Shown: in pieces, positions 1 through 64,000 of the stretch
How the letters are laid out: each line of letters opens with the position of its first letter
Numbering within the stretch: the stretch's first letter is position 1
Assembly: GCF_003990335.1 (NCBI RefSeq)
Contig: NZ_CP034683.1
Location: forward strand, 944,501 to 1,008,500
Length of the DNA: 64,000 nt
DNA from: Rheinheimera mangrovi
GTDB taxonomy: Bacteria; Pseudomonadota; Gammaproteobacteria; Enterobacterales; Alteromonadaceae
Reading direction: 5' to 3'
The notes under the pieces: model-generated
Databases searched by the model: none
The model's input: the letters and a program-made list of their open reading frames with translations, nothing else
Told to the model about the DNA's origin: nothing
Made by a program: the position numbers and the translations under genes

Positions 1-518
1 GTACTTATCTGTTTGCGCTGATTAAAGAGTTAAAAGCTCAGGGGGTACAAATTGTATTTGACCCAAACTACAGGCCCGCACTTTGGCCCGATGCCGAAAT
101 TTGCCGGGCTAATTTTGATCAGGCTTATGCCTTGTCTGATATAGCATTGCCTGGGCTGGACGACCATAAAGTGCTGTACGGCAGTACCTCTGCTGCCGAT
201 GTGTTGGTGCAACTGCAGAAGCTGGGCGTCAAAGAGATTATTGTCAAAAATGGTCCTGCCGGGGTGCTGGGCTATAGCGATGGCAACAGTTTCCAGAGTC
301 CGGCCGTGCCTGTGAAGAAAGTCGTAGATACCACAGCAGCTGGAGACTCTTTTAATGGCGGCTATCTCGCAGGTCGCCTGAATGGCTTATCGCCTTTGGC
401 CTCTTGCCAGTATGCCGCGGCTTTAGCCAGTTTTGTGGTAGAACACACCGGAGCTATTGTGACGAAAGAGCAATTCCGTAGTTTTTCCAGCCGTTTTAAT
501 TTAACTACATTTAGCTAA
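1..518 (+). CDS. kdgK: 2-keto-3-deoxygluconate kinase, 5' end outside window
   Basis: C-terminal 171 residues of a PfkB-family sugar kinase; the reading frame is open from base 3, so the start lies upstream. The visible part contains FDPNYRPALW, typical of KDG kinases, and the PfkB signature DTTAAGDSFNGGYLAGR, whose GD supplies the catalytic Asp and the anion hole. The family phosphorylates 2-keto-3-deoxygluconate to KDPG, the Entner-Doudoroff-type step that ends pectin and uronate breakdown. The gene is 13 bp upstream of an aldehyde dehydrogenase and close to a TonB receptor and a pectate lyase, which fits a pectin-use locus. The family is clear; KDG rather than another sugar is inferred from the FDPNYRP motif and neighbours. 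Confidence 0.9.
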   Translation, partial: TYLFALIKELKAQGVQIVFDPNYRPALWPDAEICRANFDQAYALSDIALPGLDDHKVLYGSTSAADVLVQLQKLGVKEIIVKNGPAGVLGYSDGNSFQSPAVPVKKVVDTTAAGDSFNGGYLAGRLNGLSPLASCQYAAALASFVVEHTGAIVTKEQFRSFSSRFNLTTFS

Positions 519-531
519 AAGGAAGTTTGTC

Positions 532-2154
532 ATGTCTGCTGATCTGTCTTTGTATTTTCCAACCCAGGCTGAAATTCCGGCCCAGTGGCAACTCTCAGGT
601 CAGATAGAGCAGCGTGACTATTTACTCAACGGCAAACTCTGTCAGTGGCAGGGCGATTTAGCGCCTGTCTATAGTCCGGTAGCGCTTAGAAATAGCGCAG
701 GTGAACTGACCGCAACTTTATTAGGCGCGACGCCGTTAATGGACGAAACTGCGGCCAAAGCCGCTTTGGATGCAGCGCTTAAGGCTTATGATTTAGGCCG
801 TGGTGTTTGGCCCTCTATGGCGGTGATGGAACGTGTGGTGGCCGTGGAGAAATTCCTTGCAGCTATGCTGCTGCAACGTGAGGCTGTGATCCGCTTATTG
901 ATGTGGGAAATTGGTAAACCTTTGCCTGATGCCGCCAAAGAGTTTGACCGCACCTGCGACTATATCCGCGATACGATACAAGCCTTAAAGCAACAGGACC
1001 GCAGCGCCAGCCACTTTGTGATAGAGCAGGGCACTTTAGGCAAAATACGCCGGGTTGCTGTAGGTGTCGCGCTTTGTATGGGGCCTTTTAACTACCCGCT
1101 CAATGAAACTTTTACTACCCTGATCCCGGCTTTGATCATGGGCAACACCGTTATTTTTAAACCTGCCAAATATGGTGTGTTATTAATCCAGCCTTTATTA
1201 AAAGCCTTTGCTGAAGCTTTTCCGCCGGGCGTTATAAACGTGATTTATGGGCGTGGACGCGAAACTGTTGGCGCTTTAATGGAAAGTGGCAGTGTCGACT
1301 TATTTGCTTTTATCGGCACCAATAAAGGCGCCAGCGACTTAAAAAAACTGCATCCACGGCCACATCGTCTGCGCGCAGTACTGGGATTAGATGCCAAAAA
1401 TCCAGCCATAGTGTTGCCGGATGCCGATTTAAATCTAACGGTCAAAGAAGCCGTGATGGGAGCTTTGTCCTTTAATGGTCAGCGCTGCACAGCGTTAAAA
1501 ATCTTTTTTGTACAGCGTTCTGTTGCTGATGCTTTTGTGCAAAAACTGTCAGAGGCCATCAGTGCTTTGCAACTGGGTTTACCCTGGACCGACAACGTGC
1601 AAATTACGCCTTTACCTGAGCCAGGCAAAGTCGATTTTTTACAAGGCTTAATAGCGGATGCTGTTGCCCACGGAGCTAAAGTCATCAATCCACGAGGCGG
1701 TCAAAGCTCAGGCTCGTTAATGCGTCCGGCTTTGTTGTATCCGGTTAATAGTCAGATGAGGTTGTATCAGGAAGAGCAGTTTGGCCCATTAGTGCCCGTA
1801 GTGCCTTATGACGATATCAACGAAGTGATCCATTATGTGATCCATTCAGATTACGGCCAGCAGCTGAGTATTTTTGGTCAGGACGCGCAACAAATAGGTG
1901 AACTGGTGGATATGTTCGCTAATCAGGTCGGCCGTATCAATATCAACAGCCAATGCCAGCGCAGTCCGGATAGTTTCCCTTTTACTGGCCGGAAGAATTC
2001 AGCCGAAGGCACACTATCAGTGGAAGATGCTTTGCTGCAGTTTTCGATCCCTACGCTAGTTGCCTGTAAATACAACCCTGAACAAATTGCGCTAATGAAA
2101 GAGATGATTAAACAAGGTTCATCACAGTTTTTAGCCACAGATTTTCTGTTTTAA
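532..2154 (+). CDS. aldehyde dehydrogenase, NADP-dependent glyceraldehyde-3-phosphate dehydrogenase-like
   Basis: 540-residue aldehyde dehydrogenase superfamily protein. Visible landmarks are the cofactor-fold segment GPFNYPLNE (about residue 184), FKPAKYG, and the catalytic-Cys segment FNGQRCTALK (about residue 317). GapN-type members oxidise glyceraldehyde-3-phosphate directly to 3-phosphoglycerate with NADP, bypassing ATP formation. Next to kdgK this would process the triose phosphate released from KDPG; that role is inferred. The usual ELGGK general-base motif reads GLDAK here, so the normal Glu position is Gly with an Asp two residues later. Start ATG 532 follows an AAGGAAG ribosome site and lies 13 bp after kdgK, so the two are probably co-transcribed. 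The exact substrate is uncertain. Confidence 0.8.
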   Translation: MSADLSLYFPTQAEIPAQWQLSGQIEQRDYLLNGKLCQWQGDLAPVYSPVALRNSAGELTATLLGATPLMDETAAKAALDAALKAYDLGRGVWPSMAVMERVVAVEKFLAAMLLQREAVIRLLMWEIGKPLPDAAKEFDRTCDYIRDTIQALKQQDRSASHFVIEQGTLGKIRRVAVGVALCMGPFNYPLNETFTTLIPALIMGNTVIFKPAKYGVLLIQPLLKAFAEAFPPGVINVIYGRGRETVGALMESGSVDLFAFIGTNKGASDLKKLHPRPHRLRAVLGLDAKNPAIVLPDADLNLTVKEAVMGALSFNGQRCTALKIFFVQRSVADAFVQKLSEAISALQLGLPWTDNVQITPLPEPGKVDFLQGLIADAVAHGAKVINPRGGQSSGSLMRPALLYPVNSQMRLYQEEQFGPLVPVVPYDDINEVIHYVIHSDYGQQLSIFGQDAQQIGELVDMFANQVGRININSQCQRSPDSFPFTGRKNSAEGTLSVEDALLQFSIPTLVACKYNPEQIALMKEMIKQGSSQFLATDFLF

Positions 2155-2172
2155 CACAGTGGAAAATGCAGC

Positions 2173-2370
2173 ATGAGTTTTGAACATGTAGCGTTAAATG
2201 TCGCCGACCTCAAAGCCTTGCAGCAAGCCGGTGCACGGCAAATGGATGAAGTGAATTTAGCCGATGGCTCTTTGCTTTTGATGCTACGAGAGCCTTGGAG
2301 TTTGCTGTTACAGCTTCGTCGCCACGGGGCTGTGCAGCTTAAACACACTGATATTTTTTACTTTTTTTAA
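2173..2370 (+). CDS. small hypothetical ORF, possibly frameshifted
   Basis: 65-codon frame starting MSFEHVALNVADL, 18 bp after the aldehyde dehydrogenase. Not recognised; the first residues resemble a vicinal-oxygen-chelate start, but the rest does not support that. The frame stops right after a run of seven T (2362-2368). A one-base shift back there opens another frame running to about 2540, rich in Lys near its end and overlapping the next receptor gene. It could be a real small protein, a decayed fragment or an indel artefact. The stretch 2371-2484 before the receptor otherwise shows only a 12-bp palindrome (2375-2386) and the receptor ribosome site. Confidence 0.3.
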   Translation: MSFEHVALNVADLKALQQAGARQMDEVNLADGSLLLMLREPWSLLLQLRRHGAVQLKHTDIFYFF

Positions 2371-2484
2371 AAATGCCACCGGTGGCCGTGGTGGTAAAGG
2401 ATGCTTTTTTAGAAATTTCGACCAAAAAAGCAGGTCGCAGTCAGAACCTGCAGTTAAAAAAACTCAAAAGACAGGGAAATACCA

Positions 2485-5400
2485 ATGCAAATAACAATTC
2501 AAAGCGGCAGTGCGCGCCGTTACAGCCTTACGCCATTATTTAAAACTATGTTGCTTAGCGGTGCTTTAGGGATGGTACTGCAACCATCATTAGCTTTAGC
2601 TCAGCAACAAGAACCTCAACCGACTGCAGCAAAAGCTTCCGCTGATTTGAAAGATGAAGAGGTGGAGCGGATTGAAGTCTCTGGTTTTAGGGGCAGTTTA
2701 AATGTCGCTTTAATGTCTAAACGCGAGGCCGTTGGTTCGAAAGAAACTATTTTGGCAGAAGATCTGGGCAAGTTTCCAGATCTGAATATCGCCGATGCGC
2801 TCGCCAGAGTCCCAGGTATAGCGATAGAGCAAGATGCAGGCGAAGGCCGACAAATCAGTTTGCGTGGTCTGGGAGCGACTTTCGTCAAAACTACTATTAA
2901 TGGCATGGAGTCTGCGTCTGCCGGTGCAGCCACAGATGCGGCCGGCGGTTCAAACAAAAGCAGGGCTTTTGATTTTAATGTGTTTGCGTCGGAATTATTT
3001 ACTCAGATAGACGTGAACAAAACAACCTCGGCAGAACTGGAAGATGGTGGTATCTCAGGTAATGTCAACTTACAGACCGCCAGACCTTTTCAATATCAGG
3101 GCCGCAAGTTTGCCTATAATCTTAATGGCCGTTACAACGATGTGGCGGAAGAAATTACCCCTCGCGGATCCTTTATGTTTAGCCAGAATTGGGATAATAA
3201 GTTTGGCGTGCTGTTTTCCGCTGCTTATTCCGAAGGTTTAGTACAAAGTGAAGGTTCTACCACCGGCCGCTGGAATATTAATAATCCGTCCTGGGCCAAA
3301 GATTCTCCTACTAATAAATTGACCTCAGCCCCAGTGTTTCAGTTGTCGCCTAAGGGGGCTTACACCAATGAAAATATGGAAGGCCTGTATTTACCTCGTA
3401 TCCCACGTTATTCCATTTTTAACAAACAACAGGAAAGGTTAGGCCTGACTGGTGCTGTTCAGTATGAAGCTTCAGATTCATTAAAATTCAATTTGGATTT
3501 GTTGCACGCCAAACTCGACAGCACGATGGACGAGTTTCAATATTCAGCCTTGCTGCGGGGCAATGTCAGCAGTAAAACTAAGTTATATGCAGAAAATTTG
3601 GTTGTTGATGGCAACAATACTGCTGTGGCTGGAGTGTTATCCGGCGTACCCATCCGTTCAGAAGCCCGGAAAGATTTATCTGAGTCTGATTTTAATCAGG
3701 TTACTTTAAGCGCTGACTGGCAATTGACTGAGCAACTGAGTCTGGTTGCTTTGGCTGGTTATGGTGAGTCTAAACTCGATATTCCGTTTCAGCATACCTT
3801 TGGTCTGGATTCATTTAATTCTACTTTTGGCTGGAGTTATGACAATAGTATTGACCCGGTAGCATTGCTGGGGCAAACCGGCACAGCTATTGGCAGTGGC
3901 GTGATGAATATGGATATGCCGTCTTTTGCCTTTGCTCCTGCTCAGGCTCCAGGCCAAAGCTATACCTCTGATCAATTGCAGCAACTGATGCTGGACCCGG
4001 ATTTATATAGTTTGGGGCTGGTGCGGAAAAAAACGCAGGCGATCAATAGCGACAACAGCAACTTGTCGTTGAGTTTTACCTATGTGCTGAATGACGATTA
4101 CAGCCTGAAGTTTGGTCTTAACCACCGAGTGTTTAATACAGCGAACGTGCAAGGGGATAACGCCTGGAAAGCACTGAATACCAGTACGAATAAAACCAGT
4201 GGTGACAGCGCAGAAGTTTTGGTGCAACAAATGGACGCGGATAAAACTGCAGGTGCTTTGTATGCTTTGTCGTTAAGCCAGGCAGGCCAGCATTTTGGCA
4301 ATGCAGCATCAGTACCCGGCTCTTCAACGCTGAATGCCGGTAGCTGGCTGACCGCAGATTACAACAAAGTACTGGCTGTTTTCGCAGATGAAGCCATATT
4401 TCAAGCCAAAGAACGTTATGCCTCTACTTATGAGGTCGAAGAAAAGGTGACTGGCGCTTATCTGCAGCTGGATTTTGTGAAGCAGCTCTGGGACAGTGAG
4501 CTTCGCGGCAATATTGGGGTTCGGGTGTTGGATAATACCAACACCTCACGTATTGTGAATTTGGACCATATCTACGCTGACGGATATACCGCAGGACGAG
4601 GTGATGGTGCAGCTCTAGCTGCAGGATATGGTTTTCGCGAGACTGTCAGCGAAAGTAATGACGTGTTGCCGTCTTTGAACCTGGCCTATGATTTGACAGA
4701 TGATTTGGTCGCTCGTTTAAGTTTGTCACAAGCCATAACCAGGCCAGCAATTGCGGATTTGGCCTCTGCTATCAAAGTAAATACTCCGGATTCAAAAGAT
4801 CCTACGGCTACTATTGAATTAGGTGCAGGCCCTACGTTAAAGCCTTACGAGTCGAATCAGATCGATCTGGCTCTGGAATGGTACTTTGCTGAAGAGTCTC
4901 TGCTGGCGCTGGCGGTGTTTCATAAAAATATTACCGGGTTAAGCAAAGGCTCGTCGCAAGAGGTGTTTAATACAGCCCAGTTACAGGCTATGGGCATAGA
5001 TTTAGGGGGCGTAGACCCTGCAACTATCACCTGGGATGTGACCCAACTGCAAAATACTCCGGCGGAAGGCGTATTGGGGGCTGAGTTTATCTATCAGCAA
5101 CCTTTTAGTTTTTTACCTGAACCTTTTAATGCTTTTGGCTGGCAATCTAATCTGACCTGGATTGACTACAAAAGAGATATTGAAGATCCCTTCACCAATG
5201 TAGTGAGCAGTATGATGGCTGAAGAGACATCGCGCCTGAGCTACAACGCAACCTTGTATTATGAACAAGATCAGTGGAGTGCCCGTATCTCTTATAATTT
5301 CCGGGAAAACTATATCAAAGAGTATCTGAATAAGTACAAAGATGAGTCCAGTTTTGGCCGGGGTTACGGTGATAAAGGCCAGCTGAATTTCTCGTCCCGC

Positions 5401-5553
5401 TACGAAATTAACGACAATCTGTCTTTGTCTTTCGAAGCTATTAACCTGACCAATGCTGCGACAGAGCAATGGAATGATGTCTACACGCCAAGGCCAGCTG
5501 AGTACTTGTTGACTGGCCGGCAGTATCTGGTTGGGGTTCGGGGTTCATTCTGA
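2485..5553 (+). CDS. TonB-dependent outer-membrane receptor (Xanthomonas/Caulobacter-type, TIGR01782-like)
   Basis: 1022 residues. A signal peptide of about 39 residues ends LALA-Q. A TonB-box-like segment (ERIEVSGF) follows, then a plug domain with GKFPDLNIADALARVPG and ISLRGLG, and a long beta-barrel ending in GVRGSF with the terminal Phe expected for outer-membrane barrels. This subfamily often imports plant-polysaccharide oligomers in CAZyme loci. With kdgK upstream and a pectate lyase 64 bp downstream, oligogalacturonate uptake is the natural inference, but the substrate is not shown directly. Start ATG 2485 is preceded by AGGGAAA at suitable spacing. A terminator follows at 5574-5600. 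Confidence 0.9.
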   Translation: MQITIQSGSARRYSLTPLFKTMLLSGALGMVLQPSLALAQQQEPQPTAAKASADLKDEEVERIEVSGFRGSLNVALMSKREAVGSKETILAEDLGKFPDLNIADALARVPGIAIEQDAGEGRQISLRGLGATFVKTTINGMESASAGAATDAAGGSNKSRAFDFNVFASELFTQIDVNKTTSAELEDGGISGNVNLQTARPFQYQGRKFAYNLNGRYNDVAEEITPRGSFMFSQNWDNKFGVLFSAAYSEGLVQSEGSTTGRWNINNPSWAKDSPTNKLTSAPVFQLSPKGAYTNENMEGLYLPRIPRYSIFNKQQERLGLTGAVQYEASDSLKFNLDLLHAKLDSTMDEFQYSALLRGNVSSKTKLYAENLVVDGNNTAVAGVLSGVPIRSEARKDLSESDFNQVTLSADWQLTEQLSLVALAGYGESKLDIPFQHTFGLDSFNSTFGWSYDNSIDPVALLGQTGTAIGSGVMNMDMPSFAFAPAQAPGQSYTSDQLQQLMLDPDLYSLGLVRKKTQAINSDNSNLSLSFTYVLNDDYSLKFGLNHRVFNTANVQGDNAWKALNTSTNKTSGDSAEVLVQQMDADKTAGALYALSLSQAGQHFGNAASVPGSSTLNAGSWLTADYNKVLAVFADEAIFQAKERYASTYEVEEKVTGAYLQLDFVKQLWDSELRGNIGVRVLDNTNTSRIVNLDHIYADGYTAGRGDGAALAAGYGFRETVSESNDVLPSLNLAYDLTDDLVARLSLSQAITRPAIADLASAIKVNTPDSKDPTATIELGAGPTLKPYESNQIDLALEWYFAEESLLALAVFHKNITGLSKGSSQEVFNTAQLQAMGIDLGGVDPATITWDVTQLQNTPAEGVLGAEFIYQQPFSFLPEPFNAFGWQSNLTWIDYKRDIEDPFTNVVSSMMAEETSRLSYNATLYYEQDQWSARISYNFRENYIKEYLNKYKDESSFGRGYGDKGQLNFSSRYEINDNLSLSFEAINLTNAATEQWNDVYTPRPAEYLLTGRQYLVGVRGSF

Positions 5554-5573
5554 GCTGAGTCAATGAGTTAAAA

Positions 5574-5602
5574 GTAAGGCCAACCTGATGTTGGCTTTAC
5601 TT
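5574..5602 (+). terminator. intrinsic terminator after TonB receptor
   Basis: Inverted repeat GTAAGGCCAAC / GTTGGCTTTAC with a 5-base loop and a following T-rich stretch. It closes the receptor transcript. An in-frame ATG at 5588 lies inside this hairpin, which argues against using it as the lyase start. Confidence 0.65.
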
Positions 5603-5617
5603 TATTCCGGAGTTGTG

Positions 5618-7063
5618 ATGAAAACACTATGGTTTTTTTTGATGCTATGTCTGAGTATCCGGCAGGCTGTTGCTGTAGAGTCGGAACTAACGCCTGACTG
5701 GCGCAACCAAGTCGTGGATCAGCAACAGTGGCAACAGTATTTTGCACAGTCAGAGCAATTGCAGCGCCTTGATCGGCAATTTTTAGCGGATGAATTAAAA
5801 CAATTAAACCAAAGCAAAGCCAGTAAAGCAGTCAAGCACCAGAAGTTTGGCTTTCCTGAGCAACCGGAGTCAGCTTTTTGGTCTTCAGCAGAGGCCGAGC
5901 GAATGGCTTTGGCTATTTTGTCTTTTCAGACGCCTTCAGGTGGCTGGAGTAAAAGAACAGATATGGCAACACAGCCTCGTCAGCTAGGCCAGATGTTTGG
6001 TACTGAAGCTGACTATATTCCGACTTTCGATAATGATGCCACCAGTACGCAGATCCTTTGGTTAACCGCTTTCCTACCTTATGCCAAAAAGGCAATACGG
6101 CCTAAGCTGCAACAGGCTATTGAACGAGCTATTGGTTTTGTGTTGGCCGCCCAATACCCTAATGGTGGTTTTGCTCAGACCTATCCGCTGCGTAGTGGTT
6201 ACCATGATGCTATTACTCTGAATGACCATGTGATGACAGAACTGCTTAAGTTATTAAACAAAGTAGCAACAGATCCGCAGTTCGCTTTTATAAATAGCGC
6301 TGTCAGACAGCAGGCACAGCAGCAGTTTTTCCGTGGTATAGAACTGTTATTAAAAGCCCAAATAAAAGTGAATGGCGTATTGACCGTCTGGGCGGCACAA
6401 CATCACCCATTGACACTGCAAGCGATAAAAGCCAGAGCTTATGAATTACCGGCGCTGGTTAGCAGTGAAAGTGCTGAAGTCACCTTATTGTTGATGCAGT
6501 TACCAAAGCCCTCTGCTGCAGTGATACAAAGTGTGGAAGCCGCAGTCGCCTGGTTTCAAGCCAAACAAATCCGCGATACCGAAATGCAGCGAAGCGACAA
6601 CGGTGTACGTTTTGTGAAAAAAATTGGAGCTAAACCTTTATGGGCCAGATTTTATGATTTAGAAAAACAGCAACCGCTTTTTGTTGATCGGAATGGCATA
6701 GTGGTCAGCACTATGGCGCAGCTTTCAATAGAACGACAAAAAGGCTATGGCTGGTATCAGAGTAATGCTCAGGCTGTGCTCAAGGCGTATCCACAGTGGA
6801 AGGCTGGGCTTGTGGAACATCCTGATAACAGGCTCAGCAACAGAGTAGAAATATCAGGGGAAATCCCCAGCCCGGGAGAGGCTGGGGTGGGGCTATTAAA
6901 CTTTGAAACGTTTGACCATATCCATCAGTCTGGCTGCCATGCCTGCCAATTCCTGACTTGCGGCGTTGGTCTGATTGGCTCCAGCCGATGTTTGTACAGC
7001 CAGATCTTTAATAGCAACCAGGCTTCTGTCGACGTCACGAGCCACATGAGCCTGCTCTTCTGA
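5618..7063 (+). CDS. secreted pectate lyase, polysaccharide lyase family 10
   Basis: Cleaves polygalacturonate by beta-elimination. Start set at ATG 5618: GGAG lies six bases upstream and the N-terminus [19 protein letters not shown] is a clean signal peptide; the in-frame ATG at 5588 is inside a terminator. PL10 landmarks in order are GGWSKRTD (about residue 108), DNDATSTQ (139), [23 protein letters not shown] (195) and [12 protein letters not shown] followed by DRNG (341-360). Homology seems to end near WKAG at about base 6810. The frame then continues about 83 residues, through the hairpin at 6865-6887 and 168 bp antisense into the convergent chemoreceptor gene. That tail has no lyase features and probably reflects a lost stop codon. 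Its product would supply substrate to the upstream receptor and kdgK. Confidence 0.88.
6865..6887. terminator. hairpin at 3' end of chemoreceptor gene
   Basis: CCCCAGCC / GGCTGGGG perfect 8-bp stem with a 7-base loop, located 9 bp past the stop of the minus-strand chemoreceptor gene. It is followed on that strand by ATTT only, so it is a weak or bidirectional terminator. The pectate lyase frame reads through it. Confidence 0.5.
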
Positions 7064-8524
7064 AGCCGTTGCTATCAGTAAGTTACGCTCATTGATATGA
7101 CTGACCGAGTGACAAATCTGTTCAAAAGCCTGGCCTGCTTTATTCGCCATTTCTACTGTATTGTCTGCAAGCCCGGTGCTGGATTCTATTGATTGAACCG
7201 CTTTCTCTGTGCCCTGACGAATATGAGTAATTAATTGTTCAATTTCTTTGGTGGAGTTCTGAGTGCGATGAGCCAAAGCACGGACTTCATCTGCAACTAC
7301 AGCAAAACCCCGTCCGGCATCACCGGCGCGAGCCGCTTCTATTGCTGCATTAAGGGCCAGTAGGTTGGTTTGTTCTGCCAGAGCACGTATGACATCAAGC
7401 ACCTGGCCTATATTGCCTGCTTGTGTGGCTAGTTCTTGCACCAGCTCCGCGGAAGTTTTCATTTCCGTTGCCATTTTACGGGTTTGCGCAATGGTTTGTT
7501 TCATTTCTTCAAAGCTGCGGCTGGCCAGCTCATTTGATTCTCTTGAAGCGTCTGAGGTGGATAAAGCATTTTGTGCCACATCTTCAACTGCAACTGTCAT
7601 TTCATTCACTGCGGTGGCAGCCTGTTGCAGTTCGGCATTTTGTAAATCAAGACCTTCTGTACTTTGTGAGGTGACAATACTCAACTCTTCAGCCGCTGAA
7701 GCTAACTGAGTGGCTGTGTTATTAATTTGACTGATGGTGTCTTTTTGGCTTTGTTGTAAATGCTGCAAACCAGAAAACAAAGCACCTATTTCATTTTTGC
7801 TTTCGACTTTGATATGACTGCTTAAATCGCCCTGAGCCATGCGCTGAAAATGCACTCCAGCCAGTTCCAGTGGTTGGATCAGCATTCGTTTTATCAGGTA
7901 CCAGCTCATCACTAACGCGGCCAGAGAGATGGCCAGAAAAAGAGCGCAAAGAATGGCTGTTGCACTGTAGCGATCGGAGGCTTCCTGCATAAAGCTGCTA
8001 TTTTTAGTACTGGCTTGCTCAACAAACTTCGCAACCATTTCCTGAGCTTTCACATTGGTATCACGAGCTTCCAGATTGGCTGTCACATAACTTGCGCTGG
8101 TGCCTGTTTGTAGTTCCTTTGCTGTTTTTTCAATAGCAGCGAAGTACAAAGAGAACACAGCTTGCATTTCTCTGACCAGCTCTTTGTTATCGCCTTTCAG
8201 GCCGACTTCAGCAAAAGCATTAAACTTATCTACAGCCTCTTTCAGGAATTTTTCACCACGTTGAGCGCTTACCTGGGCTTTATCGTTCTGCCCGCCTTCT
8301 TTTTCGATAAAACCACCAGCCAGCGCCAGCCTGCTGCGCAGCAGCATGCCGTAGACGTCAGAAATAGGATTTACTTGTAACACGGATAGCCGGTACAGGT
8401 CTGCCATGCCTTCTTCACTGGCTTTTGCGCTGTTCCAGGAGTAAAAACTTAATATCGCCAGGCCGGCGCTGAACATTAGAAGAATGGATAAAATTATATT
8501 TTTCAGATACATATCTTTAAACAT
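6896..8524 (-). CDS. methyl-accepting chemotaxis protein
   Basis: 542 residues with classical chemoreceptor layout: TM1 (about 9-28), a periplasmic helical domain of about 165 residues with no Cys or PAS motif, TM2 (about 192-212), HAMP, and a long cytoplasmic coiled-coil signalling domain. The conserved hairpin tip reads [20 protein letters not shown] and is followed by [15 protein letters not shown], which binds CheA/CheW. Start ATG 8524 has AAGGAG six bases upstream. Ligand unknown; proximity to the pectin locus makes a sugar-related signal possible but unproven. Its 3' end overlaps the extended pectate lyase frame. Confidence 0.93.
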
Positions 8525-9216
8525 GGTAACTCCTTATCTATGATCTTTGGTCTTGCTGTATTGATTCAGAAAATTTATGCGGAACTCTCTCAAAATGTAT
8601 CTGTTTCCATTATTCCTTATCATGCAGTTAAAAAAATAGGAGTGTCGCTGCTGTTGATACTATAGAACATAATGACCAAGGCAGTGATTAAACACAGCTC
8701 CATCAGTTTCAGTGTGCATTTTGACATCTGTCGTTTTATCCGCTAAAACCCTATAAAGTGCCATTTGATTTTAAACACTGAAAAATTTAATTTATCGATA
8801 GATGAATTTACGAAGTAACTCTATTTTAACCTGTTGTAAATGCTAAAAGTGGTAGTTTTATTAATTTGGTGTGTTTTTAACGCTTTGGTTTTTATGGTTT
8901 ATTTTATCATTTTCAGCTTGATTAGATAATGTTGAATAATTTGGACTGTGACTTATTGTATGATGCCGATGTTTTTTACCCAACTTAATTTTTTGTATTC
9001 ATTGCAGTGTTGTTATTGAAAGTTTCAGGCTGATAAGAAATGCAAATGATTCATGATTGTATGAAGTAAAACAATCGAAGTGGTGATTCACTGTGCTGAT
9101 GATAGTGTACAGGCACAGTCCATGGCCAGTTACATAAAATATTTGCCTGTAACGTTCAGCAGCGTGCTTTGAGGTTTTATTGCTGACAGAATTAAATAGT
9201 GATTAAGGGGACGAAT
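8525..9216. other. 690-bp AT-rich intergenic region between divergent genes
   Basis: No convincing coding frame or RNA gene is visible. It separates the divergent chemoreceptor and porin genes, so it must hold both promoters. Base composition is markedly AT-rich with many T runs, as expected for a regulated porin leader. I could not assign a specific operator. Confidence 0.5.
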
Positions 9217-10170
9217 TTGAACAAGAAATATTATGTGATGTTAAGTTCATTCATCGTGCTGAGTTCCGGAGTCCAGGCTTTTGAATGGGATCTGTACGGA
9301 AAACTGGATCTGCAGGGCTTGTACGTCGATGAAGGCTTGTATCGTTATTCTGATCAGGGGTGGCAAATCGAAGCGCCATTTACCCGGCTGGGATTTAAAG
9401 CCCGACAGACGCTTACGGACAACCTCGATTTGATTATGGTCTATGAGTGGCAGGTCAATGGTCTGGATGACTCAAACAAAGATCATCGCTTAGGCAGCCG
9501 TAACACTTATATTGGTTTTGCCGGTAATTGGGGGGAGTTAGTTTTTGGTAAAAACGATACCCGTTTTAAAAAGTCCGAAGGTAAAATCGATTTATTTAAC
9601 GAAACCCTGAACGACATAGCTCAGTTAAGTCCAGGGCAGGACAGGCTTGAAAATATAGTGGGTTATCAGAGCCCTGTGATTGAAGGTTTTCAACTGCAAG
9701 CTACCTATCAGACTGGTGCCAGTGATGAAGTTGCTGGTGGTTATGACTGGACTTTGAGTTATGGTGACTCAGGTTTTAAAGCCTACCCTTACTACTTTGC
9801 TTACAGTCAGGCTCGTGAGCTGAATAACATTGATGCCGAACGTGTTGTGGCTCATTTTAAACTGATGGAACTCTCTGGAGGTCAGTTGTCTGCCGGTCTG
9901 ATGTTGCAGCACAGTGAGCATATTAGACGCAATATTGATGGTGACGCAGTGATGGCGCAGCTTGCTTATAAACGTGAGGCTATGACCTACAAACTGCAAT
10001 GGCAGCGTGATGACAGCAAACTCCGTCACGCAGAAACAGGAACTTTATGGAGTATAGGTGCAGACTATGCACTGAATAGCGAAATGGTCATTTACACCAT
10101 GTTCTCTACACTGGACTTTCAGACCGAGCAGGATGAATCTGCAGCTTTAGGTTTTAAATACAATTTCTAA
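9217..10170 (+). CDS. outer-membrane porin (Gram-negative porin family)
   Basis: 317 residues from a TTG start at 9217, chosen because AAGGGG precedes it at good spacing and it gives a clean 21-residue signal peptide ending GVQA-FEWDLYGK. A GTG at 9199 would add six residues ahead of the signal. The mature protein begins with a porin-type first strand (YGKLDLQGLY), has GNTYIGFAGNWGELVFGKND-like strand/loop segments (here RNTYIGFAGNWGELVFG), and ends ALGFKYNF with a terminal Phe. Forms a general diffusion channel. Preceded by a long AT-rich leader and followed by a strong terminator, so it is monocistronic. Confidence 0.88.
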   Translation: MNKKYYVMLSSFIVLSSGVQAFEWDLYGKLDLQGLYVDEGLYRYSDQGWQIEAPFTRLGFKARQTLTDNLDLIMVYEWQVNGLDDSNKDHRLGSRNTYIGFAGNWGELVFGKNDTRFKKSEGKIDLFNETLNDIAQLSPGQDRLENIVGYQSPVIEGFQLQATYQTGASDEVAGGYDWTLSYGDSGFKAYPYYFAYSQARELNNIDAERVVAHFKLMELSGGQLSAGLMLQHSEHIRRNIDGDAVMAQLAYKREAMTYKLQWQRDDSKLRHAETGTLWSIGADYALNSEMVIYTMFSTLDFQTEQDESAALGFKYNF

Positions 10171-10194
10171 CAGAACAGGTATTGTCGATGTGTT

Positions 10195-10220
10195 CAGACC
10201 CGCCAGGCGGGTCTGCTCTT
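10195..10220 (+). terminator. intrinsic terminator after porin
   Basis: CAGACCCGCC / GGCGGGTCTG stem, almost without loop, followed by CTCTTTT. It can also serve the convergent yqhA-like gene. Confidence 0.75.
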
Positions 10221-10241
10221 TTACCAGCGGGTGAAGTGTGG

Positions 10242-10751
10242 CTAAAAATTATCTTTATTGCCTGCGCCTTTGGTTATTTTATCCAGATAGCCCATAGCAA
10301 AAGCAGATAACACAAAGGTCATATGAATAAGCAAATACCACATGATTTTGTCATTTGGGATATTTTCAGTATCCATAAAAACCTTCAGCAGGTGAATAGA
10401 CGAAATAGCAACAATGGAAGCCGCAACTTTGTTTTTCAGTGAGTTAGAATCTAGCTTACCTAACCAGCCTAATTTTTCGCCATCGCCTTCAATATCCAGT
10501 CGTGAGACAAAATTTTCATAGCCGGAAAACATCACCATCACAATCAAACCGCCGACCAGCGTGATATCTATCAGCGACAGGATCACCAGAATTAAGTCCA
10601 CTTCTTTCATGCTGAAAATAACCGGCATTATATGGAATACTTCCTGAAAAAATTTAATACCAAGGGCCAGCAATGCCAAACTCAAGCCAAGGTAAATAGG
10701 CGCCATCAGCCACCGGGTGGCGTACATCGCCTTTTCAATTAGTTGTTCCAT
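10242..10751 (-). CDS. yqhA: YqhA-type (UPF0114) inner-membrane protein
   Basis: 169 residues with about four membrane helices: near 15-35, 55-80, 108-125 and 138-155. The N-terminus [20 protein letters not shown] and the central [16 protein letters not shown] match the UPF0114/YqhA family, whose function is not established. Faces the porin gene, sharing the terminator between them. Start ATG 10751 is preceded on its strand by CAGGAGCAGTA. Confidence 0.85.
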
Positions 10752-10931
10752 TACTGCTCCTGTCTTTTCAACGACTTCACTTTATGGGGGAAATAGTGCA
10801 GAAATTCAAGCCTCTGGCCGTTTTACTTTGCCGCAAAATATCGCACAATGAGGGCTGTTACCCGCAATAGCATCTGTATCTTGTCATGATGCTGTTAGTT
10901 TATCTGGGCCTCTATGCCAAGGAAATTCCAA

Positions 10932-13094
10932 ATGAAAAAAACTCTGCTTGCGCTGGCTTTGTCAGTCGCCACTTTCGCCCATGCCGATGAAGGTATGTGG
11001 CAACCTCATCAATTGCCTGAACTTGAACAACTCCTCAAAGAAAAAGGTTTAGAAATTGATGCCAAAAGTATTGCCCAATTAACTGCATTCCCTATGAATG
11101 CAGTGATTAGTTTAGGGGGCTGTACTGCGTCTTTTGTCTCTAATCAAGGCCTGGTGGTGACTAATCACCACTGTGCTTATGGCAGTATCCAGCACAACAG
11201 CACAGCTGCAAACAACCTGTTGGCTAAAGGCTTTTTAGCCAAAGATTTAGACGAAGAACTTCCTGCCGCACCAGGCTCGAAAGTATTTGTGACTCAGGAA
11301 GTGACCAATATTACCGCTCAGATCAATCAGGAGTTGTCACCAGCGCTGAAAGGGAAAGAGCGTTTTGACCGGATTAGCGAACTTCGTAAAGAGCAAATTG
11401 CAGCCTGTGAAACTCCAGGGTACAGATGTGATGTTTACAGTTTTCATGGCGGTCTGGAATATTACCTGATCAAACAAATGGAAATTCGTGATGTGCGTTT
11501 AGTGCATGCACCAGCTTCAGGTATTGGTAAATTTGGTGGCGACATCGACAACTGGATGTGGCCACGCCATACGGGGGACTATTCGTTTTACCGTGCTTAT
11601 GTAGGTAAAGACGGTCAGCCTGCTGATTTTAGTGCTGACAACGTGCCTTTTACTCCGCCTTCTTATTTAAAAGTATCTGCCAAACCGCTGAAAGAAAACG
11701 ACTTTGTGATGGTAATTGGCTATCCGGGCCGAACCAACAGATACAACACTGCGGCCGAAGTAGAAAACCAGTTCACCCAGGTGTTGCCTTTATCCAAAGC
11801 TTATCGTGAAGAAGCTATTGCAGTGATTAAGCAGAATTCCGCCGAAGGCTCTGAAGCCCGCATTAAATACGAGAGCATTTTGGCGTCATTAGCCAACTAT
11901 GCAAAAAATTTCGAAGGCATGATCACGAGCTACCAGAAAGGTGATACCCAACAGCGCAAAGATCAGTTTGATAAGGCTCTGAACCTTTGGATTAAATCCA
12001 GCGCTGCACGTCAGGCTAAATATGCGCCTGCAGTGCGCAGCCTGCAGCAGCTATTAGCGGAAGAGCAAGAAAATCAGCAACGAGACCTGATATTAGGCTA
12101 TTTAAGCTACGGTCAGCTGTTTAATACCGCCAAACGTTTATACCGTTTAGCCAATGAGCAGCAAAAACCAGACGCAGAACGCGAAATGGGTTATCAAGAG
12201 CGGGATCTGGAGCGCTTTTCTGCCAGCATGAAACGTTTGTCACGCAGCTTTGATGCCAAAGTTGAACAAGAACTGATGCTGCATTTCCTGCAACATTACG
12301 CCAAGTTACCTGCTGCTCAACGGTTAAAAGCGTTGGATGGCTACTTTGGTATAGGTTCTGGACAGCTCGATGTGGCGGCGCTTCGCACTAAGCTTGAAAG
12401 CTTGTATCAAGCCACTCAATTGTCTGATGAAGTGGAACGTTTAGCCTGGATGGGTAAATCTGTAGACGATTTTAAAGCAAGCGAAGATCCGCTGATCCAA
12501 TATGCTGTCGCAATGTATGAAACTGATATTGCATTGGAAACCAAAGACAAAGAACACAAAGGTAAGCTGGCAGTGGCCCGCCCTGTGGTGATGGAAGCTA
12601 TTATTGCCTTTAATAAAGCCAATGGTAAGCCGGTATATGCTGACGCGAATAGTACGTTGCGTGTCACTTATGGTTCTATCAAAGGTTACCAACCCAAAGA
12701 TGCTGTGTCTTATCAGCCATTTACCACCGCAGCTGGTATTTTGCAGAAACAAACTGGCATAGATCCATTTGATGCTCCACCAGCTCAGGTCGAAGCGTTA
12801 AAGAAAGGCGATTTCGGGATTTATAAAGATGCTGTCTATAACAATCTGCCGGTTAACTTCTTAAGTACAGTGGACACCACAGGCGGGAACTCAGGTTCGC
12901 CGACACTGAATGGTAAAGCTGAATTAGTAGGTTTGTTATTTGATGGTGTGATTGAAGGCATCATAGGCAACTGGGACTACGACCCGGCTAACAACCGTTC
13001 TATCCATGTCGACAGCCGTTATATGCTGTGGCAAATGGAAAAAGTAGATGGAGCGACTAACCTTCTGAAAGAAATGGAAATTGTGAAGGAATAA
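10932..13094 (+). CDS. S46 family dipeptidyl peptidase (DPP7-like)
   Basis: 720 residues starting at ATG 10932, which has AAGGAA upstream and gives the signal peptide MKKTLLALALSVATFAHA-DE; ATG 10914 would only prepend MPRKFQ. Chymotrypsin-fold serine exopeptidase that removes N-terminal dipeptides. The catalytic triad is visible as NHHC (about residue 78), an Asp in the GDIDNWMWPRHTGD block (about 210), and GGNSGSP (Ser near 652). The residue after FD in LLFDGVIEG is Gly, as in DPP7-type enzymes, rather than the Arg that gives DPP11 its preference for acidic residues; the specificity is therefore inferred as hydrophobic P1. Periplasmic; feeds dipeptides into amino-acid catabolism. Confidence 0.92.
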   Translation: MKKTLLALALSVATFAHADEGMWQPHQLPELEQLLKEKGLEIDAKSIAQLTAFPMNAVISLGGCTASFVSNQGLVVTNHHCAYGSIQHNSTAANNLLAKGFLAKDLDEELPAAPGSKVFVTQEVTNITAQINQELSPALKGKERFDRISELRKEQIAACETPGYRCDVYSFHGGLEYYLIKQMEIRDVRLVHAPASGIGKFGGDIDNWMWPRHTGDYSFYRAYVGKDGQPADFSADNVPFTPPSYLKVSAKPLKENDFVMVIGYPGRTNRYNTAAEVENQFTQVLPLSKAYREEAIAVIKQNSAEGSEARIKYESILASLANYAKNFEGMITSYQKGDTQQRKDQFDKALNLWIKSSAARQAKYAPAVRSLQQLLAEEQENQQRDLILGYLSYGQLFNTAKRLYRLANEQQKPDAEREMGYQERDLERFSASMKRLSRSFDAKVEQELMLHFLQHYAKLPAAQRLKALDGYFGIGSGQLDVAALRTKLESLYQATQLSDEVERLAWMGKSVDDFKASEDPLIQYAVAMYETDIALETKDKEHKGKLAVARPVVMEAIIAFNKANGKPVYADANSTLRVTYGSIKGYQPKDAVSYQPFTTAAGILQKQTGIDPFDAPPAQVEALKKGDFGIYKDAVYNNLPVNFLSTVDTTGGNSGSPTLNGKAELVGLLFDGVIEGIIGNWDYDPANNRSIHVDSRYMLWQMEKVDGATNLLKEMEIVKE

Positions 13095-13097
13095 TCC

Positions 13098-13190
13098 GTA
13101 GGGGCGGGGTTTGTCCCCGCCCGTCTATTGATACCGTGGTGCGTAAAGAAGGGCCGGGACAAGCCGCGGCACCTACGTCCCCGCCCGTCT
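13098..13190. repeat. REP/BIME-like palindromic repeat
   Basis: Two related GC-rich units in opposite orientation: GTAGGGGCGGGG...CCCCGCCC at 13098-13122, and the inverse ending GCGGCACCTAC at 13151-13176. A third partial unit (TCCCCGCCCGTCT) reaches 13190. Each unit can fold into a GGGCGGGG/CCCCGCCC-type stem. It sits between a plus gene and the minus-strand pseudogene, the usual place for such elements, and may act as a bidirectional terminator. A relative lies at 49880-49909. Confidence 0.7.
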
Positions 13191-13940
13191 TAAGGGGTCA
13201 CAGTAAATTTTGTAGCCCCTAACAATTGCCCCGAATCTGTCACCACCCGAATTTTCCATTTACCCACAGCATCGTGTGGGAACTGTTGTTTGCGCGTCCA
13301 GGCTCTGTAGCCTTCTTCCCTTCCGCCAGCAATATTCAGCTGAATGCGTTCCACTGAATCACCATTGTGGATCCACTCATGATAAATCTGTTCTTTCAGA
13401 CCCCGTGGTGCCCGTACTGAGGTATAGGCATATAAACCTTTTTGTAGTTCTGCCAAGGATAACTCTGTAATAGCCGCGCCTGGTAAACGCTGTTCATAAT
13501 CCATATGCTGGCTCAGCTGAATGTCATTCAGGTTTAACACAGGGGCGGGGATCAGGCTGCGGCTAAACCAGATGCTGGTGGTCATTACCACTAACGTCAG
13601 GGTGAACAGGGGGAAACGCCAACGGCCTGGTTGCGCCAACAAAGGGTGGATACTGGGAATACTTAGCAAAGCAGATATAACCAAAGCCAAACCCAGACTT
13701 TGGGTGGTGGTCATAAAAACAGTAGTGGCAAGACCACCATCAAAACGGCGAATAAAGAAAAGCAGTGATATACCAAAAATAAAGCGCGTCGTTTTGTCAG
13801 CAGTCTGTTGTAGGCCGGATCAATCACTGCGACCAAAGCACAACAAACCAACAATGCAGTGAAAACGGCCTGGGGCTGGTCCCAGTCTGTAGCCGCCAGA
13901 AAAATGGTAAGGCAAAGCTGTCCATCTGCGGTTTGAATTC
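13190..13940 (-). pseudogene. DUF5924/DUF2914 membrane protein gene, frameshifted
   Basis: The downstream intact frame (13190-13714, 174 residues) has two membrane helices and a C-terminal DUF2914-like domain with GGREEGYRAW, GKWKIRVVTDSGQ and LLGATKF. Upstream, homologous membrane segments continue in other frames: one reads ...ATDWDQPQAVFTALLV...IDPAYNRLL...VLPLLFL up to base 13720, and another gives DSFALPFF near 13905-13920. Adding one base in the five-A run at 13715-13719 and one in the run at 13900-13904 would join all three into one protein of the usual layout. Family members are usually over 300 residues, so the N-terminus is also missing or unrecognisable. Either a decaying gene or two homopolymer errors. 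Confidence 0.7.
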
Positions 13941-14127
13941 ATTCTGCCGCACTATACGCTGTAAAGACCTGCTAAGGCAGTTTTGGTTGCAGATTGGGGG
14001 AAGCTTCGACTTAATTTGCATAATCCACTGCTAAAACCGCCTTTTTCTGTGCCAGCTATTCTTAGTAACCCTGCTTTTGCAGTAAGATACACCTCATTTC
14101 GTAGCCATCAGGGCCTCGATTGCTGAA

Positions 14128-14871
14128 GTGATAGAAGGGTTAAAGTTAGTGGATCAGAAAGTTCAGGTAAAACTTATCATACGCCGAGTGCCTACGCAGG
14201 CGGCTCTGTCTTGGCTGACCAAAGCTTGGGAATTGTTCCGTCAGGCGCCTTCAACCCTGATTGCTATGGTGGCTTTTACCACCATCTTAAGTTTATTGGC
14301 GCAACTGCATCCTGTGCTTGGTGTGATTCTGGTGCTGGCGAATCCATTTCTAACAGCGGGTCTTTATAAAACTATAGTGCTGTTGCAACAGCAACAAGCT
14401 GTCAATTTTCAGCTACTTTTTAGTGTGTTTAAAGAAGCGCGTTATCGCCGTACTTTTATCAGACTGGCTGGTGCTAACTTGCTGGCGAATATTCCGTTAA
14501 TGCTGTTGGCTGCGCAGTTGCTGGAGCAAACTCAGGCTGGTGTAGTTGACCCTGTCACCATCTTTCTCTTTGCTGTTGTGCTGTGTCTGGTTTTTATGTT
14601 GTTTGCTTACGCTGTTGCTATAGCGTATTTCCTTAACGAACAACGTTTGCAGGCCATTTTAATGTCTAGTCTAACGGCCTGCTGGCGTAATGTTGGTGCT
14701 CTCACTTTGTTTGGTATTTTGTCTGTGGCTTTGGGCATGTTAGGTATGGTCACTTTAGGTTTTGCTTTTATTGTCATAGTTCCTGTGCTGCAAGTGGCAT
14801 TCTTTTTATCTTTCAGTGCCTTTTTTGCTTTGCAGCTGGATGATTCAGCACCTGCTGTGCTGGAAGTATAA
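14128..14871 (+). CDS. multi-pass membrane protein, BPSS1780-like
   Basis: About 247 residues with roughly six membrane helices and an N-terminal motif LSWLTKAWELFRQAP typical of the BPSS1780/YciC-like membrane proteins of unknown function. The start is uncertain: GTG 14128 gives the longest frame, GTG 14149 with GAAGGG upstream is an alternative. Ends 2 bp before recX, so it is probably translated from the same message as recX-alaS-lysC. It occupies the position recA often has in relatives. Confidence 0.65.
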   Translation: MIEGLKLVDQKVQVKLIIRRVPTQAALSWLTKAWELFRQAPSTLIAMVAFTTILSLLAQLHPVLGVILVLANPFLTAGLYKTIVLLQQQQAVNFQLLFSVFKEARYRRTFIRLAGANLLANIPLMLLAAQLLEQTQAGVVDPVTIFLFAVVLCLVFMLFAYAVAIAYFLNEQRLQAILMSSLTACWRNVGALTLFGILSVALGMLGMVTLGFAFIVIVPVLQVAFFLSFSAFFALQLDDSAPAVLEV

Positions 14872-14873
14872 AC

Positions 14874-15359
14874 ATGACAGAGCCCCAGCCTTCGCAAGAA
14901 CCAAAGCTTCTAACAGAGCAGGAATTGCGGCAATGGCTGTTGGGTTTGCTATCGCGCCGTGAATACAGTGCGTTGGAGCTGAAACAAAAGCTCAAACAAA
15001 AAGGCGCGTCGGCAGAACAAATTACTGAATTACTGGATTGGGCGCAGCAACGGGATTACCAGAACGAGTTACGTTATGCCCGTATGCAGGTCAATGCAAA
15101 GTTGCATAAAGGCTATGGATGGTTTTACATTAGCCAGTTTTGTGCGCAGCAGGGCATTAAAAAAGATTTACAACAGCAACTGCTGGAAGAATTAGATATC
15201 GATTGGTTTGAGGTCGCCACACAGGCGTACCGGAAAAAATATGCTGATAAACCCATAGCGGATTATCAGGACAAACTTAAACGGATGCGTTACTTACAAA
15301 GCCGGGGCTTTGGCAGTGACACTATCCAACTTGTATTTGCAGAGCTTAAAGAAGAGTAA
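14874..15359 (+). CDS. recX: RecX regulatory protein
   Basis: 161 residues made of repeated three-helix units. Characteristic segments are LLSRREYSALELKQKLKQKG (16-mer core SRREYSALELKQKL) and a final RYLQSRGFGSDTIQLVF. RecX binds RecA filaments and limits recombination and SOS induction. It overlaps none of its neighbours but is 2 bp after the membrane protein gene and 3 bp before alaS, indicating one operon. In Escherichia coli the order is recA-recX-alaS; recA is not adjacent here. Confidence 0.92.
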   Translation: MTEPQPSQEPKLLTEQELRQWLLGLLSRREYSALELKQKLKQKGASAEQITELLDWAQQRDYQNELRYARMQVNAKLHKGYGWFYISQFCAQQGIKKDLQQQLLEELDIDWFEVATQAYRKKYADKPIADYQDKLKRMRYLQSRGFGSDTIQLVFAELKEE

Positions 15360-15362
15360 GAT

Positions 15363-17987
15363 ATGTATATGACTTCGGCACAACTTCGCCGCGCTTTCCT
15401 GGACTTTTTTGCCAGTAAAGGCCACCAAATCGTTAGCAGCAGTTCGCTGATCCCTGGCAATGACCCCACTTTACTCTTCACCAACGCAGGTATGGTGCAG
15501 TTTAAGGATGTGTTTTTAGGCCAGGATAAACGCAGCTACAACCGCGCCGTGACAGCACAACGTTGTTTACGTGCCGGTGGTAAGCACAACGATTTAGAAA
15601 ACGTTGGCTATACAGCCCGTCACCATACCTTCTTTGAAATGCTGGGTAACTTCAGCTTCGGTGATTACTTCAAACAGGACGCTATTAAATACGCCTGGGA
15701 ATTTTTGACTGAAGTGGTCAAGCTACCTAAAGAAAAACTCTGGATCACTGTCTACGCCACAGACGACGAAGCTTTTGATATCTGGACCAAAGAGATTGGT
15801 GTGCCTTTAGAGCGCGCTATCCGCATCGGTGATAACAAAGGCGCACCTTATGCCTCTGATAATTTCTGGGCTATGGGCGATACAGGTCCTTGTGGTCCTT
15901 GTACTGAGATTTTTTATGATCATGGCGATCATATCTGGGGTGGTCCTCCTGGCTCACCAGAAGAAGACGGCGATCGTTTTATCGAGATCTGGAACAACGT
16001 CTTTATGCAGTTTAACCGTCATGCCGATGGTCGGATGGAACCTCTGCCAAAACCAAGTGTGGATACCGGCATGGGCCTGGAACGTATTGCTGCAATTTTG
16101 CAAAACGTACACAGCAACTACGAAATCGATACTTTTGCTGCGCTGATCAAAGCGACTGCAGAAATTACAGGCGCGAAAGACTTAAACGACAAATCGTTAC
16201 GTGTGGTCGCTGACCATATCCGTAGCTGTTCATTCTTAGTGGCGGATGGTGTGATGCCATCCAACGAAGGCCGTGGCTATGTGCTGCGCCGTATTATTCG
16301 TCGTGCTATCCGTCACGGTAACAAGCTGGGCGCTAAAGGTGTGTTCTTTAGCAAACTGGTTGGCGCTTTGGCTGAACAAATGGGCGAAGCATACCCAGAG
16401 TTGATTGAAAAGCAGGCCGTAATTGAAAAAGTGCTGGCGCTGGAAGAAGAACAGTTTGGTAAAACCTTAGAACGTGGTCTGGGTATTCTTGAAGACGCCT
16501 TAGCTCAGCTGAATGGCAGCACTGTTATTCCGGGCGAAGTAGCCTTTAAGCTGTATGACACTTACGGTTTCCCGCTGGACTTAACCAGTGATGTGGCGCG
16601 TGAACGCGGTTTAACTGTGGATCAGGCTGGTTTTGAAGCATCGATGGAAGCGCAGCGTAAACGTGCTCAGCAAGCTTCGAACTTTGGTGCTGATTACAAT
16701 CAGGCCTTAACTTCGGCGCAGTGCACCGACTTTACAGGCTACACCCAAATTCAGGGCAAAGCCAAAGTGGTTGAAATTCTGCTGGAAGGCAATGCTGTTA
16801 ACTCATTGACCGATGGACAGCAGGCATTAGTGATCCTGGATCAAACCCCGTTTTATGCTGAATCCGGCGGCCAGTGTGGTGATGCGGGTGTATTAACCCT
16901 GGCTAATGGCGCTGTATTCCAGGTTGCTGACACCATCAAAGTAGGAAAAGCTTTTGCGCACAAAGGCAGCTTAACAGGTGCTTTGGCTCTTGGTGATATG
17001 GTGGATGCGGCCATTGATAATGCCCGTCGTGAAGCTATTCGTAAAAACCACTCTGCCACTCACTTGTTACACGCTGCACTTCGCACTGTGTTGGGTGAAC
17101 ACGTGACACAGAAAGGCTCATTAGTAGGTTCTGAGCGTTTACGTTTTGACTTCTCGCATTTTGAAGCCGTAAAAGCCGATGAAATTCGCCGTATCGAGCA
17201 ACTGGTCAATGAGCAGGTACAACAAAACCACGAAGTACTGACCCGTCTGATGAATGTCGATGAGGCTAAAGCCGCAGGCGCTATGGCGCTGTTTGGCGAA
17301 AAATATGATGACGAAGTACGCGTGCTGAGCATGGGCGAATTCTCGATTGAACTTTGTGGTGGAACTCACGTGTCCCGCACTGGTGATATCGGCTTATTCA
17401 AAATTGTGGTCGAAAGCGGTATAGCTGCTGGTATTCGCCGTATTGAAGCTGTGACTGGCGAAGGCGCTTTAGCTTTTGTGCATAAGTTGGAACAGCAGGC
17501 TCAGACTGTGGCTTCAATGCTCAAAGGCGATATTCTCTCAATCGCTGACAAAGTGCAGCAAGCCATGGACAGCCGCAAAGCCTTAGAAAAAGAGCTGGAG
17601 CAATTAAAAGCTAAACTCGCCAGCGCTGCTGGTGCTTCCCTGCTGGAGCAGGTGCAGGTGATTAATGGCGTTAAAGTGCTGATTGCAGAACTGAAAGGTG
17701 CCGATCCAAAAGCCTTCCGTACTATGGTGGACGAGCTGAAAAATAAATTAGGTTCTGGCATTTTGTTACTGGCCACAGCTGCAGAAGGCAAAGTCAGTTT
17801 AATTGCTGGCGTTACTTCTGATTTAACTGGCAAAGTGCAGGCGGGTCAATTGATAGGTTGGGCTGCAGAGCAGGTTGGTGGTAAAGGCGGTGGTAAGCCG
17901 GACTTAGCTCAGGCCGGTGGCACTGATGTGGCTGCTTTACCTGGCGTGCTCAAAGCTGCTGCCGACTATATTGCGGCTAAGCTGTAA
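15363..17987 (+). CDS. alaS: alanine-tRNA ligase
   Basis: 874 residues, the normal AlaS length. Class II catalytic core at the N-terminus ([13 protein letters not shown], then [15 protein letters not shown]); editing domain with zinc-binding [11 protein letters not shown] (HxxxH, about 562) and CGGTHV (about 662); then a C-terminal oligomerisation region with [15 protein letters not shown]. Charges tRNA-Ala and hydrolyses mischarged Ser and Gly. The start is ATG 15363; ATG 15369 is possible. Lies between recX and lysC with 3 and 6 bp gaps. Confidence 0.97.
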
Positions 17988-17993
17988 AGCTCA

Positions 17994-19202
17994 GTGGCTT
18001 TATATGTACAAAAATTCGGGGGTACCTCAGTAGGTACCCCCGAACGTATCGAAGCTGTGGCAGAGCAGGTGATTCAAACTGTGCATGCCGGTCATAAAGT
18101 AGTTGTAGTGGTGTCTGCGATGGCAGGCGAAACCAACAGGCTGCTTGGGCTGGCGCATCAGATTGACACTCGTCCCTCGACTCGTGAACTGGATATGTTA
18201 GCCGCCAGCGGTGAACAGGTCAGCATTGCTTTGTTGGCGATGGCGCTTATCAAAAGGGGCCATCCTGCCGTCTCTTTGCTGGCCGATCAGATTGGTATTC
18301 TGACGGACAACAAATTCAGTCGTGCCCGTATTTTATCTGTGGGCACTGAGCGGTTGTGGCAGGAGTTGGAGCAGGGCCATATTGTCATAGCCGCTGGTTT
18401 TCAGGGGCGTGACATTGAAGGCAATATCACCACCTTAGGCCGTGGAGGTTCTGATACCACAGCGGTTGCTTTGGCCGCAGCATTAAAAGCCGACGAGTGT
18501 CAGATATTCACCGATGTCGACGGTATTTACAGTATAGACCCGCGTATTTGTGCTGAGGCCTTTCGGCTGCCTTATGTAGACGCCTCCAGTATGCTGGAGC
18601 TGGCCAGTTTAGGGGCCAAGGTTTTGCACTCCCGCTCTGTCGAATACGCAGCTATGCACCGGGTGCCAGTGCGGGTGCTTTCCAGTTTCAAGCCCGATCA
18701 GGGAACTTTAGTGTGTTATGAGGACCAGAGCATGAGTTTACCTGCTGTGACAGGATTGGCTTGTCAGTCCGGCGAAGTCTGGTTGGAGCTGAATGAGTTA
18801 AGCAGTGAGCTACATATCGCATTGCTGAAGGAGTTTGCCCGATTAGCTATTGAGACCGATATGTTAAAGGTGCAGTATGCGTCGTCTGGTTTAGTGCAGA
18901 TGCAGTTCAGTTTGAGTCAAAATGATCTGAACACTGTAGAAGATATTTGTAATGAACTGAAAAAGAAGCAAAATTTTACGCTGCAAAGCAGGAAGTCTTT
19001 GGGCAAGTTATCTATAGTAGGGATAGGGCTAAAATCAAATCCTGCCATTACAGCGACAGTATTTGAGCAATTGCAGTTATTAGACGTAAAACTGGTGGCT
19101 GTCAGTTGTGCCGAAATTAAGTTATCTATTGTCGTGCCAGAGGCTGAATTGAATAAAGTAGCAGTGGCTTTACACTCTGCCTTATTGGGTTCAGTTAATT
19201 AA
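17994..19202 (+). CDS. lysC: aspartate kinase, monofunctional with ACT domains
   Basis: 402 residues from a GTG start 6 bp after alaS. Amino-acid kinase domain begins ALYVQKFGGTSVGTPERI and continues through FQGRDIEGNITTLGRGGSDT and FTDVDGIYSIDPRI; two ACT domains follow (about 265-400) for allosteric inhibition by lysine and/or threonine. Catalyses the first step of the lysine, threonine and methionine pathway. This single-function class resembles the Pseudomonas enzyme rather than ThrA/MetL. No lysine riboswitch is present because translation is coupled to the alaS message. Confidence 0.93.
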   Translation: MALYVQKFGGTSVGTPERIEAVAEQVIQTVHAGHKVVVVVSAMAGETNRLLGLAHQIDTRPSTRELDMLAASGEQVSIALLAMALIKRGHPAVSLLADQIGILTDNKFSRARILSVGTERLWQELEQGHIVIAAGFQGRDIEGNITTLGRGGSDTTAVALAAALKADECQIFTDVDGIYSIDPRICAEAFRLPYVDASSMLELASLGAKVLHSRSVEYAAMHRVPVRVLSSFKPDQGTLVCYEDQSMSLPAVTGLACQSGEVWLELNELSSELHIALLKEFARLAIETDMLKVQYASSGLVQMQFSLSQNDLNTVEDICNELKKKQNFTLQSRKSLGKLSIVGIGLKSNPAITATVFEQLQLLDVKLVAVSCAEIKLSIVVPEAELNKVAVALHSALLGSVN

Positions 19203-19316
19203 TTTCAAGGTTTTCATAAATTTGTCAGCTAAGTTATCATAAGGCTGACAGGTCTGCGCAGTACTATTATGCAAGCGCAACCATTGGAAGCTGGGATCAT
19301 ACAAAAGGAGCAAAGA

Positions 19317-19520
19317 ATGCTTATTTTAACGCGTCGTGTTGGTGAGACACTGATGATCGGTGATGAAGTCACGGTCACAGTTTTAGGCGTCAAAGGAAAT
19401 CAGGTTCGTATTGGTGTGAATGCACCAAAAGAAGTATCAGTGCACAGAGAAGAGATTTACATGCGCATTCAGGCTGAAAAAGGCACCCCAGGTGGCTTTA
19501 GCGGCGATGACGATCAATAA
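19317..19520 (+). CDS. csrA: carbon storage regulator CsrA
   Basis: 67 residues starting [18 protein letters not shown]. Start ATG 19317 has a strong AAAGGAG site; an in-frame ATG at 19269 would add 16 unrelated residues. RNA-binding dimer that blocks or stabilises GGA-containing messages and controls carbon flow, motility and biofilm formation. Residues needed for RNA binding are present, including Leu4 and Arg44 in VHREEIY. Position downstream of alaS-lysC is common in gammaproteobacteria. The C-terminal extension ([12 protein letters not shown]) is acidic and variable in the family. Confidence 0.96.
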
Positions 19521-19631
19521 GTTTTAAGCTTTATCATTTTTAGAAATTGTATATTTTTAACGCTTTGTAGCGAATAATTAGTCGAATTGTTTAAAAGGTC
19601 AGCAAACGCGCTTTCCAGCTCCAAAAATTGT

Positions 19632-19659
19632 TTGACTTATTTTCCTGAGACATTAATAT
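19632..19659 (+). promoter_or_regulatory. sigma-70 promoter of tRNA cluster
   Basis: TTGACT at 19632-19637, a 16-base spacer, TAATAT at 19654-19659, then a GC-rich discriminator (ACACGCCGC) of the kind found at stringently controlled stable-RNA promoters. Twenty bases precede the mature tRNA-Ser. Confidence 0.75.
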
Positions 19660-19678
19660 ACACGCCGCAACGTAGCGC

Positions 19679-19768
19679 GGAGAAGTGGCCGAGTGGCTGA
19701 AGGCGCACCCCTGCTAAGGGTGTATAGGGGAAACTCTATCGAGGGTTCGAATCCCTCCTTCTCCGCCA
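19679..19768 (+). tRNA. tRNA-Ser (GCU)
   Basis: 90 nt including encoded CCA. Acceptor GGAGAAG pairs with CTTCTCC; anticodon loop CTGCTAA gives GCU; the long variable arm (TATAGGGGAAACTCTATC) and TTCGAAT loop are typical of class II tRNA-Ser. First gene of the cluster. Confidence 0.97.
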
Positions 19769-19785
19769 GTTGTACTGTTAAGATT

Positions 19786-19862
19786 GGATGCATAGCTCAG
19801 CTGGATAGAGTACTCGGCTACGAACCGAGCGGTCGGAGGTTCGAATCCTCCTGCGTCCACCA
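19786..19862 (+). tRNA. tRNA-Arg (ACG)
   Basis: 77 nt with encoded CCA. Acceptor GGATGCA pairs with TGCGTCC; anticodon loop CTACGAA gives ACG, whose first A is normally edited to inosine by TadA. D arm AGCTCAGCTGGATAGAGT and T loop TTCGAAT are canonical. Identical to the next copy. Confidence 0.97.
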
Positions 19863-19901
19863 CTTAACTGCAACGACGATGTGAAAAAGAAAGTACCAGA
19901 T

Positions 19902-19978
19902 GGATGCATAGCTCAGCTGGATAGAGTACTCGGCTACGAACCGAGCGGTCGGAGGTTCGAATCCTCCTGCGTCCACCA
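19902..19978 (+). tRNA. tRNA-Arg (ACG), second identical copy
   Basis: Exact duplicate of the 19786-19862 gene, separated from it by 39 bases. Same folding, anticodon ACG and encoded CCA. Last mature tRNA before the terminator and the repeat array. Confidence 0.97.
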
Positions 19979-19984
19979 CAACTA

Positions 19985-20011
19985 AACCTGCTAAGTGCAG
20001 GTTTTTTTGTT
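19985..20011 (+). terminator. intrinsic terminator after tRNA cluster
   Basis: AACCTGC / GCAGGTT stem with a 5-base loop and a T7 tract, 6 bases after the last tRNA. The repeat array starts immediately downstream, so array RNA would need read-through or its own promoter. Confidence 0.8.
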
Positions 20012-20015
20012 TTTC

Positions 20016-20995
20016 GCATCCCTGCGAAAAATCCCTCCGGGACCCGCCGTGCGGCGGTCCAAAAACGCTCCCGGCGTTTTTGTGTTTCCTTTTTTATAAG
20101 TTGATGATGAAAGGGTTGCCTGCGGGATAGATCTTCTTGTTGCCTGTTTAAAAACCTTCATGTGACGTCCCTGCGAAAAATCCCTCCGGGACCCGCCGTG
20201 CGGCGGTCCAAAAACGCTCCCGGCGTTTTTGTGTTTCCTTTTTCCATAAGTGAGTGATGAAAGGGTTGCCTGCGGGATAGATCTTCTTGTTGCCTGTTTA
20301 AAAACCTTCATGTGACATCCCTGCGAAAAATCCCTCCGGGACCCGCCGTGCGGCGGTCCAAAAACGCTCCCGGCGTTTTTGTGTTTCCTTTTTCCATAAG
20401 TGAGTGATGAAAGGGTTGCCTGCGGGATAGATCTTCTTGTTGCCTGTTTAAAAACCTTCATGTGACATCCCTGCGAAAAATCCCTCCGGGACCCGCCGTG
20501 CGGCGGTCCAAAAACGCTCCCGGCGTTTTTGTGTTTCCTTTTTTATAAGTTGATGATGAAAGGGTTGCCTGCGGGATAGATCTTCTTGTTGCCTGTTTAA
20601 AAACCTTCATGTGACATCCCTGCGAAAAATCCCTCCGGGACCCGCCGTGCGGCGGTCCAAAAACGCTCCCGGCGTTTTTGTGTTTCCTTTTTTATAAGTT
20701 GATGATGAAAGGGTTGCCTGCGGGATAGATCTTCTTGTTGCCTGTTTAAAAACCTTCATGTGACATCCCTGCGGAAAATCCCTTCGGGACTCGCCGTGCG
20801 GCGGTCCAAAAACGCTCCCGGCGTTTTTGTGTTTCCTTTTTCCATAAGTGAGTGATGAAAGGGTTGCCTGCGGGATAGATCTTCTTGTTGCCGTTTAAAA
20901 ACCTTCATGTGACATCCCTGCGAAAAATTTCTTCGGGACTCGTCGTGCGACGATCTAAAAACGCTCCCGGCGTTTTTGTGTTTCTTTATTGGGTA
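20016..20995 (+). repeat. seven-copy 149-150 bp tandem repeat downstream of tRNA-Arg
   Basis: The anchor CCTGCG occurs at 20021, 20170, 20320, 20470, 20619, 20768 and 20917, so periods are 149, 150, 150, 149, 149, 149. Copies 1-5 are nearly identical; copy 6 is slightly and copy 7 clearly diverged, and copy 7 is incomplete. Each unit has three potential hairpins: TCCC/GGGA, a stem GGACCCGCCG / CGGCGGTCC with one bulged C, and a terminator-like AAAAACGC / GCGTTTTT. Two spacer variants alternate (ATAAGTTGATGATG in copies 1, 4, 5; CATAAGTGAGTGATG in 2, 3, 6). Diverged copies keep the stems through compensatory changes. Minus-strand open frames through the array depend on the 150-bp period and are probably incidental. 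Confidence 0.9.
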
Positions 20996-21000
20996 ATGAT

Positions 21001-21460
21001 GATGGAAGGGCATGCCAGAGGACATAGATCGTCTTGTCAAACTTTCTGCAGGCATCGCCTTTATCTATGGTTGCCCGAACAAATTTTTGCAGTGTTTTTA
21101 ATTTCGTCGCGTTTAACCTGCAACATAGCTTGAATTTTGAGCACAATAACGCTCTTTATATGGCGTTCCGGATATTGGTGCAAAAATTAAACACAGCACA
21201 ACTGTGCACAACTATTCGCATTCGTTTATGCGCAAATGAATTAGGTGATGTTTTAGTCGGGTGTTTCTCAAATTTAGACGACAGTAAAAAGGCTGAAAAG
21301 TTCCGTCGAAAGTTATTGACCTTAAGGAAAAGGTCAGCTTACTATCGAAATGTTACCAAATAGACACATTCTGTTTGTAACAGGGCAACAGTCGCCTGAC
21401 AAGACTGAGTAAATTAATAAGAAAATCACTAAAAACAGTGATCCAGGGAGATAAAAAAAT
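21001..21460 (+). promoter_or_regulatory. AT-rich leader of TonB receptor with dyad sequences
   Basis: 460 bases between the repeat array and the receptor. A TTG-initiated frame at 21034-21363 has no recognisable protein features. Visible dyads are TGACCTT-N6-AAGGTCA at 21317-21336, TGTTACCAAA...TTTGTAACA at 21351-21382, and a hairpin ATCACT-N6-AGTGAT at 21425-21442 just before the ribosome site GGGAG. The first two may be operators; the last may affect translation. No specific regulator can be named. Confidence 0.4.
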
Positions 21461-24400
21461 ATGTACACGAAAAACAAACTAGCAACATCTGTGCGCACGG
21501 CATTGCTATTTGGTGCTACTGCACTTCTTAGTTCAACTGCTTTCGCTCAGGACACCTCGGCTTCAGAAGAAGATACAAAAGCCAAAGATGCGAAAACAGA
21601 ACGTATTCAGGTTACAGGTTCTCGTATTCGTACTGACGGACTTGAGTCTGCAGTGCCAGTAGAAATTTTGACTGCGGATATTGCTGGTGCACAAGGTCTG
21701 GCAACTTTAAGTGATTTACTGCGTACATCAACTGTAGCTTCTGGTTCTAACCAGTTAACATCTGCGTTAACAGTTGGTTATGTGACTGCTGGTGGTGCTG
21801 GTGCTGAATCAGTGGATATGCGTGGTTTAGGTTCAAACCGTACTCTGATTTTATTAAACGGACGTCGTGCTGGCCCTGCTGGTACTCGTGGTCAGGTAAA
21901 CGCCTTTGACTTAAACAGTTTGCCAATCTCCTTAATTGAACGTGTTGAAATACTGAAAGACGGTGCATCTTCACTTTATGGTTCTGATGCTGTGGCTGGC
22001 GTGATCAACATCATCACTAAAAAAGGTGATGACTCTTCAGTAAACGTGAGTTTGAGCCAACCATTCGATTCAGGTGGTGAAAACCAACGTATTGACTTTA
22101 CCATAGGTAAAACCTTTGATAAGGGCTCTGTCCGTGTAATGGCGGACTATAAAATTCAACACGAATTAGCTCGTGGTGACCGTGATTACTTCGCATGTAA
22201 AGAGCGTGTACTTTTTGATACAGAAACAGGTGAACGTGCCGATCCTATCGATCCTCGTACTGGTTCTTACCACTGTGCTGATACTCAGTCAGGTATCTGG
22301 GTATACGAGCACAGTGCTGCAACACGCCCTACAGGCAACTTTTTACCAGGCATGAAAGCCCAGTATGACTACGGTGGTGTTCTGGCTGGTTTAAATACCC
22401 GTCCTATGCCAGCTGCTACAGGACCAAATGGTATTACACTGCCTGAAAATTGGTTCCCGGTATCTTATGACCGTGAATCAGACGCCATTGCCAATACCGA
22501 CCACAGATTCCAGGACTTACAGTCTTTTACTCCGGAAACTGAAGTTGGCTCACTGTTCTTCCAGGGTGATTACAACCTGAATGATGACGTTCGTTTGTTC
22601 GGTGACATCCTGCACAGCCGCCGTACCACTACAATCAACAGCTACCGTCAGTTCTGGAACGGCGATCGCCGTATCTTAGGTACTGCTTTAGTGGGCGAAA
22701 ATGATTACAACCAAGGTTGGGGTGGTGCTTCGTCTTTAATGGCTGTTGCTATGACCAATTGGACTGGTGGCGAAACTGATATCAACTACACCCGTTATGT
22801 ACTTGGTGCTGATGGTAGTATTGGCGATTGGGACTGGGAAGTTTCTTACCAGAACAGTTACAACAAAGGTACTTATAAAAATAAAATCATCCACAAAGAT
22901 GCGATGGATTTAGCCCAGTCTTTACTGCCAACAATGGCTAACCCTACGGCTCAGTACTGTAACGGCCAGGTTACTCCATATTCAGGTAAAACCTGCGTTG
23001 ATTTAAGATGGTTAGACCCAGAATTTAACGACGGTAACTTGTTACCATCAGAACGTGAATTCTTATTTGGTATAGACAGAGGTGTAACCACCTACAGACA
23101 GTCAACTATTGAAGCTGTGTTATCTGGTGATCTGTACGAGCTGCCAGCTGGTCAGGTTGGTACTGCAGTTGGTGTTCAATACCAGCAAGATGAGTTAAAT
23201 GACACACCGGGTGAGCAAACATTGTTAGGCAACCTGTGGGGTTCTTCCAGTTCAGGTATCACCGCTGGTGATCAGTCTACAAGAGCTGTGTTCAGTGAAT
23301 TCCAGATCCCTGTATTGGCTGACATGTTCTTAGTGAAAAGCCTTGATGTGACTTTATCTGGCCGTTGGACTGACGTAAACACCTATGGTAACGACACCAC
23401 CTATAAAGCCGGTATTAACTGGGATATAGCTGCAGGTTTCCGTGTTCGTGCTTCACGAGGTTCATCTTTCCGTTCTCCAGCTTTGTTTGAGCTGTACTTA
23501 GGTAACCAAAGTGGTTTCCTGGGCCAAACAACTGCGGATCCATGCTTAAACTGGTCAGGCAGAGAAGCTGACGGTACTATTGATGACCGCGTGCTGGCAA
23601 ACTGTAAGGCCGATGGCGTCCCTGCGTCTTACACTTCTGCAGGCTCGTCTGCAACATCATACACAGCTGGTGGTGCAGGTCGCTTAAAAGCTGAAACTTC
23701 AGTGGCTGAAACTATTGGTTTAGTGTGGACCAGCGAAGACAATGAAATTGGTGCGTCAGTTGATGCCTATGAATACAACATATCTAGCCAGATTTCGTCT
23801 GTAAGTGGTTCAGATATCACCAACACTTGCTACCGTTCTGCAAACTTTGCTTCAGAGCCGTTATGTAACCAGTTTACAAGACGTGATGGAACAAACGGTG
23901 ACTATGGTGTTGATGAGATTTTTGGTGGTTACTTAAACGTAGCTAGCCAGAAGATCAGAGGTATTGACTTAGCATTCAACTACAACATCGATACTGATAT
24001 GGGTCGTTTTGGCGTTGATTACAAACACAACATTCAGCTGGAAAAAACGTATCAGTTGTTTGCGGACAGTGAGCCAGACCAGTATGTTGGTGATGTTGGC
24101 TCTCCGAAGCACTCTGGTATTGCCCGTTTCTCACTGAAGCGTGATGGCTGGTCATACATCTGGTCGACTCAGTACACTGGTAAAGCTGATGACTGGAAGT
24201 ATTTCTCCAGTACAACTACAGCTTACCGTGGCGAGCGTTATAACTTTATTGCACATGTACCAAGCTATATTGTTCATACTGCATCAGCTATGACGTCATT
24301 TGAGTCTGGTGTTGATCTGACATTTGGTGTTGCTAACGTGTTTGGTAAAGAGCCGCCTAAGGTTAGTGCTGCTGGTGGTTTCTATCAGGCTGGTTACTCA

Positions 24401-24466
24401 GCCCTGTACTCACAGTATGACACTGTAGGTCGCCGTGTATTCTTGAACATGTCCTATAATTTTTAA
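21461..24466 (+). CDS. TonB-dependent outer-membrane receptor
   Basis: 1001 residues. Signal peptide of about 29 residues ending AFA-Q; TonB-box-like ERIQVTGSRI; plug domain with VDMRGLGSNRTLILLNGRR and VEILKDGASSLYGSDAVAGV; then a beta-barrel ending in NMSYNF. Several Cys pairs in extracellular loops. Subfamily differs from the receptor at 2485. A secreted S9 peptidase gene follows 60 bp later, so peptide import is the likely role; this is inferred from context. Ribosome site GGGAG lies about ten bases before ATG 21461. Confidence 0.9.
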   Translation: MYTKNKLATSVRTALLFGATALLSSTAFAQDTSASEEDTKAKDAKTERIQVTGSRIRTDGLESAVPVEILTADIAGAQGLATLSDLLRTSTVASGSNQLTSALTVGYVTAGGAGAESVDMRGLGSNRTLILLNGRRAGPAGTRGQVNAFDLNSLPISLIERVEILKDGASSLYGSDAVAGVINIITKKGDDSSVNVSLSQPFDSGGENQRIDFTIGKTFDKGSVRVMADYKIQHELARGDRDYFACKERVLFDTETGERADPIDPRTGSYHCADTQSGIWVYEHSAATRPTGNFLPGMKAQYDYGGVLAGLNTRPMPAATGPNGITLPENWFPVSYDRESDAIANTDHRFQDLQSFTPETEVGSLFFQGDYNLNDDVRLFGDILHSRRTTTINSYRQFWNGDRRILGTALVGENDYNQGWGGASSLMAVAMTNWTGGETDINYTRYVLGADGSIGDWDWEVSYQNSYNKGTYKNKIIHKDAMDLAQSLLPTMANPTAQYCNGQVTPYSGKTCVDLRWLDPEFNDGNLLPSEREFLFGIDRGVTTYRQSTIEAVLSGDLYELPAGQVGTAVGVQYQQDELNDTPGEQTLLGNLWGSSSSGITAGDQSTRAVFSEFQIPVLADMFLVKSLDVTLSGRWTDVNTYGNDTTYKAGINWDIAAGFRVRASRGSSFRSPALFELYLGNQSGFLGQTTADPCLNWSGREADGTIDDRVLANCKADGVPASYTSAGSSATSYTAGGAGRLKAETSVAETIGLVWTSEDNEIGASVDAYEYNISSQISSVSGSDITNTCYRSANFASEPLCNQFTRRDGTNGDYGVDEIFGGYLNVASQKIRGIDLAFNYNIDTDMGRFGVDYKHNIQLEKTYQLFADSEPDQYVGDVGSPKHSGIARFSLKRDGWSYIWSTQYTGKADDWKYFSSTTTAYRGERYNFIAHVPSYIVHTASAMTSFESGVDLTFGVANVFGKEPPKVSAAGGFYQAGYSALYSQYDTVGRRVFLNMSYNF

Positions 24467-24484
24467 TTAAAGCTGACATTAATA

Positions 24485-24514
24485 AATAAAGCCCTTTATG
24501 GGCTTTATTTTTTT
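24485..24514 (+). terminator. intrinsic terminator between receptor and S9 peptidase
   Basis: AATAAAGCCC / GGGCTTTATT stem with a 5-base loop, then a T run. The peptidase ribosome site (AGGAGG) starts only a few bases after the T tract, so peptidase expression in the same transcript would depend on partial read-through. Confidence 0.8.
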
Positions 24515-24525
24515 AGGAGGAAAAA

Positions 24526-26499
24526 ATGGATCTTTTACGTCTTATTTTTGTAATTTTTCTGTTGTCACCCGCATTTGGAATTTATGCCCAGGCTGCGACT
24601 ACAGCACAAATTTCTTTGGAGGATTTTGCAAAAAAAGCTCAGTTTCTGGATATAAAAATATCTCCGGACGGTAAGTATATTGCAGCAACATCCAGAGAAG
24701 ATTCCGGTAGTGTATTTCTTACTGTTATTGAAATGAAGACTAATAAAGTTGTTTCTAATCAATATCTTAGGGGTAAGGATACTATAGGTGGATTTTTTTG
24801 GGTAAATAACGAGCGGATCTTAATTCAGGTGGCCAGAATGATTGGTGCACTTGAGATGCCAAGTTATGCTGGTGAGCTTTTTGCCGTCAATGCCGATGGC
24901 AGTAAGCCTATCACGCTGACTGGCCCACGAGCGAAAAATGCGGAATATGTATTTTCTACTGTTGCTCACTTGTTGCCTGATGATGATGAATATATTTTAA
25001 TCAACAGCAGTCCATACAATAAAAACTCACCCTATATGCATTTGCGTAAGCTCAATGTCTATAACGGCAGAGTCACGCCTCTTACAAAAATGCCTATTAA
25101 ATCAACTCTTGAGAATAGCGCTACCTTGATTTTGGACAACAATGGTGTGGCGCGGATGGCGATTGGCTTAAATCCTGAAAATGATCAGGAGCTATTGCTC
25201 GTGCATCGTAAAAGCGAAGACGACGAATGGCAACAGCTAGCCAAAGCAGATATCAATGGCCGCTATTTTACCCCTTACGCTTTTTTAGCTGACAATAAAA
25301 CTATTGTGGGAGTCAGTAATACGGAAACAGAAACTGCAGCCATCACTTTATATAACACTGATACTCATAAGCAGGAAATTATTGCCCAGCATCCAAAAGT
25401 GGATCTGAGCCCTGTGCTGAATATTGTCAAAGGTGTGCCAGCAGACGTCATTGGTGCCGCTTATAGCTATGACACCAACGAAACCATTATTTTTGATGAT
25501 GCCGTTGATGAATTTTCGATGTTAATTCGCTCGATGCAAAAAACTTTTCCTTCCAAAGTGGTTAATGTCACGTCGATGACAAAAGATGGCAAGGTTATCG
25601 TTCTTGCAGTGTCCGATCAGGACAGCGGGGCTGATTTTTATATTTACAATAAAAACGACAAAAAGTTAGCGCATCTGCTTAATACAACGCCATGGCTTAA
25701 AGACAGAGATATGCCTACAACAAAAGGCATTACATACCAAAGCAGGGACGGACTCACTATCCATGCTGTGTTAACTTTGCCAAAAAATACAGATGCTAAA
25801 AATTTACCATTAATTATGTTACCGCACGGTGGGCCTCATGGCGTAAGAGATACAGTGAGTTATTCATCTGATGCTAAAGTGCTGGCAAGCCGCGGCTACG
25901 CAGTATTACAACCTAACTTCAGGGGATCCGGTGGTTTTGGTCTGAGTTTTGAACAGGCCGGTTACCGCAACTGGGGCTCTACTATGATTAATGACATGAC
26001 AGACGGTGTCTTACATTTAGCAGAGCAAGGTATGATAGATAAGTCAAGAGTTTGTACTTATGGCGGTTCATACGGTGGTTATGCCGCTCTTATGAGTGCG
26101 ATCCGTGAGCCTGATCTGTATAAATGTGTTGTTGGTTTTGTGGGTGTTTACGACTTAAACCTGATGTACACAGAGGGTGATATTCCTGAGCGTAAGTCTG
26201 GTGTTACCTATCTTGAGAAAGTTATTGGGCGTGATAAAGAGCAGTTAAATGCTTATTCGCCGCTCAAACAACTGGACAAGCTGAAAGCGCCTGTCTTTAT
26301 CATACATGGTGGTGAAGACAAACGAGTTCCTATTATTCATGCGAACCATTTAAAGGCTGAGCTTGAAAAGCGTAATCATCCTTATGAATGGTTGGTGAAA
26401 GAGAAAGAGGGCCATGGCTTCTTCGTTCCTGAGAATAACGTTGAACGTTGGCAGAAAATGTTAGCTTTCTTTGAAAAGCACATTGGAAAACCGAATTAA
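24526..26499 (+). CDS. S9 family prolyl-oligopeptidase-like peptidase, secreted
   Basis: 657 residues. Signal peptide MDLLRLIFVIFLLSPAFGIYAQA; a seven-bladed beta-propeller region from about 30 to 390 (ISPDGKYIAA start); then an alpha/beta-hydrolase domain with nucleophile GGSYGGYAAL (Ser about 516), the acid in IHGGEDKRVP (Asp about 603) and EGHGF (His about 635). Hydrolyses oligopeptides in the periplasm. Start ATG 24526 follows AGGAGGAAAAA. Functionally paired with the receptor upstream. Confidence 0.93.
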   Translation: MDLLRLIFVIFLLSPAFGIYAQAATTAQISLEDFAKKAQFLDIKISPDGKYIAATSREDSGSVFLTVIEMKTNKVVSNQYLRGKDTIGGFFWVNNERILIQVARMIGALEMPSYAGELFAVNADGSKPITLTGPRAKNAEYVFSTVAHLLPDDDEYILINSSPYNKNSPYMHLRKLNVYNGRVTPLTKMPIKSTLENSATLILDNNGVARMAIGLNPENDQELLLVHRKSEDDEWQQLAKADINGRYFTPYAFLADNKTIVGVSNTETETAAITLYNTDTHKQEIIAQHPKVDLSPVLNIVKGVPADVIGAAYSYDTNETIIFDDAVDEFSMLIRSMQKTFPSKVVNVTSMTKDGKVIVLAVSDQDSGADFYIYNKNDKKLAHLLNTTPWLKDRDMPTTKGITYQSRDGLTIHAVLTLPKNTDAKNLPLIMLPHGGPHGVRDTVSYSSDAKVLASRGYAVLQPNFRGSGGFGLSFEQAGYRNWGSTMINDMTDGVLHLAEQGMIDKSRVCTYGGSYGGYAALMSAIREPDLYKCVVGFVGVYDLNLMYTEGDIPERKSGVTYLEKVIGRDKEQLNAYSPLKQLDKLKAPVFIIHGGEDKRVPIIHANHLKAELEKRNHPYEWLVKEKEGHGFFVPENNVERWQKMLAFFEKHIGKPN

Positions 26500-26518
26500 A
26501 TTAGATAGCTGACCTAAC

Positions 26519-26559
26519 CTGACAGACTCAGCGCTAAGCGCCGGGTCTGTCAGATTTTT
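26519..26559. terminator. bidirectional terminator between convergent genes
   Basis: CTGACAGAC ... GTCTGTCAG outer stem with an inner GCGC/GCGC pair, followed by ATTTTTA. Separates the S9 peptidase gene from the convergent CBS-domain gene. Confidence 0.75.
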
Positions 26560-26616
26560 ATTCGAGCTTTGCTACAGAGCGACAATCGATCAGCTGAGCA
26601 CTTTTGCTCGCCATTT

Positions 26617-27042
26617 TCATGCGGCTTCTTCCTTCGCATGTCCGCCATAACAATCCCCAAGTGTAGCCTCTAATGCTCTAACCACCTGACCTCTATTCAA
26701 CACCCCAACCACCAAGCCGTTCTCAAGCACAGGCAACTGATGCAAATGTAGGCTGGTAAAGATCACTGCACTATCCACCACACTGTCAGAAGCCTGTACA
26801 GTGACCACCTTTTTGCTCATTACCTGAGCAATGGTATTGTGCAGGCTACAGAAGTAGCTGGCGTGTAACATAGCGGTTAAGCAGTCTTGCTCAGACAAAT
26901 AACCGACCAGGTTATTTTCTTTATTAAACACTGGTGCACCGGTCAGGTTAAACTGTCGCAGTTGCTGCACAGCCTGTACTATCGTATCGTCTTGTTGCAG
27001 GCGTGGAAATTCACGCTGGAATATATCTTGTACTTTGCTCAT
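26617..27042 (-). CDS. CBS-pair domain protein
   Basis: 141 residues consisting of two CBS motifs and little else: first around FNLTGAPVFNKENNLVGYLSEQD (core GAPVFNKENNLVGYLS), second around LHLHQLPVLENGLVVGVLNRG. Such stand-alone Bateman modules bind adenosine nucleotides and often act as energy sensors for a partner that cannot be named here. C-terminus is acidic with GGHAKEEAA. Start ATG 27042 has GGAGAAAAACC upstream on its strand. Confidence 0.85.
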   Translation of the reverse strand: MSKVQDIFQREFPRLQQDDTIVQAVQQLRQFNLTGAPVFNKENNLVGYLSEQDCLTAMLHASYFCSLHNTIAQVMSKKVVTVQASDSVVDSAVIFTSLHLHQLPVLENGLVVGVLNRGQVVRALEATLGDCYGGHAKEEAA

Positions 27043-27227
27043 GGTTTTTCTCCTTTGAAACTATGGAAGCAGCATAAGCCCGATAAATGCTTCGATGAAA
27101 ACGAATTAATAAGCACAAGAGTATCGTAATTTGCGATTAGAAAACTTTGTAGCAAGCAGAGAAGGGGAGTTAAAGTGATGAAACGTATGTTTTGTGTGCA
27201 GTTAAATCAGTGCAGGCAGATTTTTGC

Positions 27228-27255
27228 TTTACCTTTGAACTCTCTTTTGTATAAT
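27228..27255 (+). promoter_or_regulatory. sigma-70 promoter of tRNA-Trp/holD
   Basis: TTTACC at 27228, a 16-base spacer, consensus TATAAT at 27250-27255, then a GGCGCC discriminator. The mature tRNA-Trp starts 15 bases after the -10 box. Confidence 0.75.
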
Positions 27256-27270
27256 GGCGCCTCCAACGCT

Positions 27271-27347
27271 AGGGGCATAGTTCCAATTGGTAGAACAGCG
27301 GTCTCCAAAACCGATGGTTGGGGGTTCGAATCCCTCTGCCCCTGCCA
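27271..27347 (+). tRNA. tRNA-Trp (CCA)
   Basis: 77 nt with encoded CCA. Acceptor AGGGGCA pairs with TGCCCCT; anticodon loop CTCCAAA gives CCA; T arm GGGGGTTCGAATCCC is regular. Only 12 bases separate its end from the holD start codon, so the two are probably in one primary transcript. Confidence 0.96.
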
Positions 27348-27359
27348 CTTCATTTTGAT

Positions 27360-27767
27360 ATGAATTCTTTATCGTCTAAGCAGCAACTGCTGCACTTACT
27401 CCAAATACAACCACTTGAATTACATCAAGAGTTTTCTGCTATGGCCAAAACGCCTGAAGCGGAAATTGGTGTGCTGACAGAAGCTGTTGCTGCTATTAAA
27501 GCCTTGGCAGAGCCTGTCGAACCAGCAGTACCTTTTGATACTGAATCATACACTGAACCCTATCAGGAACCTGACCCGGAACTGGCTTTCTGCAAAGACG
27601 TCTCAGTGGCACTCAGTGAGTATCAACCAGAGCTGCTGTGGCGGTTAAACCCAGCCAGTACTGAACCTATGTTGCAAAACGGACTCTTAGTAACACCTTC
27701 GATTGAATTATTACAGTCAGCCCAGCAGAAAAAGCTGCTCTGGTTGTGCCTCCAGCAAGAGAGCTGA
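27360..27767 (+). CDS. holD: DNA polymerase III psi subunit-like protein
   Basis: 135 residues from ATG 27360. The N-terminal KQQLLHLLQIQPLELHQ resembles the psi start that binds chi, and the C-terminal LLVTPSIELLQSAQQKKLLW resembles the psi end; the middle is low-complexity, acidic and Pro/Glu rich. Psi links the clamp loader to chi and SSB. Position directly before rimI matches holD-rimI in gammaproteobacteria, which carries much of the weight because HolD is poorly conserved. No Shine-Dalgarno sequence is visible in the 12 bases after the tRNA. Confidence 0.7.
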   Translation: MNSLSSKQQLLHLLQIQPLELHQEFSAMAKTPEAEIGVLTEAVAAIKALAEPVEPAVPFDTESYTEPYQEPDPELAFCKDVSVALSEYQPELLWRLNPASTEPMLQNGLLVTPSIELLQSAQQKKLLWLCLQQES

Positions 27768-27770
27768 TGC

Positions 27771-28217
27771 ATGCCGTTAATACGTAGTGCCACCCCTGCC
27801 GATATCCCTGCGATGCTGCAGATAGAACAAAGCGCCAATAGCCATCCCTGGTCGGAAGGCACCTTTAGCACCTGCTTTGGCGAGCGTTATTTTAATGCGG
27901 TACTGATGGATGATAACGATGCCATTTTGGGTTTTTACATAGGCGAAAAAGTCGTAGTAGAAGCCAGTTTATTTAATATTGGCGTGGCGCCAAAAGCTCA
28001 GGGTCAGGGTTATGGCCAGCAACTGATGCAGCACTTTATTGCACAGGCCCAGGATTTAGAAGCACTGGACTGCTGGCTGGAAGTCCGTCAATCCAACGCC
28101 AATGCCATTAAACTCTATGAAAAATGTGGTTTTATTCAAACAGGTTTACGCCCCAATTATTACCCTACGGCAACGGGCCGTGAAGACGCTATTTTGATGG
28201 CTTTGCCCTTAGGCTAA
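27771..28217 (+). CDS. rimI: ribosomal protein S18 alanine N-acetyltransferase
   Basis: 148-residue GNAT acetyltransferase. Acetyl-CoA loop is visible as VAPKAQGQGYGQQLM (Q/RxxGxG/A), and the RimI hallmark region reads WLEVRQSNANAIKLYEKCGF, then RPNYYPTATGREDAILM. Acetylates the N-terminal Ala of S18. ATG 27771 is 3 bp after the holD stop, indicating translational coupling. Confidence 0.94.
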   Translation: MPLIRSATPADIPAMLQIEQSANSHPWSEGTFSTCFGERYFNAVLMDDNDAILGFYIGEKVVVEASLFNIGVAPKAQGQGYGQQLMQHFIAQAQDLEALDCWLEVRQSNANAIKLYEKCGFIQTGLRPNYYPTATGREDAILMALPLG

Positions 28218-28289
28218 GGTTAAATCGTCTGTTCAGAAAGATAATTTCCAGAGCAAAGTGGCTAAATTCTGTGCCTATGCTCTGCTTGC

Positions 28290-28366
28290 TGCTATAATCG
28301 CGCGAAATTTCCCTTTATACCCAAGTAACCCAAGCCCACTCTGCTTCTTGGCTATGTTGTGGGCTT
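28290..28366 (+). promoter_or_regulatory. extended -10 promoter and leader hairpin of prfC
   Basis: TGCTATAAT at 28290-28298 is an extended -10 element with a GCGCG discriminator; the -35 region is weak. The leader carries AAGCCCAC (28332-28339) and its complement GTGGGCTT (28359-28366), an 8-bp stem with a 19-base loop about 25 bases ahead of the start codon. Confidence 0.55.
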
Positions 28367-28390
28367 CGTTTATTGATCAAGTTGGATGGC

Positions 28391-29977
28391 ATGACTACCG
28401 AACTGTTTTTAGAAGAAATTAACAAACGCCGCACTTTTGCGATCATCTCTCACCCGGATGCCGGTAAAACCACTATCACTGAAAAAGTGTTGTTGTTTGG
28501 ACAGTTGATCCAAAAGGCAGGTACGGTCAAAGGTAAAAAGTCTGGCCAATACGCTACCTCCGACTGGATGGAAATGGAGAAAGAGCGGGGCATCTCGGTC
28601 ACGACATCTGTGATGCAATTCCCTTATGCGGATTGCTTAGTCAACCTGCTTGATACGCCAGGTCACGAAGACTTCTCGGAAGATACCTACCGTACTTTAA
28701 CAGCAGTAGATTCCTGCTTAATGGTCATAGACGGCGCTAAAGGTGTTGAAGACCGTACTATTAAGCTAATGGAAGTCACACGTTTACGCGACACGCCTAT
28801 TGTGACCTTTATGAACAAAATGGATCGTGATATTCGTGATCCTATTGATTTGTTAGATGAAGTTGAAAACGTATTAAAAATCGCCTGTGCTCCTATTACC
28901 TGGCCAATAGCTTCAGGTAAAGAGTTCAAAGGTGTCTATCACATTTACCGTGATGAAATTATTTTATACAAATCAGGTATGGGCCATACCATCCAGGAAT
29001 TGGATGTGATTAAAGGCATTAACAATCCTGAGCTGGATAAAAGAGTAGGTTATTACGCTGAGCAGCTGCGGGAAGAAATGGAACTGGTCAAAGGCGCCAG
29101 CCATGAGTTTGATTTAGAGTTGTTCCGTAAAGGCGAGCTGACACCAGTATTTTTTGGTACAGCTTTAGGTAACTTTGGTGTCGACCATATGCTGGACGGT
29201 TTAACCGAATGGGCACCTGCACCACAACACCGTGCGACTACCAGTCGTGTGGTTGAACCTTCAGAACCAGCTTTTACCGGTTTTGTCTTTAAAATTCAGG
29301 CCAACATGGATCCTAAGCACCGCGACCGTGTGGCTTTTTTACGCATCTGTTCAGGTAAATATGAAAAGGGCATGAAAATGCACCATGTGCGTATTGGCAA
29401 AGACATGCTGGTACCTCAGGCATTAACCTTTTTAGCCGGTGATCGTGAGCATGTGGAAGAAGCTTTTCCAGGCGATATCATAGGTTTACATAACCACGGC
29501 ACTATTCAGATTGGTGATACTTTTACCTCTGGTGAAAAGTTTAACTTCACAGGTATTCCAAACTTTGCACCTGAGTTATTCCGCCGCATTCGTTTACGCG
29601 ACCCACTGAAACAAAAGCAACTGCTCAAAGGTTTAGTGCAGTTGTCTGAAGAAGGCGCCGTGCAGGTATTCCGTCCGCTGGATAACAACGATTTGATTGT
29701 AGGCGCCGTAGGTGTGCTGCAGTTTGACGTGGTGGTGCACCGTTTAAAATCTGAATACAACGTCGACGCGATTTACGAGAGCGTTAACGTGACGACCGCG
29801 CGTTGGGTCTACAGCGATGATCAGAAAGCCATGGCCGAGTTTAAAAACAAAGCCAGTACCAACTTAGCACTGGACGGTGGCGATAACCTGACGTATCTGG
29901 CACCTACTATGGTGAACCTGAACTTGTCGATAGAGCGTTATCCGAAGATCAAATTCCATAAGACCCGTGAACATTAA
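28391..29977 (+). CDS. prfC: peptide chain release factor 3
   Basis: 528-residue translational GTPase. G motifs in order: SHPDAGKTT (about 20), DTPGHEDFS (about 88), NKMDRD (about 142). RF3-specific start is [19 protein letters not shown]. Recycles RF1/RF2 from ribosomes after peptide release. ATG 28391 is chosen over the in-frame TTG at 28373 because it matches the family N-terminus. Monocistronic by appearance, with its own promoter and argS 36 bp downstream. Confidence 0.97.
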
Positions 29978-30013
29978 TTCAGGCACTCACTAATTCAGGC
30001 ACAAAGGTTTGTT

Positions 30014-31753
30014 ATGAATATCAAAGAATTATTATCTGCAAAAACTCAGGCCGCTATGGTGGCTTTAGGTTTGCCTGCCGATACCAATACAGCAGTCACC
30101 ATCAGTACTAAAGTTGAATTTGGTGATTATCAAATTAACGGCGCTATGGCGGCTGCCAAGTTATTAAAAACCAATCCGCGTGCTTTGGCGCAGCAGCTGG
30201 TGCAACAACTGGATTTGGCCGATATGGCTGAAAAAGTAGAGATTGCAGGCCCGGGTTTTATTAACGTCACTTTACGTAAAGACTGGTTAGCCGCACAGTT
30301 GGTGGGCGCTTCACAAAACCCACGTTTAACTTTAAGCGCAAATCCGGCACCACAAACAGTAGTAGTGGATTACTCAGCGCCCAACCTGGCAAAAGAGATG
30401 CACGTTGGCCATTTGCGTTCCACTATTATTGGCGACGCCGTCGTGCGCTGTCTGGAGTTCTGGGGTGATAAAGTCATTCGTCAGAACCATATGGGCGACT
30501 GGGGTACGCAGTTTGGTATGTTGATTGCTCATCTGGAAGACAAGCTGGCGGCTGGTATCGACTTAGAACAAGTCGCCTTAGCAGATTTGGAAGACTTCTA
30601 CCGCGAAGCGAAAAAACGTTTTGACGATGAAGCAGGTTTTGCTGATAAGTCACGTGACTATGTGGTGAAACTACAAAGTGGCGATGCTCATTGCCAAAAG
30701 TTATGGCAGCTGTTTATCGATACTTCTATTAAACACAGCGATGATGTCTATAAAACCTTAAAAGTGACTTTAGGCCATGAGCATATCAAGCCAGAAAGTG
30801 CTTATAACTCTATGCTGCAGCCTATAGTCGATGGCTTAAAGCAACAGGGTTTAGCCGTAGAAAGTGAAGGCGCTTTAGTGGTGTTTTTACAGGAATTGGC
30901 AGATAAAGAAGGCAACCCTTCGCCTTTTATCGTGCAAAAAACCGGTGGTGGTTTCCTCTATGCCACTACAGATTTAGCGGCTTGTCAGTACCGTAGTTTT
31001 GATTTAGCTGCCGATCGCATTGTGATTTTTACCGATGCCCGTCAGGCGCTGCACTTTAAACAAGTGGAATTGGTGGCCCGTAAAGCGGGTTTGCTAAAAG
31101 AGCATGTCGCGTATGATCACTGCCCCTTTGGTACCATGATGGGTGAAGACGGTAAGCCGTTTAAAACCCGTACTGGTGGCACTGTCAAACTGGCTGAGTT
31201 GTTAGAAGAAGCTGTAGTGCGGGCTCGGGCCGTGGTTGAGCAAAAATCGTCCGATTTAAGCACGGAAGAAATGGCTGAAGTGGCACGTAAAGTTGGTATA
31301 GGTGCAGTAAAGTTTGCGGACTTATCGAAAAACCGCACCAGTGATTATGTGTTTAGCTGGGATGCCATGTTAAGTTTTGAAGGTGCCACAGCCCCTTACC
31401 TGCAATATGCTTATACCCGTGTCAGCGGTATTTTGCGCCGCGCCGGTATCGACGAGAGCTTTGTGGCTCCGCTGATGTTGGTGGAAGAGCAGGAAAAGCA
31501 GTTAGCCGTCAAACTGTTACGTTTAGAAGAAACCCTACAGGCCGTGATGAAAGATGCGGTACCTAACCTGCTGTGTAATTACCTGTACGAGTTATCCAGT
31601 CAGTTTATGAGTTTCTACGAAGCTTGCCCTATTTTAAAAGAAGGCATTGAACCAGACCTGAAAAACAGCCGTTTAATGCTGAGTATTCTGGTGGCCCGTA
31701 CTTTAAAACAAGGCTTAGACTTATTAGGTATCGAGGTGATGGAGCGGATGTAA
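30014..31753 (+). CDS. argS: arginine-tRNA ligase
   Basis: 579 residues, normal length. Class I signature is HVGH in [15 protein letters not shown] (about 132); the degenerate KMSKS loop region is [14 protein letters not shown]-terminal DALR anticodon-binding domain has [15 protein letters not shown]-terminal additional domain of ArgRS is complete. ATG 30014 follows AAAGG. The short upstream gap contains a 17-bp partial direct repeat (AATTCAGGCACTCACT-type) of no clear meaning. Confidence 0.97.
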
Positions 31754-31792
31754 TCCGCTTTGTCGAGGCTGGTTCGGCCTAAGGACATACTG

Positions 31793-32431
31793 ATGAAAAT
31801 TGCTGATATTCGCCGTAGTTACACCATGGATAAACTGGATCTGGATAAGCTCAATGCCGATCCTTTTTTACAGTTTGAAGCTTGGTTAAAAGACGCTGTA
31901 GCGGCCGAGTTACCGGATCCGACCGCTATGTGCGTCGCTACAGTGGATGCATCAGGTCAGCCATCACAACGTCTGGTGCTGCTCAAAGATGTCAGCGGCC
32001 AGGGTTTTGTGTTTTACACCAACTTAGGCAGCCGTAAAGCCTCTGAGCTGGAGCAGAACCCTAAGGTCAGTCTGCATTTTCCATGGCATCCATTGGAGCG
32101 TCAGGTCATTGTTTATGGCACGGCAGAACGGGTTCCGACCAGTCAGGTGATGAGTTATTTCTTATCCCGGCCAAAAGAGAGTCAGCTGGCAGCCTGGGCT
32201 TCAGAGCAAAGCAGGCCTGTGTCGACCCGTCAGGTGCTGATGCAAAAGTTTGCTGAAATTAAACATAAATTTGAGCAGGGCGAAGTGCCGGTTCCCTCTT
32301 TTTGGGGCGGCTTTTTGGTCAAACCTCATCAGATTGAATTCTGGCAAGGGGGCGAGCATCGGCTGCATGACCGCTTTATGTACAAGCAGCAAGCAGACAG
32401 CAGCTGGGCCATAGAGCGTTTATGTCCATAA
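31793..32431 (+). CDS. pdxH: pyridoxamine 5'-phosphate oxidase
   Basis: 212 residues starting [23 protein letters not shown]-binding enzyme that makes pyridoxal phosphate from PNP/PMP. Conserved parts: [49 protein letters not shown], and the C-terminal [13 protein letters not shown]. Start ATG 31793 follows AAGGACATACTG; a longer frame from TTG 31760 is less likely. Overlaps the tatD-like gene by 10 bp. Confidence 0.96.
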
Positions 32432-33222
32432 TTCATCCTTCACAGGCCGCAGATACGCGGCCTGTATTATTTGATAGCCACTGCCATCTGGATTTGCCAG
32501 AGTTATTGCCTGATCTCGGTTTACATCTGGCCAACGCCAAAGCTGTGGGCGTGGAAGGCTTTTTAGTGCCGGCAGTGCAATCGTCCGCCTGGTTGCCTTT
32601 GCTGGAATTAAAGCAGCAATATGGTTTTTACATCGCTTTAGGCGTACATCCCTGGTGGGCAAGCCAATCAGAATTTTATGCACTGCAAGGACTTGAGGCT
32701 TTGGCAGCCTTACCGCAAGTCAGTGCTATAGGTGAAATAGGACTGGATTTTGCTTTGGATGAACACAGTTTTGCTTTGCAACGACAGTGTTTTGAGGCTC
32801 AGTTGCAGCTGGCAGCCAAGTTGAAGAAACCTGTGATTTTGCATCATTGTAAATCACAAAATGAATTACTGCAGGTTATTAAACAGCAGCAGTTTAGCCA
32901 AGGAGGCATTTTGCATGCGTTTTCAGGCAGCTTTGCGCAAGGCAAAGCCTTTATTGATATGGGCTTTAAGCTTGGCATTGGCGGAACTATTACTTACGAG
33001 CGTGCTGAGAAAACCCGCAAGGCAGTAAAACAATTTCCGCTCGACGCTTTAGTGCTGGAAACCGATTCACCTTCGATGCCGCTAAATGGTTTTCAAGGTG
33101 AAATCAATACACCTGCCCAGTTGCCTTTGGTGCTGAAAGAGCTGGCAGAGTTAAGAGGCGAAAATCAGCAGCAAATTGCACAAGTGTTGTGTAATACTGC
33201 GATTCAGTTGTTTCAAACCTAA
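32422..33222 (+). CDS. yjjV: TatD family metal-dependent deoxyribonuclease (YjjV-like)
   Basis: 266 residues, TIM-barrel hydrolase. Metal-binding motif DSHCHLD near the N-terminus, [24 protein letters not shown], and [10 protein letters not shown] near the end are the TatD pattern. The family are 3'-5' exonucleases or D-aminoacyl-tRNA-related hydrolases acting on DNA/RNA ends. The ATG overlaps the pdxH 3' end by 10 bp, so translation is coupled. It converges on the ytjB-like gene with a 4-bp stop overlap. Confidence 0.9.
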
Positions 33223-33833
33223 AGCAAATTCGCCGCATCCGCCTGTTTACTGCGACGCCATTTTTGCCATTGATGCACAATTTTGCTCCAGCTGCCGCGG
33301 AGCATAAAAGCCACTACCCCTGCGAGTAACAACATCCAGAATACTTGTCGCATTAACTGCTGCCAGGCCTGAGTCACAGGCAACAGGCTGGCATCAAGTT
33401 TCATACTGATTTTGATATAGCCAATGACCCTGCCTTCCTGCGTAATTTCCTGCACCATAGCAAGCAGCGCTTGTTCATGCTGAGGTGCATACAACAACTG
33501 AGCTGCTGCAGTGCCTTCTGAAGCCGATAACTTCACACCGTTGGCGTCATACACCACTACATCCTGCAAGTAAGGGGTAGCTGCAATATGGGTGGTCAGT
33601 TGTTTTAAGCTTTCCAGCTGGTCGTTGTTTATGAGATAAGCAGCGGTGTGAGATAAAGCGACCAGGGTCGAGCGCATCAGTTCTGCACTTTGTTGCTGGA
33701 ATAAAAGTTCACCTTGCTGGTTACTGTTCCACCACCATTGTGAGAGCACCCAAATCCCCAGCAAGGCCAGCAACAGCTGGGCTAGTCTGAAGTATTTTGA
33801 GTTTTTGTTGTGCTGATATCCGCTTAATTGCAT
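33219..33833 (-). CDS. ytjB: SMP/AhpA-type membrane protein
   Basis: 204 residues. One membrane helix near 15-33, a periplasmic domain of about 110 residues (LQDVVVYDANGVKLSAS and IGYIKISMKLDASLL), and a second helix near 160-180, then a basic tail. Matches the Smp/YtjB family, which lies divergently next to serB in Escherichia coli and related bacteria. Function poorly defined; linked to hemolysin regulation in Pasteurella (AhpA). Gene position supports the call. Confidence 0.8.
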   Translation of the reverse strand: MQLSGYQHNKNSKYFRLAQLLLALLGIWVLSQWWWNSNQQGELLFQQQSAELMRSTLVALSHTAAYLINNDQLESLKQLTTHIAATPYLQDVVVYDANGVKLSASEGTAAAQLLYAPQHEQALLAMVQEITQEGRVIGYIKISMKLDASLLPVTQAWQQLMRQVFWMLLLAGVVAFMLRGSWSKIVHQWQKWRRSKQADAANLL

Positions 33834-33853
33834 TAATTTGCCTGATTTTTACA

Positions 33854-33883
33854 CTGACAATGGCTTAAAAATGTCGGTAGAAT
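33854..33883 (+). promoter_or_regulatory. putative serB promoter
   Basis: CTGACA at 33854-33859, an 18-base spacer, TAGAAT at 33878-33883. Located in the 83-bp gap between divergent ytjB and serB. Confidence 0.5.
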
Positions 33884-33916
33884 GCCACGGCAACAGAATG
33901 AAGTACAGGTGGCCCT

Positions 33917-34966
33917 TTGAGCTTTTATTATAAGATTGACCCAAACTCCTTTGCTGACAACAGTTTAGTTCAGTGGCTGACTGCACAAGGCGCAGTACAA
34001 ATGCATGCTTCAGGCTTTTATCAAAGCGAACGCGAAGCGCCTGACTCTGTTTCAGCTCCAGAATTCTGGACTGGATTAGTCAAAGGACAAAGCACGGCCA
34101 GCCTGCGGATCTTTTCCGGCAGCTGTACGCTATCGCAGCTTTTCGCTGTGCTGCAGTTATTGCCTGCAGATGCGGCATATTGCTTAAGTTTGTATCGTCC
34201 TCACACTGAGTTAGCCTTGGCTGTGCGTATCGATTTACCGCAAGCCTTAAGCTCAGCGCAAATTCTGGCCTTACGCCAGTTAAGTGAAGACTGGACTGCA
34301 GAGCTGGTCTACTTGCCAGCACCAGTGTTTTTAAAGCAACCTGGTGTGCTGGTGATGGATATGGATTCCACTGCTATTCAGATAGAGTGCATTGATGAAA
34401 TTGCCAAACTGGCAGGTGTTGGTGAACAAGTGGCAGCTGTAACTGCCCGAGCTATGAATGGCGAACTGGATTTTGCGCAAAGCTTACGTCAGCGTGTCGC
34501 CACACTGAAAGACGCACCAGAGAGTATTTTGAAACAAGTGCTGGATGCTGTGCCTTTGATGCCGGGTTTAGAAGCCTTAGTGGCATTCTTACAGCAACAT
34601 CAATGGCAAGTAGTGATCGCGTCCGGTGGTTTTACCTATTTTACTGAAGCTTTGAAGCAACGTTTACAATTGACGGCTACTTTTGCTAATCAACTGGAAA
34701 TCATCGATGACAAGCTGACAGGGCAGGTGTTGGGGGCTGTAGTGGATGCCCAGACCAAAGCGGATGTGGTGCAACAGATTGCCAGTCAGTATCAAATCCA
34801 GTCCAGTCAGACTGTGGCTATTGGCGATGGTGCCAACGACTTGCCTATGTTGGCAGTTGCTGCTCTTGGAGTGGCTTTTCATGCCAAACCTAAGGTGCAG
34901 GCACAGGCCAAAGCCGCGATACGGCAAGGTTCGTTATTGCAGCTGTTGTATTTACTGGAAAGCTGA
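33917..34966 (+). CDS. serB: phosphoserine phosphatase
   Basis: 349 residues from a TTG start with AGGTGG just upstream. HAD-family enzyme for the last step of serine synthesis. Motif I is VMDMDSTAIQIECIDE (nucleophile Asp about 147), motif II VIASGGFTYF, motif III/IV AIGDGANDLPML. About 140 N-terminal residues form an ACT-like domain, as in other long SerB proteins. Its TGA overlaps the ATG of the next gene. Confidence 0.95.
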   Translation: MSFYYKIDPNSFADNSLVQWLTAQGAVQMHASGFYQSEREAPDSVSAPEFWTGLVKGQSTASLRIFSGSCTLSQLFAVLQLLPADAAYCLSLYRPHTELALAVRIDLPQALSSAQILALRQLSEDWTAELVYLPAPVFLKQPGVLVMDMDSTAIQIECIDEIAKLAGVGEQVAAVTARAMNGELDFAQSLRQRVATLKDAPESILKQVLDAVPLMPGLEALVAFLQQHQWQVVIASGGFTYFTEALKQRLQLTATFANQLEIIDDKLTGQVLGAVVDAQTKADVVQQIASQYQIQSSQTVAIGDGANDLPMLAVAALGVAFHAKPKVQAQAKAAIRQGSLLQLLYLLES

Positions 34967-35862
34967 TGCAACACCAGCAAAGCTCAGAATGGCTGACGGT
35001 CGCTGATTATCAGCTGCATTTGCGGCAGTTAACACCGAATCATTCAGAGTCAGCTTATCCAATACTGATGCTACATGGCGCTATTGAAAACAGCCGGATT
35101 TTTTACAATGAAAAGGGCCGGGGTTTGGGCTGCTTTCTGGCCGATCGTGGTTTTGACGTCACTTGCGCTGATTTTGCTGGCCGTGGTTTATCCAGTCCTC
35201 AAGCGAGCAGGCATTTTAATCACAGTCAGCAACAACTGATTTGTCTGGATGTTCCGGCTTTAATTAATTATTTGCAGCAGCAGTATCAACAGCCTGTAGT
35301 AGTGATGGCGCATTCCTGGGCTGGTGTGGTGTTGGCGGCAAGTTTAGCGCGTTTTCCTGCGCTGCTGCCTAAGGTCAAAGCCATCATTACCTTTGGCTCC
35401 AAACGGGTGATTAGTGTAGGTGGTTTTAAAAAGCGGCTGCATATTGATTTGGTCTGGAATAGGCTTTCGCCGCTGCTGTGTCTTTTGTATGGTTATTTAC
35501 CGGCAAAACAGTGGCGTTTTGGCGCGGACAACGAACCAGCTCAGTATTTACTGGATACCATTGGCTGGATCCGTGGTCAGGCTTTTGTTGATCCAACTGA
35601 CGGTTTTGACTATGCCGCAGCGTGCGCCGATGTGAACTGGCCAGTTAGCTGGCATTTTGCTGCCATTAACGATCAGCTGTTAGGACATCCGCTGGATGTG
35701 CAGGCATTTCTGGCGGAAACTGGCTTAAACTCAGGGCGTTATAGCTTGCTGGGTAAAGCGCAGGGCCATCAGCAGGATTATGATCATATCTCGATGCTGA
35801 CTCATCCCAGTGCTGGTGCAGACCATTTTGCTGAACTTGAGTTGTGGTTAAAGCAGATATAG
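34966..35862 (+). CDS. alpha/beta-hydrolase of unknown substrate
   Basis: 298 residues. LMLHGAIENSRIF forms the oxyanion region, the nucleophile elbow reads VMAHSWAGVVLA (Ser about 120), an acid candidate is Asp in HFAAINDQLLGHP, and the catalytic His is probably in YDHISMLTHP. Resembles lipase/esterase-like hydrolases without a defined substrate. The ATG overlaps the serB stop by one base, so the genes are translationally coupled. No signal peptide; cytoplasmic. Confidence 0.75.
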   Translation: MQHQQSSEWLTVADYQLHLRQLTPNHSESAYPILMLHGAIENSRIFYNEKGRGLGCFLADRGFDVTCADFAGRGLSSPQASRHFNHSQQQLICLDVPALINYLQQQYQQPVVVMAHSWAGVVLAASLARFPALLPKVKAIITFGSKRVISVGGFKKRLHIDLVWNRLSPLLCLLYGYLPAKQWRFGADNEPAQYLLDTIGWIRGQAFVDPTDGFDYAAACADVNWPVSWHFAAINDQLLGHPLDVQAFLAETGLNSGRYSLLGKAQGHQQDYDHISMLTHPSAGADHFAELELWLKQI

Positions 35863-35890
35863 CCGCCCATTTTTAACTGGGCGATTATTA
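35863..35890. terminator. bidirectional terminator between hydrolase and PilZ genes
   Basis: CGCCCA / TGGGCG stem around an AT-rich loop (TTTTTAAC), flanked by T- and A-rich bases on either side. Lies between convergent stops. Confidence 0.5.
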
Positions 35891-38437
35891 TTCAGGTCGT
35901 TTAAGGCTTGCCAATAACGCCAGCCGTTTTTGCTGTTGTGCTTCGATCTGCTCATTGCTGGTGTTATAACGCAGTAACACTTCATCTGTGATATCTACAA
36001 CATCACCTACGCCCACCACACTCCAGAGTTCTTCTTCCAATACTTTCGCTTTATGAATGGCATAAGTACTGACATATCCTAGTTCTTTGGCAATATGTTC
36101 AGTATCTGGACGACCTGTACGGGATAAAAAGATCTTAAATGCAAACAGTAGATCGGTGCTGACCACGTTATCGACAAATTCTTTTTTTGCACTGTGCAAC
36201 TTAAAGTCAAAATCAAATTTAGTTTCGAAGCTTTGTTCTATGCTGTCCTGTTCAGGTACAAAACGTAAAAACACTTCGTAACTAAAAGGCACTTCCTGGC
36301 GTTTCATCTTTTTCAGCTGATTAGCAAAATGCAAATTGGTGGCATTGTTTTTCAACAGCGGTAGCATAGTGATGGATTCAGGGTCTTCACTAAACTGCGC
36401 CAGCAACTTATGCAAAGCGCTGGGTTTAGCCCCCATAGCCACTACATCCAGATTGTAACGAATTCCCTGACGATGTACGTAAAATGCAAAGGTATCCAAA
36501 GCTTTAGCATACATGTTACGGAGTGCAGGACCAAGGCCAGGAAATTTAGGCGTCTCCTCAGCCATCGTCAGCTTGCTTCTGTTGTTATTAATCAACTGCT
36601 GGAAGAATATTTTGCCTGCATGATCATTGGTCGGGTCCACCACCCGCATATTCATAATCAGTTTGTTTTTGCTAACGGCCATGACTTCATAAGGCAAGCC
36701 TGAGAGCTGATGTTTGGTGGTGATCTTTTGCAGTTCTGGCAAGCTGATGTTTACCGTATCACCTTTAGAAAAACTGACAGGTTCAGCGCATTCAAGTTGC
36801 AGGCCTTTGCTGGAGAAATCGCGGCTAAAAGATTGAATATCATCTCCTTTATCACTTTCTAACAGCACTGTGGTTTTATATAAAAACCGGCTTTCAGAGC
36901 GTAAGTTTACATACTGCACTGAAGCACTTTCAATAGACGGAAGCTGCTCAAGTTTGGCATGACCAAAGACTTTCAGCTGATTCAGCAAGGCTGCATCGTA
37001 AGTCATAGCTTTATACAAGCTGCTGCTTTGCGCTGTGCTGATATCGGTCAGCGCCACAATGTAGCGCAAGTTGCGGATAAAGTTTGAAATTAAAGGCGTT
37101 GGCGGCTGGTTAAGTTTTTGTACTTCCTGATCGGCTGTATTGGGTAAAGACAGCGGAATATGGGCGTGCGCAGGTATAGTGCGCAGAACCGACATTCGAA
37201 AAGCCCTGAAGCTGTTTTTGGCTGCGCCAAAACCAAAAAACACAGATCTTAGTTCAGGGTATTGCAGTAGCTCTTCTGTGGTTGCGGAATAAAAAAACAA
37301 CCGCCCTTTGGCTGCATGGGTAAAGGTATAAAGCACGGTACTGTTTTCATTGGCTTCTTTGGCCAAGCATTGTTTTAAGCGTCTTACATGCAGTAGTTGC
37401 GGCAACACGTTTTGCTGGCGCTCATCCTGAAAGTAATGCATCAGGTGTCTGTTATTTTCAGTGGTTAATACGCAGGCTGGAGCCGCTTTGCCTTCATTAA
37501 CAGCCAGAAACACAGGTAAAGAATTGATACGTGGCAGGTAAAATTGCTCATAGCCTTTAATAAATACCGCTTCGTAGGTATTGTCCAGATTGACTTTGTA
37601 GCGTCTTTTATTACCGTGGATAAAATGATGCAGAAACTCCGAAAAGCCTTTTTCGTCAGCTAAAGGCAAACGTTTCAGCCGCACGTAATAACTTTTATCC
37701 GCAGCTTCACTATCAATCACCTGATAGGGAATACCATTGTTGATCCCAAGGGCAAACTCCTGCTCTAAGCCTCGGAAAAATATGGCAACTTCTTGCCCTG
37801 CTGTCATTTCTATCGCCAGCGGTACTTTAATTTTGCAGCCAGATACAGATAAGTCGCTGGTCGTTGCAGGAAAACGCTCTTCGTCTTGCAATACGACTTC
37901 AATGTCGATGGAAAAATTCATTCGTTCTTCACGGCGAACGTTATAGCTAGCAAAGCGGATCAACTGGGCGGCTTTATAGTCGTTCGCTGTTATATCTGCA
38001 TCTGGGGGTATAGCAGCTAAATCACGAGTCTCTGACACTTCTCCTGACAACACATCTTGTATTCTCTTATTTGTTTCTTGTTGGTGTCTTACTCTGAAGT
38101 TGTTATTGGTGTTGGTGACATCTTCAAAAATACCAATAGTATACTGGCCGTATTGTTTCAGGCCTTTTTCGAAAGTTCGGATCGCAACTTCATCCAGATA
38201 ATGGGTTTGGCCTTTATGCTCAAAAGGACGCACATCACCGTCGACCCTACCACGTAAATCGATATAATAGGTGCATGGCTGTGCCAAACGCTTTAATTCC
38301 ATTTTGATCAGAAATTGCTGCGATTTGGCTAAGTCTCCGGTCAATAGTCGAAACTCCTCATCAAACAGCTCTGTGTTGATAAGGGGTTTCAGACGTTCCA
38401 GCACGCTGCTATAAGCTTGTAAGTCGTTTGTTGTCAT
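35888..38437 (-). CDS. large protein with two PilZ domains, probable c-di-GMP effector
   Basis: 849 residues, no signal peptide or membrane helix seen. First PilZ domain at about 168-260: RREER (168-172) and DLSVSG (195-200), the RxxxR and D/NxSxxG motifs that bind cyclic di-GMP. Second at about 508-590: RSESR and DFSSKG. Both retain the key Arg and Asp/Ser/Gly residues, so both may bind ligand. The other regions are not recognised; the C-terminal 100 residues look helical. Similar long two-PilZ proteins occur in Shewanella and Vibrio relatives. It is convergent with the serB operon and divergent from radA. Confidence 0.85.
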   Translation of the reverse strand: MTTNDLQAYSSVLERLKPLINTELFDEEFRLLTGDLAKSQQFLIKMELKRLAQPCTYYIDLRGRVDGDVRPFEHKGQTHYLDEVAIRTFEKGLKQYGQYTIGIFEDVTNTNNNFRVRHQQETNKRIQDVLSGEVSETRDLAAIPPDADITANDYKAAQLIRFASYNVRREERMNFSIDIEVVLQDEERFPATTSDLSVSGCKIKVPLAIEMTAGQEVAIFFRGLEQEFALGINNGIPYQVIDSEAADKSYYVRLKRLPLADEKGFSEFLHHFIHGNKRRYKVNLDNTYEAVFIKGYEQFYLPRINSLPVFLAVNEGKAAPACVLTTENNRHLMHYFQDERQQNVLPQLLHVRRLKQCLAKEANENSTVLYTFTHAAKGRLFFYSATTEELLQYPELRSVFFGFGAAKNSFRAFRMSVLRTIPAHAHIPLSLPNTADQEVQKLNQPPTPLISNFIRNLRYIVALTDISTAQSSSLYKAMTYDAALLNQLKVFGHAKLEQLPSIESASVQYVNLRSESRFLYKTTVLLESDKGDDIQSFSRDFSSKGLQLECAEPVSFSKGDTVNISLPELQKITTKHQLSGLPYEVMAVSKNKLIMNMRVVDPTNDHAGKIFFQQLINNNRSKLTMAEETPKFPGLGPALRNMYAKALDTFAFYVHRQGIRYNLDVVAMGAKPSALHKLLAQFSEDPESITMLPLLKNNATNLHFANQLKKMKRQEVPFSYEVFLRFVPEQDSIEQSFETKFDFDFKLHSAKKEFVDNVVSTDLLFAFKIFLSRTGRPDTEHIAKELGYVSTYAIHKAKVLEEELWSVVGVGDVVDITDEVLLRYNTSNEQIEAQQQKRLALLASLKRPE

Positions 38438-38552
38438 GCTCGCTTAAACACCTACAGGGCAGTAGCAAGCCCTGTATGAATAATTTGGGTTAGAGTAAAA
38501 CCAGTACGATGTAAAAGCAATAATCGTGCCTTTTAATAAGAAGAGATAAAAA

Positions 38553-39911
38553 ATGGCTAAAACTAAAAGCGCGTACGTTTGTAATGACTGTGGTGCTGAC
38601 TTTGTGCGCTGGCAAGGCCAATGCACTGAGTGCGGTACCTGGAATAGTATCAGCGAAGTGCGTTTGCCCAGCGTGACAAAACAGCAACGTTTTGACGGTT
38701 ATGCCGGTGCTACTGCTGCTAAGGTGATCCGGCTTGACCAGGTTGATTTACAGGACGTACCACGTTTTAGTTCTGGTTTTGCTGAGTTTGACAGGGTGTT
38801 GGGCGGCGGTATAGTGCCAGGATCGGCCATTTTAATTGGTGGTAGTCCGGGGGCAGGTAAAAGCACCTTGCTGCTACAAATTATGTGTGGATTGGCTGTG
38901 ACCGATAAAGCCTTGTACGTCACGGGGGAAGAATCGTTGCAACAAGTCGCGCTTCGGGCCAACAGATTGGGCTTACCAACACAAAACTTAATGATGCTGG
39001 CCGAAACCAATGTCGAAACTATTTGCCAACTGGCGCAGCAAGAAAAACCACGCATTATGGTCATCGACTCGATTCAGGTGATGCAGATGGCCGATATTCA
39101 GTCTGCACCTGGCAGTGTGTCGCAAGTGCGGGAAAGTGCCGCCTATTTAACCCGTTTTGCTAAGCAGCATAATGTGGCTGTAATTATGGTCGGTCACGTC
39201 ACAAAAGACGGCTCGCTTGCTGGCCCTAAAGTACTGGAGCATTGCATCGACTGCTCTATTTTATTGGATGGCGATACCGACAACAGATTCCGTACTTTAC
39301 GTGGCAATAAAAACCGCTTTGGTGCAGTGAATGAGCTGGGCGTTTTTGCAATGACTGGGCAGGGCATGCGTGAGGTGAAAAACCCGTCCGCTATATTTTT
39401 AAGCCGTGGCAAAGAAGATACGCCAGGCTCTATTGTTATGGTGCTGTGGGAAGGTACCCGGCCTTTGCTGGTGGAGATTCAGGGCTTAGTCGATTATTCG
39501 CCATTAAATAATCCACGGCGCGTCACTTTGGGGATGGAGCAAAACCGTATTTCGATGTTACTTGCCGTATTGCACCGTCATGCAGGTATTCAAATGGCCG
39601 ATCAGGATGTGTTTGTCAACGTGGTGGGTGGTGTGAAAGTGAACGAAACCAGCGCTGACTTAGCCACTTTGCTGGCATTGGTATCCAGTTTTAAAAATAA
39701 AGCCTTGCCTAACGAATTGGTGGTCTTTGGTGAAGTTGGTTTATCCGGTGAAATCCGTCCTGTACCCAGTGGTCAGGAACGTTTAAAAGAAGCGGCTAAA
39801 CATGGTTTTAAACGCGCCATAGTGCCAGTAGCAAATGCGCCGAAAGAAGCAATTCCAGGAATGACAGTGATAGCAGTCAGTAAGTTATCTGAAGCATTGG
39901 ATGCTTTATGA
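38553..39911 (+). CDS. radA: DNA repair protein RadA
   Basis: 452 residues. C4 zinc finger CNDCG...CTECGTW (about 10-30), Walker A GGSPGAGKST (about 96), RadA-specific KNRFG motif (about 253), and a C-terminal Lon-like domain with GEVGLSGEIRPV. A RecA-like helicase that extends heteroduplex at recombination intermediates. ATG 38553 has AAGAAGAGATAAAAA upstream. Followed by a terminator shared with bamD. Confidence 0.97.
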   Translation: MAKTKSAYVCNDCGADFVRWQGQCTECGTWNSISEVRLPSVTKQQRFDGYAGATAAKVIRLDQVDLQDVPRFSSGFAEFDRVLGGGIVPGSAILIGGSPGAGKSTLLLQIMCGLAVTDKALYVTGEESLQQVALRANRLGLPTQNLMMLAETNVETICQLAQQEKPRIMVIDSIQVMQMADIQSAPGSVSQVRESAAYLTRFAKQHNVAVIMVGHVTKDGSLAGPKVLEHCIDCSILLDGDTDNRFRTLRGNKNRFGAVNELGVFAMTGQGMREVKNPSAIFLSRGKEDTPGSIVMVLWEGTRPLLVEIQGLVDYSPLNNPRRVTLGMEQNRISMLLAVLHRHAGIQMADQDVFVNVVGGVKVNETSADLATLLALVSSFKNKALPNELVVFGEVGLSGEIRPVPSGQERLKEAAKHGFKRAIVPVANAPKEAIPGMTVIAVSKLSEALDAL

Positions 39912-39914
39912 GTT

Positions 39915-39939
39915 GGGTCAGAGCTATCAACTCTGACCC
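39915..39939. terminator. terminator between radA and bamD
   Basis: GGGTCAGAG / CTCTGACCC perfect 9-bp stem with a 7-base loop between the convergent stops; T-run support is weak on both sides. Confidence 0.65.
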
Positions 39940-39945
39940 TTATGC

Positions 39946-40698
39946 TTAATTCAGAGCGTCAGGGTAATTTAATAACAACACAGCTTTGGCGTCGTCACGT
40001 AATTTCACTAAACCTAATTTGTCATAGCTGTCGACCATGATCAGCAATGCTTGCTCAACCTGCGGCGAATCGCGGTAGTACTCAACAATATATTTGCAGC
40101 GGTTGGCAGCAGCTAGATGCGCGCCACGACGGGTGTAATAGTCTGCGACCAGCAATTCATAACGGACCAGTTTCTCTTTAATAGCGAACATGCGCTTTCT
40201 GGCATCGTTGGCATACTTACTGTTTGGGTAAGTGCTGACCAATATTTTGAAATCATCAAAACCTTGTTTGGTGCTGGACATATCGCGGTCTGCACGGTCA
40301 ATGCCGACGAATTCCTGAAAAGCATTTTCGTCGACTTTAACATTACTTAAACCACGCATGTAATAGGCATAGTCTAAATCCGGGTGATTTGGGTTCAATC
40401 TGATAAAACGGTCAATACTGGCTAAAGACTGAGTGGTATCACCGCTTTGGTAATAGGCGTAAATCAGATCCAGCTGAACCTGACGAGACAATGGGCCAAA
40501 GGGATAACGGCTTTCCATGGCTCTTAACAGCTCAATAGCTCTGTTGTAGAGACCCGAATCCAGCACATTTTTGGCTTCGTCATACATTTGCTGGGCAGAC
40601 TGGTTCGTATTCACCAGTTCTTCTTCGGCTTTATGGTTCCCCGCACAGGCGGTTAGTGTTAAAGCTAGGGCGATTATGGCTAAAAAATTCACTTTCAT
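39946..40698 (-). CDS. bamD: outer-membrane assembly lipoprotein BamD
   Basis: 250 residues. Lipoprotein signal MKVNFLAIIALALTLTAC with lipobox LTAC (Cys about 18), then five TPR-like helix pairs (AQQMYDEAKNVLDSGLYNRA, PFGPLSRQVQLDLIYAYYQS in shorter cores such as ESRYPFGPLSRQ). Essential partner of BamA in beta-barrel insertion; anchored to the inner leaflet of the outer membrane. Divergent from rluD, as in many gammaproteobacteria. Confidence 0.95.
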   Translation of the reverse strand: MKVNFLAIIALALTLTACAGNHKAEEELVNTNQSAQQMYDEAKNVLDSGLYNRAIELLRAMESRYPFGPLSRQVQLDLIYAYYQSGDTTQSLASIDRFIRLNPNHPDLDYAYYMRGLSNVKVDENAFQEFVGIDRADRDMSSTKQGFDDFKILVSTYPNSKYANDARKRMFAIKEKLVRYELLVADYYTRRGAHLAAANRCKYIVEYYRDSPQVEQALLIMVDSYDKLGLVKLRDDAKAVLLLNYPDALN

Positions 40699-40824
40699 TT
40701 AAAAATCCGCTACTACTTAAACCTATTGGCTATTTAGTCTGGAGTAAAACCGTTAAAATAACCTTTTATGGCCCGATTCTAACCCAGACAGTTCGGGTAT
40801 GCACACAGGATAACTGGTTCCGAC

Positions 40825-41799
40825 ATGACAAAACAGATAAAACTTGCAGAAATTGTACCTGACCATTTATTTGGTAAGCGCTTAGATCAGGTATTGGCCG
40901 AAATGTTCCCGGACTATTCGCGTTCCAGAATAAAAGAATGGATTTTAGCCGATTGGGTTCAAATCAATGGCCAGCTCTGTAACACCCCCAGAGAAAAGTT
41001 ACTGGGCGGGGAGTCTGTATTGATCCAGGCCGAGTTACCGGATGACGAACGCTTTGAAGCTGAGCCTATCGATCTGAATATCGTTTATGAAGACGAGCAC
41101 ATTATGGTGATCAATAAGCCTGCGGGTTTGGTGGTGCATCCTGGTGCGGGCAACGCCGACGGTACTTTATTAAATGCCTTGTTACACCACTGTCCTTCTA
41201 TTGCTGAAGTGCCACGTGCTGGCATAGTGCATCGTTTAGATAAAGACACCACGGGTTTAATGGTGATAGCCAAAACTATTCCGGCTCAAACCCATTTAGT
41301 GGAGGCGATGCAGGAGCGGGAAATTACCCGCGAATACGAAGCGATTTGCCACGGCACTATGACCGCGGGCGGTACAGTGGATGAGCCAATAGGCCGTCAC
41401 CCGACCAAACGTACTCATATGGCAGTGACCAGCTCTGGTCGTCCTGCTGTGACTCACTACCGTGTGATGGAAAAGTTCCGTGCTCATACCCGTTTGCGTT
41501 TACGTCTGGAAACAGGCCGTACTCACCAAATTCGTGTGCATATGACCTACATTAACTATCCGCTGGTCGGTGATCCTGTCTACGCAGGTCGTCCACGTCC
41601 ACCGCGTAAAGCGGATGAAGCTTTGTTAACTGTATTACGAGCCTTTAAACGTCAGGCGCTGCATGCAGCTATGCTGCGTTTAGCTCACCCTATTACCAGT
41701 GAAATTATGGAATGGCATGCGCCAATTCCTGACGATATGGTTGAGCTGACTCTGGCATTGCGTGAAGACACTGACATTCATGGTCTGGACTTTGCCTGA
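40825..41799 (+). CDS. rluD: 23S rRNA pseudouridine synthase RluD
   Basis: 324 residues. N-terminal S4 RNA-binding domain (GKRLDQVLAEMFPDYSRSRI), then the RluA-type catalytic domain with HRLDKDTTGLMVIAKT (catalytic Asp about 140) and ETGRTHQIRVHM. Makes pseudouridines 1911, 1915 and 1917 in helix 69. Its TGA overlaps the ATG of pgeF. Confidence 0.96.
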   Translation: MTKQIKLAEIVPDHLFGKRLDQVLAEMFPDYSRSRIKEWILADWVQINGQLCNTPREKLLGGESVLIQAELPDDERFEAEPIDLNIVYEDEHIMVINKPAGLVVHPGAGNADGTLLNALLHHCPSIAEVPRAGIVHRLDKDTTGLMVIAKTIPAQTHLVEAMQEREITREYEAICHGTMTAGGTVDEPIGRHPTKRTHMAVTSSGRPAVTHYRVMEKFRAHTRLRLRLETGRTHQIRVHMTYINYPLVGDPVYAGRPRPPRKADEALLTVLRAFKRQALHAAMLRLAHPITSEIMEWHAPIPDDMVELTLALREDTDIHGLDFA

Positions 41800-42533
41800 T
41801 GTTTAAAGCTGACTGGCCTGCGCCATTAAGTATAAAAACAGCGATCAGTACTCGCGAGGGTGGTGTATCTTTGCCTCCTTACGATGGATTGAATTTAGGC
41901 AGTCATGTCAATGACAGGCCTGACGCAGTGGCGCAGAATCGTCAGCTGTTCAGACAACAGGCGAAGATGCCTGCTGAACCTTTATGGCTAAACCAGGTGC
42001 ATGGTACAAATTGCGTGGTGCTGGACCAGACTGATTTTTCAATGGGTCCTGTTACCGCCGATGCCAGTGCCACCAAAACCAAAGGTCTGGTAGCAGTGGT
42101 ACTGACCGCTGATTGTCTGCCTGTGTTGTTTTGTGATGCAGCTGGTACTCAGGTGGCTGCTGCTCATGCCGGTTGGCGCGGTTTGGTAGACGGCGTGCTG
42201 GAACAAACGCTGGCGCAGTTTTCTGATCCAACGACAGTCATGGCCTGGTTAGGCCCTGCTATTGGCCCCACAGCTTTTGAAGTGGGGGCGGAAGTACGTT
42301 TGGCTTTTATTGAAAAAGATGCCAAAGCTGACGCTGCTTTTGTGGCAGTTCCAAATAAAACAGGTAAATGGCTGGCTGATTTATATCAACTTGCGCGTTT
42401 ACGTTTGAATGCTTGTGGCGTTTCACAAGTGTACGGTGGTGGTTTTTGCACTTACACCGACTCACAAGCTTTTTATTCCTACCGCCGTGATGGACAAACA
42501 GGCCGGATGGCATCCTGTATCTGGATTGACTGA
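41799..42533 (+). CDS. pgeF: peptidoglycan editing factor / YfiH family oxidoreductase
   Basis: 244 residues, laccase-domain (DUF152) fold. Metal-site motifs: NQVHGTNCVVLD, LTADCLPVLFCD, and AAHAGWRGLVDGVLE. YfiH/PgeF prevents incorporation of L-Ser in place of L-Ala in peptidoglycan precursors. Overlaps rluD by one base; clpB follows, giving the classical rluD-yfiH-clpB order. Confidence 0.94.
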   Translation: MFKADWPAPLSIKTAISTREGGVSLPPYDGLNLGSHVNDRPDAVAQNRQLFRQQAKMPAEPLWLNQVHGTNCVVLDQTDFSMGPVTADASATKTKGLVAVVLTADCLPVLFCDAAGTQVAAAHAGWRGLVDGVLEQTLAQFSDPTTVMAWLGPAIGPTAFEVGAEVRLAFIEKDAKADAAFVAVPNKTGKWLADLYQLARLRLNACGVSQVYGGGFCTYTDSQAFYSYRRDGQTGRMASCIWID

Positions 42534-42561
42534 TCCAAGTCAAATTTTTGACGTTTTATTG

Positions 42562-42588
42562 CTTGATTATTAGTCGGCTCTCCCCCAT
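42562..42588 (+). promoter_or_regulatory. sigma-32 heat-shock promoter of clpB
   Basis: CTTGATT at 42562-42568 and CCCCAT at 42583-42588 with a 14-base spacer, close to the RpoH consensus CTTGAAA-N13/14-CCCCAT. About 43 bases ahead of the clpB start codon. Confidence 0.85.
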
Positions 42589-42630
42589 CTTAATGCCAAC
42601 AGCAGTTTGATGTGCGTGGAGATAGATACT

Positions 42631-45216
42631 ATGAGACTCGACAGATTTACCAGTAAATTCCAATTGGCAATAGCCGAAGCTCAGTCTATGGCTTTAGGCC
42701 GTGACCATCAGTTTATTGAACCTATTCATTTAATGCATGCTTTGCTGAATCAGGAAGGTGGCTCCACCAAAGATCTGTTTAGCAAAATTGGCGTCAATAC
42801 CAACGAATTACGTTCCAAATTATCCCAGGCGTTAGAGCGTTTACCCAAAGTGGATGGCGTGGATGCCAATGTGCAACTGTCCGCTGCCACTATTAACCTG
42901 CTGAATCTATGTGATAAATATGCGCAAAAGCGCAAAGACCAATATATTTCCAGCGAGTTGTTTGTGTTGGCTGCCTGTGAGGACAAATCTGAATTAGGTC
43001 ATTTATTACGCTTGCTGGGTGTCGATAAAGCAGTGGTGGAAAAAGCCATAGAACAAATCCGTGGTGGCCAAAATGTCGATGACCTTAATGCGGAAGATAG
43101 CCGTCAGGCATTAACCAAATATACAGTGGATTTAACAGCGCGGGCTGAGGCTGGCAAGTTAGACCCAGTCATAGGCCGAGATGAAGAAATCCGCCGTTGT
43201 ATTCAGGTGCTGCAGCGCCGTACTAAAAACAATCCGGTATTGATTGGTGAACCAGGGGTGGGTAAAACCGCCATAGTCGAAGGTTTAGCGCTGCGAATCA
43301 TCAATAAAGAAGTGCCTGAGGGTTTAAAAGATAAACGTGTGTTGTCTTTGGATATGGGCTCTTTGTTAGCTGGTGCTAAGTATCGCGGTGAATTTGAAGA
43401 GCGCCTAAAAGCGGTACTGAACGAGCTCTCAAAAGAAGAGGGCCGGGTCATTCTGTTTATCGACGAAATTCATACTATGGTAGGTGCAGGCAAAGCCGAT
43501 GGTGCTATGGATGCCGGCAATATGCTTAAACCTGCGTTAGCGCGGGGCGAGTTGCACTGCTTAGGCGCGACCACCTTAGATGAATACCGCAAATACATTG
43601 AAAAAGATGCGGCGCTGGAGCGACGTTTCCAGAAAGTGATAGTGGATGAGCCTTCAGTGGAAGACACTATCGCCATTTTGCGTGGCTTAAAAGAACGCTA
43701 CGAGCTGCACCACGCGGTAGAAATTACTGATCCGGCCATAGTAGCGGCCGCTACTTTGTCACACCGTTATGTCAGCGACCGGCAATTGCCGGATAAAGCC
43801 ATAGATTTAATTGACGAAGCGGCGTCCAGTATCCGGATGCAGATGGACTCTAAGCCAGAAGAGCTGGATAGATTAGAGCGGCGTATTATTCAGCTGAAGC
43901 TGGAAGACAATGCACTGGCAAAAGAAACAGATGACGCCACCAAAAAACGCCGTGACATGATCCAGGAACAAATCCGTGAACTGGATTTGAAATACAACGA
44001 GCTGGATGAAGTCTGGTCTTCAGAAAAAGCGGCTTTGCAAGGCACGCAAAATATCAAAGCGGACTTAGAACAAGCCCGGTTGGATATGGAAGTAGCGCGC
44101 CGTGCCGGAGATTTAAACCGCATGTCGCAGCTAAAATACGAACGTATTCCTGCTTTGGAAAAACGCTTGGATTTAGCGTCACAAGTGGAAATGCACGAAA
44201 TGACGCTGCTTAGAAACAAAGTAACTGAGCAGGAAATTGCCGATGTGCTCTCCAAAGCCACTGGTATTCCGGTCAGCAAAATGTTGGAAGGCGAACGCGA
44301 TAAACTGCTTCGTATGGAGCAGGAACTGCAAAAACGTGTGGTAGGTCAGGCCGAAGCATTGGAGGCTGTGTCTAACTCCATTCGCCGTTCCCGTGCAGGT
44401 TTAGCCGACCCGAATAAGCCTATAGGTTCATTCCTGTTTTTAGGCCCGACAGGTGTGGGTAAAACCGAACTGACCAAAGCTTTAGCTCAGTTCCTGTTTG
44501 ATACCGAAGATGCGCTGATCCGCATTGATATGTCGGAGTTTATGGAAAAACACACTGTATCGCGTTTAGTCGGCGCACCACCTGGTTATGTCGGCTACGA
44601 AGAAGGTGGTTATTTAACTGAAGCTGTAAGACGTAAACCTTATTCAGTAGTGCTGCTGGATGAAGTGGAAAAAGCTCATCCTGATGTGTTTAACATTCTG
44701 CTGCAGGTGTTGGACGATGGCCGTTTAACAGACGGACAAGGCCGTACTGTGGATTTTAAAAACACAGTGATCATTATGACCTCGAACTTAGGCTCAGACC
44801 TGATTCAGGAGCATTACCAGCATCAGGATTATCAGCAAATGAAAGATATGCTGATGGAAGTACTGAGCAAACACTTCAGGCCTGAGTTTTTAAACCGTTT
44901 AGATGAAACTGTGGTATTCCACCCGCTAGACAGCGCCCATATCCGCCATATAGCGTCTATTCAGTTGCAGCGTCTGCGGTTGCGTTTGCAGGATAAAGGC
45001 TTTGGTTTGTCAGTAACAGATTCCGCCTTGGATCTGCTGGCCGCAGCTGGTTTTGATGCCGTCTTTGGGGCGCGGCCTTTAAAAAGGGCTATTCAGCATT
45101 ATATTGAAAACCCATTAGCTCAAACCTTACTGAAAGGTCAGATTAAGCCCAATGCAATAGTGTCAGTCGATGCCAAAGAAGGACAATTTGTGATTGGCTC
45201 CGGACCTGTTCATTAA
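42631..45216 (+). CDS. clpB: ATP-dependent disaggregase ClpB
   Basis: 861 residues from ATG 42631 ([18 protein letters not shown]), with GGAGATAG upstream; a TTG at 42607 would add eight residues. N-terminal Clp domain, NBD1 with Walker [10 protein letters not shown] (about 206), middle coiled coil (about 400-520, [13 protein letters not shown]), and NBD2 with GPTGVGKTE (about 605). Works with DnaK to rescue aggregated proteins. The heat-shock-type promoter supports the function. Confidence 0.97.
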
Positions 45217-45228
45217 AAGGACTGTGAC

Positions 45229-45255
45229 AAAAAAGCCCGCTTCAGCGGGCTTTTT
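45229..45255 (+). terminator. intrinsic terminator after clpB
   Basis: AAAAAGCCCGC / GCGGGCTTTTT stem with a TTCA loop; the symmetric A and T runs make it usable by the convergent chemoreceptor gene as well. Confidence 0.85.
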
Positions 45256-45266
45256 ACTGGTCAGGG

Positions 45267-46814
45267 TTACTGACTAAAAGTCTTACTTAAATTGGCAATT
45301 TCAGCGGCTTGCTGGTGCAGGCGTTTGTTGTTGTCGGCGACCAGTTGCATATTGTTTAAGTTTTCATTGGCAATATGCTGAATGTTTTGCACGTTGCTGG
45401 CAACTTCACTGGCGACCTGGCCTTGTTGAGTCGCAGCAGTTGCAATTTGTGACGATAGGTGGTCAATAGTGTTTACCATCGCCACTATGTCGGATAACTG
45501 AGCTGTGCTGTGAGTGGTTTGAGTCACACATTCTTCTACCTGTTCACGGCTTTGTGTCATGGTCTTGCCCCAACTCAATAAGGTTTGCTGAATTTCACCA
45601 ATAGAGCGCTGAATTTGCTCTGTGGCTTTATGGGTACGGGATGATAAAGCCCGGACTTCATCAGCTACTACGGCAAAACCGCGGCCATGTTCACCGGCCC
45701 GCGCCGCTTCAATGGCTGCATTTAACGCCAGTAAGTTGGTTTGATTAGCAATTCCCTGAATTTCTGTCATGACAGCGCCAATACGTTCAGCTTCTACAGC
45801 TAAATTATCTGCAGTACTGGCGGCGCCTTGTACTTCAACAGCTAATTTTTTTACTGTGTTGGCGGTTAACTGCATCACTTGTTCTGCCTGCTGGCATATT
45901 TGCTGAGCTTCACCCACTTTCTGGTTGGTTTCGCCTGTACGCTCGGCAATATCAAGCACAGTACTGCTCAATTGCTGAGTGGCCGTTGCAATAGATACCA
46001 GCTCCTGGCTTTGTTGGTGAATACCACGTTCGGTTAAATGCACTGCTTCTTCCAGTGTGTCGGCAATACTGGAGAGTTTATTGGTGCTGTCTTTGGTGCG
46101 ACCTAACACAGTACGCAAACGGGCCTGATGCATCTGATGACGGAAATCTGCAATCGAAAATGCAGTTTTACCGCTATAGACATAACGGGATACTGAATCA
46201 AAGTCTTGCTGAATTTTATGAAGTTGGGCTGGAATATCCACTAATTCGTCATACATCAGCACAAAGAAAATAGCTGGAATAAGTAACGCCAGCCATAACG
46301 CATGAGACCAGAGCAATGCACCCGCAGCTATTAAGATGAAGCTGCTAAGCAGTGCAATAAGGCGGCGCAGGTTCGGGTTCGCATTCCACTGGCTGACGGT
46401 TTTACCTGCATTGATCGCCTGATAACAACGATCGGCTCTTTGGATCAGATCCGGGCTTGCTTTCACTCGCACCGACTGATATCCAACCAGTTGCTGTTGC
46501 TGATAAATCGGGGTGACAAAAGCATCCACCCAATAATAACGGCCGTCTTTGCAACGATTTTTCACCATGCCACGCCAAGATTGACCTTGCTTTAAGTGGC
46601 TCCACAGATCGGCAAAAGCTGCTGCAGGCATATCAGGATGACGCACCAGATTATGGTTTTTACCGACGAGTTCGTCTTCGGTGTAACCTGCAACCAGGCA
46701 AAAAGCTGGGTTAGCATAGGTGATCACCCCTCGGGTATCCGTAGTGGAGACTAACTCTTGTCCGGCGTCGTACTGAACTTCCTGGTCAACAAGCTGCTGG
46801 TTGCGGCGGTTCAT
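45267..46814 (-). CDS. Aer-like chemoreceptor with N-terminal PAS domain
   Basis: 515 residues from ATG 46814, which follows AAGGAAATATGC; a longer frame from 46838 is less likely. PAS domain at about 15-120 ([23 protein letters not shown] core [14 protein letters not shown]), a hydrophobic hairpin at about 158-195, a HAMP-like stretch, then a methyl-accepting signalling domain with [20 protein letters not shown] and [15 protein letters not shown]. This is the Aer layout, so redox or oxygen taxis through a PAS-bound FAD is likely but not shown. It is convergent with clpB. Confidence 0.88.
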
Positions 46815-46907
46815 GCATATTTCCTTTTTATTTATCATTCAGTTAATCTGGATCAAAGCGGCGGCATTATTTCAAAGATCTCTCAGATAAGCGAGCTTAG
46901 GAGCATT

Positions 46908-47363
46908 ATGCAAGTATCTGCCATTATGACCAGAAAATTGACCATGGTTGACCCGGATATGAGTTTGTCTGCGTTAAAAGACATTTTTAATCAGTCCAAA
47001 TTTCAGCATGTGCCCGTTATTGATGCCAGCAGGCGTCTGGTAGGTATAGTTTCAGTGAAAGATTATTTCAAAGCTCTGGCTCCTGTAATGGATGCTGCGT
47101 CAGAAAAAACTTTGGATATCTTTGTCACCAGCCGTAAAATTAAGCATGTGATGACCAGCCCTGTGATTGCGGTGCCTGAAGATTATCCTGTCGTGAAAGC
47201 CGCGGCATTATTGCTCAAACACAATATTGGCTGCTTACCTGTGACTGATCAGGATAATGTGGCTATAGGTATAGTGTCGTGGAAAGATATTATGCGGATA
47301 GTGGTGTTGCAGGCTGCACGTAAAAGCAGATTAGCTTATGGTGCAGCGGCTGAAGAAGAGTAG
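46908..47363 (+). CDS. CBS-pair domain protein
   Basis: 151 residues starting MQVSAIMTRKLTMVDP at ATG 46908, chosen because TTAGGAG precedes it; an upstream extension would be antisense to the chemoreceptor gene. Two CBS motifs: FQHVPVIDASRRLVGIVSVKD and IGCLPVTDQDNVAIGIVSWKD (cores HVPVIDASRRLVGIVS, GCLPVTDQDNVAIGIVS). Possible adenine-nucleotide sensor; related in type but not clearly in sequence to the CBS protein at 26617. Partner unknown. Confidence 0.85.
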   Translation: MQVSAIMTRKLTMVDPDMSLSALKDIFNQSKFQHVPVIDASRRLVGIVSVKDYFKALAPVMDAASEKTLDIFVTSRKIKHVMTSPVIAVPEDYPVVKAAALLLKHNIGCLPVTDQDNVAIGIVSWKDIMRIVVLQAARKSRLAYGAAAEEE

Positions 47364-47472
47364 AATGCAACATCATTTTGTCTCATAAAAACTTAATTTT
47401 TGGTCACTCTTGTTTTTTAATTTGAGTCGCCCCATTTTAACATTCGCTCATTATCAGAAATAAGGGATCAGC

Positions 47473-49047
47473 TTGAGTCATTTCCTCGAACAACGTCTGG
47501 CTGCGCTTGGCACCACGTCATTTCAAACTGCAATTAAAGGTATCAGACGGGGTATTGAGCGGGAGACGTTGCGGATTAATCCGGATGGCCAACTGGCACA
47601 AACGGGTCATGCAAAAGCTTTAGGGTCGGCTTTGACTCATCCTTTAATTACTACAGATTTTTCAGAGTCTTTGCTGGAGTTTATTACCCCGGCTCAGACC
47701 GATATTGACGTCACTTTAAAACAACTGACAGATATTCATAAGTTTGCCTTGTCCCATATAGGCGAAGAGCGGCTTTGGGCCGGTTCTATGCCTTGTTACA
47801 TAGGCCATCAGGACGAAATTCAGCTAGCACAATATGGCAGTTCTAACGTTGGCACCATGAAAACCGTGTATCGTCAGGGCCTTAAAAACCGTTATGGCAG
47901 CATGATGCAGGCCATTAGTGGTGTGCATTTTAACTTCTCAATTCCACAAGAGTTTTGGCAGCAGTATCAGCAGTTATTAGGGGATACAGGTTCATTACAG
48001 GATTTTATTTCTGCTCAGTACCTGCACCTTATTCGTAACTATAAAAGATACGTCTGGCTGGTGGTGTATTTGTTTGGTGCCTCTCCGGCCATGTGTAGCT
48101 CGTTTTTACAAGGCCGTGAGCCTAAGTATAAGTTCCAGACTCTGGGCAAAGGCTCTTTGTATTTACCTTATGCCACTTCTTTACGTATGAGTGATCTGGG
48201 CTACACCAACAGTGCACAGTCCAGTTTAAATATCAGCTACAACAATTTACCGGATTATATTAAAGGCTTACGCCAGGCTATTTCGACGCCTTCTGCTGAA
48301 TACGCCAATATTGGCATTAAAGTGGACGGGCAGTACCAGCAACTGAACAGCAATATACTGCAAATAGAAAACGAATTTTATTCAACCATCCGGCCTAAAC
48401 GCACCACTCAAAGTGGCGAGCGGCCAACCTGTGCTTTAAAACGCCGTGGTGTTGAGTACATCGAAGTGCGGGCTCTGGATGTAAACCCATTTAGTGCTGT
48501 GGGGATTAACGCTGAACAAATGCGTTTTCTCGATTTGTTTTTAATTTATTGTTTATTAGAAAAAAGCCCTGATCTATCAGCTGACGAACAGACGGTGACA
48601 GAGCAAAACCTGCGCAAAGTGGTCACAGAAGGCCGTAAGCGGAATTTAGATCTGAATGAGAATGGTCAGCCTCGTTTAATGTTGGACTGGGCTGAACAAC
48701 TGTTTGCTGATCTGATGCCTATAGCGAACTGGATGGATGCTGCTCATGGTGGTGATTCGTACAGTGCTGCTATCAAAGAGTTTTACTTAGGCTTATTAGA
48801 CCCGAACCAAACCTACTCAGGTAAGTTATTAAGCCGTTTAATAGCCCAGCAACAGGACAGCCCTTATTATGCGCTGGCTTTGGCTGAACAATACCGCCAG
48901 CAGCTCGCAGCAACTGATTACCAGATTTATACTGAAGCAGAATTTGAGCAGATGGCTGCGGTATCTTTGCTAGAACAGCAGAAGATTGAACAGGCAGACG
49001 ATGTGAATTTTGACCAGTATCTCGAACGATATTTTGCTGATTTATAA
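47473..49047 (+). CDS. gshA: glutamate-cysteine ligase
   Basis: 524 residues from a TTG start with AAGGGA upstream. Gammaproteobacterial GshA class: IKGIRRGIERETLRI near the start, TTDFSESLLEFITPA, then YRQGLKNRYGSMMQAISGVH (core GLKNRYGSMMQAISGVH) and RGVEYIEVRALDVNPF. First step of glutathione synthesis. Terminator follows. No gshB in the window. Confidence 0.96.
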   Translation: MSHFLEQRLAALGTTSFQTAIKGIRRGIERETLRINPDGQLAQTGHAKALGSALTHPLITTDFSESLLEFITPAQTDIDVTLKQLTDIHKFALSHIGEERLWAGSMPCYIGHQDEIQLAQYGSSNVGTMKTVYRQGLKNRYGSMMQAISGVHFNFSIPQEFWQQYQQLLGDTGSLQDFISAQYLHLIRNYKRYVWLVVYLFGASPAMCSSFLQGREPKYKFQTLGKGSLYLPYATSLRMSDLGYTNSAQSSLNISYNNLPDYIKGLRQAISTPSAEYANIGIKVDGQYQQLNSNILQIENEFYSTIRPKRTTQSGERPTCALKRRGVEYIEVRALDVNPFSAVGINAEQMRFLDLFLIYCLLEKSPDLSADEQTVTEQNLRKVVTEGRKRNLDLNENGQPRLMLDWAEQLFADLMPIANWMDAAHGGDSYSAAIKEFYLGLLDPNQTYSGKLLSRLIAQQQDSPYYALALAEQYRQQLAATDYQIYTEAEFEQMAAVSLLEQQKIEQADDVNFDQYLERYFADL

Positions 49048-49051
49048 CGAT

Positions 49052-49084
49052 AAAGCCGGATATCACACATCCGGCTTTTTTTTA
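49052..49084 (+). terminator. intrinsic terminator after gshA
   Basis: AAAGCCGGAT / ATCCGGCTTT stem with a 7-base loop, ending in eight or more T. Confidence 0.85.
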
Positions 49085-49109
49085 CATGCCTTATCTGACA
49101 GATAAAAAA

Positions 49110-49129
49110 ACGGCCAGCAAGCTGGCCGT
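49110..49129. terminator. second strong hairpin after gshA
   Basis: ACGGCCAGC-AA-GCTGGCCGT, a perfect 9-bp stem. On the plus strand a run of seven A precedes it and no T run follows, so its polarity is that of a minus-strand terminator, although no minus-strand gene ends here. Confidence 0.4.
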
Positions 49130-49229
49130 GAAACTAAGGATAAGGATAATCCAGGGATGAAAAACAAAAACTTGGTTGAATCCGTTCATTGGGTTAGTCT
49201 GAGTTGTGTTTTAAAAAGTTCAGCGTCTG

Positions 49230-49847
49230 ATGAAAAAAATTAAAAAAACTTTACTCTTCTTATCACTGGCCTCAGTTCTGACTGGTTGCGCTACAGCCCC
49301 CCCAAAAAACAGCTCTAATTTGTGCGAAATATTCCGCGAGCATGACGACTGGTATGACGCTGCATCTGATATGCGTGATAAATGGGATGTGCCTATTCAT
49401 GTACCTATGGCGATAATGTATCAGGAAAGTAGCTTTAAGCACGATGCACAGCCACCTATGGAGTACTGGTTTGGTTTTATTCCCGTAGGGCGTGCCAGTA
49501 CGGCTTATGGTTACGCTCAGGTGAAAGATGAAACCTGGGAAGATTATGGCCGAGAAACGGGAAGCTATTTTGCGGCGCGCTCAAACTTTGAAGATGCTCT
49601 GGATTTTATGGGTTGGTATATCAATAAAAGCAGTCGTATTAACAAAGTGTCGAAGTCGGATGCTTATGCGCAGTACCTGAACTACCACGAGGGCTGGGGT
49701 GGCTATAAACGTGGCAGTTACTATAAAAAGCGCTGGTTGATGGAAACCTCCCGCAAGGTACAACAAAGAGCGACTATGTATCAGCGCCAGTTACAGAGCT
49801 GCGAAGAAGAATTTAAAAGCGGCTGGTTTTTTGGCTTATTTGGTTAA
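49230..49847 (+). CDS. lipoprotein with transglycosylase SLT-like domain
   Basis: 205 residues. Lipoprotein signal MKKIKKTLLFLSLASVLTGC with lipobox LTGC. The SLT-like core contains VPMAIMYQESSF, in which Glu is the likely catalytic acid, then STAYGYAQVKDETW and LNYHEGWGGYKRGSY, matching the goose-lysozyme/Slt pattern. Probably cleaves peptidoglycan glycan strands at the outer-membrane inner face. The exact family member is not recognised. Confidence 0.82.
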   Translation: MKKIKKTLLFLSLASVLTGCATAPPKNSSNLCEIFREHDDWYDAASDMRDKWDVPIHVPMAIMYQESSFKHDAQPPMEYWFGFIPVGRASTAYGYAQVKDETWEDYGRETGSYFAARSNFEDALDFMGWYINKSSRINKVSKSDAYAQYLNYHEGWGGYKRGSYYKKRWLMETSRKVQQRATMYQRQLQSCEEEFKSGWFFGLFG

Positions 49848-49879
49848 TCGAACACAGCCTTGTACAGGAAGATGGTTTT

Positions 49880-49909
49880 GTAAGGGCGCTGTTTATTCGC
49901 GCCCGTCTC
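49880..49909. repeat. single REP-like palindrome
   Basis: GTAAGGGCGC ... GCGCCCGTCTC; resembles the 13098-13122 unit at both ends (GTA-GGGCG and CGCCCGTCT) while the inner stem differs. Lies between convergent genes, like the first copy. Confidence 0.55.
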
Positions 49910-49937
49910 AAATTTTAATTCAAGTACAACGGATATA

Positions 49938-51206
49938 TTAATCCCTTTGCAAGTGGGGCATTAATCGCACTGTTTTAATCATATTATCCTGCACTTCGAT
50001 AATCTCCATTGGGCAACCCGCCAGAGTTAAACCTAAACTGGCTTCCGGAATTTCTTCCAGATATTCCAATACCAGACCATTTAATGTTTTAGGGCCATCG
50101 GTTGGAAAGTTCAGCTGCATATCTCTGTTTAAGTCGCGCAGGTTAATACCACCGTCCACCAAAAAACTGCCATCGGCTTGAGGTTGAATTTCTTCATTCT
50201 GACTATCTGCTATGTCAGTAGTGAAATTACCTACCACTTCTTCGAGTATATCTTCTAAAGTCACCAACCCCTGAATATCACCGTATTCATCGACCACCAG
50301 ACCTATACGCTCTTTTGAACTTTGAAACTTATGCAGTTGAGTATTGAGTGGAGTGTTTTCCGGGATAAAGTAAATTTCCCGCACTGATCGTAATAACGAG
50401 GCTTTGTTTAGCTGTTCTTTTAATGCCAGACGAGCTAATTCACGGCTATGAATAAAACCCAATGCATCATCAACGCTGTCGCGGTATAACAATATACGGT
50501 TGTGTTGACTGTTAGATAGCTGACGCACTATATCTTTCCATTCGTCGTTGATATCCACCCCAACCAGCTCGTTGCGGGGGATCATAATATCTTCGACTGT
50601 GGCTTTTTCTAAATCCAGCACTCCGACCAGCATACTTTGGTGATGTTGCGGAATTAGAGCGCCAGCTTCATGCACTACAGTACGTAACTCTTCAGAGCTT
50701 AAACTGTTGCCATGGTGTTGCTCAGCACTGACGCCAAGCCATCTTAACAAGGTGTTACAGATTTTGTTCAGTAACCAGACCACAGGATAAAGCAGCTTCA
50801 TCAAGGGTTTGAGAGCCACTGAACTTGGGAAGGCGACTTTTTCAGGGTGTAAAGCAGCCAGCGTTTTGGGGGTTACTTCGCCAAAAATAAGAATAACCAG
50901 AGTAAGTGCTATACCAGCGATAACTATTCCGTAATCACCATAGAGCCTCATACCGATAAGGGTGGCAATGGATGATGCTGCTACATTAACCAGATTGTTA
51001 CCGACCAGAATTAAACCGATGAGCCTGTCGCGGCGTTCCAGCATGGCAGTTACACGCAGTGCAGCTTTGTGCTGTTCATTGGCCAGATGTTTAAGCTTGT
51101 ATGGATTCACCGACATCATGCCGGTTTCAGAAGCTGAGAAGAATGCAGAACATAACACCAGCAGTCCCAGAATTATAAAAAGGGTACTGGTTGAGATCTC
51201 GTCCAA
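49938..51206 (-). CDS. corB: CorB/YfjD-type CNNM family membrane protein
   Basis: 422 residues. DUF21 membrane domain with about four helices (LFIILGLLVLCSAFFSASET, GVVTPK-like FGEVTPKTLAALHPEKV), a CBS pair at about 200-320 (DIMIPRNELVGVDI; RIGLVVDEYGDIQGLVTLED) and a C-terminal CorC/HlyC domain (DGSFLVDGGINLRDLNRD). CNNM/CorC proteins act in Mg2+ or Co2+ efflux. Lies directly downstream of ypjD in the same orientation. Confidence 0.93.
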   Translation of the reverse strand: MDEISTSTLFIILGLLVLCSAFFSASETGMMSVNPYKLKHLANEQHKAALRVTAMLERRDRLIGLILVGNNLVNVAASSIATLIGMRLYGDYGIVIAGIALTLVILIFGEVTPKTLAALHPEKVAFPSSVALKPLMKLLYPVVWLLNKICNTLLRWLGVSAEQHHGNSLSSEELRTVVHEAGALIPQHHQSMLVGVLDLEKATVEDIMIPRNELVGVDINDEWKDIVRQLSNSQHNRILLYRDSVDDALGFIHSRELARLALKEQLNKASLLRSVREIYFIPENTPLNTQLHKFQSSKERIGLVVDEYGDIQGLVTLEDILEEVVGNFTTDIADSQNEEIQPQADGSFLVDGGINLRDLNRDMQLNFPTDGPKTLNGLVLEYLEEIPEASLGLTLAGCPMEIIEVQDNMIKTVRLMPHLQRD

Positions 51207-51298
51207 AAGTAAGATACCTGTAGGGCTAATCGAAGTTATTTGATATTACGAACGGCCAATCAAGTCAAGACTTAATGGCCCCTAAGCAGAAAAAGCCA

Positions 51299-52108
51299 TT
51301 ATCCGAGCCGGTCAAGCAGCACTTCACGAACAAAACGACTGCCAAAATAAGCCAGCGTCAGTAAAATACTGCCAGTAAAGGTTAAAGCAATGGCCAAGCG
51401 ACCACGCCAGCCTAATTGAGCATGGCCCCATAACAACACAACAAATACCAGAAAAGCGATGGAGCTTAGTATGTTTTTATGCAGGTTTTGCGCGGCCAGC
51501 CAGTTATCCGTAAAAGCGGCACCACTGAATAAAGTTAAACCCAGTAATAAAGTACCCAGCAATAATACTCTGAACTGCAACTGTTCCACTTGAAGCAGCG
51601 GCGGTAAAAACTGATTGCCCAGCATAAAATCCTTTTGTTTCAGTTTTTTGCTGATGTAGTGCACTTGCAGCGAATGTAAAGTGGCCACTATTAATAAGGT
51701 GTAAGCCACAAATGCCACTATGATATGCATCAGCAAAATAGGGCTATGTTCAAAATGCTGCATTTGCACTTCAGCAGGCAATACTAAAATAGCCAGCTGA
51801 GTCAGGGCAGAAAAGCCGTACACGATGGGTAACAACAGAACAGTAGGAGTGCGCAAAGCGGTAATAGTAATAGCAGTGCTAATCAGCCAGCACACCAATG
51901 AAATCACATTCAGCAGGCTAAAATTCTGACCCGAGTCGGCAAAAATCGAATCAGCCAGAAAAAGCATATGGCTAACAATGGCCAACAAAGCCGCACTGAA
52001 CATTAATTTATAGTTAGGGCCTTGTGGATGCACCAGGCGGGACAATACCATGCCGGTTGCCAGCAGATAACCAATCAATGCCACACCGGGTAACAGCTCA
52101 ACTAACAT
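51299..52108 (-). CDS. ypjD: YpjD, CcsA-like cytochrome c assembly family membrane protein
   Basis: 269 residues with about eight membrane helices. CcsA/ResC-like fold; the conserved His pattern is seen in PILLMHIIVAFVAYTLL and near the end in LLWGHAQLGWRGR. Divergent from ffh and upstream of corB, as in Escherichia coli (ypjD-yfjD). The precise role is unknown; heme handling is suggested only by family. Confidence 0.88.
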   Translation of the reverse strand: MLVELLPGVALIGYLLATGMVLSRLVHPQGPNYKLMFSAALLAIVSHMLFLADSIFADSGQNFSLLNVISLVCWLISTAITITALRTPTVLLLPIVYGFSALTQLAILVLPAEVQMQHFEHSPILLMHIIVAFVAYTLLIVATLHSLQVHYISKKLKQKDFMLGNQFLPPLLQVEQLQFRVLLLGTLLLGLTLFSGAAFTDNWLAAQNLHKNILSSIAFLVFVVLLWGHAQLGWRGRLAIALTFTGSILLTLAYFGSRFVREVLLDRLG

Positions 52109-52216
52109 AAATCAGATCCTGTTGATTCGTGAAGATTTAACATTCTATTGCAAATTACTCGCATTTGACAGTGTAAGCTTGTGTATTCAGAGTAACTGCT
52201 TCTGCTCAGATGGCGG

Positions 52217-52245
52217 CTGACTCCTTTAACCAGCTGGGGTATAAT
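52217..52245 (+). promoter_or_regulatory. sigma-70 promoter of ffh
   Basis: CTGACT at 52217-52222, a 17-base spacer, TATAAT at 52240-52245. About 30 bases ahead of the ffh start. Confidence 0.75.
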
Positions 52246-52275
52246 CCGGCCATATTGTATATCAGGTGCTAAGTT

Positions 52276-53643
52276 ATGTTTGAAAACCTGTCGGACCGCC
52301 TAACCAAAACGCTGAAGAACATCAGTGGTCGTGGTCGTTTAACTGAAGATAATATCAAAGAAACCTTACGTGAAGTACGGATGGCTTTATTAGAGGCCGA
52401 CGTGGCTTTGCCTGTGGTTCGTGATTTTGTCAATCAGGTGAAAGAACGTTCTGTTGGTATTGAAGTCAGCAAAAGTCTGACACCAGGTCAGGAATTTCTG
52501 AAAATCGTCCGCAAAGCTTTAGAAGATGCCATGGGCGAGGCCAACGAAGAACTGGCTTTGAATGTTCAGCCGCCCGCTGTTGTATTAATGGCAGGTTTAC
52601 AAGGTGCGGGTAAAACCACCTCTGTGGCTAAGTTAGCCAAATTTTTAAAAGAGCGGAAGAAGAAAAAAGTATTAGTGGTCTCTGCGGATATCTATCGTCC
52701 TGCTGCTATTAAACAGTTAGAGACGCTGGCAAAAGAAGTAGGTGTTGAATTCTTCCCTAGCGATGTTGGCCAGAAGCCTATAGACATAGTGAACGCTGCG
52801 ATAGCTCACGCCCGCTTACAAATTTTTGATGTGCTTTTAGTCGACACCGCCGGTCGTCTGCATGTTGACGAAGAAATGATGGGTGAAATCAAAGCGCTGC
52901 ATGCTGCGGTAAAACCTGTAGAAACTTTGTTTGTGGTCGATGCCATGACGGGTCAGGATGCAGCCAATACAGCTAAAGCTTTTAACGAAGCTTTGCCTTT
53001 AACAGGCGTGATCCTGACCAAAGCTGATGGTGACGCCCGTGGTGGTGCTGCTTTATCTATTCGTCATATCACAGGCAAGCCGATTAAGTTTATCGGTATG
53101 GGCGAAAAAACTGACGCCTTAGAGCCATTCCATCCGGATCGTATTGCCTCCCGTATTCTGGGCATGGGCGATGTGATGAGTCTGATTGAGCAAATCGAGC
53201 AGAAGGTCGACAAAGAACAAGCTGCTAAAGTGGCAGCCAAAGTGATGAAAGGGCAGGGCTTTAGTTTAGAAGACTTCCGCGACCAACTCGTGCAGATGCG
53301 CAGTATGGGTGGCATGATGTCGATGCTGGATAAATTACCCGGTATGAAAAACTTACCAGCTGGTGCTATGGATCAGATGGGCAATAAGCAGTTCAATAAA
53401 ATGGAAGCCATTATTAATTCCATGACGAAAAAAGAACGTTTATTTCCTGATTTGATTAAAGGCTCACGCAAAAAACGCATAGCAGCAGGTTCAGGTACTC
53501 AGGTACAGGATGTGAACCAGTTGCTGAAACAATTTACCCAAATGCAGAAAATGATGAAGCAGATGTCCGGCAAAGGCGGCTTGATGAAAATGATGCGTAG
53601 TATGGGCGGTAAGTTGCCACCTGGCTTATTACCTCCGCGTTAA
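52276..53643 (+). CDS. ffh: signal recognition particle protein Ffh
   Basis: 455 residues. N domain helices (FENLSDRLTKTLKNISG), NG GTPase with GLQGAGKTT (about 107), DTAGRLHVDEEMM (about 190), TKADGDARGG (about 247), then a Met-rich M domain (MRSMGGMMSMLDKLPG, QMQKMMKQMSGKGG) that binds signal peptides and 4.5S RNA. ATG 52276 is preceded by AGGTGCTAAGTT. Followed by the rpsP operon promoter. Confidence 0.97.
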   Translation: MFENLSDRLTKTLKNISGRGRLTEDNIKETLREVRMALLEADVALPVVRDFVNQVKERSVGIEVSKSLTPGQEFLKIVRKALEDAMGEANEELALNVQPPAVVLMAGLQGAGKTTSVAKLAKFLKERKKKKVLVVSADIYRPAAIKQLETLAKEVGVEFFPSDVGQKPIDIVNAAIAHARLQIFDVLLVDTAGRLHVDEEMMGEIKALHAAVKPVETLFVVDAMTGQDAANTAKAFNEALPLTGVILTKADGDARGGAALSIRHITGKPIKFIGMGEKTDALEPFHPDRIASRILGMGDVMSLIEQIEQKVDKEQAAKVAAKVMKGQGFSLEDFRDQLVQMRSMGGMMSMLDKLPGMKNLPAGAMDQMGNKQFNKMEAIINSMTKKERLFPDLIKGSRKKRIAAGSGTQVQDVNQLLKQFTQMQKMMKQMSGKGGLMKMMRSMGGKLPPGLLPPR

Positions 53644-53712
53644 ATCCGTTTTTCAGCTCTGTCCCCTGGGCTTTGGTATTTGCGTAAATATGCGGCCAAA
53701 GCCCGAAAAACC

Positions 53713-53740
53713 TTGCAAAGCAGGCAAAAATCCGTACAAT
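53713..53740 (+). promoter_or_regulatory. sigma-70 promoter of the rpsP operon
   Basis: TTGCAA at 53713-53718, a 16-base spacer, TACAAT at 53735-53740. Transcription would begin about 53747, right at the base of the hairpin that follows. Confidence 0.65.
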
Positions 53741-53746
53741 TCACCG

Positions 53747-53782
53747 ACCCCACGGTCTGACCGCGGGGTTTGTTATTTTTTT
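53747..53782 (+). terminator. attenuator-like hairpin in rpsP leader
   Basis: ACCCC-ACGGT-CTG-ACCGC-GGGGT stem with one A/C mismatch, then TTGTTATTTTTTT. Placed between the likely rpsP start site and the gene, so it is either the ffh terminator or a leader attenuator for the ribosomal operon. Confidence 0.65.
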
Positions 53783-53810
53783 AAATCCTGAACGATTATT
53801 AGAGGACGGT

Positions 53811-54062
53811 ATGGTAACTATTCGTTTACAACGTGGTGGCGCGAAAAAGCGTCCATTTTACCAAGTTGTGGTAGCGGACAGCCGTTTTGCTCGTGATGGC
53901 CGCTTTATTGAGCGCGTGGGTTTCTTCAACCCAATCGCTGGCGGTGCAGAAGAGCAAACGCGTATTGACTTAGAGCGTATCAACCACTGGGTATCGCAAG
54001 GCGCTTCTTTAAGCGACCGCGTTGCTTCATTGGTGAAAGCTGCTAAGAAAGCTGCTGCTTAA
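53811..54062 (+). CDS. rpsP: 30S ribosomal protein S16
   Basis: 83 residues starting [20 protein letters not shown], the standard S16 N-terminus, with [14 protein letters not shown]. Ribosome site AGAGGA before ATG 53811. First gene of rpsP-rimM-trmD-rplS. Confidence 0.98.
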
Positions 54063-54090
54063 TAGCTAAAATAAAGGTCGGAGTTTCACC

Positions 54091-54618
54091 TTGAACGGTA
54101 AAGATTTAGTTGTCTTAGGTAAGTTTGGCGCTGTTTACGGCATCAACGGGTGGCTAAAAGTAAACTCCTATACCGATGTCCCGGAAGGGATTTTTGATTA
54201 CACACCCTGGCAAATTCAACTGCAGGGTAACTGGCGTCAAGTGCAGATCAGCAGTAAAAAACGACATGGCAATGGCCTGATCGTCAAACTGGCTGAAGTG
54301 TCTGACCGTGACCAGGCTCAACTCTACGTGAATGCGGATATCGCAGTAGAGCGTTCTGCATTACCCCAGCTTGCTGAGGGTGATTACTACTGGCGTGACC
54401 TGATGGGCATGGCTGTAGTGAACGAGGCTGGTTATCACTTAGGTGAAGTGGTCGACATGATGGAAACTGGCTCAAACGACGTTCTTGTTGTGAAAGCCAA
54501 TAAATCCGATGCATTTGGCAAGACGGAGCGTTTACTCCCTTTCCTGACTGACTCTGTCATTAAGGATGTGAATAACGCTGAACGACGTATCTTAGTAGAC
54601 TGGGATCCGGACTTTTAA
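54091..54618 (+). CDS. rimM: 16S rRNA processing protein RimM
   Basis: 175 residues from a TTG start with GGTCGGAG upstream. Contains [30 protein letters not shown] and the PRC-barrel segment [11 protein letters not shown]; ends [13 protein letters not shown]. Helps assemble the 30S head by binding S19. Its TAA overlaps the ATG of trmD by one base. Confidence 0.96.
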
Positions 54619-55394
54619 TGTCGCAACAAGCTGGATTGTGGGTTGGGGTTGTTACTCTGTTTCCGCAAATGTTTGATGCTATTACAAAGTTTGGTGTAAC
54701 AAGCCGCGCTGTAAAGCAGGGTTTGTTACAGGTTGAGTGCTGGAATCCGCGAGATTATACCAGCGACAAACACAATACCGTCGATGATCGCCCCTTTGGT
54801 GGTGGTCCAGGCATGCTAATGATGGTACAGCCGCTGACCGACGCAATCCGCGCCGCCAAGCAAGCTGCCGGAGAGAATGTACATACGGTGTATTTGTCGC
54901 CGCAAGGCCGCAAATTAGACCAAAAAGGTGTACAGGAACTTGCACGTTACCCGAAACTGCTGCTAGTGGCAGGCCGTTACGAAGGCATTGATGAACGCGT
55001 AATTGAAACCGAAATTGACGAAGAATGGTCAATTGGGGATTACGTGCTGAGTGGAGGCGAGTTGCCTGCGATGACGCTGATTGATGCGGTGTCGCGACTG
55101 GTACCAGGCGTACTGGGGCACGAAGAGTCGGCAGAACAGGATTCGTTTGCAACTGGTTTGTTAGACTGCCCACACTACACCAGACCTGCGGTGTTAGCAG
55201 ACAAAGAGGTTCCACCGGTGTTGCTGAGTGGACACCATGAAAATATAAGACGCTGGCGTCTGAAACAGGCTCTTGGTAGAACCTGGTTAAGACGGCCGGA
55301 TATGTTAAATGCCCTGGCTCTGACTAAGGAGCAACGCAAATTACTGGATGAATTCCAACAGGAACACCAGGCGTTGCAGCAACACGATAGTTAA
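54618..55394 (+). CDS. trmD: tRNA (guanine-37-N1)-methyltransferase
   Basis: 258 residues. SPOUT-class trefoil methyltransferase: [49 protein letters not shown] and [15 protein letters not shown]. Makes m1G37 and prevents +1 frameshifting. Overlaps rimM by one base. Confidence 0.97.
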
Positions 55395-55416
55395 TTCCAG
55401 GTAAAGTGAGATTGTT

Positions 55417-55776
55417 ATGAGCAAAGTTAGCCAAAACATTATCAAGCAACTTGAAGACGAACAGTTAAAAACTGACGTGCCAGCATTTGGCCCAGGTGAC
55501 ACTGTAGTAGTTCAGGTTAAAGTAAAAGAAGGCGATAAAACTCGTCTGCAGGCTTACGAAGGCATCGTTATTGCTAAACGTAACCGTGGTCTGCATTCAT
55601 CTTTTACAGTTCGTAAAATTTCCAATGGCGAAGGTGTTGAGCGTGTATTCCAGACGCACAGCCCTATGATTGACAGCATTACGCTGAAACGCCGTGGTGC
55701 AGTTCGCCGTGCCAAGCTTTACTACTTACGCGATCGTTCAGGTAAATCAGCGCGTATCCGCGAAAAGCTTAACTAA
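55417..55776 (+). CDS. rplS: 50S ribosomal protein L19
   Basis: 119 residues; core [39 protein letters not shown] and [16 protein letters not shown] are standard L19. Last gene of the operon; a strong terminator follows. Confidence 0.98.
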
Positions 55777-55784
55777 GCAACTGG

Positions 55785-55813
55785 AAAGGCTGACCTTGTG
55801 TCAGCCTTTTTTT
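55785..55813 (+). terminator. intrinsic terminator of the rpsP operon
   Basis: AAAGGCTGAC / GTCAGCCTTT stem with a 5-base loop, followed by T7. Confidence 0.88.
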
Positions 55814-55830
55814 ATGTCTTTACTTAGGCC

Positions 55831-56433
55831 ATGCATACCGAACTGCAAGCCGATTTAGTAGCCGCACTCGAAGCTTTCCTGTTATCCAGACAGGGAGAGA
55901 TCAGCGAGCAGGAATTGCTGCACCAATTAAAAGCCTTTTTCCCTGAACCCCGCACTCTTGCTGTTGATTCCTTGTTATTCCAACAACACTTTATTCTTTA
56001 TCATCATTTATTTGTACTGCAGGCACAGTGGCAGCAGGAACAAGTAGCTTTATTGCATATTGGTTACGCCAAAGTGATGATCTACACAGTCACAGCTTTA
56101 CCTGACAATGCAGTAGCCTTATGGCAAGAGCAGCAGGACAAAGCCGCTTATTATCTGGATTGGCAAAATATGCGGGCGATGACAGATGATAAATTACAGT
56201 CTGTGTTGACTGAGTTTTGGAAAAAGCTGGCGTTGTATCAGCAAAATAAAGCGCTCGACACCAGCCAGTTGCAGCAAAAGTGGCAGTTAAGCCACCCATA
56301 TTCTGTAGCCCAGTTGAAAAAAGTCTATCGACAGCAGGCGCTGCGTTTGCATCCGGATAAAGGCGGAGACGCTGCTGCTTTTCAGCTGTTGCAGCAGGAA
56401 TATCAATGGTTGCTAGCTGAGCTTTCTTTATAG
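55831..56433 (+). CDS. DnaJ-related protein with C-terminal J domain
   Basis: 200 residues. N-terminal DNAJ-related domain (LEAFLLSRQGEISEQELLHQLK core RQGEISEQELLHQLK) and a short C-terminal J domain with the obligatory HPD in LRLHPDKGGD. Such proteins may stimulate a DnaK ATPase; clients are unknown. ATG 55831 lacks a strong ribosome site (TTAGG). Confidence 0.85.
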   Translation: MHTELQADLVAALEAFLLSRQGEISEQELLHQLKAFFPEPRTLAVDSLLFQQHFILYHHLFVLQAQWQQEQVALLHIGYAKVMIYTVTALPDNAVALWQEQQDKAAYYLDWQNMRAMTDDKLQSVLTEFWKKLALYQQNKALDTSQLQQKWQLSHPYSVAQLKKVYRQQALRLHPDKGGDAAAFQLLQQEYQWLLAELSL

Positions 56434-56547
56434 AAAAGCACAGTAACTTAGCCTTTATCAATCACTTAGCAATATCCTCTTCTATCCTTACGTTATAAAG
56501 CCCACTACAATAGCTGTATTGTGTTGCAACGCGACAAGGACCCTAAA

Positions 56548-57774
56548 GTGGATTCCGCCAGTTTTATTGAAAAACGCCGTTTTATCGTCAAGCTTGGCAA
56601 AATGCTGCATAAGTTTGGTACACCAGCTTACCGTTTGGAAGCGCATTTACAGGAAGTTGCAAAACTGCTGCAGATCGGCGGTTCTTTTGCTATCACACCC
56701 ACTGTACTCACTTTTGTGCTTTGGATCCCTGGCGATGAAAATGAATACACTCACATCTCCCGAGTGACCCCTGGAGAGTTAGATTTAGGCGCTTTATCTT
56801 ACACAGACGAGCTGGTGGATGCGCTTGCCAGCAGCAAACTGACTTTGCAGGATGTGAATCAGCGGCTCGATCAAATAGCAGCAGCGCCCAACCCTTATTC
56901 ACGTTGGGCTACCTTCGCGGCTTTCGGCGCCGCAGGGGGCGCTTTTGCCATGTTAATGCGTGCAAGCTGGCACGATGTGTTTTGGTCCACAGTGCTGAGC
57001 CTAATAGTGTATTTGTTTGTACTCTGGTCGGCTAAATCACGCCGGGTGGCTCATATGTTGGAGCCATTGGTGGCTTTAGTCTCGGCACTACTGGCCGCAG
57101 CTGTTGCTGTTTATATTGATCCTATGATCAATGTGCCCTTGGTGGTTTTGTCCGCTATTATTGTCTTTATTCCCGGTTTAGCCTTAACTCTTGGATTAGC
57201 GGAGCTGGCAGCCCGTCACCTGGTATCGGGAACCGCCCGTGTGATGGATGCGGTGATGCTGTTGTTTAAGCTGTATTTTGGCGCCTTTTTAGGGATAGCT
57301 TTAGGTCAGATATTATTTGGCCAAATTCCACCGCAATTAGCGCCTTCTGTACCTCAGTGGACTAGCTGGCTGGCTGTGGCTATCTTATGTGGCAGCCTAG
57401 TAGTGGTGTTTAAAGCCAGGCTTAAGCATGCGCTTTGGGGGCTGGTATCGGGTTTTATTGCTTATGCTGCCAGCTTATGGGGGGCTTATTATCTTGGTTT
57501 GGCACTAGGTGCTTTCGTAGGGGCCTTTGCCGTAGGTTTATACGGCAACTTGTTTAACAGACTGATGAATGCGCCTGGTAGCATAGTTTCTCTGCAAGGA
57601 ATGATAGTGTTGGTCCCTGGTAGCAAGACTTATATAGGATTAAATGCTTTTGTTTCAGGCCAACAGATGGTATCAACTGAGCAATTAGGTCAGCAAACGT
57701 TTCTGATTTTTATGTCGTTGGTGGCAGGCTTTATTTTTGCTAACGTGGCATTACCGCCGAGAAAGGCGTTGTAG
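56548..57774 (+). CDS. threonine/serine exporter, ThrE family (fused YjjP-YjjB)
   Basis: 408 residues from GTG 56548, chosen because AAGGA lies seven bases upstream; GTG 56521 has none. N-terminal cytoplasmic ThrE part (FIVKLGKMLHKFGTPAYRLE) followed by about ten membrane helices. Single polypeptide covers both halves that Escherichia coli splits into YjjP and YjjB. C-terminal half has FNRLMNAPGSIVSLQGMIVLVPGSK in shorter cores (LQGMIVLVPGSKTY). Exports Thr/Ser or related small acids. Confidence 0.88.
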   Translation: MDSASFIEKRRFIVKLGKMLHKFGTPAYRLEAHLQEVAKLLQIGGSFAITPTVLTFVLWIPGDENEYTHISRVTPGELDLGALSYTDELVDALASSKLTLQDVNQRLDQIAAAPNPYSRWATFAAFGAAGGAFAMLMRASWHDVFWSTVLSLIVYLFVLWSAKSRRVAHMLEPLVALVSALLAAAVAVYIDPMINVPLVVLSAIIVFIPGLALTLGLAELAARHLVSGTARVMDAVMLLFKLYFGAFLGIALGQILFGQIPPQLAPSVPQWTSWLAVAILCGSLVVVFKARLKHALWGLVSGFIAYAASLWGAYYLGLALGAFVGAFAVGLYGNLFNRLMNAPGSIVSLQGMIVLVPGSKTYIGLNAFVSGQQMVSTEQLGQQTFLIFMSLVAGFIFANVALPPRKAL

Positions 57775-57789
57775 CAAACTCGATTTTCG

Positions 57790-57910
57790 TTATACCCAAA
57801 GTAATTGATGTTGCAGTGCGACGACAAGCATTGGAGACCCCAGGAGCATAGTAGTCCTATGTTTCTATGGATTGAGGCGTATGCTCGCCAGAGACCAACG
57901 TTAATCCGCT
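57790..57910. repeat. degenerate ERIC-like element
   Basis: Starts TTATACCCAAAGTAATTG and continues TTGCAGTGCGACGACAAG, then GAGACCCCAGGAGCATAG; the right half (GATTGAGGCG...) is eroded and no clean GGGTATA end is seen. Matches the left half of the copy at 61725. Confidence 0.65.
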
Positions 57911-57972
57911 GAAACAAATGACTGGTGCGAGGATCATAGCGACGATGGCCCGTCAGGGCGAAGCCGGTAAAA

Positions 57973-58028
57973 GCATTGCCAACAGTTTGGCAATGCCCGG
58001 ATGAGCGCCAGTGGCTCTGTCCACTGGC
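57973..58028. other. two consecutive hairpins beyond the thrE gene
   Basis: GCATTGCCAA / TTGGCAATGC at 57973-57996 and GCCAGTGG / CCACTGGC at 58007-58028. Neither has a T run, but the region 57911-58069 has no gene and lies between convergent stops, so both may limit read-through or belong to a decayed repeat. Confidence 0.5.
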
Positions 58029-58069
58029 CGGAACACTTTGCAGGACAGCAAAATGTAAAAAAGCTGCGA

Positions 58070-58648
58070 TTAACGCAGCTCTTGTAGTAACTTCTCTAAG
58101 CGGTCTTTTAAGTCGCTAAATAACAGTGGTTTTCGCATCAATTGGACAGTGTCAGGTAAACCGCCTCCGGCTACAATTTCTGCATCTGTTAAGGCTGTGA
58201 CCACGATGATTTTCATATTTTCATGGCGTGAAGATAATTTCAGTTCACGGATCATTTGAAAACCATCCAGCTCAGGCATCTGCAAATCTGTGATCAGAAT
58301 TTGTGGTGCCCATTCGCCAATTTTTAATAAACCAGCTATACCGTTAGTGACAGACTGCAAACTGATAGGTAAGCCCCAAGATTCAATTTGCAGGCTATAA
58401 AGTTGTTTTAGTAACTCATCATCTTCCGCCAAGAGAATGCGAACTGAATTATCAACAGGTTGAGTTTGATTTTTCAGCAGAAGGCGTTCGACAGAAGATT
58501 GAGTGACTCGACGGTGACCACCTGGAGTTTTCCAGGCGTCCAGAGCTCCTTTTTCCACCCACAACTGCACGGTGCGTAAAGAAACACCAAGTAAATCAGC
58601 AGCTTGTTGAGTCGATAATAAAGGTTCTGTGTGCTTACTTTTGTTCAT
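58070..58648 (-). CDS. response regulator with N-terminal MerR/excisionase-type HTH
   Basis: 192 residues. Residues 10-58 form a MerR/excisionase-like helix-turn-helix (LSTQQAADLLGVSLRTVQLW, then GHRRVTQSSVERLL); residues 68-188 are a receiver domain with the acidic pair AEDDE, phospho-acceptor Asp in ILITDLQMPELDG, Thr in VVTALTD and Lys in MRKPL. The DNA-binding part precedes the receiver, opposite to usual regulators. No kinase gene is adjacent, so the partner is unknown. Confidence 0.9.
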   Translation of the reverse strand: MNKSKHTEPLLSTQQAADLLGVSLRTVQLWVEKGALDAWKTPGGHRRVTQSSVERLLLKNQTQPVDNSVRILLAEDDELLKQLYSLQIESWGLPISLQSVTNGIAGLLKIGEWAPQILITDLQMPELDGFQMIRELKLSSRHENMKIIVVTALTDAEIVAGGGLPDTVQLMRKPLLFSDLKDRLEKLLQELR

Positions 58649-58749
58649 ACTGGCTAATGGGTATCATATTTTGTATTTTTATCAATTCTAGACGAGAACA
58701 CTGGCTGCTGTCACTTTATTTTTGTGAATTTCAACCGCTTTTTTTTCAC

Positions 58750-59100
58750 TTATCGCTCCTGACTCTTGGACCGGAAAGGCAAAATAGTAGCACAAGTCTT
58801 TTTCGGCGGTTTTTGCGTTGTGCATAGCTGCGCCAAGGCATCCTGCATCCGGCTCATTTCCGACAACATCAGTTGATAGGCTCTGGTTAGCCGGACCAGA
58901 GGTGCTTTATATCTTAGCTGTTCTGACTGCAGCCTGAATAAGGTTTGCTGAATAGCTTTTCTGCCCTTGTCATCGCTTTGTGCATCAATCAGTTCCTGAT
59001 TTAATTTTTTTTGTAACGCATCCAATGCTGCAGGGTCCTGCTTTGCCATGCTTAGCAATTCGTCAAAAGCGGGCAGGGGTGAATAAGGGGATCCAGCCAT
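58750..59100 (-). CDS. DUF3135 family protein
   Basis: 116 residues. N-terminal LPAFDELLSMAKQDPAALDALQ and LQSEQLRYKAPLVRLTRAYQ cores fit DUF3135, a small cytoplasmic family without known function. Basic C-terminus. Start ATG 59100 has AGGTTGG upstream. Divergent from aroF. Confidence 0.75.
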   Translation of the reverse strand: MAGSPYSPLPAFDELLSMAKQDPAALDALQKKLNQELIDAQSDDKGRKAIQQTLFRLQSEQLRYKAPLVRLTRAYQLMLSEMSRMQDALAQLCTTQKPPKKTCATILPFRSKSQER

Positions 59101-59240
59101 GAGCCAACCTATACATAGTGTGAACGGACTAAGTCTTAGTGTAGACCATCTAATTCAGGCTGTTGTTCCTGTGGTTGTGTCTGGTGCTGCTCTGTAGAAA
59201 ATACCTGCCGATAGACTAGTTGGAGATTGCTATGGATGAT

Positions 59241-59258
59241 TGTATTTAAAGGTTTACA
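59241..59258 (+). promoter_or_regulatory. upstream TyrR-box-like site
   Basis: TGTATTTAAAGGTTTACA: matches TGTAAA-N6-TTTACA at 10 of 12 fixed positions. About 107 bases upstream of the likely aroF start of transcription; may be a weak co-operative TyrR site. Confidence 0.6.
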
Positions 59259-59312
59259 CTGGGTTTCTTTGTTTGTTTTGCTTTGATTCCTTTATTTGTT
59301 TGACTTAAAAGG

Positions 59313-59341
59313 TTGACTTGTTTGTCGTTGGTTTTTAATAT
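59313..59341 (+). promoter_or_regulatory. sigma-70 promoter of aroF-tyrA
   Basis: TTGACT at 59313-59318, a 17-base spacer, TAATAT at 59336-59341. A second TTGACT lies 13 bases upstream, giving a short direct repeat. Confidence 0.75.
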
Positions 59342-59371
59342 GCTTCAATTCGTAATAAATTAAATACGTGT

Positions 59372-59389
59372 TGTAAATATAAGTTTACT
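59372..59389 (+). promoter_or_regulatory. strong TyrR box in aroF leader
   Basis: TGTAAATATAAGTTTACT: 11 of 12 fixed positions of TGTAAA-N6-TTTACA. Begins about 25 bases after the likely transcription start, a position suited to repression by TyrR with tyrosine. Confidence 0.75.
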
Positions 59390-59459
59390 GGTGTTCTGCT
59401 TGCATTTATCAAGTAAAACCGGCGCTTTGGCAACGCATGATGCAAACAGGAGCATTGAA

Positions 59460-60542
59460 ATGAGCAAGATAGTTGACGATTTACGTATAGTTTCGGAGCA
59501 GTTATTAAGCCCACCTGCAGTGTTAAAGCAGGCTTTACCTTTATCCAGTGCAGGATCTGACTTTATTCAGAAATCCCGCCAGGAAATTGCTGACATAGTG
59601 CATGGCCGTGATCCGCGTCTATTGGTGATCACAGGTCCATGTTCTATCCATGACCCAGTGTCAGCTATGGATTACGCCCGTCGCCTGAAGCAACTGCAAC
59701 TGCAATACAAAGACACCTTATACATTGTGATGCGGGTGTACTTTGAAAAACCACGTACTACGGTCGGTTGGAAAGGCTTTATCAACGATCCACATCTAGA
59801 TGATTCTTTTGATCTGGAAACGGGTCTTACCAAAGGTCGTCGTTTGCTGCTGGATTTAGTCGAGATGGAATTGCCTGCGGCCACTGAAGCACTGGATCCC
59901 ATCAGTCCTCAGTATCTGTCTGATTTAATCAGCTGGGCTGCTGTTGGGGCTCGTACTGTGGAGTCACAAACCCACCGCGAGATGGCCAGTGGTTTGTCGA
60001 TGCCTGTTGGATTTAAAAATGGCACTGACGGCAATTTAAATATCGCATTGAATGCGCTGCAATCCGCTGCCAGCGGTCACAGCTTTATTGGTATTAACCA
60101 AAAAGGTCAGGTGTCTTTGGTGCAAACCGCCGGTAACCCGGACGGTCATGTGATTTTACGTGGTGGCACTAAACCCAACTATGACGAAGACAGTGTACAG
60201 GCTGCTTTGGTAGCACTGCGTAAAAATGCTTTACCTGAAGCTTTGGTGATTGACTGTAGTCATGGCAACTCCAGTAAAGATCATAACAGACAAGGCATTG
60301 TGGCTCAGTCTGTGATTGAGCAGCGTATCAAAGGCAATAAAGCCATTATTGGCATTATGTTGGAAAGCCATATTCACGCAGGTCGTCAGGATTTAGTGGA
60401 TGGCAAAGCTGAGTTGTATGGTGTATCTGTAACAGACGCCTGCATCGACTGGGCGAGTACAGCCGGCTTATTGGCGGGTCTGGATCAACAGCTATCTTCA
60501 CAAGAGACGCCACAACAAGCTTCGCGTGAAGTTGCGGCCTGA
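59460..60542 (+). CDS. aroF: 3-deoxy-7-phosphoheptulonate synthase, AroF/G/H class
   Basis: 360 residues from ATG 59460 (MSKIVDDLRIVSEQLLSPP), with AGGAG about eight bases upstream. Class I DAHP synthase: VITGPCSIHDP, YFEKPRTTVGWKGFINDP and VGFKNGTDGN are present. Condenses PEP and erythrose-4-phosphate, first shikimate step. Next to tyrA and under TyrR-like boxes, it is probably the tyrosine-sensitive isozyme; feedback type is inferred from context, not from residues. Confidence 0.94.
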   Translation: MSKIVDDLRIVSEQLLSPPAVLKQALPLSSAGSDFIQKSRQEIADIVHGRDPRLLVITGPCSIHDPVSAMDYARRLKQLQLQYKDTLYIVMRVYFEKPRTTVGWKGFINDPHLDDSFDLETGLTKGRRLLLDLVEMELPAATEALDPISPQYLSDLISWAAVGARTVESQTHREMASGLSMPVGFKNGTDGNLNIALNALQSAASGHSFIGINQKGQVSLVQTAGNPDGHVILRGGTKPNYDEDSVQAALVALRKNALPEALVIDCSHGNSSKDHNRQGIVAQSVIEQRIKGNKAIIGIMLESHIHAGRQDLVDGKAELYGVSVTDACIDWASTAGLLAGLDQQLSSQETPQQASREVAA

Positions 60543-60551
60543 GATATACGC

Positions 60552-61697
60552 ATGAACAAAGTTGTAAGCACACCTGACCCTATGGCAGCTTTACTGCCGC
60601 TGCGTCAGCAAATCGATCAGTTGGATAGCCAACTGGTTGAATTATTAGCCAAAAGAGCCGCTGTCACGGCAGAAGTCGGGCGAGTAAAGCAACAGTATGC
60701 TTTGCCTCTGTATGTGCCTGAACGTGAACAGGCATTGATTAAAGCCCGTCGTCAACAGGCTGAAACAGCAGGCGTCTCAGCTGATTTAATTGAAGATGTA
60801 TTACGCCGTGTGATGCGTGAGTCTTACCAGACTCAGGAAGCCGGTTTTGTCTGCTGTCGAACACCAGGTGATAAAGTGGTGGTGGTGGGTGGTGCCGGAG
60901 CTTTGGGCAAACGTTTTGTCAGCTTATTCCTGCGCTCTGGTTATCTGGTTGAAGTGCTGGAGCAAGAGAACTGGCATCAGGCAAAAGACATGGTGCAAGG
61001 CGCTGCTTTAGTGCTGATTGCAGTGCCCATCGCAGTGACTGAACAAGTGATAACGCAATTACCTGAATTGGATGCCGATACTGTACTTGCTGATTTAACC
61101 AGCACCAAAACCGGGCCTCTGAGCGCTATGCTGGCGAAGCACAGTGCTGCCGTTGTAGGTTTACATCCGATGTTCGGCCCTGATATCAGCAATATAGCCA
61201 AGCAAGTAGTGGTGGTCAGTCATGGCCGCGATGCTGAAAAGTATCAGTGGCTGATTCAACAATTCAAAGTCTGGGGCGCTGTACTGACCGAAAAATCTGC
61301 GCAGCAACATGATGAACTGATGCAACTTATTCAGGCGATGCGCCATTTCAGCTCTTTAGTTTACGGTGTGCATCTGGCAGAAGAGCAAGCTGATTTACAG
61401 CAGTTGCTGGAATTGAGCTCACCTATTTACCGGTTGGAGCTGGCGATGGTAGGCCGGTTGTTTGCACAAAATGCTGAGTTGTATGCCGACATTATGTTGT
61501 CCTCCAGCGCAGTGACTGGTTTGTTGCAGCGTTATCAGCACAGATTTAATCAACTATCGCATTTGCTCGCTGCACGCGACAAAGTCGGTTTAATGGCTGA
61601 GTTTGCCAAGGGCCAGCAGTTTTTCGGGCCTTTAGCGGATCAGTTTCTGCAGGAAAGTCGTCGCTTATTACAAAAAGCTTCAGACGAACGTAGTTAA
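60552..61697 (+). CDS. tyrA: bifunctional chorismate mutase / prephenate dehydrogenase
   Basis: 381 residues. N-terminal AroQ mutase (LRQQIDQLDSQLVELLAKRA; R and K catalytic residues present) at about 10-95, then an NAD-binding dehydrogenase with VVVVGGAGALGKRF (about 110) and GLHPMFGPDI. Gives 4-hydroxyphenylpyruvate for tyrosine. Nine bases after aroF, forming the E. coli-type aroF-tyrA operon. Confidence 0.96.
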   Translation: MNKVVSTPDPMAALLPLRQQIDQLDSQLVELLAKRAAVTAEVGRVKQQYALPLYVPEREQALIKARRQQAETAGVSADLIEDVLRRVMRESYQTQEAGFVCCRTPGDKVVVVGGAGALGKRFVSLFLRSGYLVEVLEQENWHQAKDMVQGAALVLIAVPIAVTEQVITQLPELDADTVLADLTSTKTGPLSAMLAKHSAAVVGLHPMFGPDISNIAKQVVVVSHGRDAEKYQWLIQQFKVWGAVLTEKSAQQHDELMQLIQAMRHFSSLVYGVHLAEEQADLQQLLELSSPIYRLELAMVGRLFAQNAELYADIMLSSSAVTGLLQRYQHRFNQLSHLLAARDKVGLMAEFAKGQQFFGPLADQFLQESRRLLQKASDERS

Positions 61698-61724
61698 AGA
61701 GTATTTCCTTAAATCCTTTCGGTT

Positions 61725-61853
61725 ATATACCCAAAGCAATTGGCGTTGCAGTGCGGCGGCAAGTGAGCGAGACCCCATGAGCATAGATACACTATGCGAT
61801 TGGGGCGAGTAGCGTAGCCAACAATGCTGCAGCTTCAAGTGTGAAGGGTATAC
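61725..61853. repeat. ERIC-like element, well preserved
   Basis: About 129 bp imperfect palindrome bounded by TATACCCAAAG and GGGTATA. Contains GCGGCGGCAAGTGAGCGAG, a central CCCCA...GCATAG / CTATGC...TGGGG hairpin and CGAGTAGCGTAGCCAAC. The layout matches the ERIC/IRU family of enteric and related bacteria. Lies between tyrA and mtgA and could serve as an untranslated spacer or mRNA-stability element. Confidence 0.8.
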
Positions 61854-61932
61854 AGCAACTAATGCTGGCTGATTTTGTTGCAGCGCTTTACACTAAAATC
61901 TGACGAACACTTTTATCTAATCGGAAAAGTCA

Positions 61933-62631
61933 TTGATTTCACTTTGGTTTCATAAGCTGCTAAGCATTATAAAATACCTGGCTATTTTGACTTTTAGCCT
62001 GGTGCTGCTGTTTGCTTTTGTACCAGTGCCTGTCACTGGCGTGATGATTGAACGGCAAATTCAGGCGCTGTGGAATAATCATCAAAGTTATGAGTTACAG
62101 CATGACTGGGTGCCTTTTGAACAGATGTCTGCGGCGGTGAAACAAGCTGTAGTGGCGGCTGAAGACCAAAAATTTCCGGATCATTATGGTTTTGATACAG
62201 TTGCTATTGAAAAGGCATTGGAATACAACAGTAAAGGCCGGAAAGTGCGTGGTGCTTCTACTATCAGCCAACAAACGGCAAAAAATGTATTTTTATGGAC
62301 AGGTCGCAGTTGGTTTCGCAAAGGGCTGGAGCTGGTCTTTACCGGCTTAATTGAATTGACCTGGGGCAAAGAACGCATTTTAGAAGTCTATTTAAACAGT
62401 GTGGAGTTTGGCCCTGGTGTTTTTGGGGTTGAAGCCGCAGCTCAGACGTTTTTTAAGCGTCCTGCCAGTAAGTTAAGTCGCCATCAGGCTGCGCTGTTAG
62501 CGGCAGTTTTGCCTAACCCACTGCGTTTTAAAGTGCAAAATCCCTCGCCTTATGTCTACAAACGCCAACAATGGATTTTAAAGCAAATGAGGCAATTAGC
62601 TCCTATAGAGCAACGTTTGGCTGACAATTAA
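61933..62631 (+). CDS. mtgA: monofunctional biosynthetic peptidoglycan transglycosylase
   Basis: 232 residues from a TTG start after CGGAAAAG. One N-terminal membrane helix (about 12-34), then the GT51 domain: [51 protein letters not shown] and [14 protein letters not shown], the four GT51 motifs. Polymerises lipid II at the inner membrane without transpeptidase activity. Confidence 0.95.
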
Positions 62632-62638
62632 ACCATAT

Positions 62639-62682
62639 ATGACTTTTTCATGACTTTTTCATGACTTTTGTGTGACGATTCG
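62639..62682. repeat. 11-bp tandem repeats after mtgA
   Basis: ATGACTTTTTC twice, then ATGACTTTTGT and GTGACGATTCG, so (A/G)TGAC recurs every 11 bp. Minus-strand reading gives GTCAT every 11 bp, as in PhoB-type sites. Lies 7 bp after the mtgA stop and about 100 bp before the next small gene. Confidence 0.6.
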
Positions 62683-62777
62683 GTGAAGATTTCTGATTTT
62701 TAACGCTTTTTCGATGCAAACTTTGTTCAGGCTGTTTAGGATCTGCCGCAACTGAAGAGTTAATGCGGAGTTTGATC

Positions 62778-62984
62778 ATGGGCAAAAGAACATCTGAATT
62801 TATGCGCTCTGTGCATATAAAAACTATCCAGGCAGATTTGCAGCAAGGCAAAAGCACAGAAGAAGCTATCCAACATCTGAGGTTTGTCGGCGTCTGTGAG
62901 GATGAGTTGATGGATTTACTGCTTGAGGCGGGTTATAGCACTGAACAACACTCAGTGGCTGGCTCAGAACGCTCCAGCATCTGA
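62778..62984 (+). CDS. small hypothetical protein
   Basis: 68 residues from ATG 62778, preceded by GCGGAG at good spacing; ATG 62763 would add MRSLI. Predicted mostly helical and soluble: RSVHIKTIQADLQQGKSTEE, then LRFVGVCEDELMDLLLEAGY. No family recognised. A palindrome and an ERIC-like element follow it. Confidence 0.55.
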   Translation: MGKRTSEFMRSVHIKTIQADLQQGKSTEEAIQHLRFVGVCEDELMDLLLEAGYSTEQHSVAGSERSSI

Positions 62985-63023
62985 GCAGGCTCTTTTTTAC
63001 AAAGATAAAAATGCAAAAAAGCA

Positions 63024-63041
63024 GGGACTGCATGCAGTCCC
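63024..63041. other. perfect 18-bp palindrome
   Basis: GGGACTGCA / TGCAGTCCC, fully self-complementary, with a run of six A a few bases upstream. On the minus strand it would look like a terminator followed by T. No minus-strand gene ends here, so it may be the terminator of the small gene or a protein-binding site. Confidence 0.5.
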
Positions 63042-63053
63042 CGAATCGCTAGG

Positions 63054-63182
63054 TGTATACCCAATTGACTTGACGATACAGGGAGGCGACAAGCCAGTGA
63101 GCCCCCAGCAGCATAGTCGGCCTATCTGACTGGGGCTAGATGGCGAAGTCAACAAAGCTGCAGCTTCAAAGGCGACGGGTAC
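63054..63182. repeat. ERIC-like element, diverged
   Basis: About 129 bp from GTATACCCAATTGAC to GACGGGTAC. Shares with the 61725 copy the AAGC/AGTGAGC segment, CCCCCAGCAGCATAG, CTGACTGGGG, GTCAACAAAGCTGCAGCTTC and the terminal pair. Lies within the 427-bp gap 62985-63411; its remainder (63183-63411) is AT-rich and should hold the promoter of the decarboxylase gene, which I could not place. Confidence 0.7.
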
Positions 63183-63411
63183 AGAACAGGAATAGAGCTG
63201 CGTCTTACTGCAGCCATAGCTAAGATGGCTAAAAGCTGTGTCAGTTCTGTGACACTCAGCACTTCTGCTCTGGTGAATACGTATTCAACTGATATTTTTT
63301 AACTGATTTGGGTAATTTCAGTTTTTTCTGCAGGAAAAACAGGTCGGATTAGAGGAATTTTCTGCAAAATAAAGTATCCTTTGCGCACTTTTAACCGGCT
63401 TGGGGTATTCC

Positions 63412-64000
63412 ATGCGTTTTTACTTTCCTCTGATCATCATTGATGAAGATTTCAGAACCGAAAATACCAGTGGTTCAGGTATTCGTGAACTGGCTGCAGC
63501 CATTGAAGCCGAAGGCATGGATGTAGTGGGTTATACCAGTTATGGTGACCTTACCTCTTTTGCTCAACAACAAAGCCGGGCCGCTGGTTTTATTTTGTCT
63601 ATTGATGACGAAGAATTTGGCGCTGGCTCAGTGGAAGATAGCCAGTCGGTGCTGGAAAACCTGAAGGGTTTTGTTGATAAAATCCGTCATCGAAATCCGG
63701 ATATCCCAATTTATCTGTACGGTGAAACCCGGACTTCACGCCATATACCTAATGCCATTCTACGTGAACTGCATGGTTTTATTCATATGCACGAAGACAC
63801 GCCAGAGTTTGTGGCGCGGCATATTATCCGTGAAGCCAAAAGCTATTTAGATACGCTGGCTCCACCGTTTTTCCGTGCTTTAACCAACTATGCACAAGAT
63901 GGCTCCTACTCCTGGCACTGCCCTGGACACTCAGGTGGCGTCGCCTTTTTAAAATCTCCTGTAGGTCAGATGTTCCACCAGTTTTTTGGTGAAAACATGT
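63412..64000 (+). CDS. Orn/Lys/Arg decarboxylase, 3' end outside window
   Basis: First 196 residues of a PLP-dependent amino-acid decarboxylase. N-terminal wing domain (YFPLIIIDEDFRTENTSGSG, VVGYTSYGDL, IPIYLYGETRTSRHIPN) followed by the start of the PLP domain: SYSWHCPGHSGGVAFLKSP and FHQFFGEN, a hallmark of the family. Substrate (Arg, Lys or Orn) cannot be decided from this part. ATG 63412 has a weak upstream GGGG. Confidence 0.92.
   Translation, partial: MRFYFPLIIIDEDFRTENTSGSGIRELAAAIEAEGMDVVGYTSYGDLTSFAQQQSRAAGFILSIDDEEFGAGSVEDSQSVLENLKGFVDKIRHRNPDIPIYLYGETRTSRHIPNAILRELHGFIHMHEDTPEFVARHIIREAKSYLDTLAPPFFRALTNYAQDGSYSWHCPGHSGGVAFLKSPVGQMFHQFFGENM

Follow-up and report, generated by a model that had tools for sequence, protein, structure and literature searches.

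A tandem array beside csrA in Rheinheimera mangrovi carries antisense copies of a dispersed four-hairpin element, the core of rrB-type TLRs

An array of seven tandem units with hairpins lies behind the csrA-linked tRNA genes of Rheinheimera mangrovi, and the question raised by this locus is what the units are and whether, as the original prediction proposed, they are maintained as an RNA transcribed in the same direction as the tRNAs. The window that was analyzed is a 64-kb stretch (positions 944501-1008500) of the 4.63-Mb single-contig genome. It was compared with the rest of this genome, with the same locus in relatives, and with other genomes of the family and order. Taken as a whole, the original prediction was partly supported: the observation was confirmed, and the interpretation was supported in part.

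Organization of the locus and the array

The csrA gene (19317..19520, plus strand; 67 aa; Pfam CsrA PF02599, E 8.4e-26) is followed on the same strand by tRNA-Ser(GCU) (19679..19768) and two copies of tRNA-Arg(ACG) (19786..19862 and 19902..19978), all three detected by ARAGORN and as Rfam tRNA. Next is a terminator-like hairpin 3' of the tRNA genes (19984..20004, plus strand), recognized from the sequence, the T-run of which borders the array. The seven units follow, and a TonB-receptor gene lies downstream. The units start at 20020, 20169, 20319, 20469, 20618, 20767, and 20916, which corresponds to spacings of 149, 150, 150, 149, 149, and 149 bp, and the seven-unit array with its 149/150-bp spacing was also recovered by TRF, with a score (>1700) far above chance. 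Units 1 to 6 were 96.7 to 100% identical to unit 3, and unit 7, taken as 149 bp, was 72% identical; the high unit identity points to a recent amplification. A coding role was rejected, because the period of 149/150 is not divisible by three and the 156-aa minus-strand frame at 19991-20461 is mechanical.

The hairpin letters that had been quoted for the array are present in the units, and the stems remain paired. The two C-G to T-A changes and the TTTC/GGGA stem in unit 7 and the single T-G in unit 6 were likewise found as described, and where only one side has changed in these two units, the pair reads as G-T in plus-strand and as A-C in minus-strand orientation. The central stem and the neighboring TCCC/GGGA stem had been described together. 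The letters of both exist, but the stems do not coexist: the GGA of TCCC/GGGA and the GGACC.. arm are identical letters (..TCCGGGACCC..), and the outer central stem and the neighboring stem are therefore mutually exclusive.

The hairpin part of each unit is a copy of a dispersed element

When one unit was used as the query in a DNA search, the hairpin part was also detected outside the array, behind the 5S rRNA in five rRNA operons of the same genome. The hairpin part of each unit is a copy of a 73-nt dispersed element with four hairpins. An alignment (A1) of 32 copies from this genome and near relatives was the basis of a model of the element (R1); both carry a bias, as the copies were initially chosen with GGA loops and with G-T, but not A-C, allowed in the arms. 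At E ≤1, R1 had seven matches in the 64-kb window, and these are the seven units, all on the minus strand. Copy 1, in unit 1 (20010..20083; 85.3 bits), has 21/21 Watson-Crick pairs and is the sole copy with all four hairpins. Hairpin 4 is broken at the unit junction in copy 2 (20159..20232; 70.2 bits) and is also broken in copies 3, 4, and 5 (20309..20382, 20459..20532, and 20608..20681; 71.9 bits each). The copies with the altered pairs scored lower, 63.3 bits for copy 6 (20757..20830) and 52.7 bits for copy 7 (20906..20979). The fourth hairpin, TTTTTCGCA-TCCC-TGCGAAAAA, is complete in unit 1 only and is split by the unit junction in units 2 to 7. The spacer between the hairpin clusters, of which one copy with a few flanking bases is at 20227..20320 (plus strand), has six copies in the genome; when 21 genomes of the genus were searched, its only match outside the array was a single stretch of 25 nt (E 0.0083) in a different genome.

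The element was detected at at least 62 places in the R. mangrovi genome at E ≤0.01 and at least 67 at E ≤1, with 150 of 857 candidates scored. With stricter filters than in the own-genome search, it was found in at least 44 of 59 genomes and 41 of 52 genera of the family (E ≤1e-3) and in at least 53 of 158 genomes of the order (E ≤1e-4), representing 12 families including that of R. mangrovi. Further tandem runs of the element, with four, three, and three copies that start 72 to 86 bp apart, were noted at three other loci (L164, L174, and L163); these runs are without the long spacer and adjoin protein genes.

Identity with a known Rfam family was ruled out: at the gathering score no family other than tRNA and rRNA was matched, the RtT model was silent, and at E ≤5 the matches on six loci were all sub-threshold. 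A plasmid or phage origin was also rejected, as the window's copy had no match in the plasmid or phage collection; one other copy was searched against plasmids. A search of the literature, in which subscription journals were thinly covered, returned nothing on the dispersed element.

The element is the core of rrB-type TLRs

E. coli has 22 TLRs at ten loci, each ending in 18 to 19 bp of the upstream tRNA or rRNA 3' end, and the TLRs RrA, RrB, and RrF are located between T1 and T2 of rrnA, rrnB, and rrnD (PMC8144298). According to the same account, TLRs were first described in 1978 and their function was not previously known, and rrB is known in at least 31 species from 12 genera, all Enterobacteriales (PMC8144298). 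Only copies from the window's genus and from near relatives had gone into R1. It matched rrB and rrF with 49.4 bits each (E 8e-13) in 65.6 kb of E. coli sequence, where the next best match had 11.9 bits. The element is thus the core of rrB-type TLRs in four-hairpin sequence and structure. RrB and RrF resemble it in the four-hairpin core, the GGA loops, and the place behind stable-RNA genes. However, TLRs are in sense orientation to their operon and end in 18 to 19 bp of the tRNA or rRNA 3' end, whereas the array in the window is antisense and without that end; in the 1.48 kb downstream, the longest stretch shared with tRNA-Arg was 7 nt, as expected by chance (shuffled sequences: mean, 7.9; maximum, 13). 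The array also differs from TLRs in its 149-bp period and its own spacer. Because it is antisense and the tRNA 3' end is missing, the array in the window is a TLR core rather than a TLR.

The same synteny is present in E. coli at csrA-serV-argVYZQ, where repeats with cores like hairpins 2 and 3 (H2/H3) that end in AATCCTCCCGGATGCACCA were recognized by eye; R1 had no match at E ≤1 at this argVYZQ locus (L328). The array had also been compared to the rtT repeats of E. coli. This comparison named the right class, as tRNA-end repeats are found at csrA-serV-argVYZQ of E. coli and at the corresponding locus of relatives, but it did not extend to a match with the Rfam RtT model (RF00391), which had no match in the R. 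mangrovi genome at E ≤10 and was positive in the E. coli control. Like the array, rtT/rttR (tyrT-tyrV) repeats are located behind tRNA genes, and the limits of the rtT core, right after the GGTTCGA of the T-loop and ahead of ATCC, agree by eye with those in relatives from Rheinheimera. Unlike in the element, GGA loops were not seen in rtT/rttR, and R1 gave only 8.1 bits for rttR (E 0.79).

The same locus in relatives

Of 80 relatives returned with LysC, the ten nearest (L042-L051; 92 to 96% identity) were used, eight of which are named Rheinheimera and two of which are MAGs named Gammaproteobacteria; the loci in two (L045 and L046) end early at a contig end. Loci L014-L018 and L030, apparent duplicates of counted loci with like scores, were left out of the counts. 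In five of the ten loci (L042, L043, L046, L047, and L051), the tRNA-Arg 3' end was repeated with no more than one mismatch over 19 positions, and the copies at the csrA-tRNA locus of relatives therefore have the 3' end of TLRs, as partial copies. Four loci had an antisense element behind a terminator of the tRNA-Arg genes, which in L042, L043, and L047 was the second terminator; in L048, the element is located directly behind the first. A tandem array like that in the window was present at this locus in none of the ten nearest relatives.

Stem changes favor neither strand as RNA

According to the original prediction, the array is selected as a structured plus-strand RNA that is transcribed from the tRNA operon. 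The position behind the tRNAs, the compensatory replacement of C-G by T-A in unit 7, and wobbles that pair only on the plus strand are all consistent with this proposal. At the level of the family, double changes were detected at all 21 pairs in an alignment fitted to the structure (A3; 146 matches, 134 distinct), in which 97.1% of the cells pair and covariation was 0.699, compared to 0.168 when shuffled. This covariation was not taken as proof of an RNA, because a DNA palindrome gives the same pair changes and because A3 is structure-fitted.

An RNA under selection would favor wobble pairs on its transcribed strand. In the loop-blind set, the ratio of G-T to A-C cells was 17:17 in the 61 rows from outside the window, with 93 further cells in the same rows being other mismatches, many of them from register slips. 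This even ratio favors neither strand as RNA. The R1-fitted sets A3 and A2, counted on the element strand (the minus strand in the window), had ratios of 36:12 and 26:21, a lean to the minus strand that is subject to the training bias of R1. Among 16 distinct copies in antisense position behind tRNA-Arg, the ratio was 6:5. The window units contributed 4 and 4, with their G-T cells in the broken hairpin 4, and the copies from outside the window contributed the few remaining cells, two G-T and one A-C. In units 6 and 7, the wobbles on the plus strand amount to three or four single-sided C-to-T changes without support elsewhere.

Further evidence argues against selection for a plus-strand RNA. 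The conserved GGA loops are on the minus strand, a terminator-like hairpin precedes the array, and the folding of the unit was not clearly unusual, with z values of -1.76 for the plus strand, where 11 of 200 shuffles were as good, and -0.83 for the minus strand. We therefore consider a selected plus-strand RNA quite unlikely.

GGA loops and CsrA

In order to remove the loop bias of R1, a model with masked loops (R2) was searched in six genomes and gave 73 matches. When one of five near-identical rRNA loci was kept, 72 rows from 44 loci remained, 66 of them distinct, with one truncated row lacking hairpin 4. The loop of hairpin 1 contained GGA in 65 of the 66 distinct rows, and that of hairpin 4 did so in 55 in strict register and in 62 with free register. 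The reading of the other strand, TCC, was found in these loops in 0/66 rows, and the loops of hairpins 2 and 3 were variable. The consensus for CsrA binding is CANGGANG. At the family level, the GGA loops of hairpins 1 and 4 look like candidate CsrA sites. A GGA in a loop is described as the canonical CsrA site, and RrB RNA of E. coli binds CsrA in vitro, with weaker binding when three GGA motifs are changed (PMC8144298). CsrB is bound better by CsrA than RrB is, and the phenotypes of RrB deletion and overexpression are characterized as modest and puzzling (PMC8144298).

The sponge RNAs CsrB and RsmZ share GGA hairpin loops, CANGGA(T/C)G-like, with the element, but they are single dedicated genes, whereas the element occurs dispersed and has stems that form Watson-Crick palindromes. 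Another locus of the R. mangrovi genome (L122; G000:C1:3938280-3938501) has a CsrB-like RNA with CAGGATG loops that scored 41.1 bits against an Rfam cut-off of 71; at E ≤10, the CsrB-like Rfam model also matched 8 of 14 control genomes, among them archaeal ones.

If transcribed from the minus strand, the array might act as a CsrA sponge, with GGA-loop hairpins in series next to csrA. The near-constant GGA in hairpins 1 and 4 throughout the family and the binding of E. coli RrB to CsrA in vitro, GGA dependent in part (PMC8144298), are consistent with this possibility. In the array, the GGA loops are on the minus strand only. However, a scan of 19550-21500 found no sigma-70-like promoter on that strand. 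Units 2 to 7 have a broken hairpin 4, the hairpin that fits the CsrA consensus better, and just 5 of 25 clusters had a T-run terminator within 75 nt that acts in the direction of the element. A transcript would run antisense into tRNA-Arg, and the genome already has the CsrB-like RNA at L122. A sponge encoded by the array thus appears unlikely, and we think that CsrA binding, if relevant, would belong to sense copies elsewhere.

The element appears to behave as a mobile DNA hairpin

In one genome from outside the family, the element splits a repeat of an apparent CRISPR array (L310; G152:C1, about 2406429-2406497). The boundaries, as judged by eye, are ..GGGGCTA, the element from C to GCA, and AACCG.., and a target duplication is absent. 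The same element boundaries split the T-loop copy in the tRNA-Arg repeats of relatives (GGTTCGA, element, ATCC; by eye). These insertion contexts suggest that the element behaves as a mobile DNA hairpin. At L310, a second, divergent copy of the element in inverted orientation apparently adjoins the first, and at five other loci (L016, L044, L050, L166, and L171) the copies are nested, with an inverted element directly after hairpin 1 of another (both by eye).

The surroundings of the element were evaluated in 25 clusters of the R. mangrovi genome, a set that excludes rRNA loci and the weak loci L177 and L180. Within 75 nt, a T-run hairpin was present on the 3' side (element strand) of 12 clusters and on the 5' side of 2. 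The T-run served the other strand, that of the neighboring gene, in 10 of the 12 and the element strand in 5, some serving both. When a T-run was not required, flanking hairpins were found on the 3' side in 15 of the 25 clusters and on the 5' side in 11. In 22 of 24 clusters, the gene that is closest on the 3' side is directed toward the element (sign test, 3.6e-5; mechanical ORFs of ≥90 aa, window left out; exceptions, L169 and L170). Gene direction and the strand of the T-run together indicate that the element usually sits reversed behind the end of a gene, as in the window. The copies behind 5S and in the tRNA repeats of relatives are in sense orientation. At the rRNA loci L008-L012, the sense element behind 5S is followed by 16 nt that repeat the 5S 3' end (GTAGTTCACCGCCAGG), an arrangement that resembles E. 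coli rrnB T1-T2.

Dispersed intergenic palindromes are also typical of REP/BIME, which the element resembles in being short and often beside terminators, and mobilization by a RAYT (Y1 HUH) transposase might be considered because the genome has one Y1_Tnp gene. However, no copy of the element was present beside that gene in the 3.3 kb that was read, and Y1_Tnp/RAYT (PF01797) occurred in 6 of 14 family genomes with at least 10 elements compared to 8 of 15 with none. Unlike in REP/BIME, there is no RAYT association, and the arms vary freely while the loop letters are fixed. The absent Y1 linkage in the R. mangrovi genome and in the family genomes ruled out REP/RAYT as the identity of the element, and we regard mobilization of this kind as highly improbable. 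No transposase that moves the element was found. The Y1 (RAYT-like) transposase gene (298 aa) at L125 (G000:C1:3172266-3172589) lies between inverted copies of a second transposase region, which we take to be IS110-like.

Origin and role of the array

The array most probably arose from a mobile four-hairpin element that landed in antisense orientation and was amplified by slippage, and it probably has no RNA of its own and at most an effect on read-through. The terminator of the csrA-linked tRNA operon is directly followed by an antisense copy of the element, which would have landed there, as in several relatives. A stretch of 149 bp, bounded by the hairpin 4 loop on one side and by a short downstream match on the other, would then have been multiplied in the R. 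mangrovi lineage by slippage or unequal crossing-over. The putative junctions at this one locus are GCATCCC in the loop of hairpin 4 (20016..20022, plus strand) on the left and GCATCGCC after unit 7 (21052..21059, plus strand), the probable ancestral junction, on the right. Slippage between GCATCCC and GCATCGCC would account for the start of the unit in the hairpin 4 loop and for the broken hairpin 4 in units 2 to 7. The continued complementarity of the stems suggests that the element functions or is preserved as a hairpin in either strand. Most likely, the array does not give rise to a separate RNA where it now lies, and read-through from the tRNA operon would meet seven further terminator-like hairpins before the TonB-receptor gene.

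Whether the array is kept for this reason, as a set of back-up terminators against read-through from the tRNA operon, is a separate matter. The locus has 10 terminator-like sites compared to 3.2 expected, and seven of these are hairpin 1 of the array units on the plus strand. Hairpin 1 has only three or four G-C pairs as a terminator. The ten nearest relatives are without such an array, with four of the ten having one antisense copy behind a terminator, and the high identity of the units points to a recent amplification. Retention as back-up terminators is possible but doubtful. We think that the array is a recent amplification, the effect of which is at most that of a back-up terminator.

Implications

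The TLR core is now placed in 12 families of the sampled order, where it is dispersed, keeps its GGA loops, reaches as many as dozens of copies in a genome, and also occurs inside an apparent CRISPR repeat. An origin of rrB-type TLRs from a mobile hairpin, with settlement next to terminators and within duplicated stable-RNA ends, thus becomes testable, as does the link to CsrA. The rrnB T1-T2 stretch, described as widely used on plasmids (PMC8144298), is concerned too. The sense copies in rRNA and tRNA operons are probably CsrA-binding RNAs, as in E. coli. More tentatively, the TLR core could be a spreading mobile hairpin with ready CsrA sites, present across much of this gammaproteobacterial order, and the titration of CsrA would then be set partly by this element. 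If so, any landing on a transcribed strand would add CsrA-binding capacity, copies in rRNA and tRNA operons would couple the titration of CsrA to growth rate, and the array in the window would be a lineage-specific amplification beside csrA.
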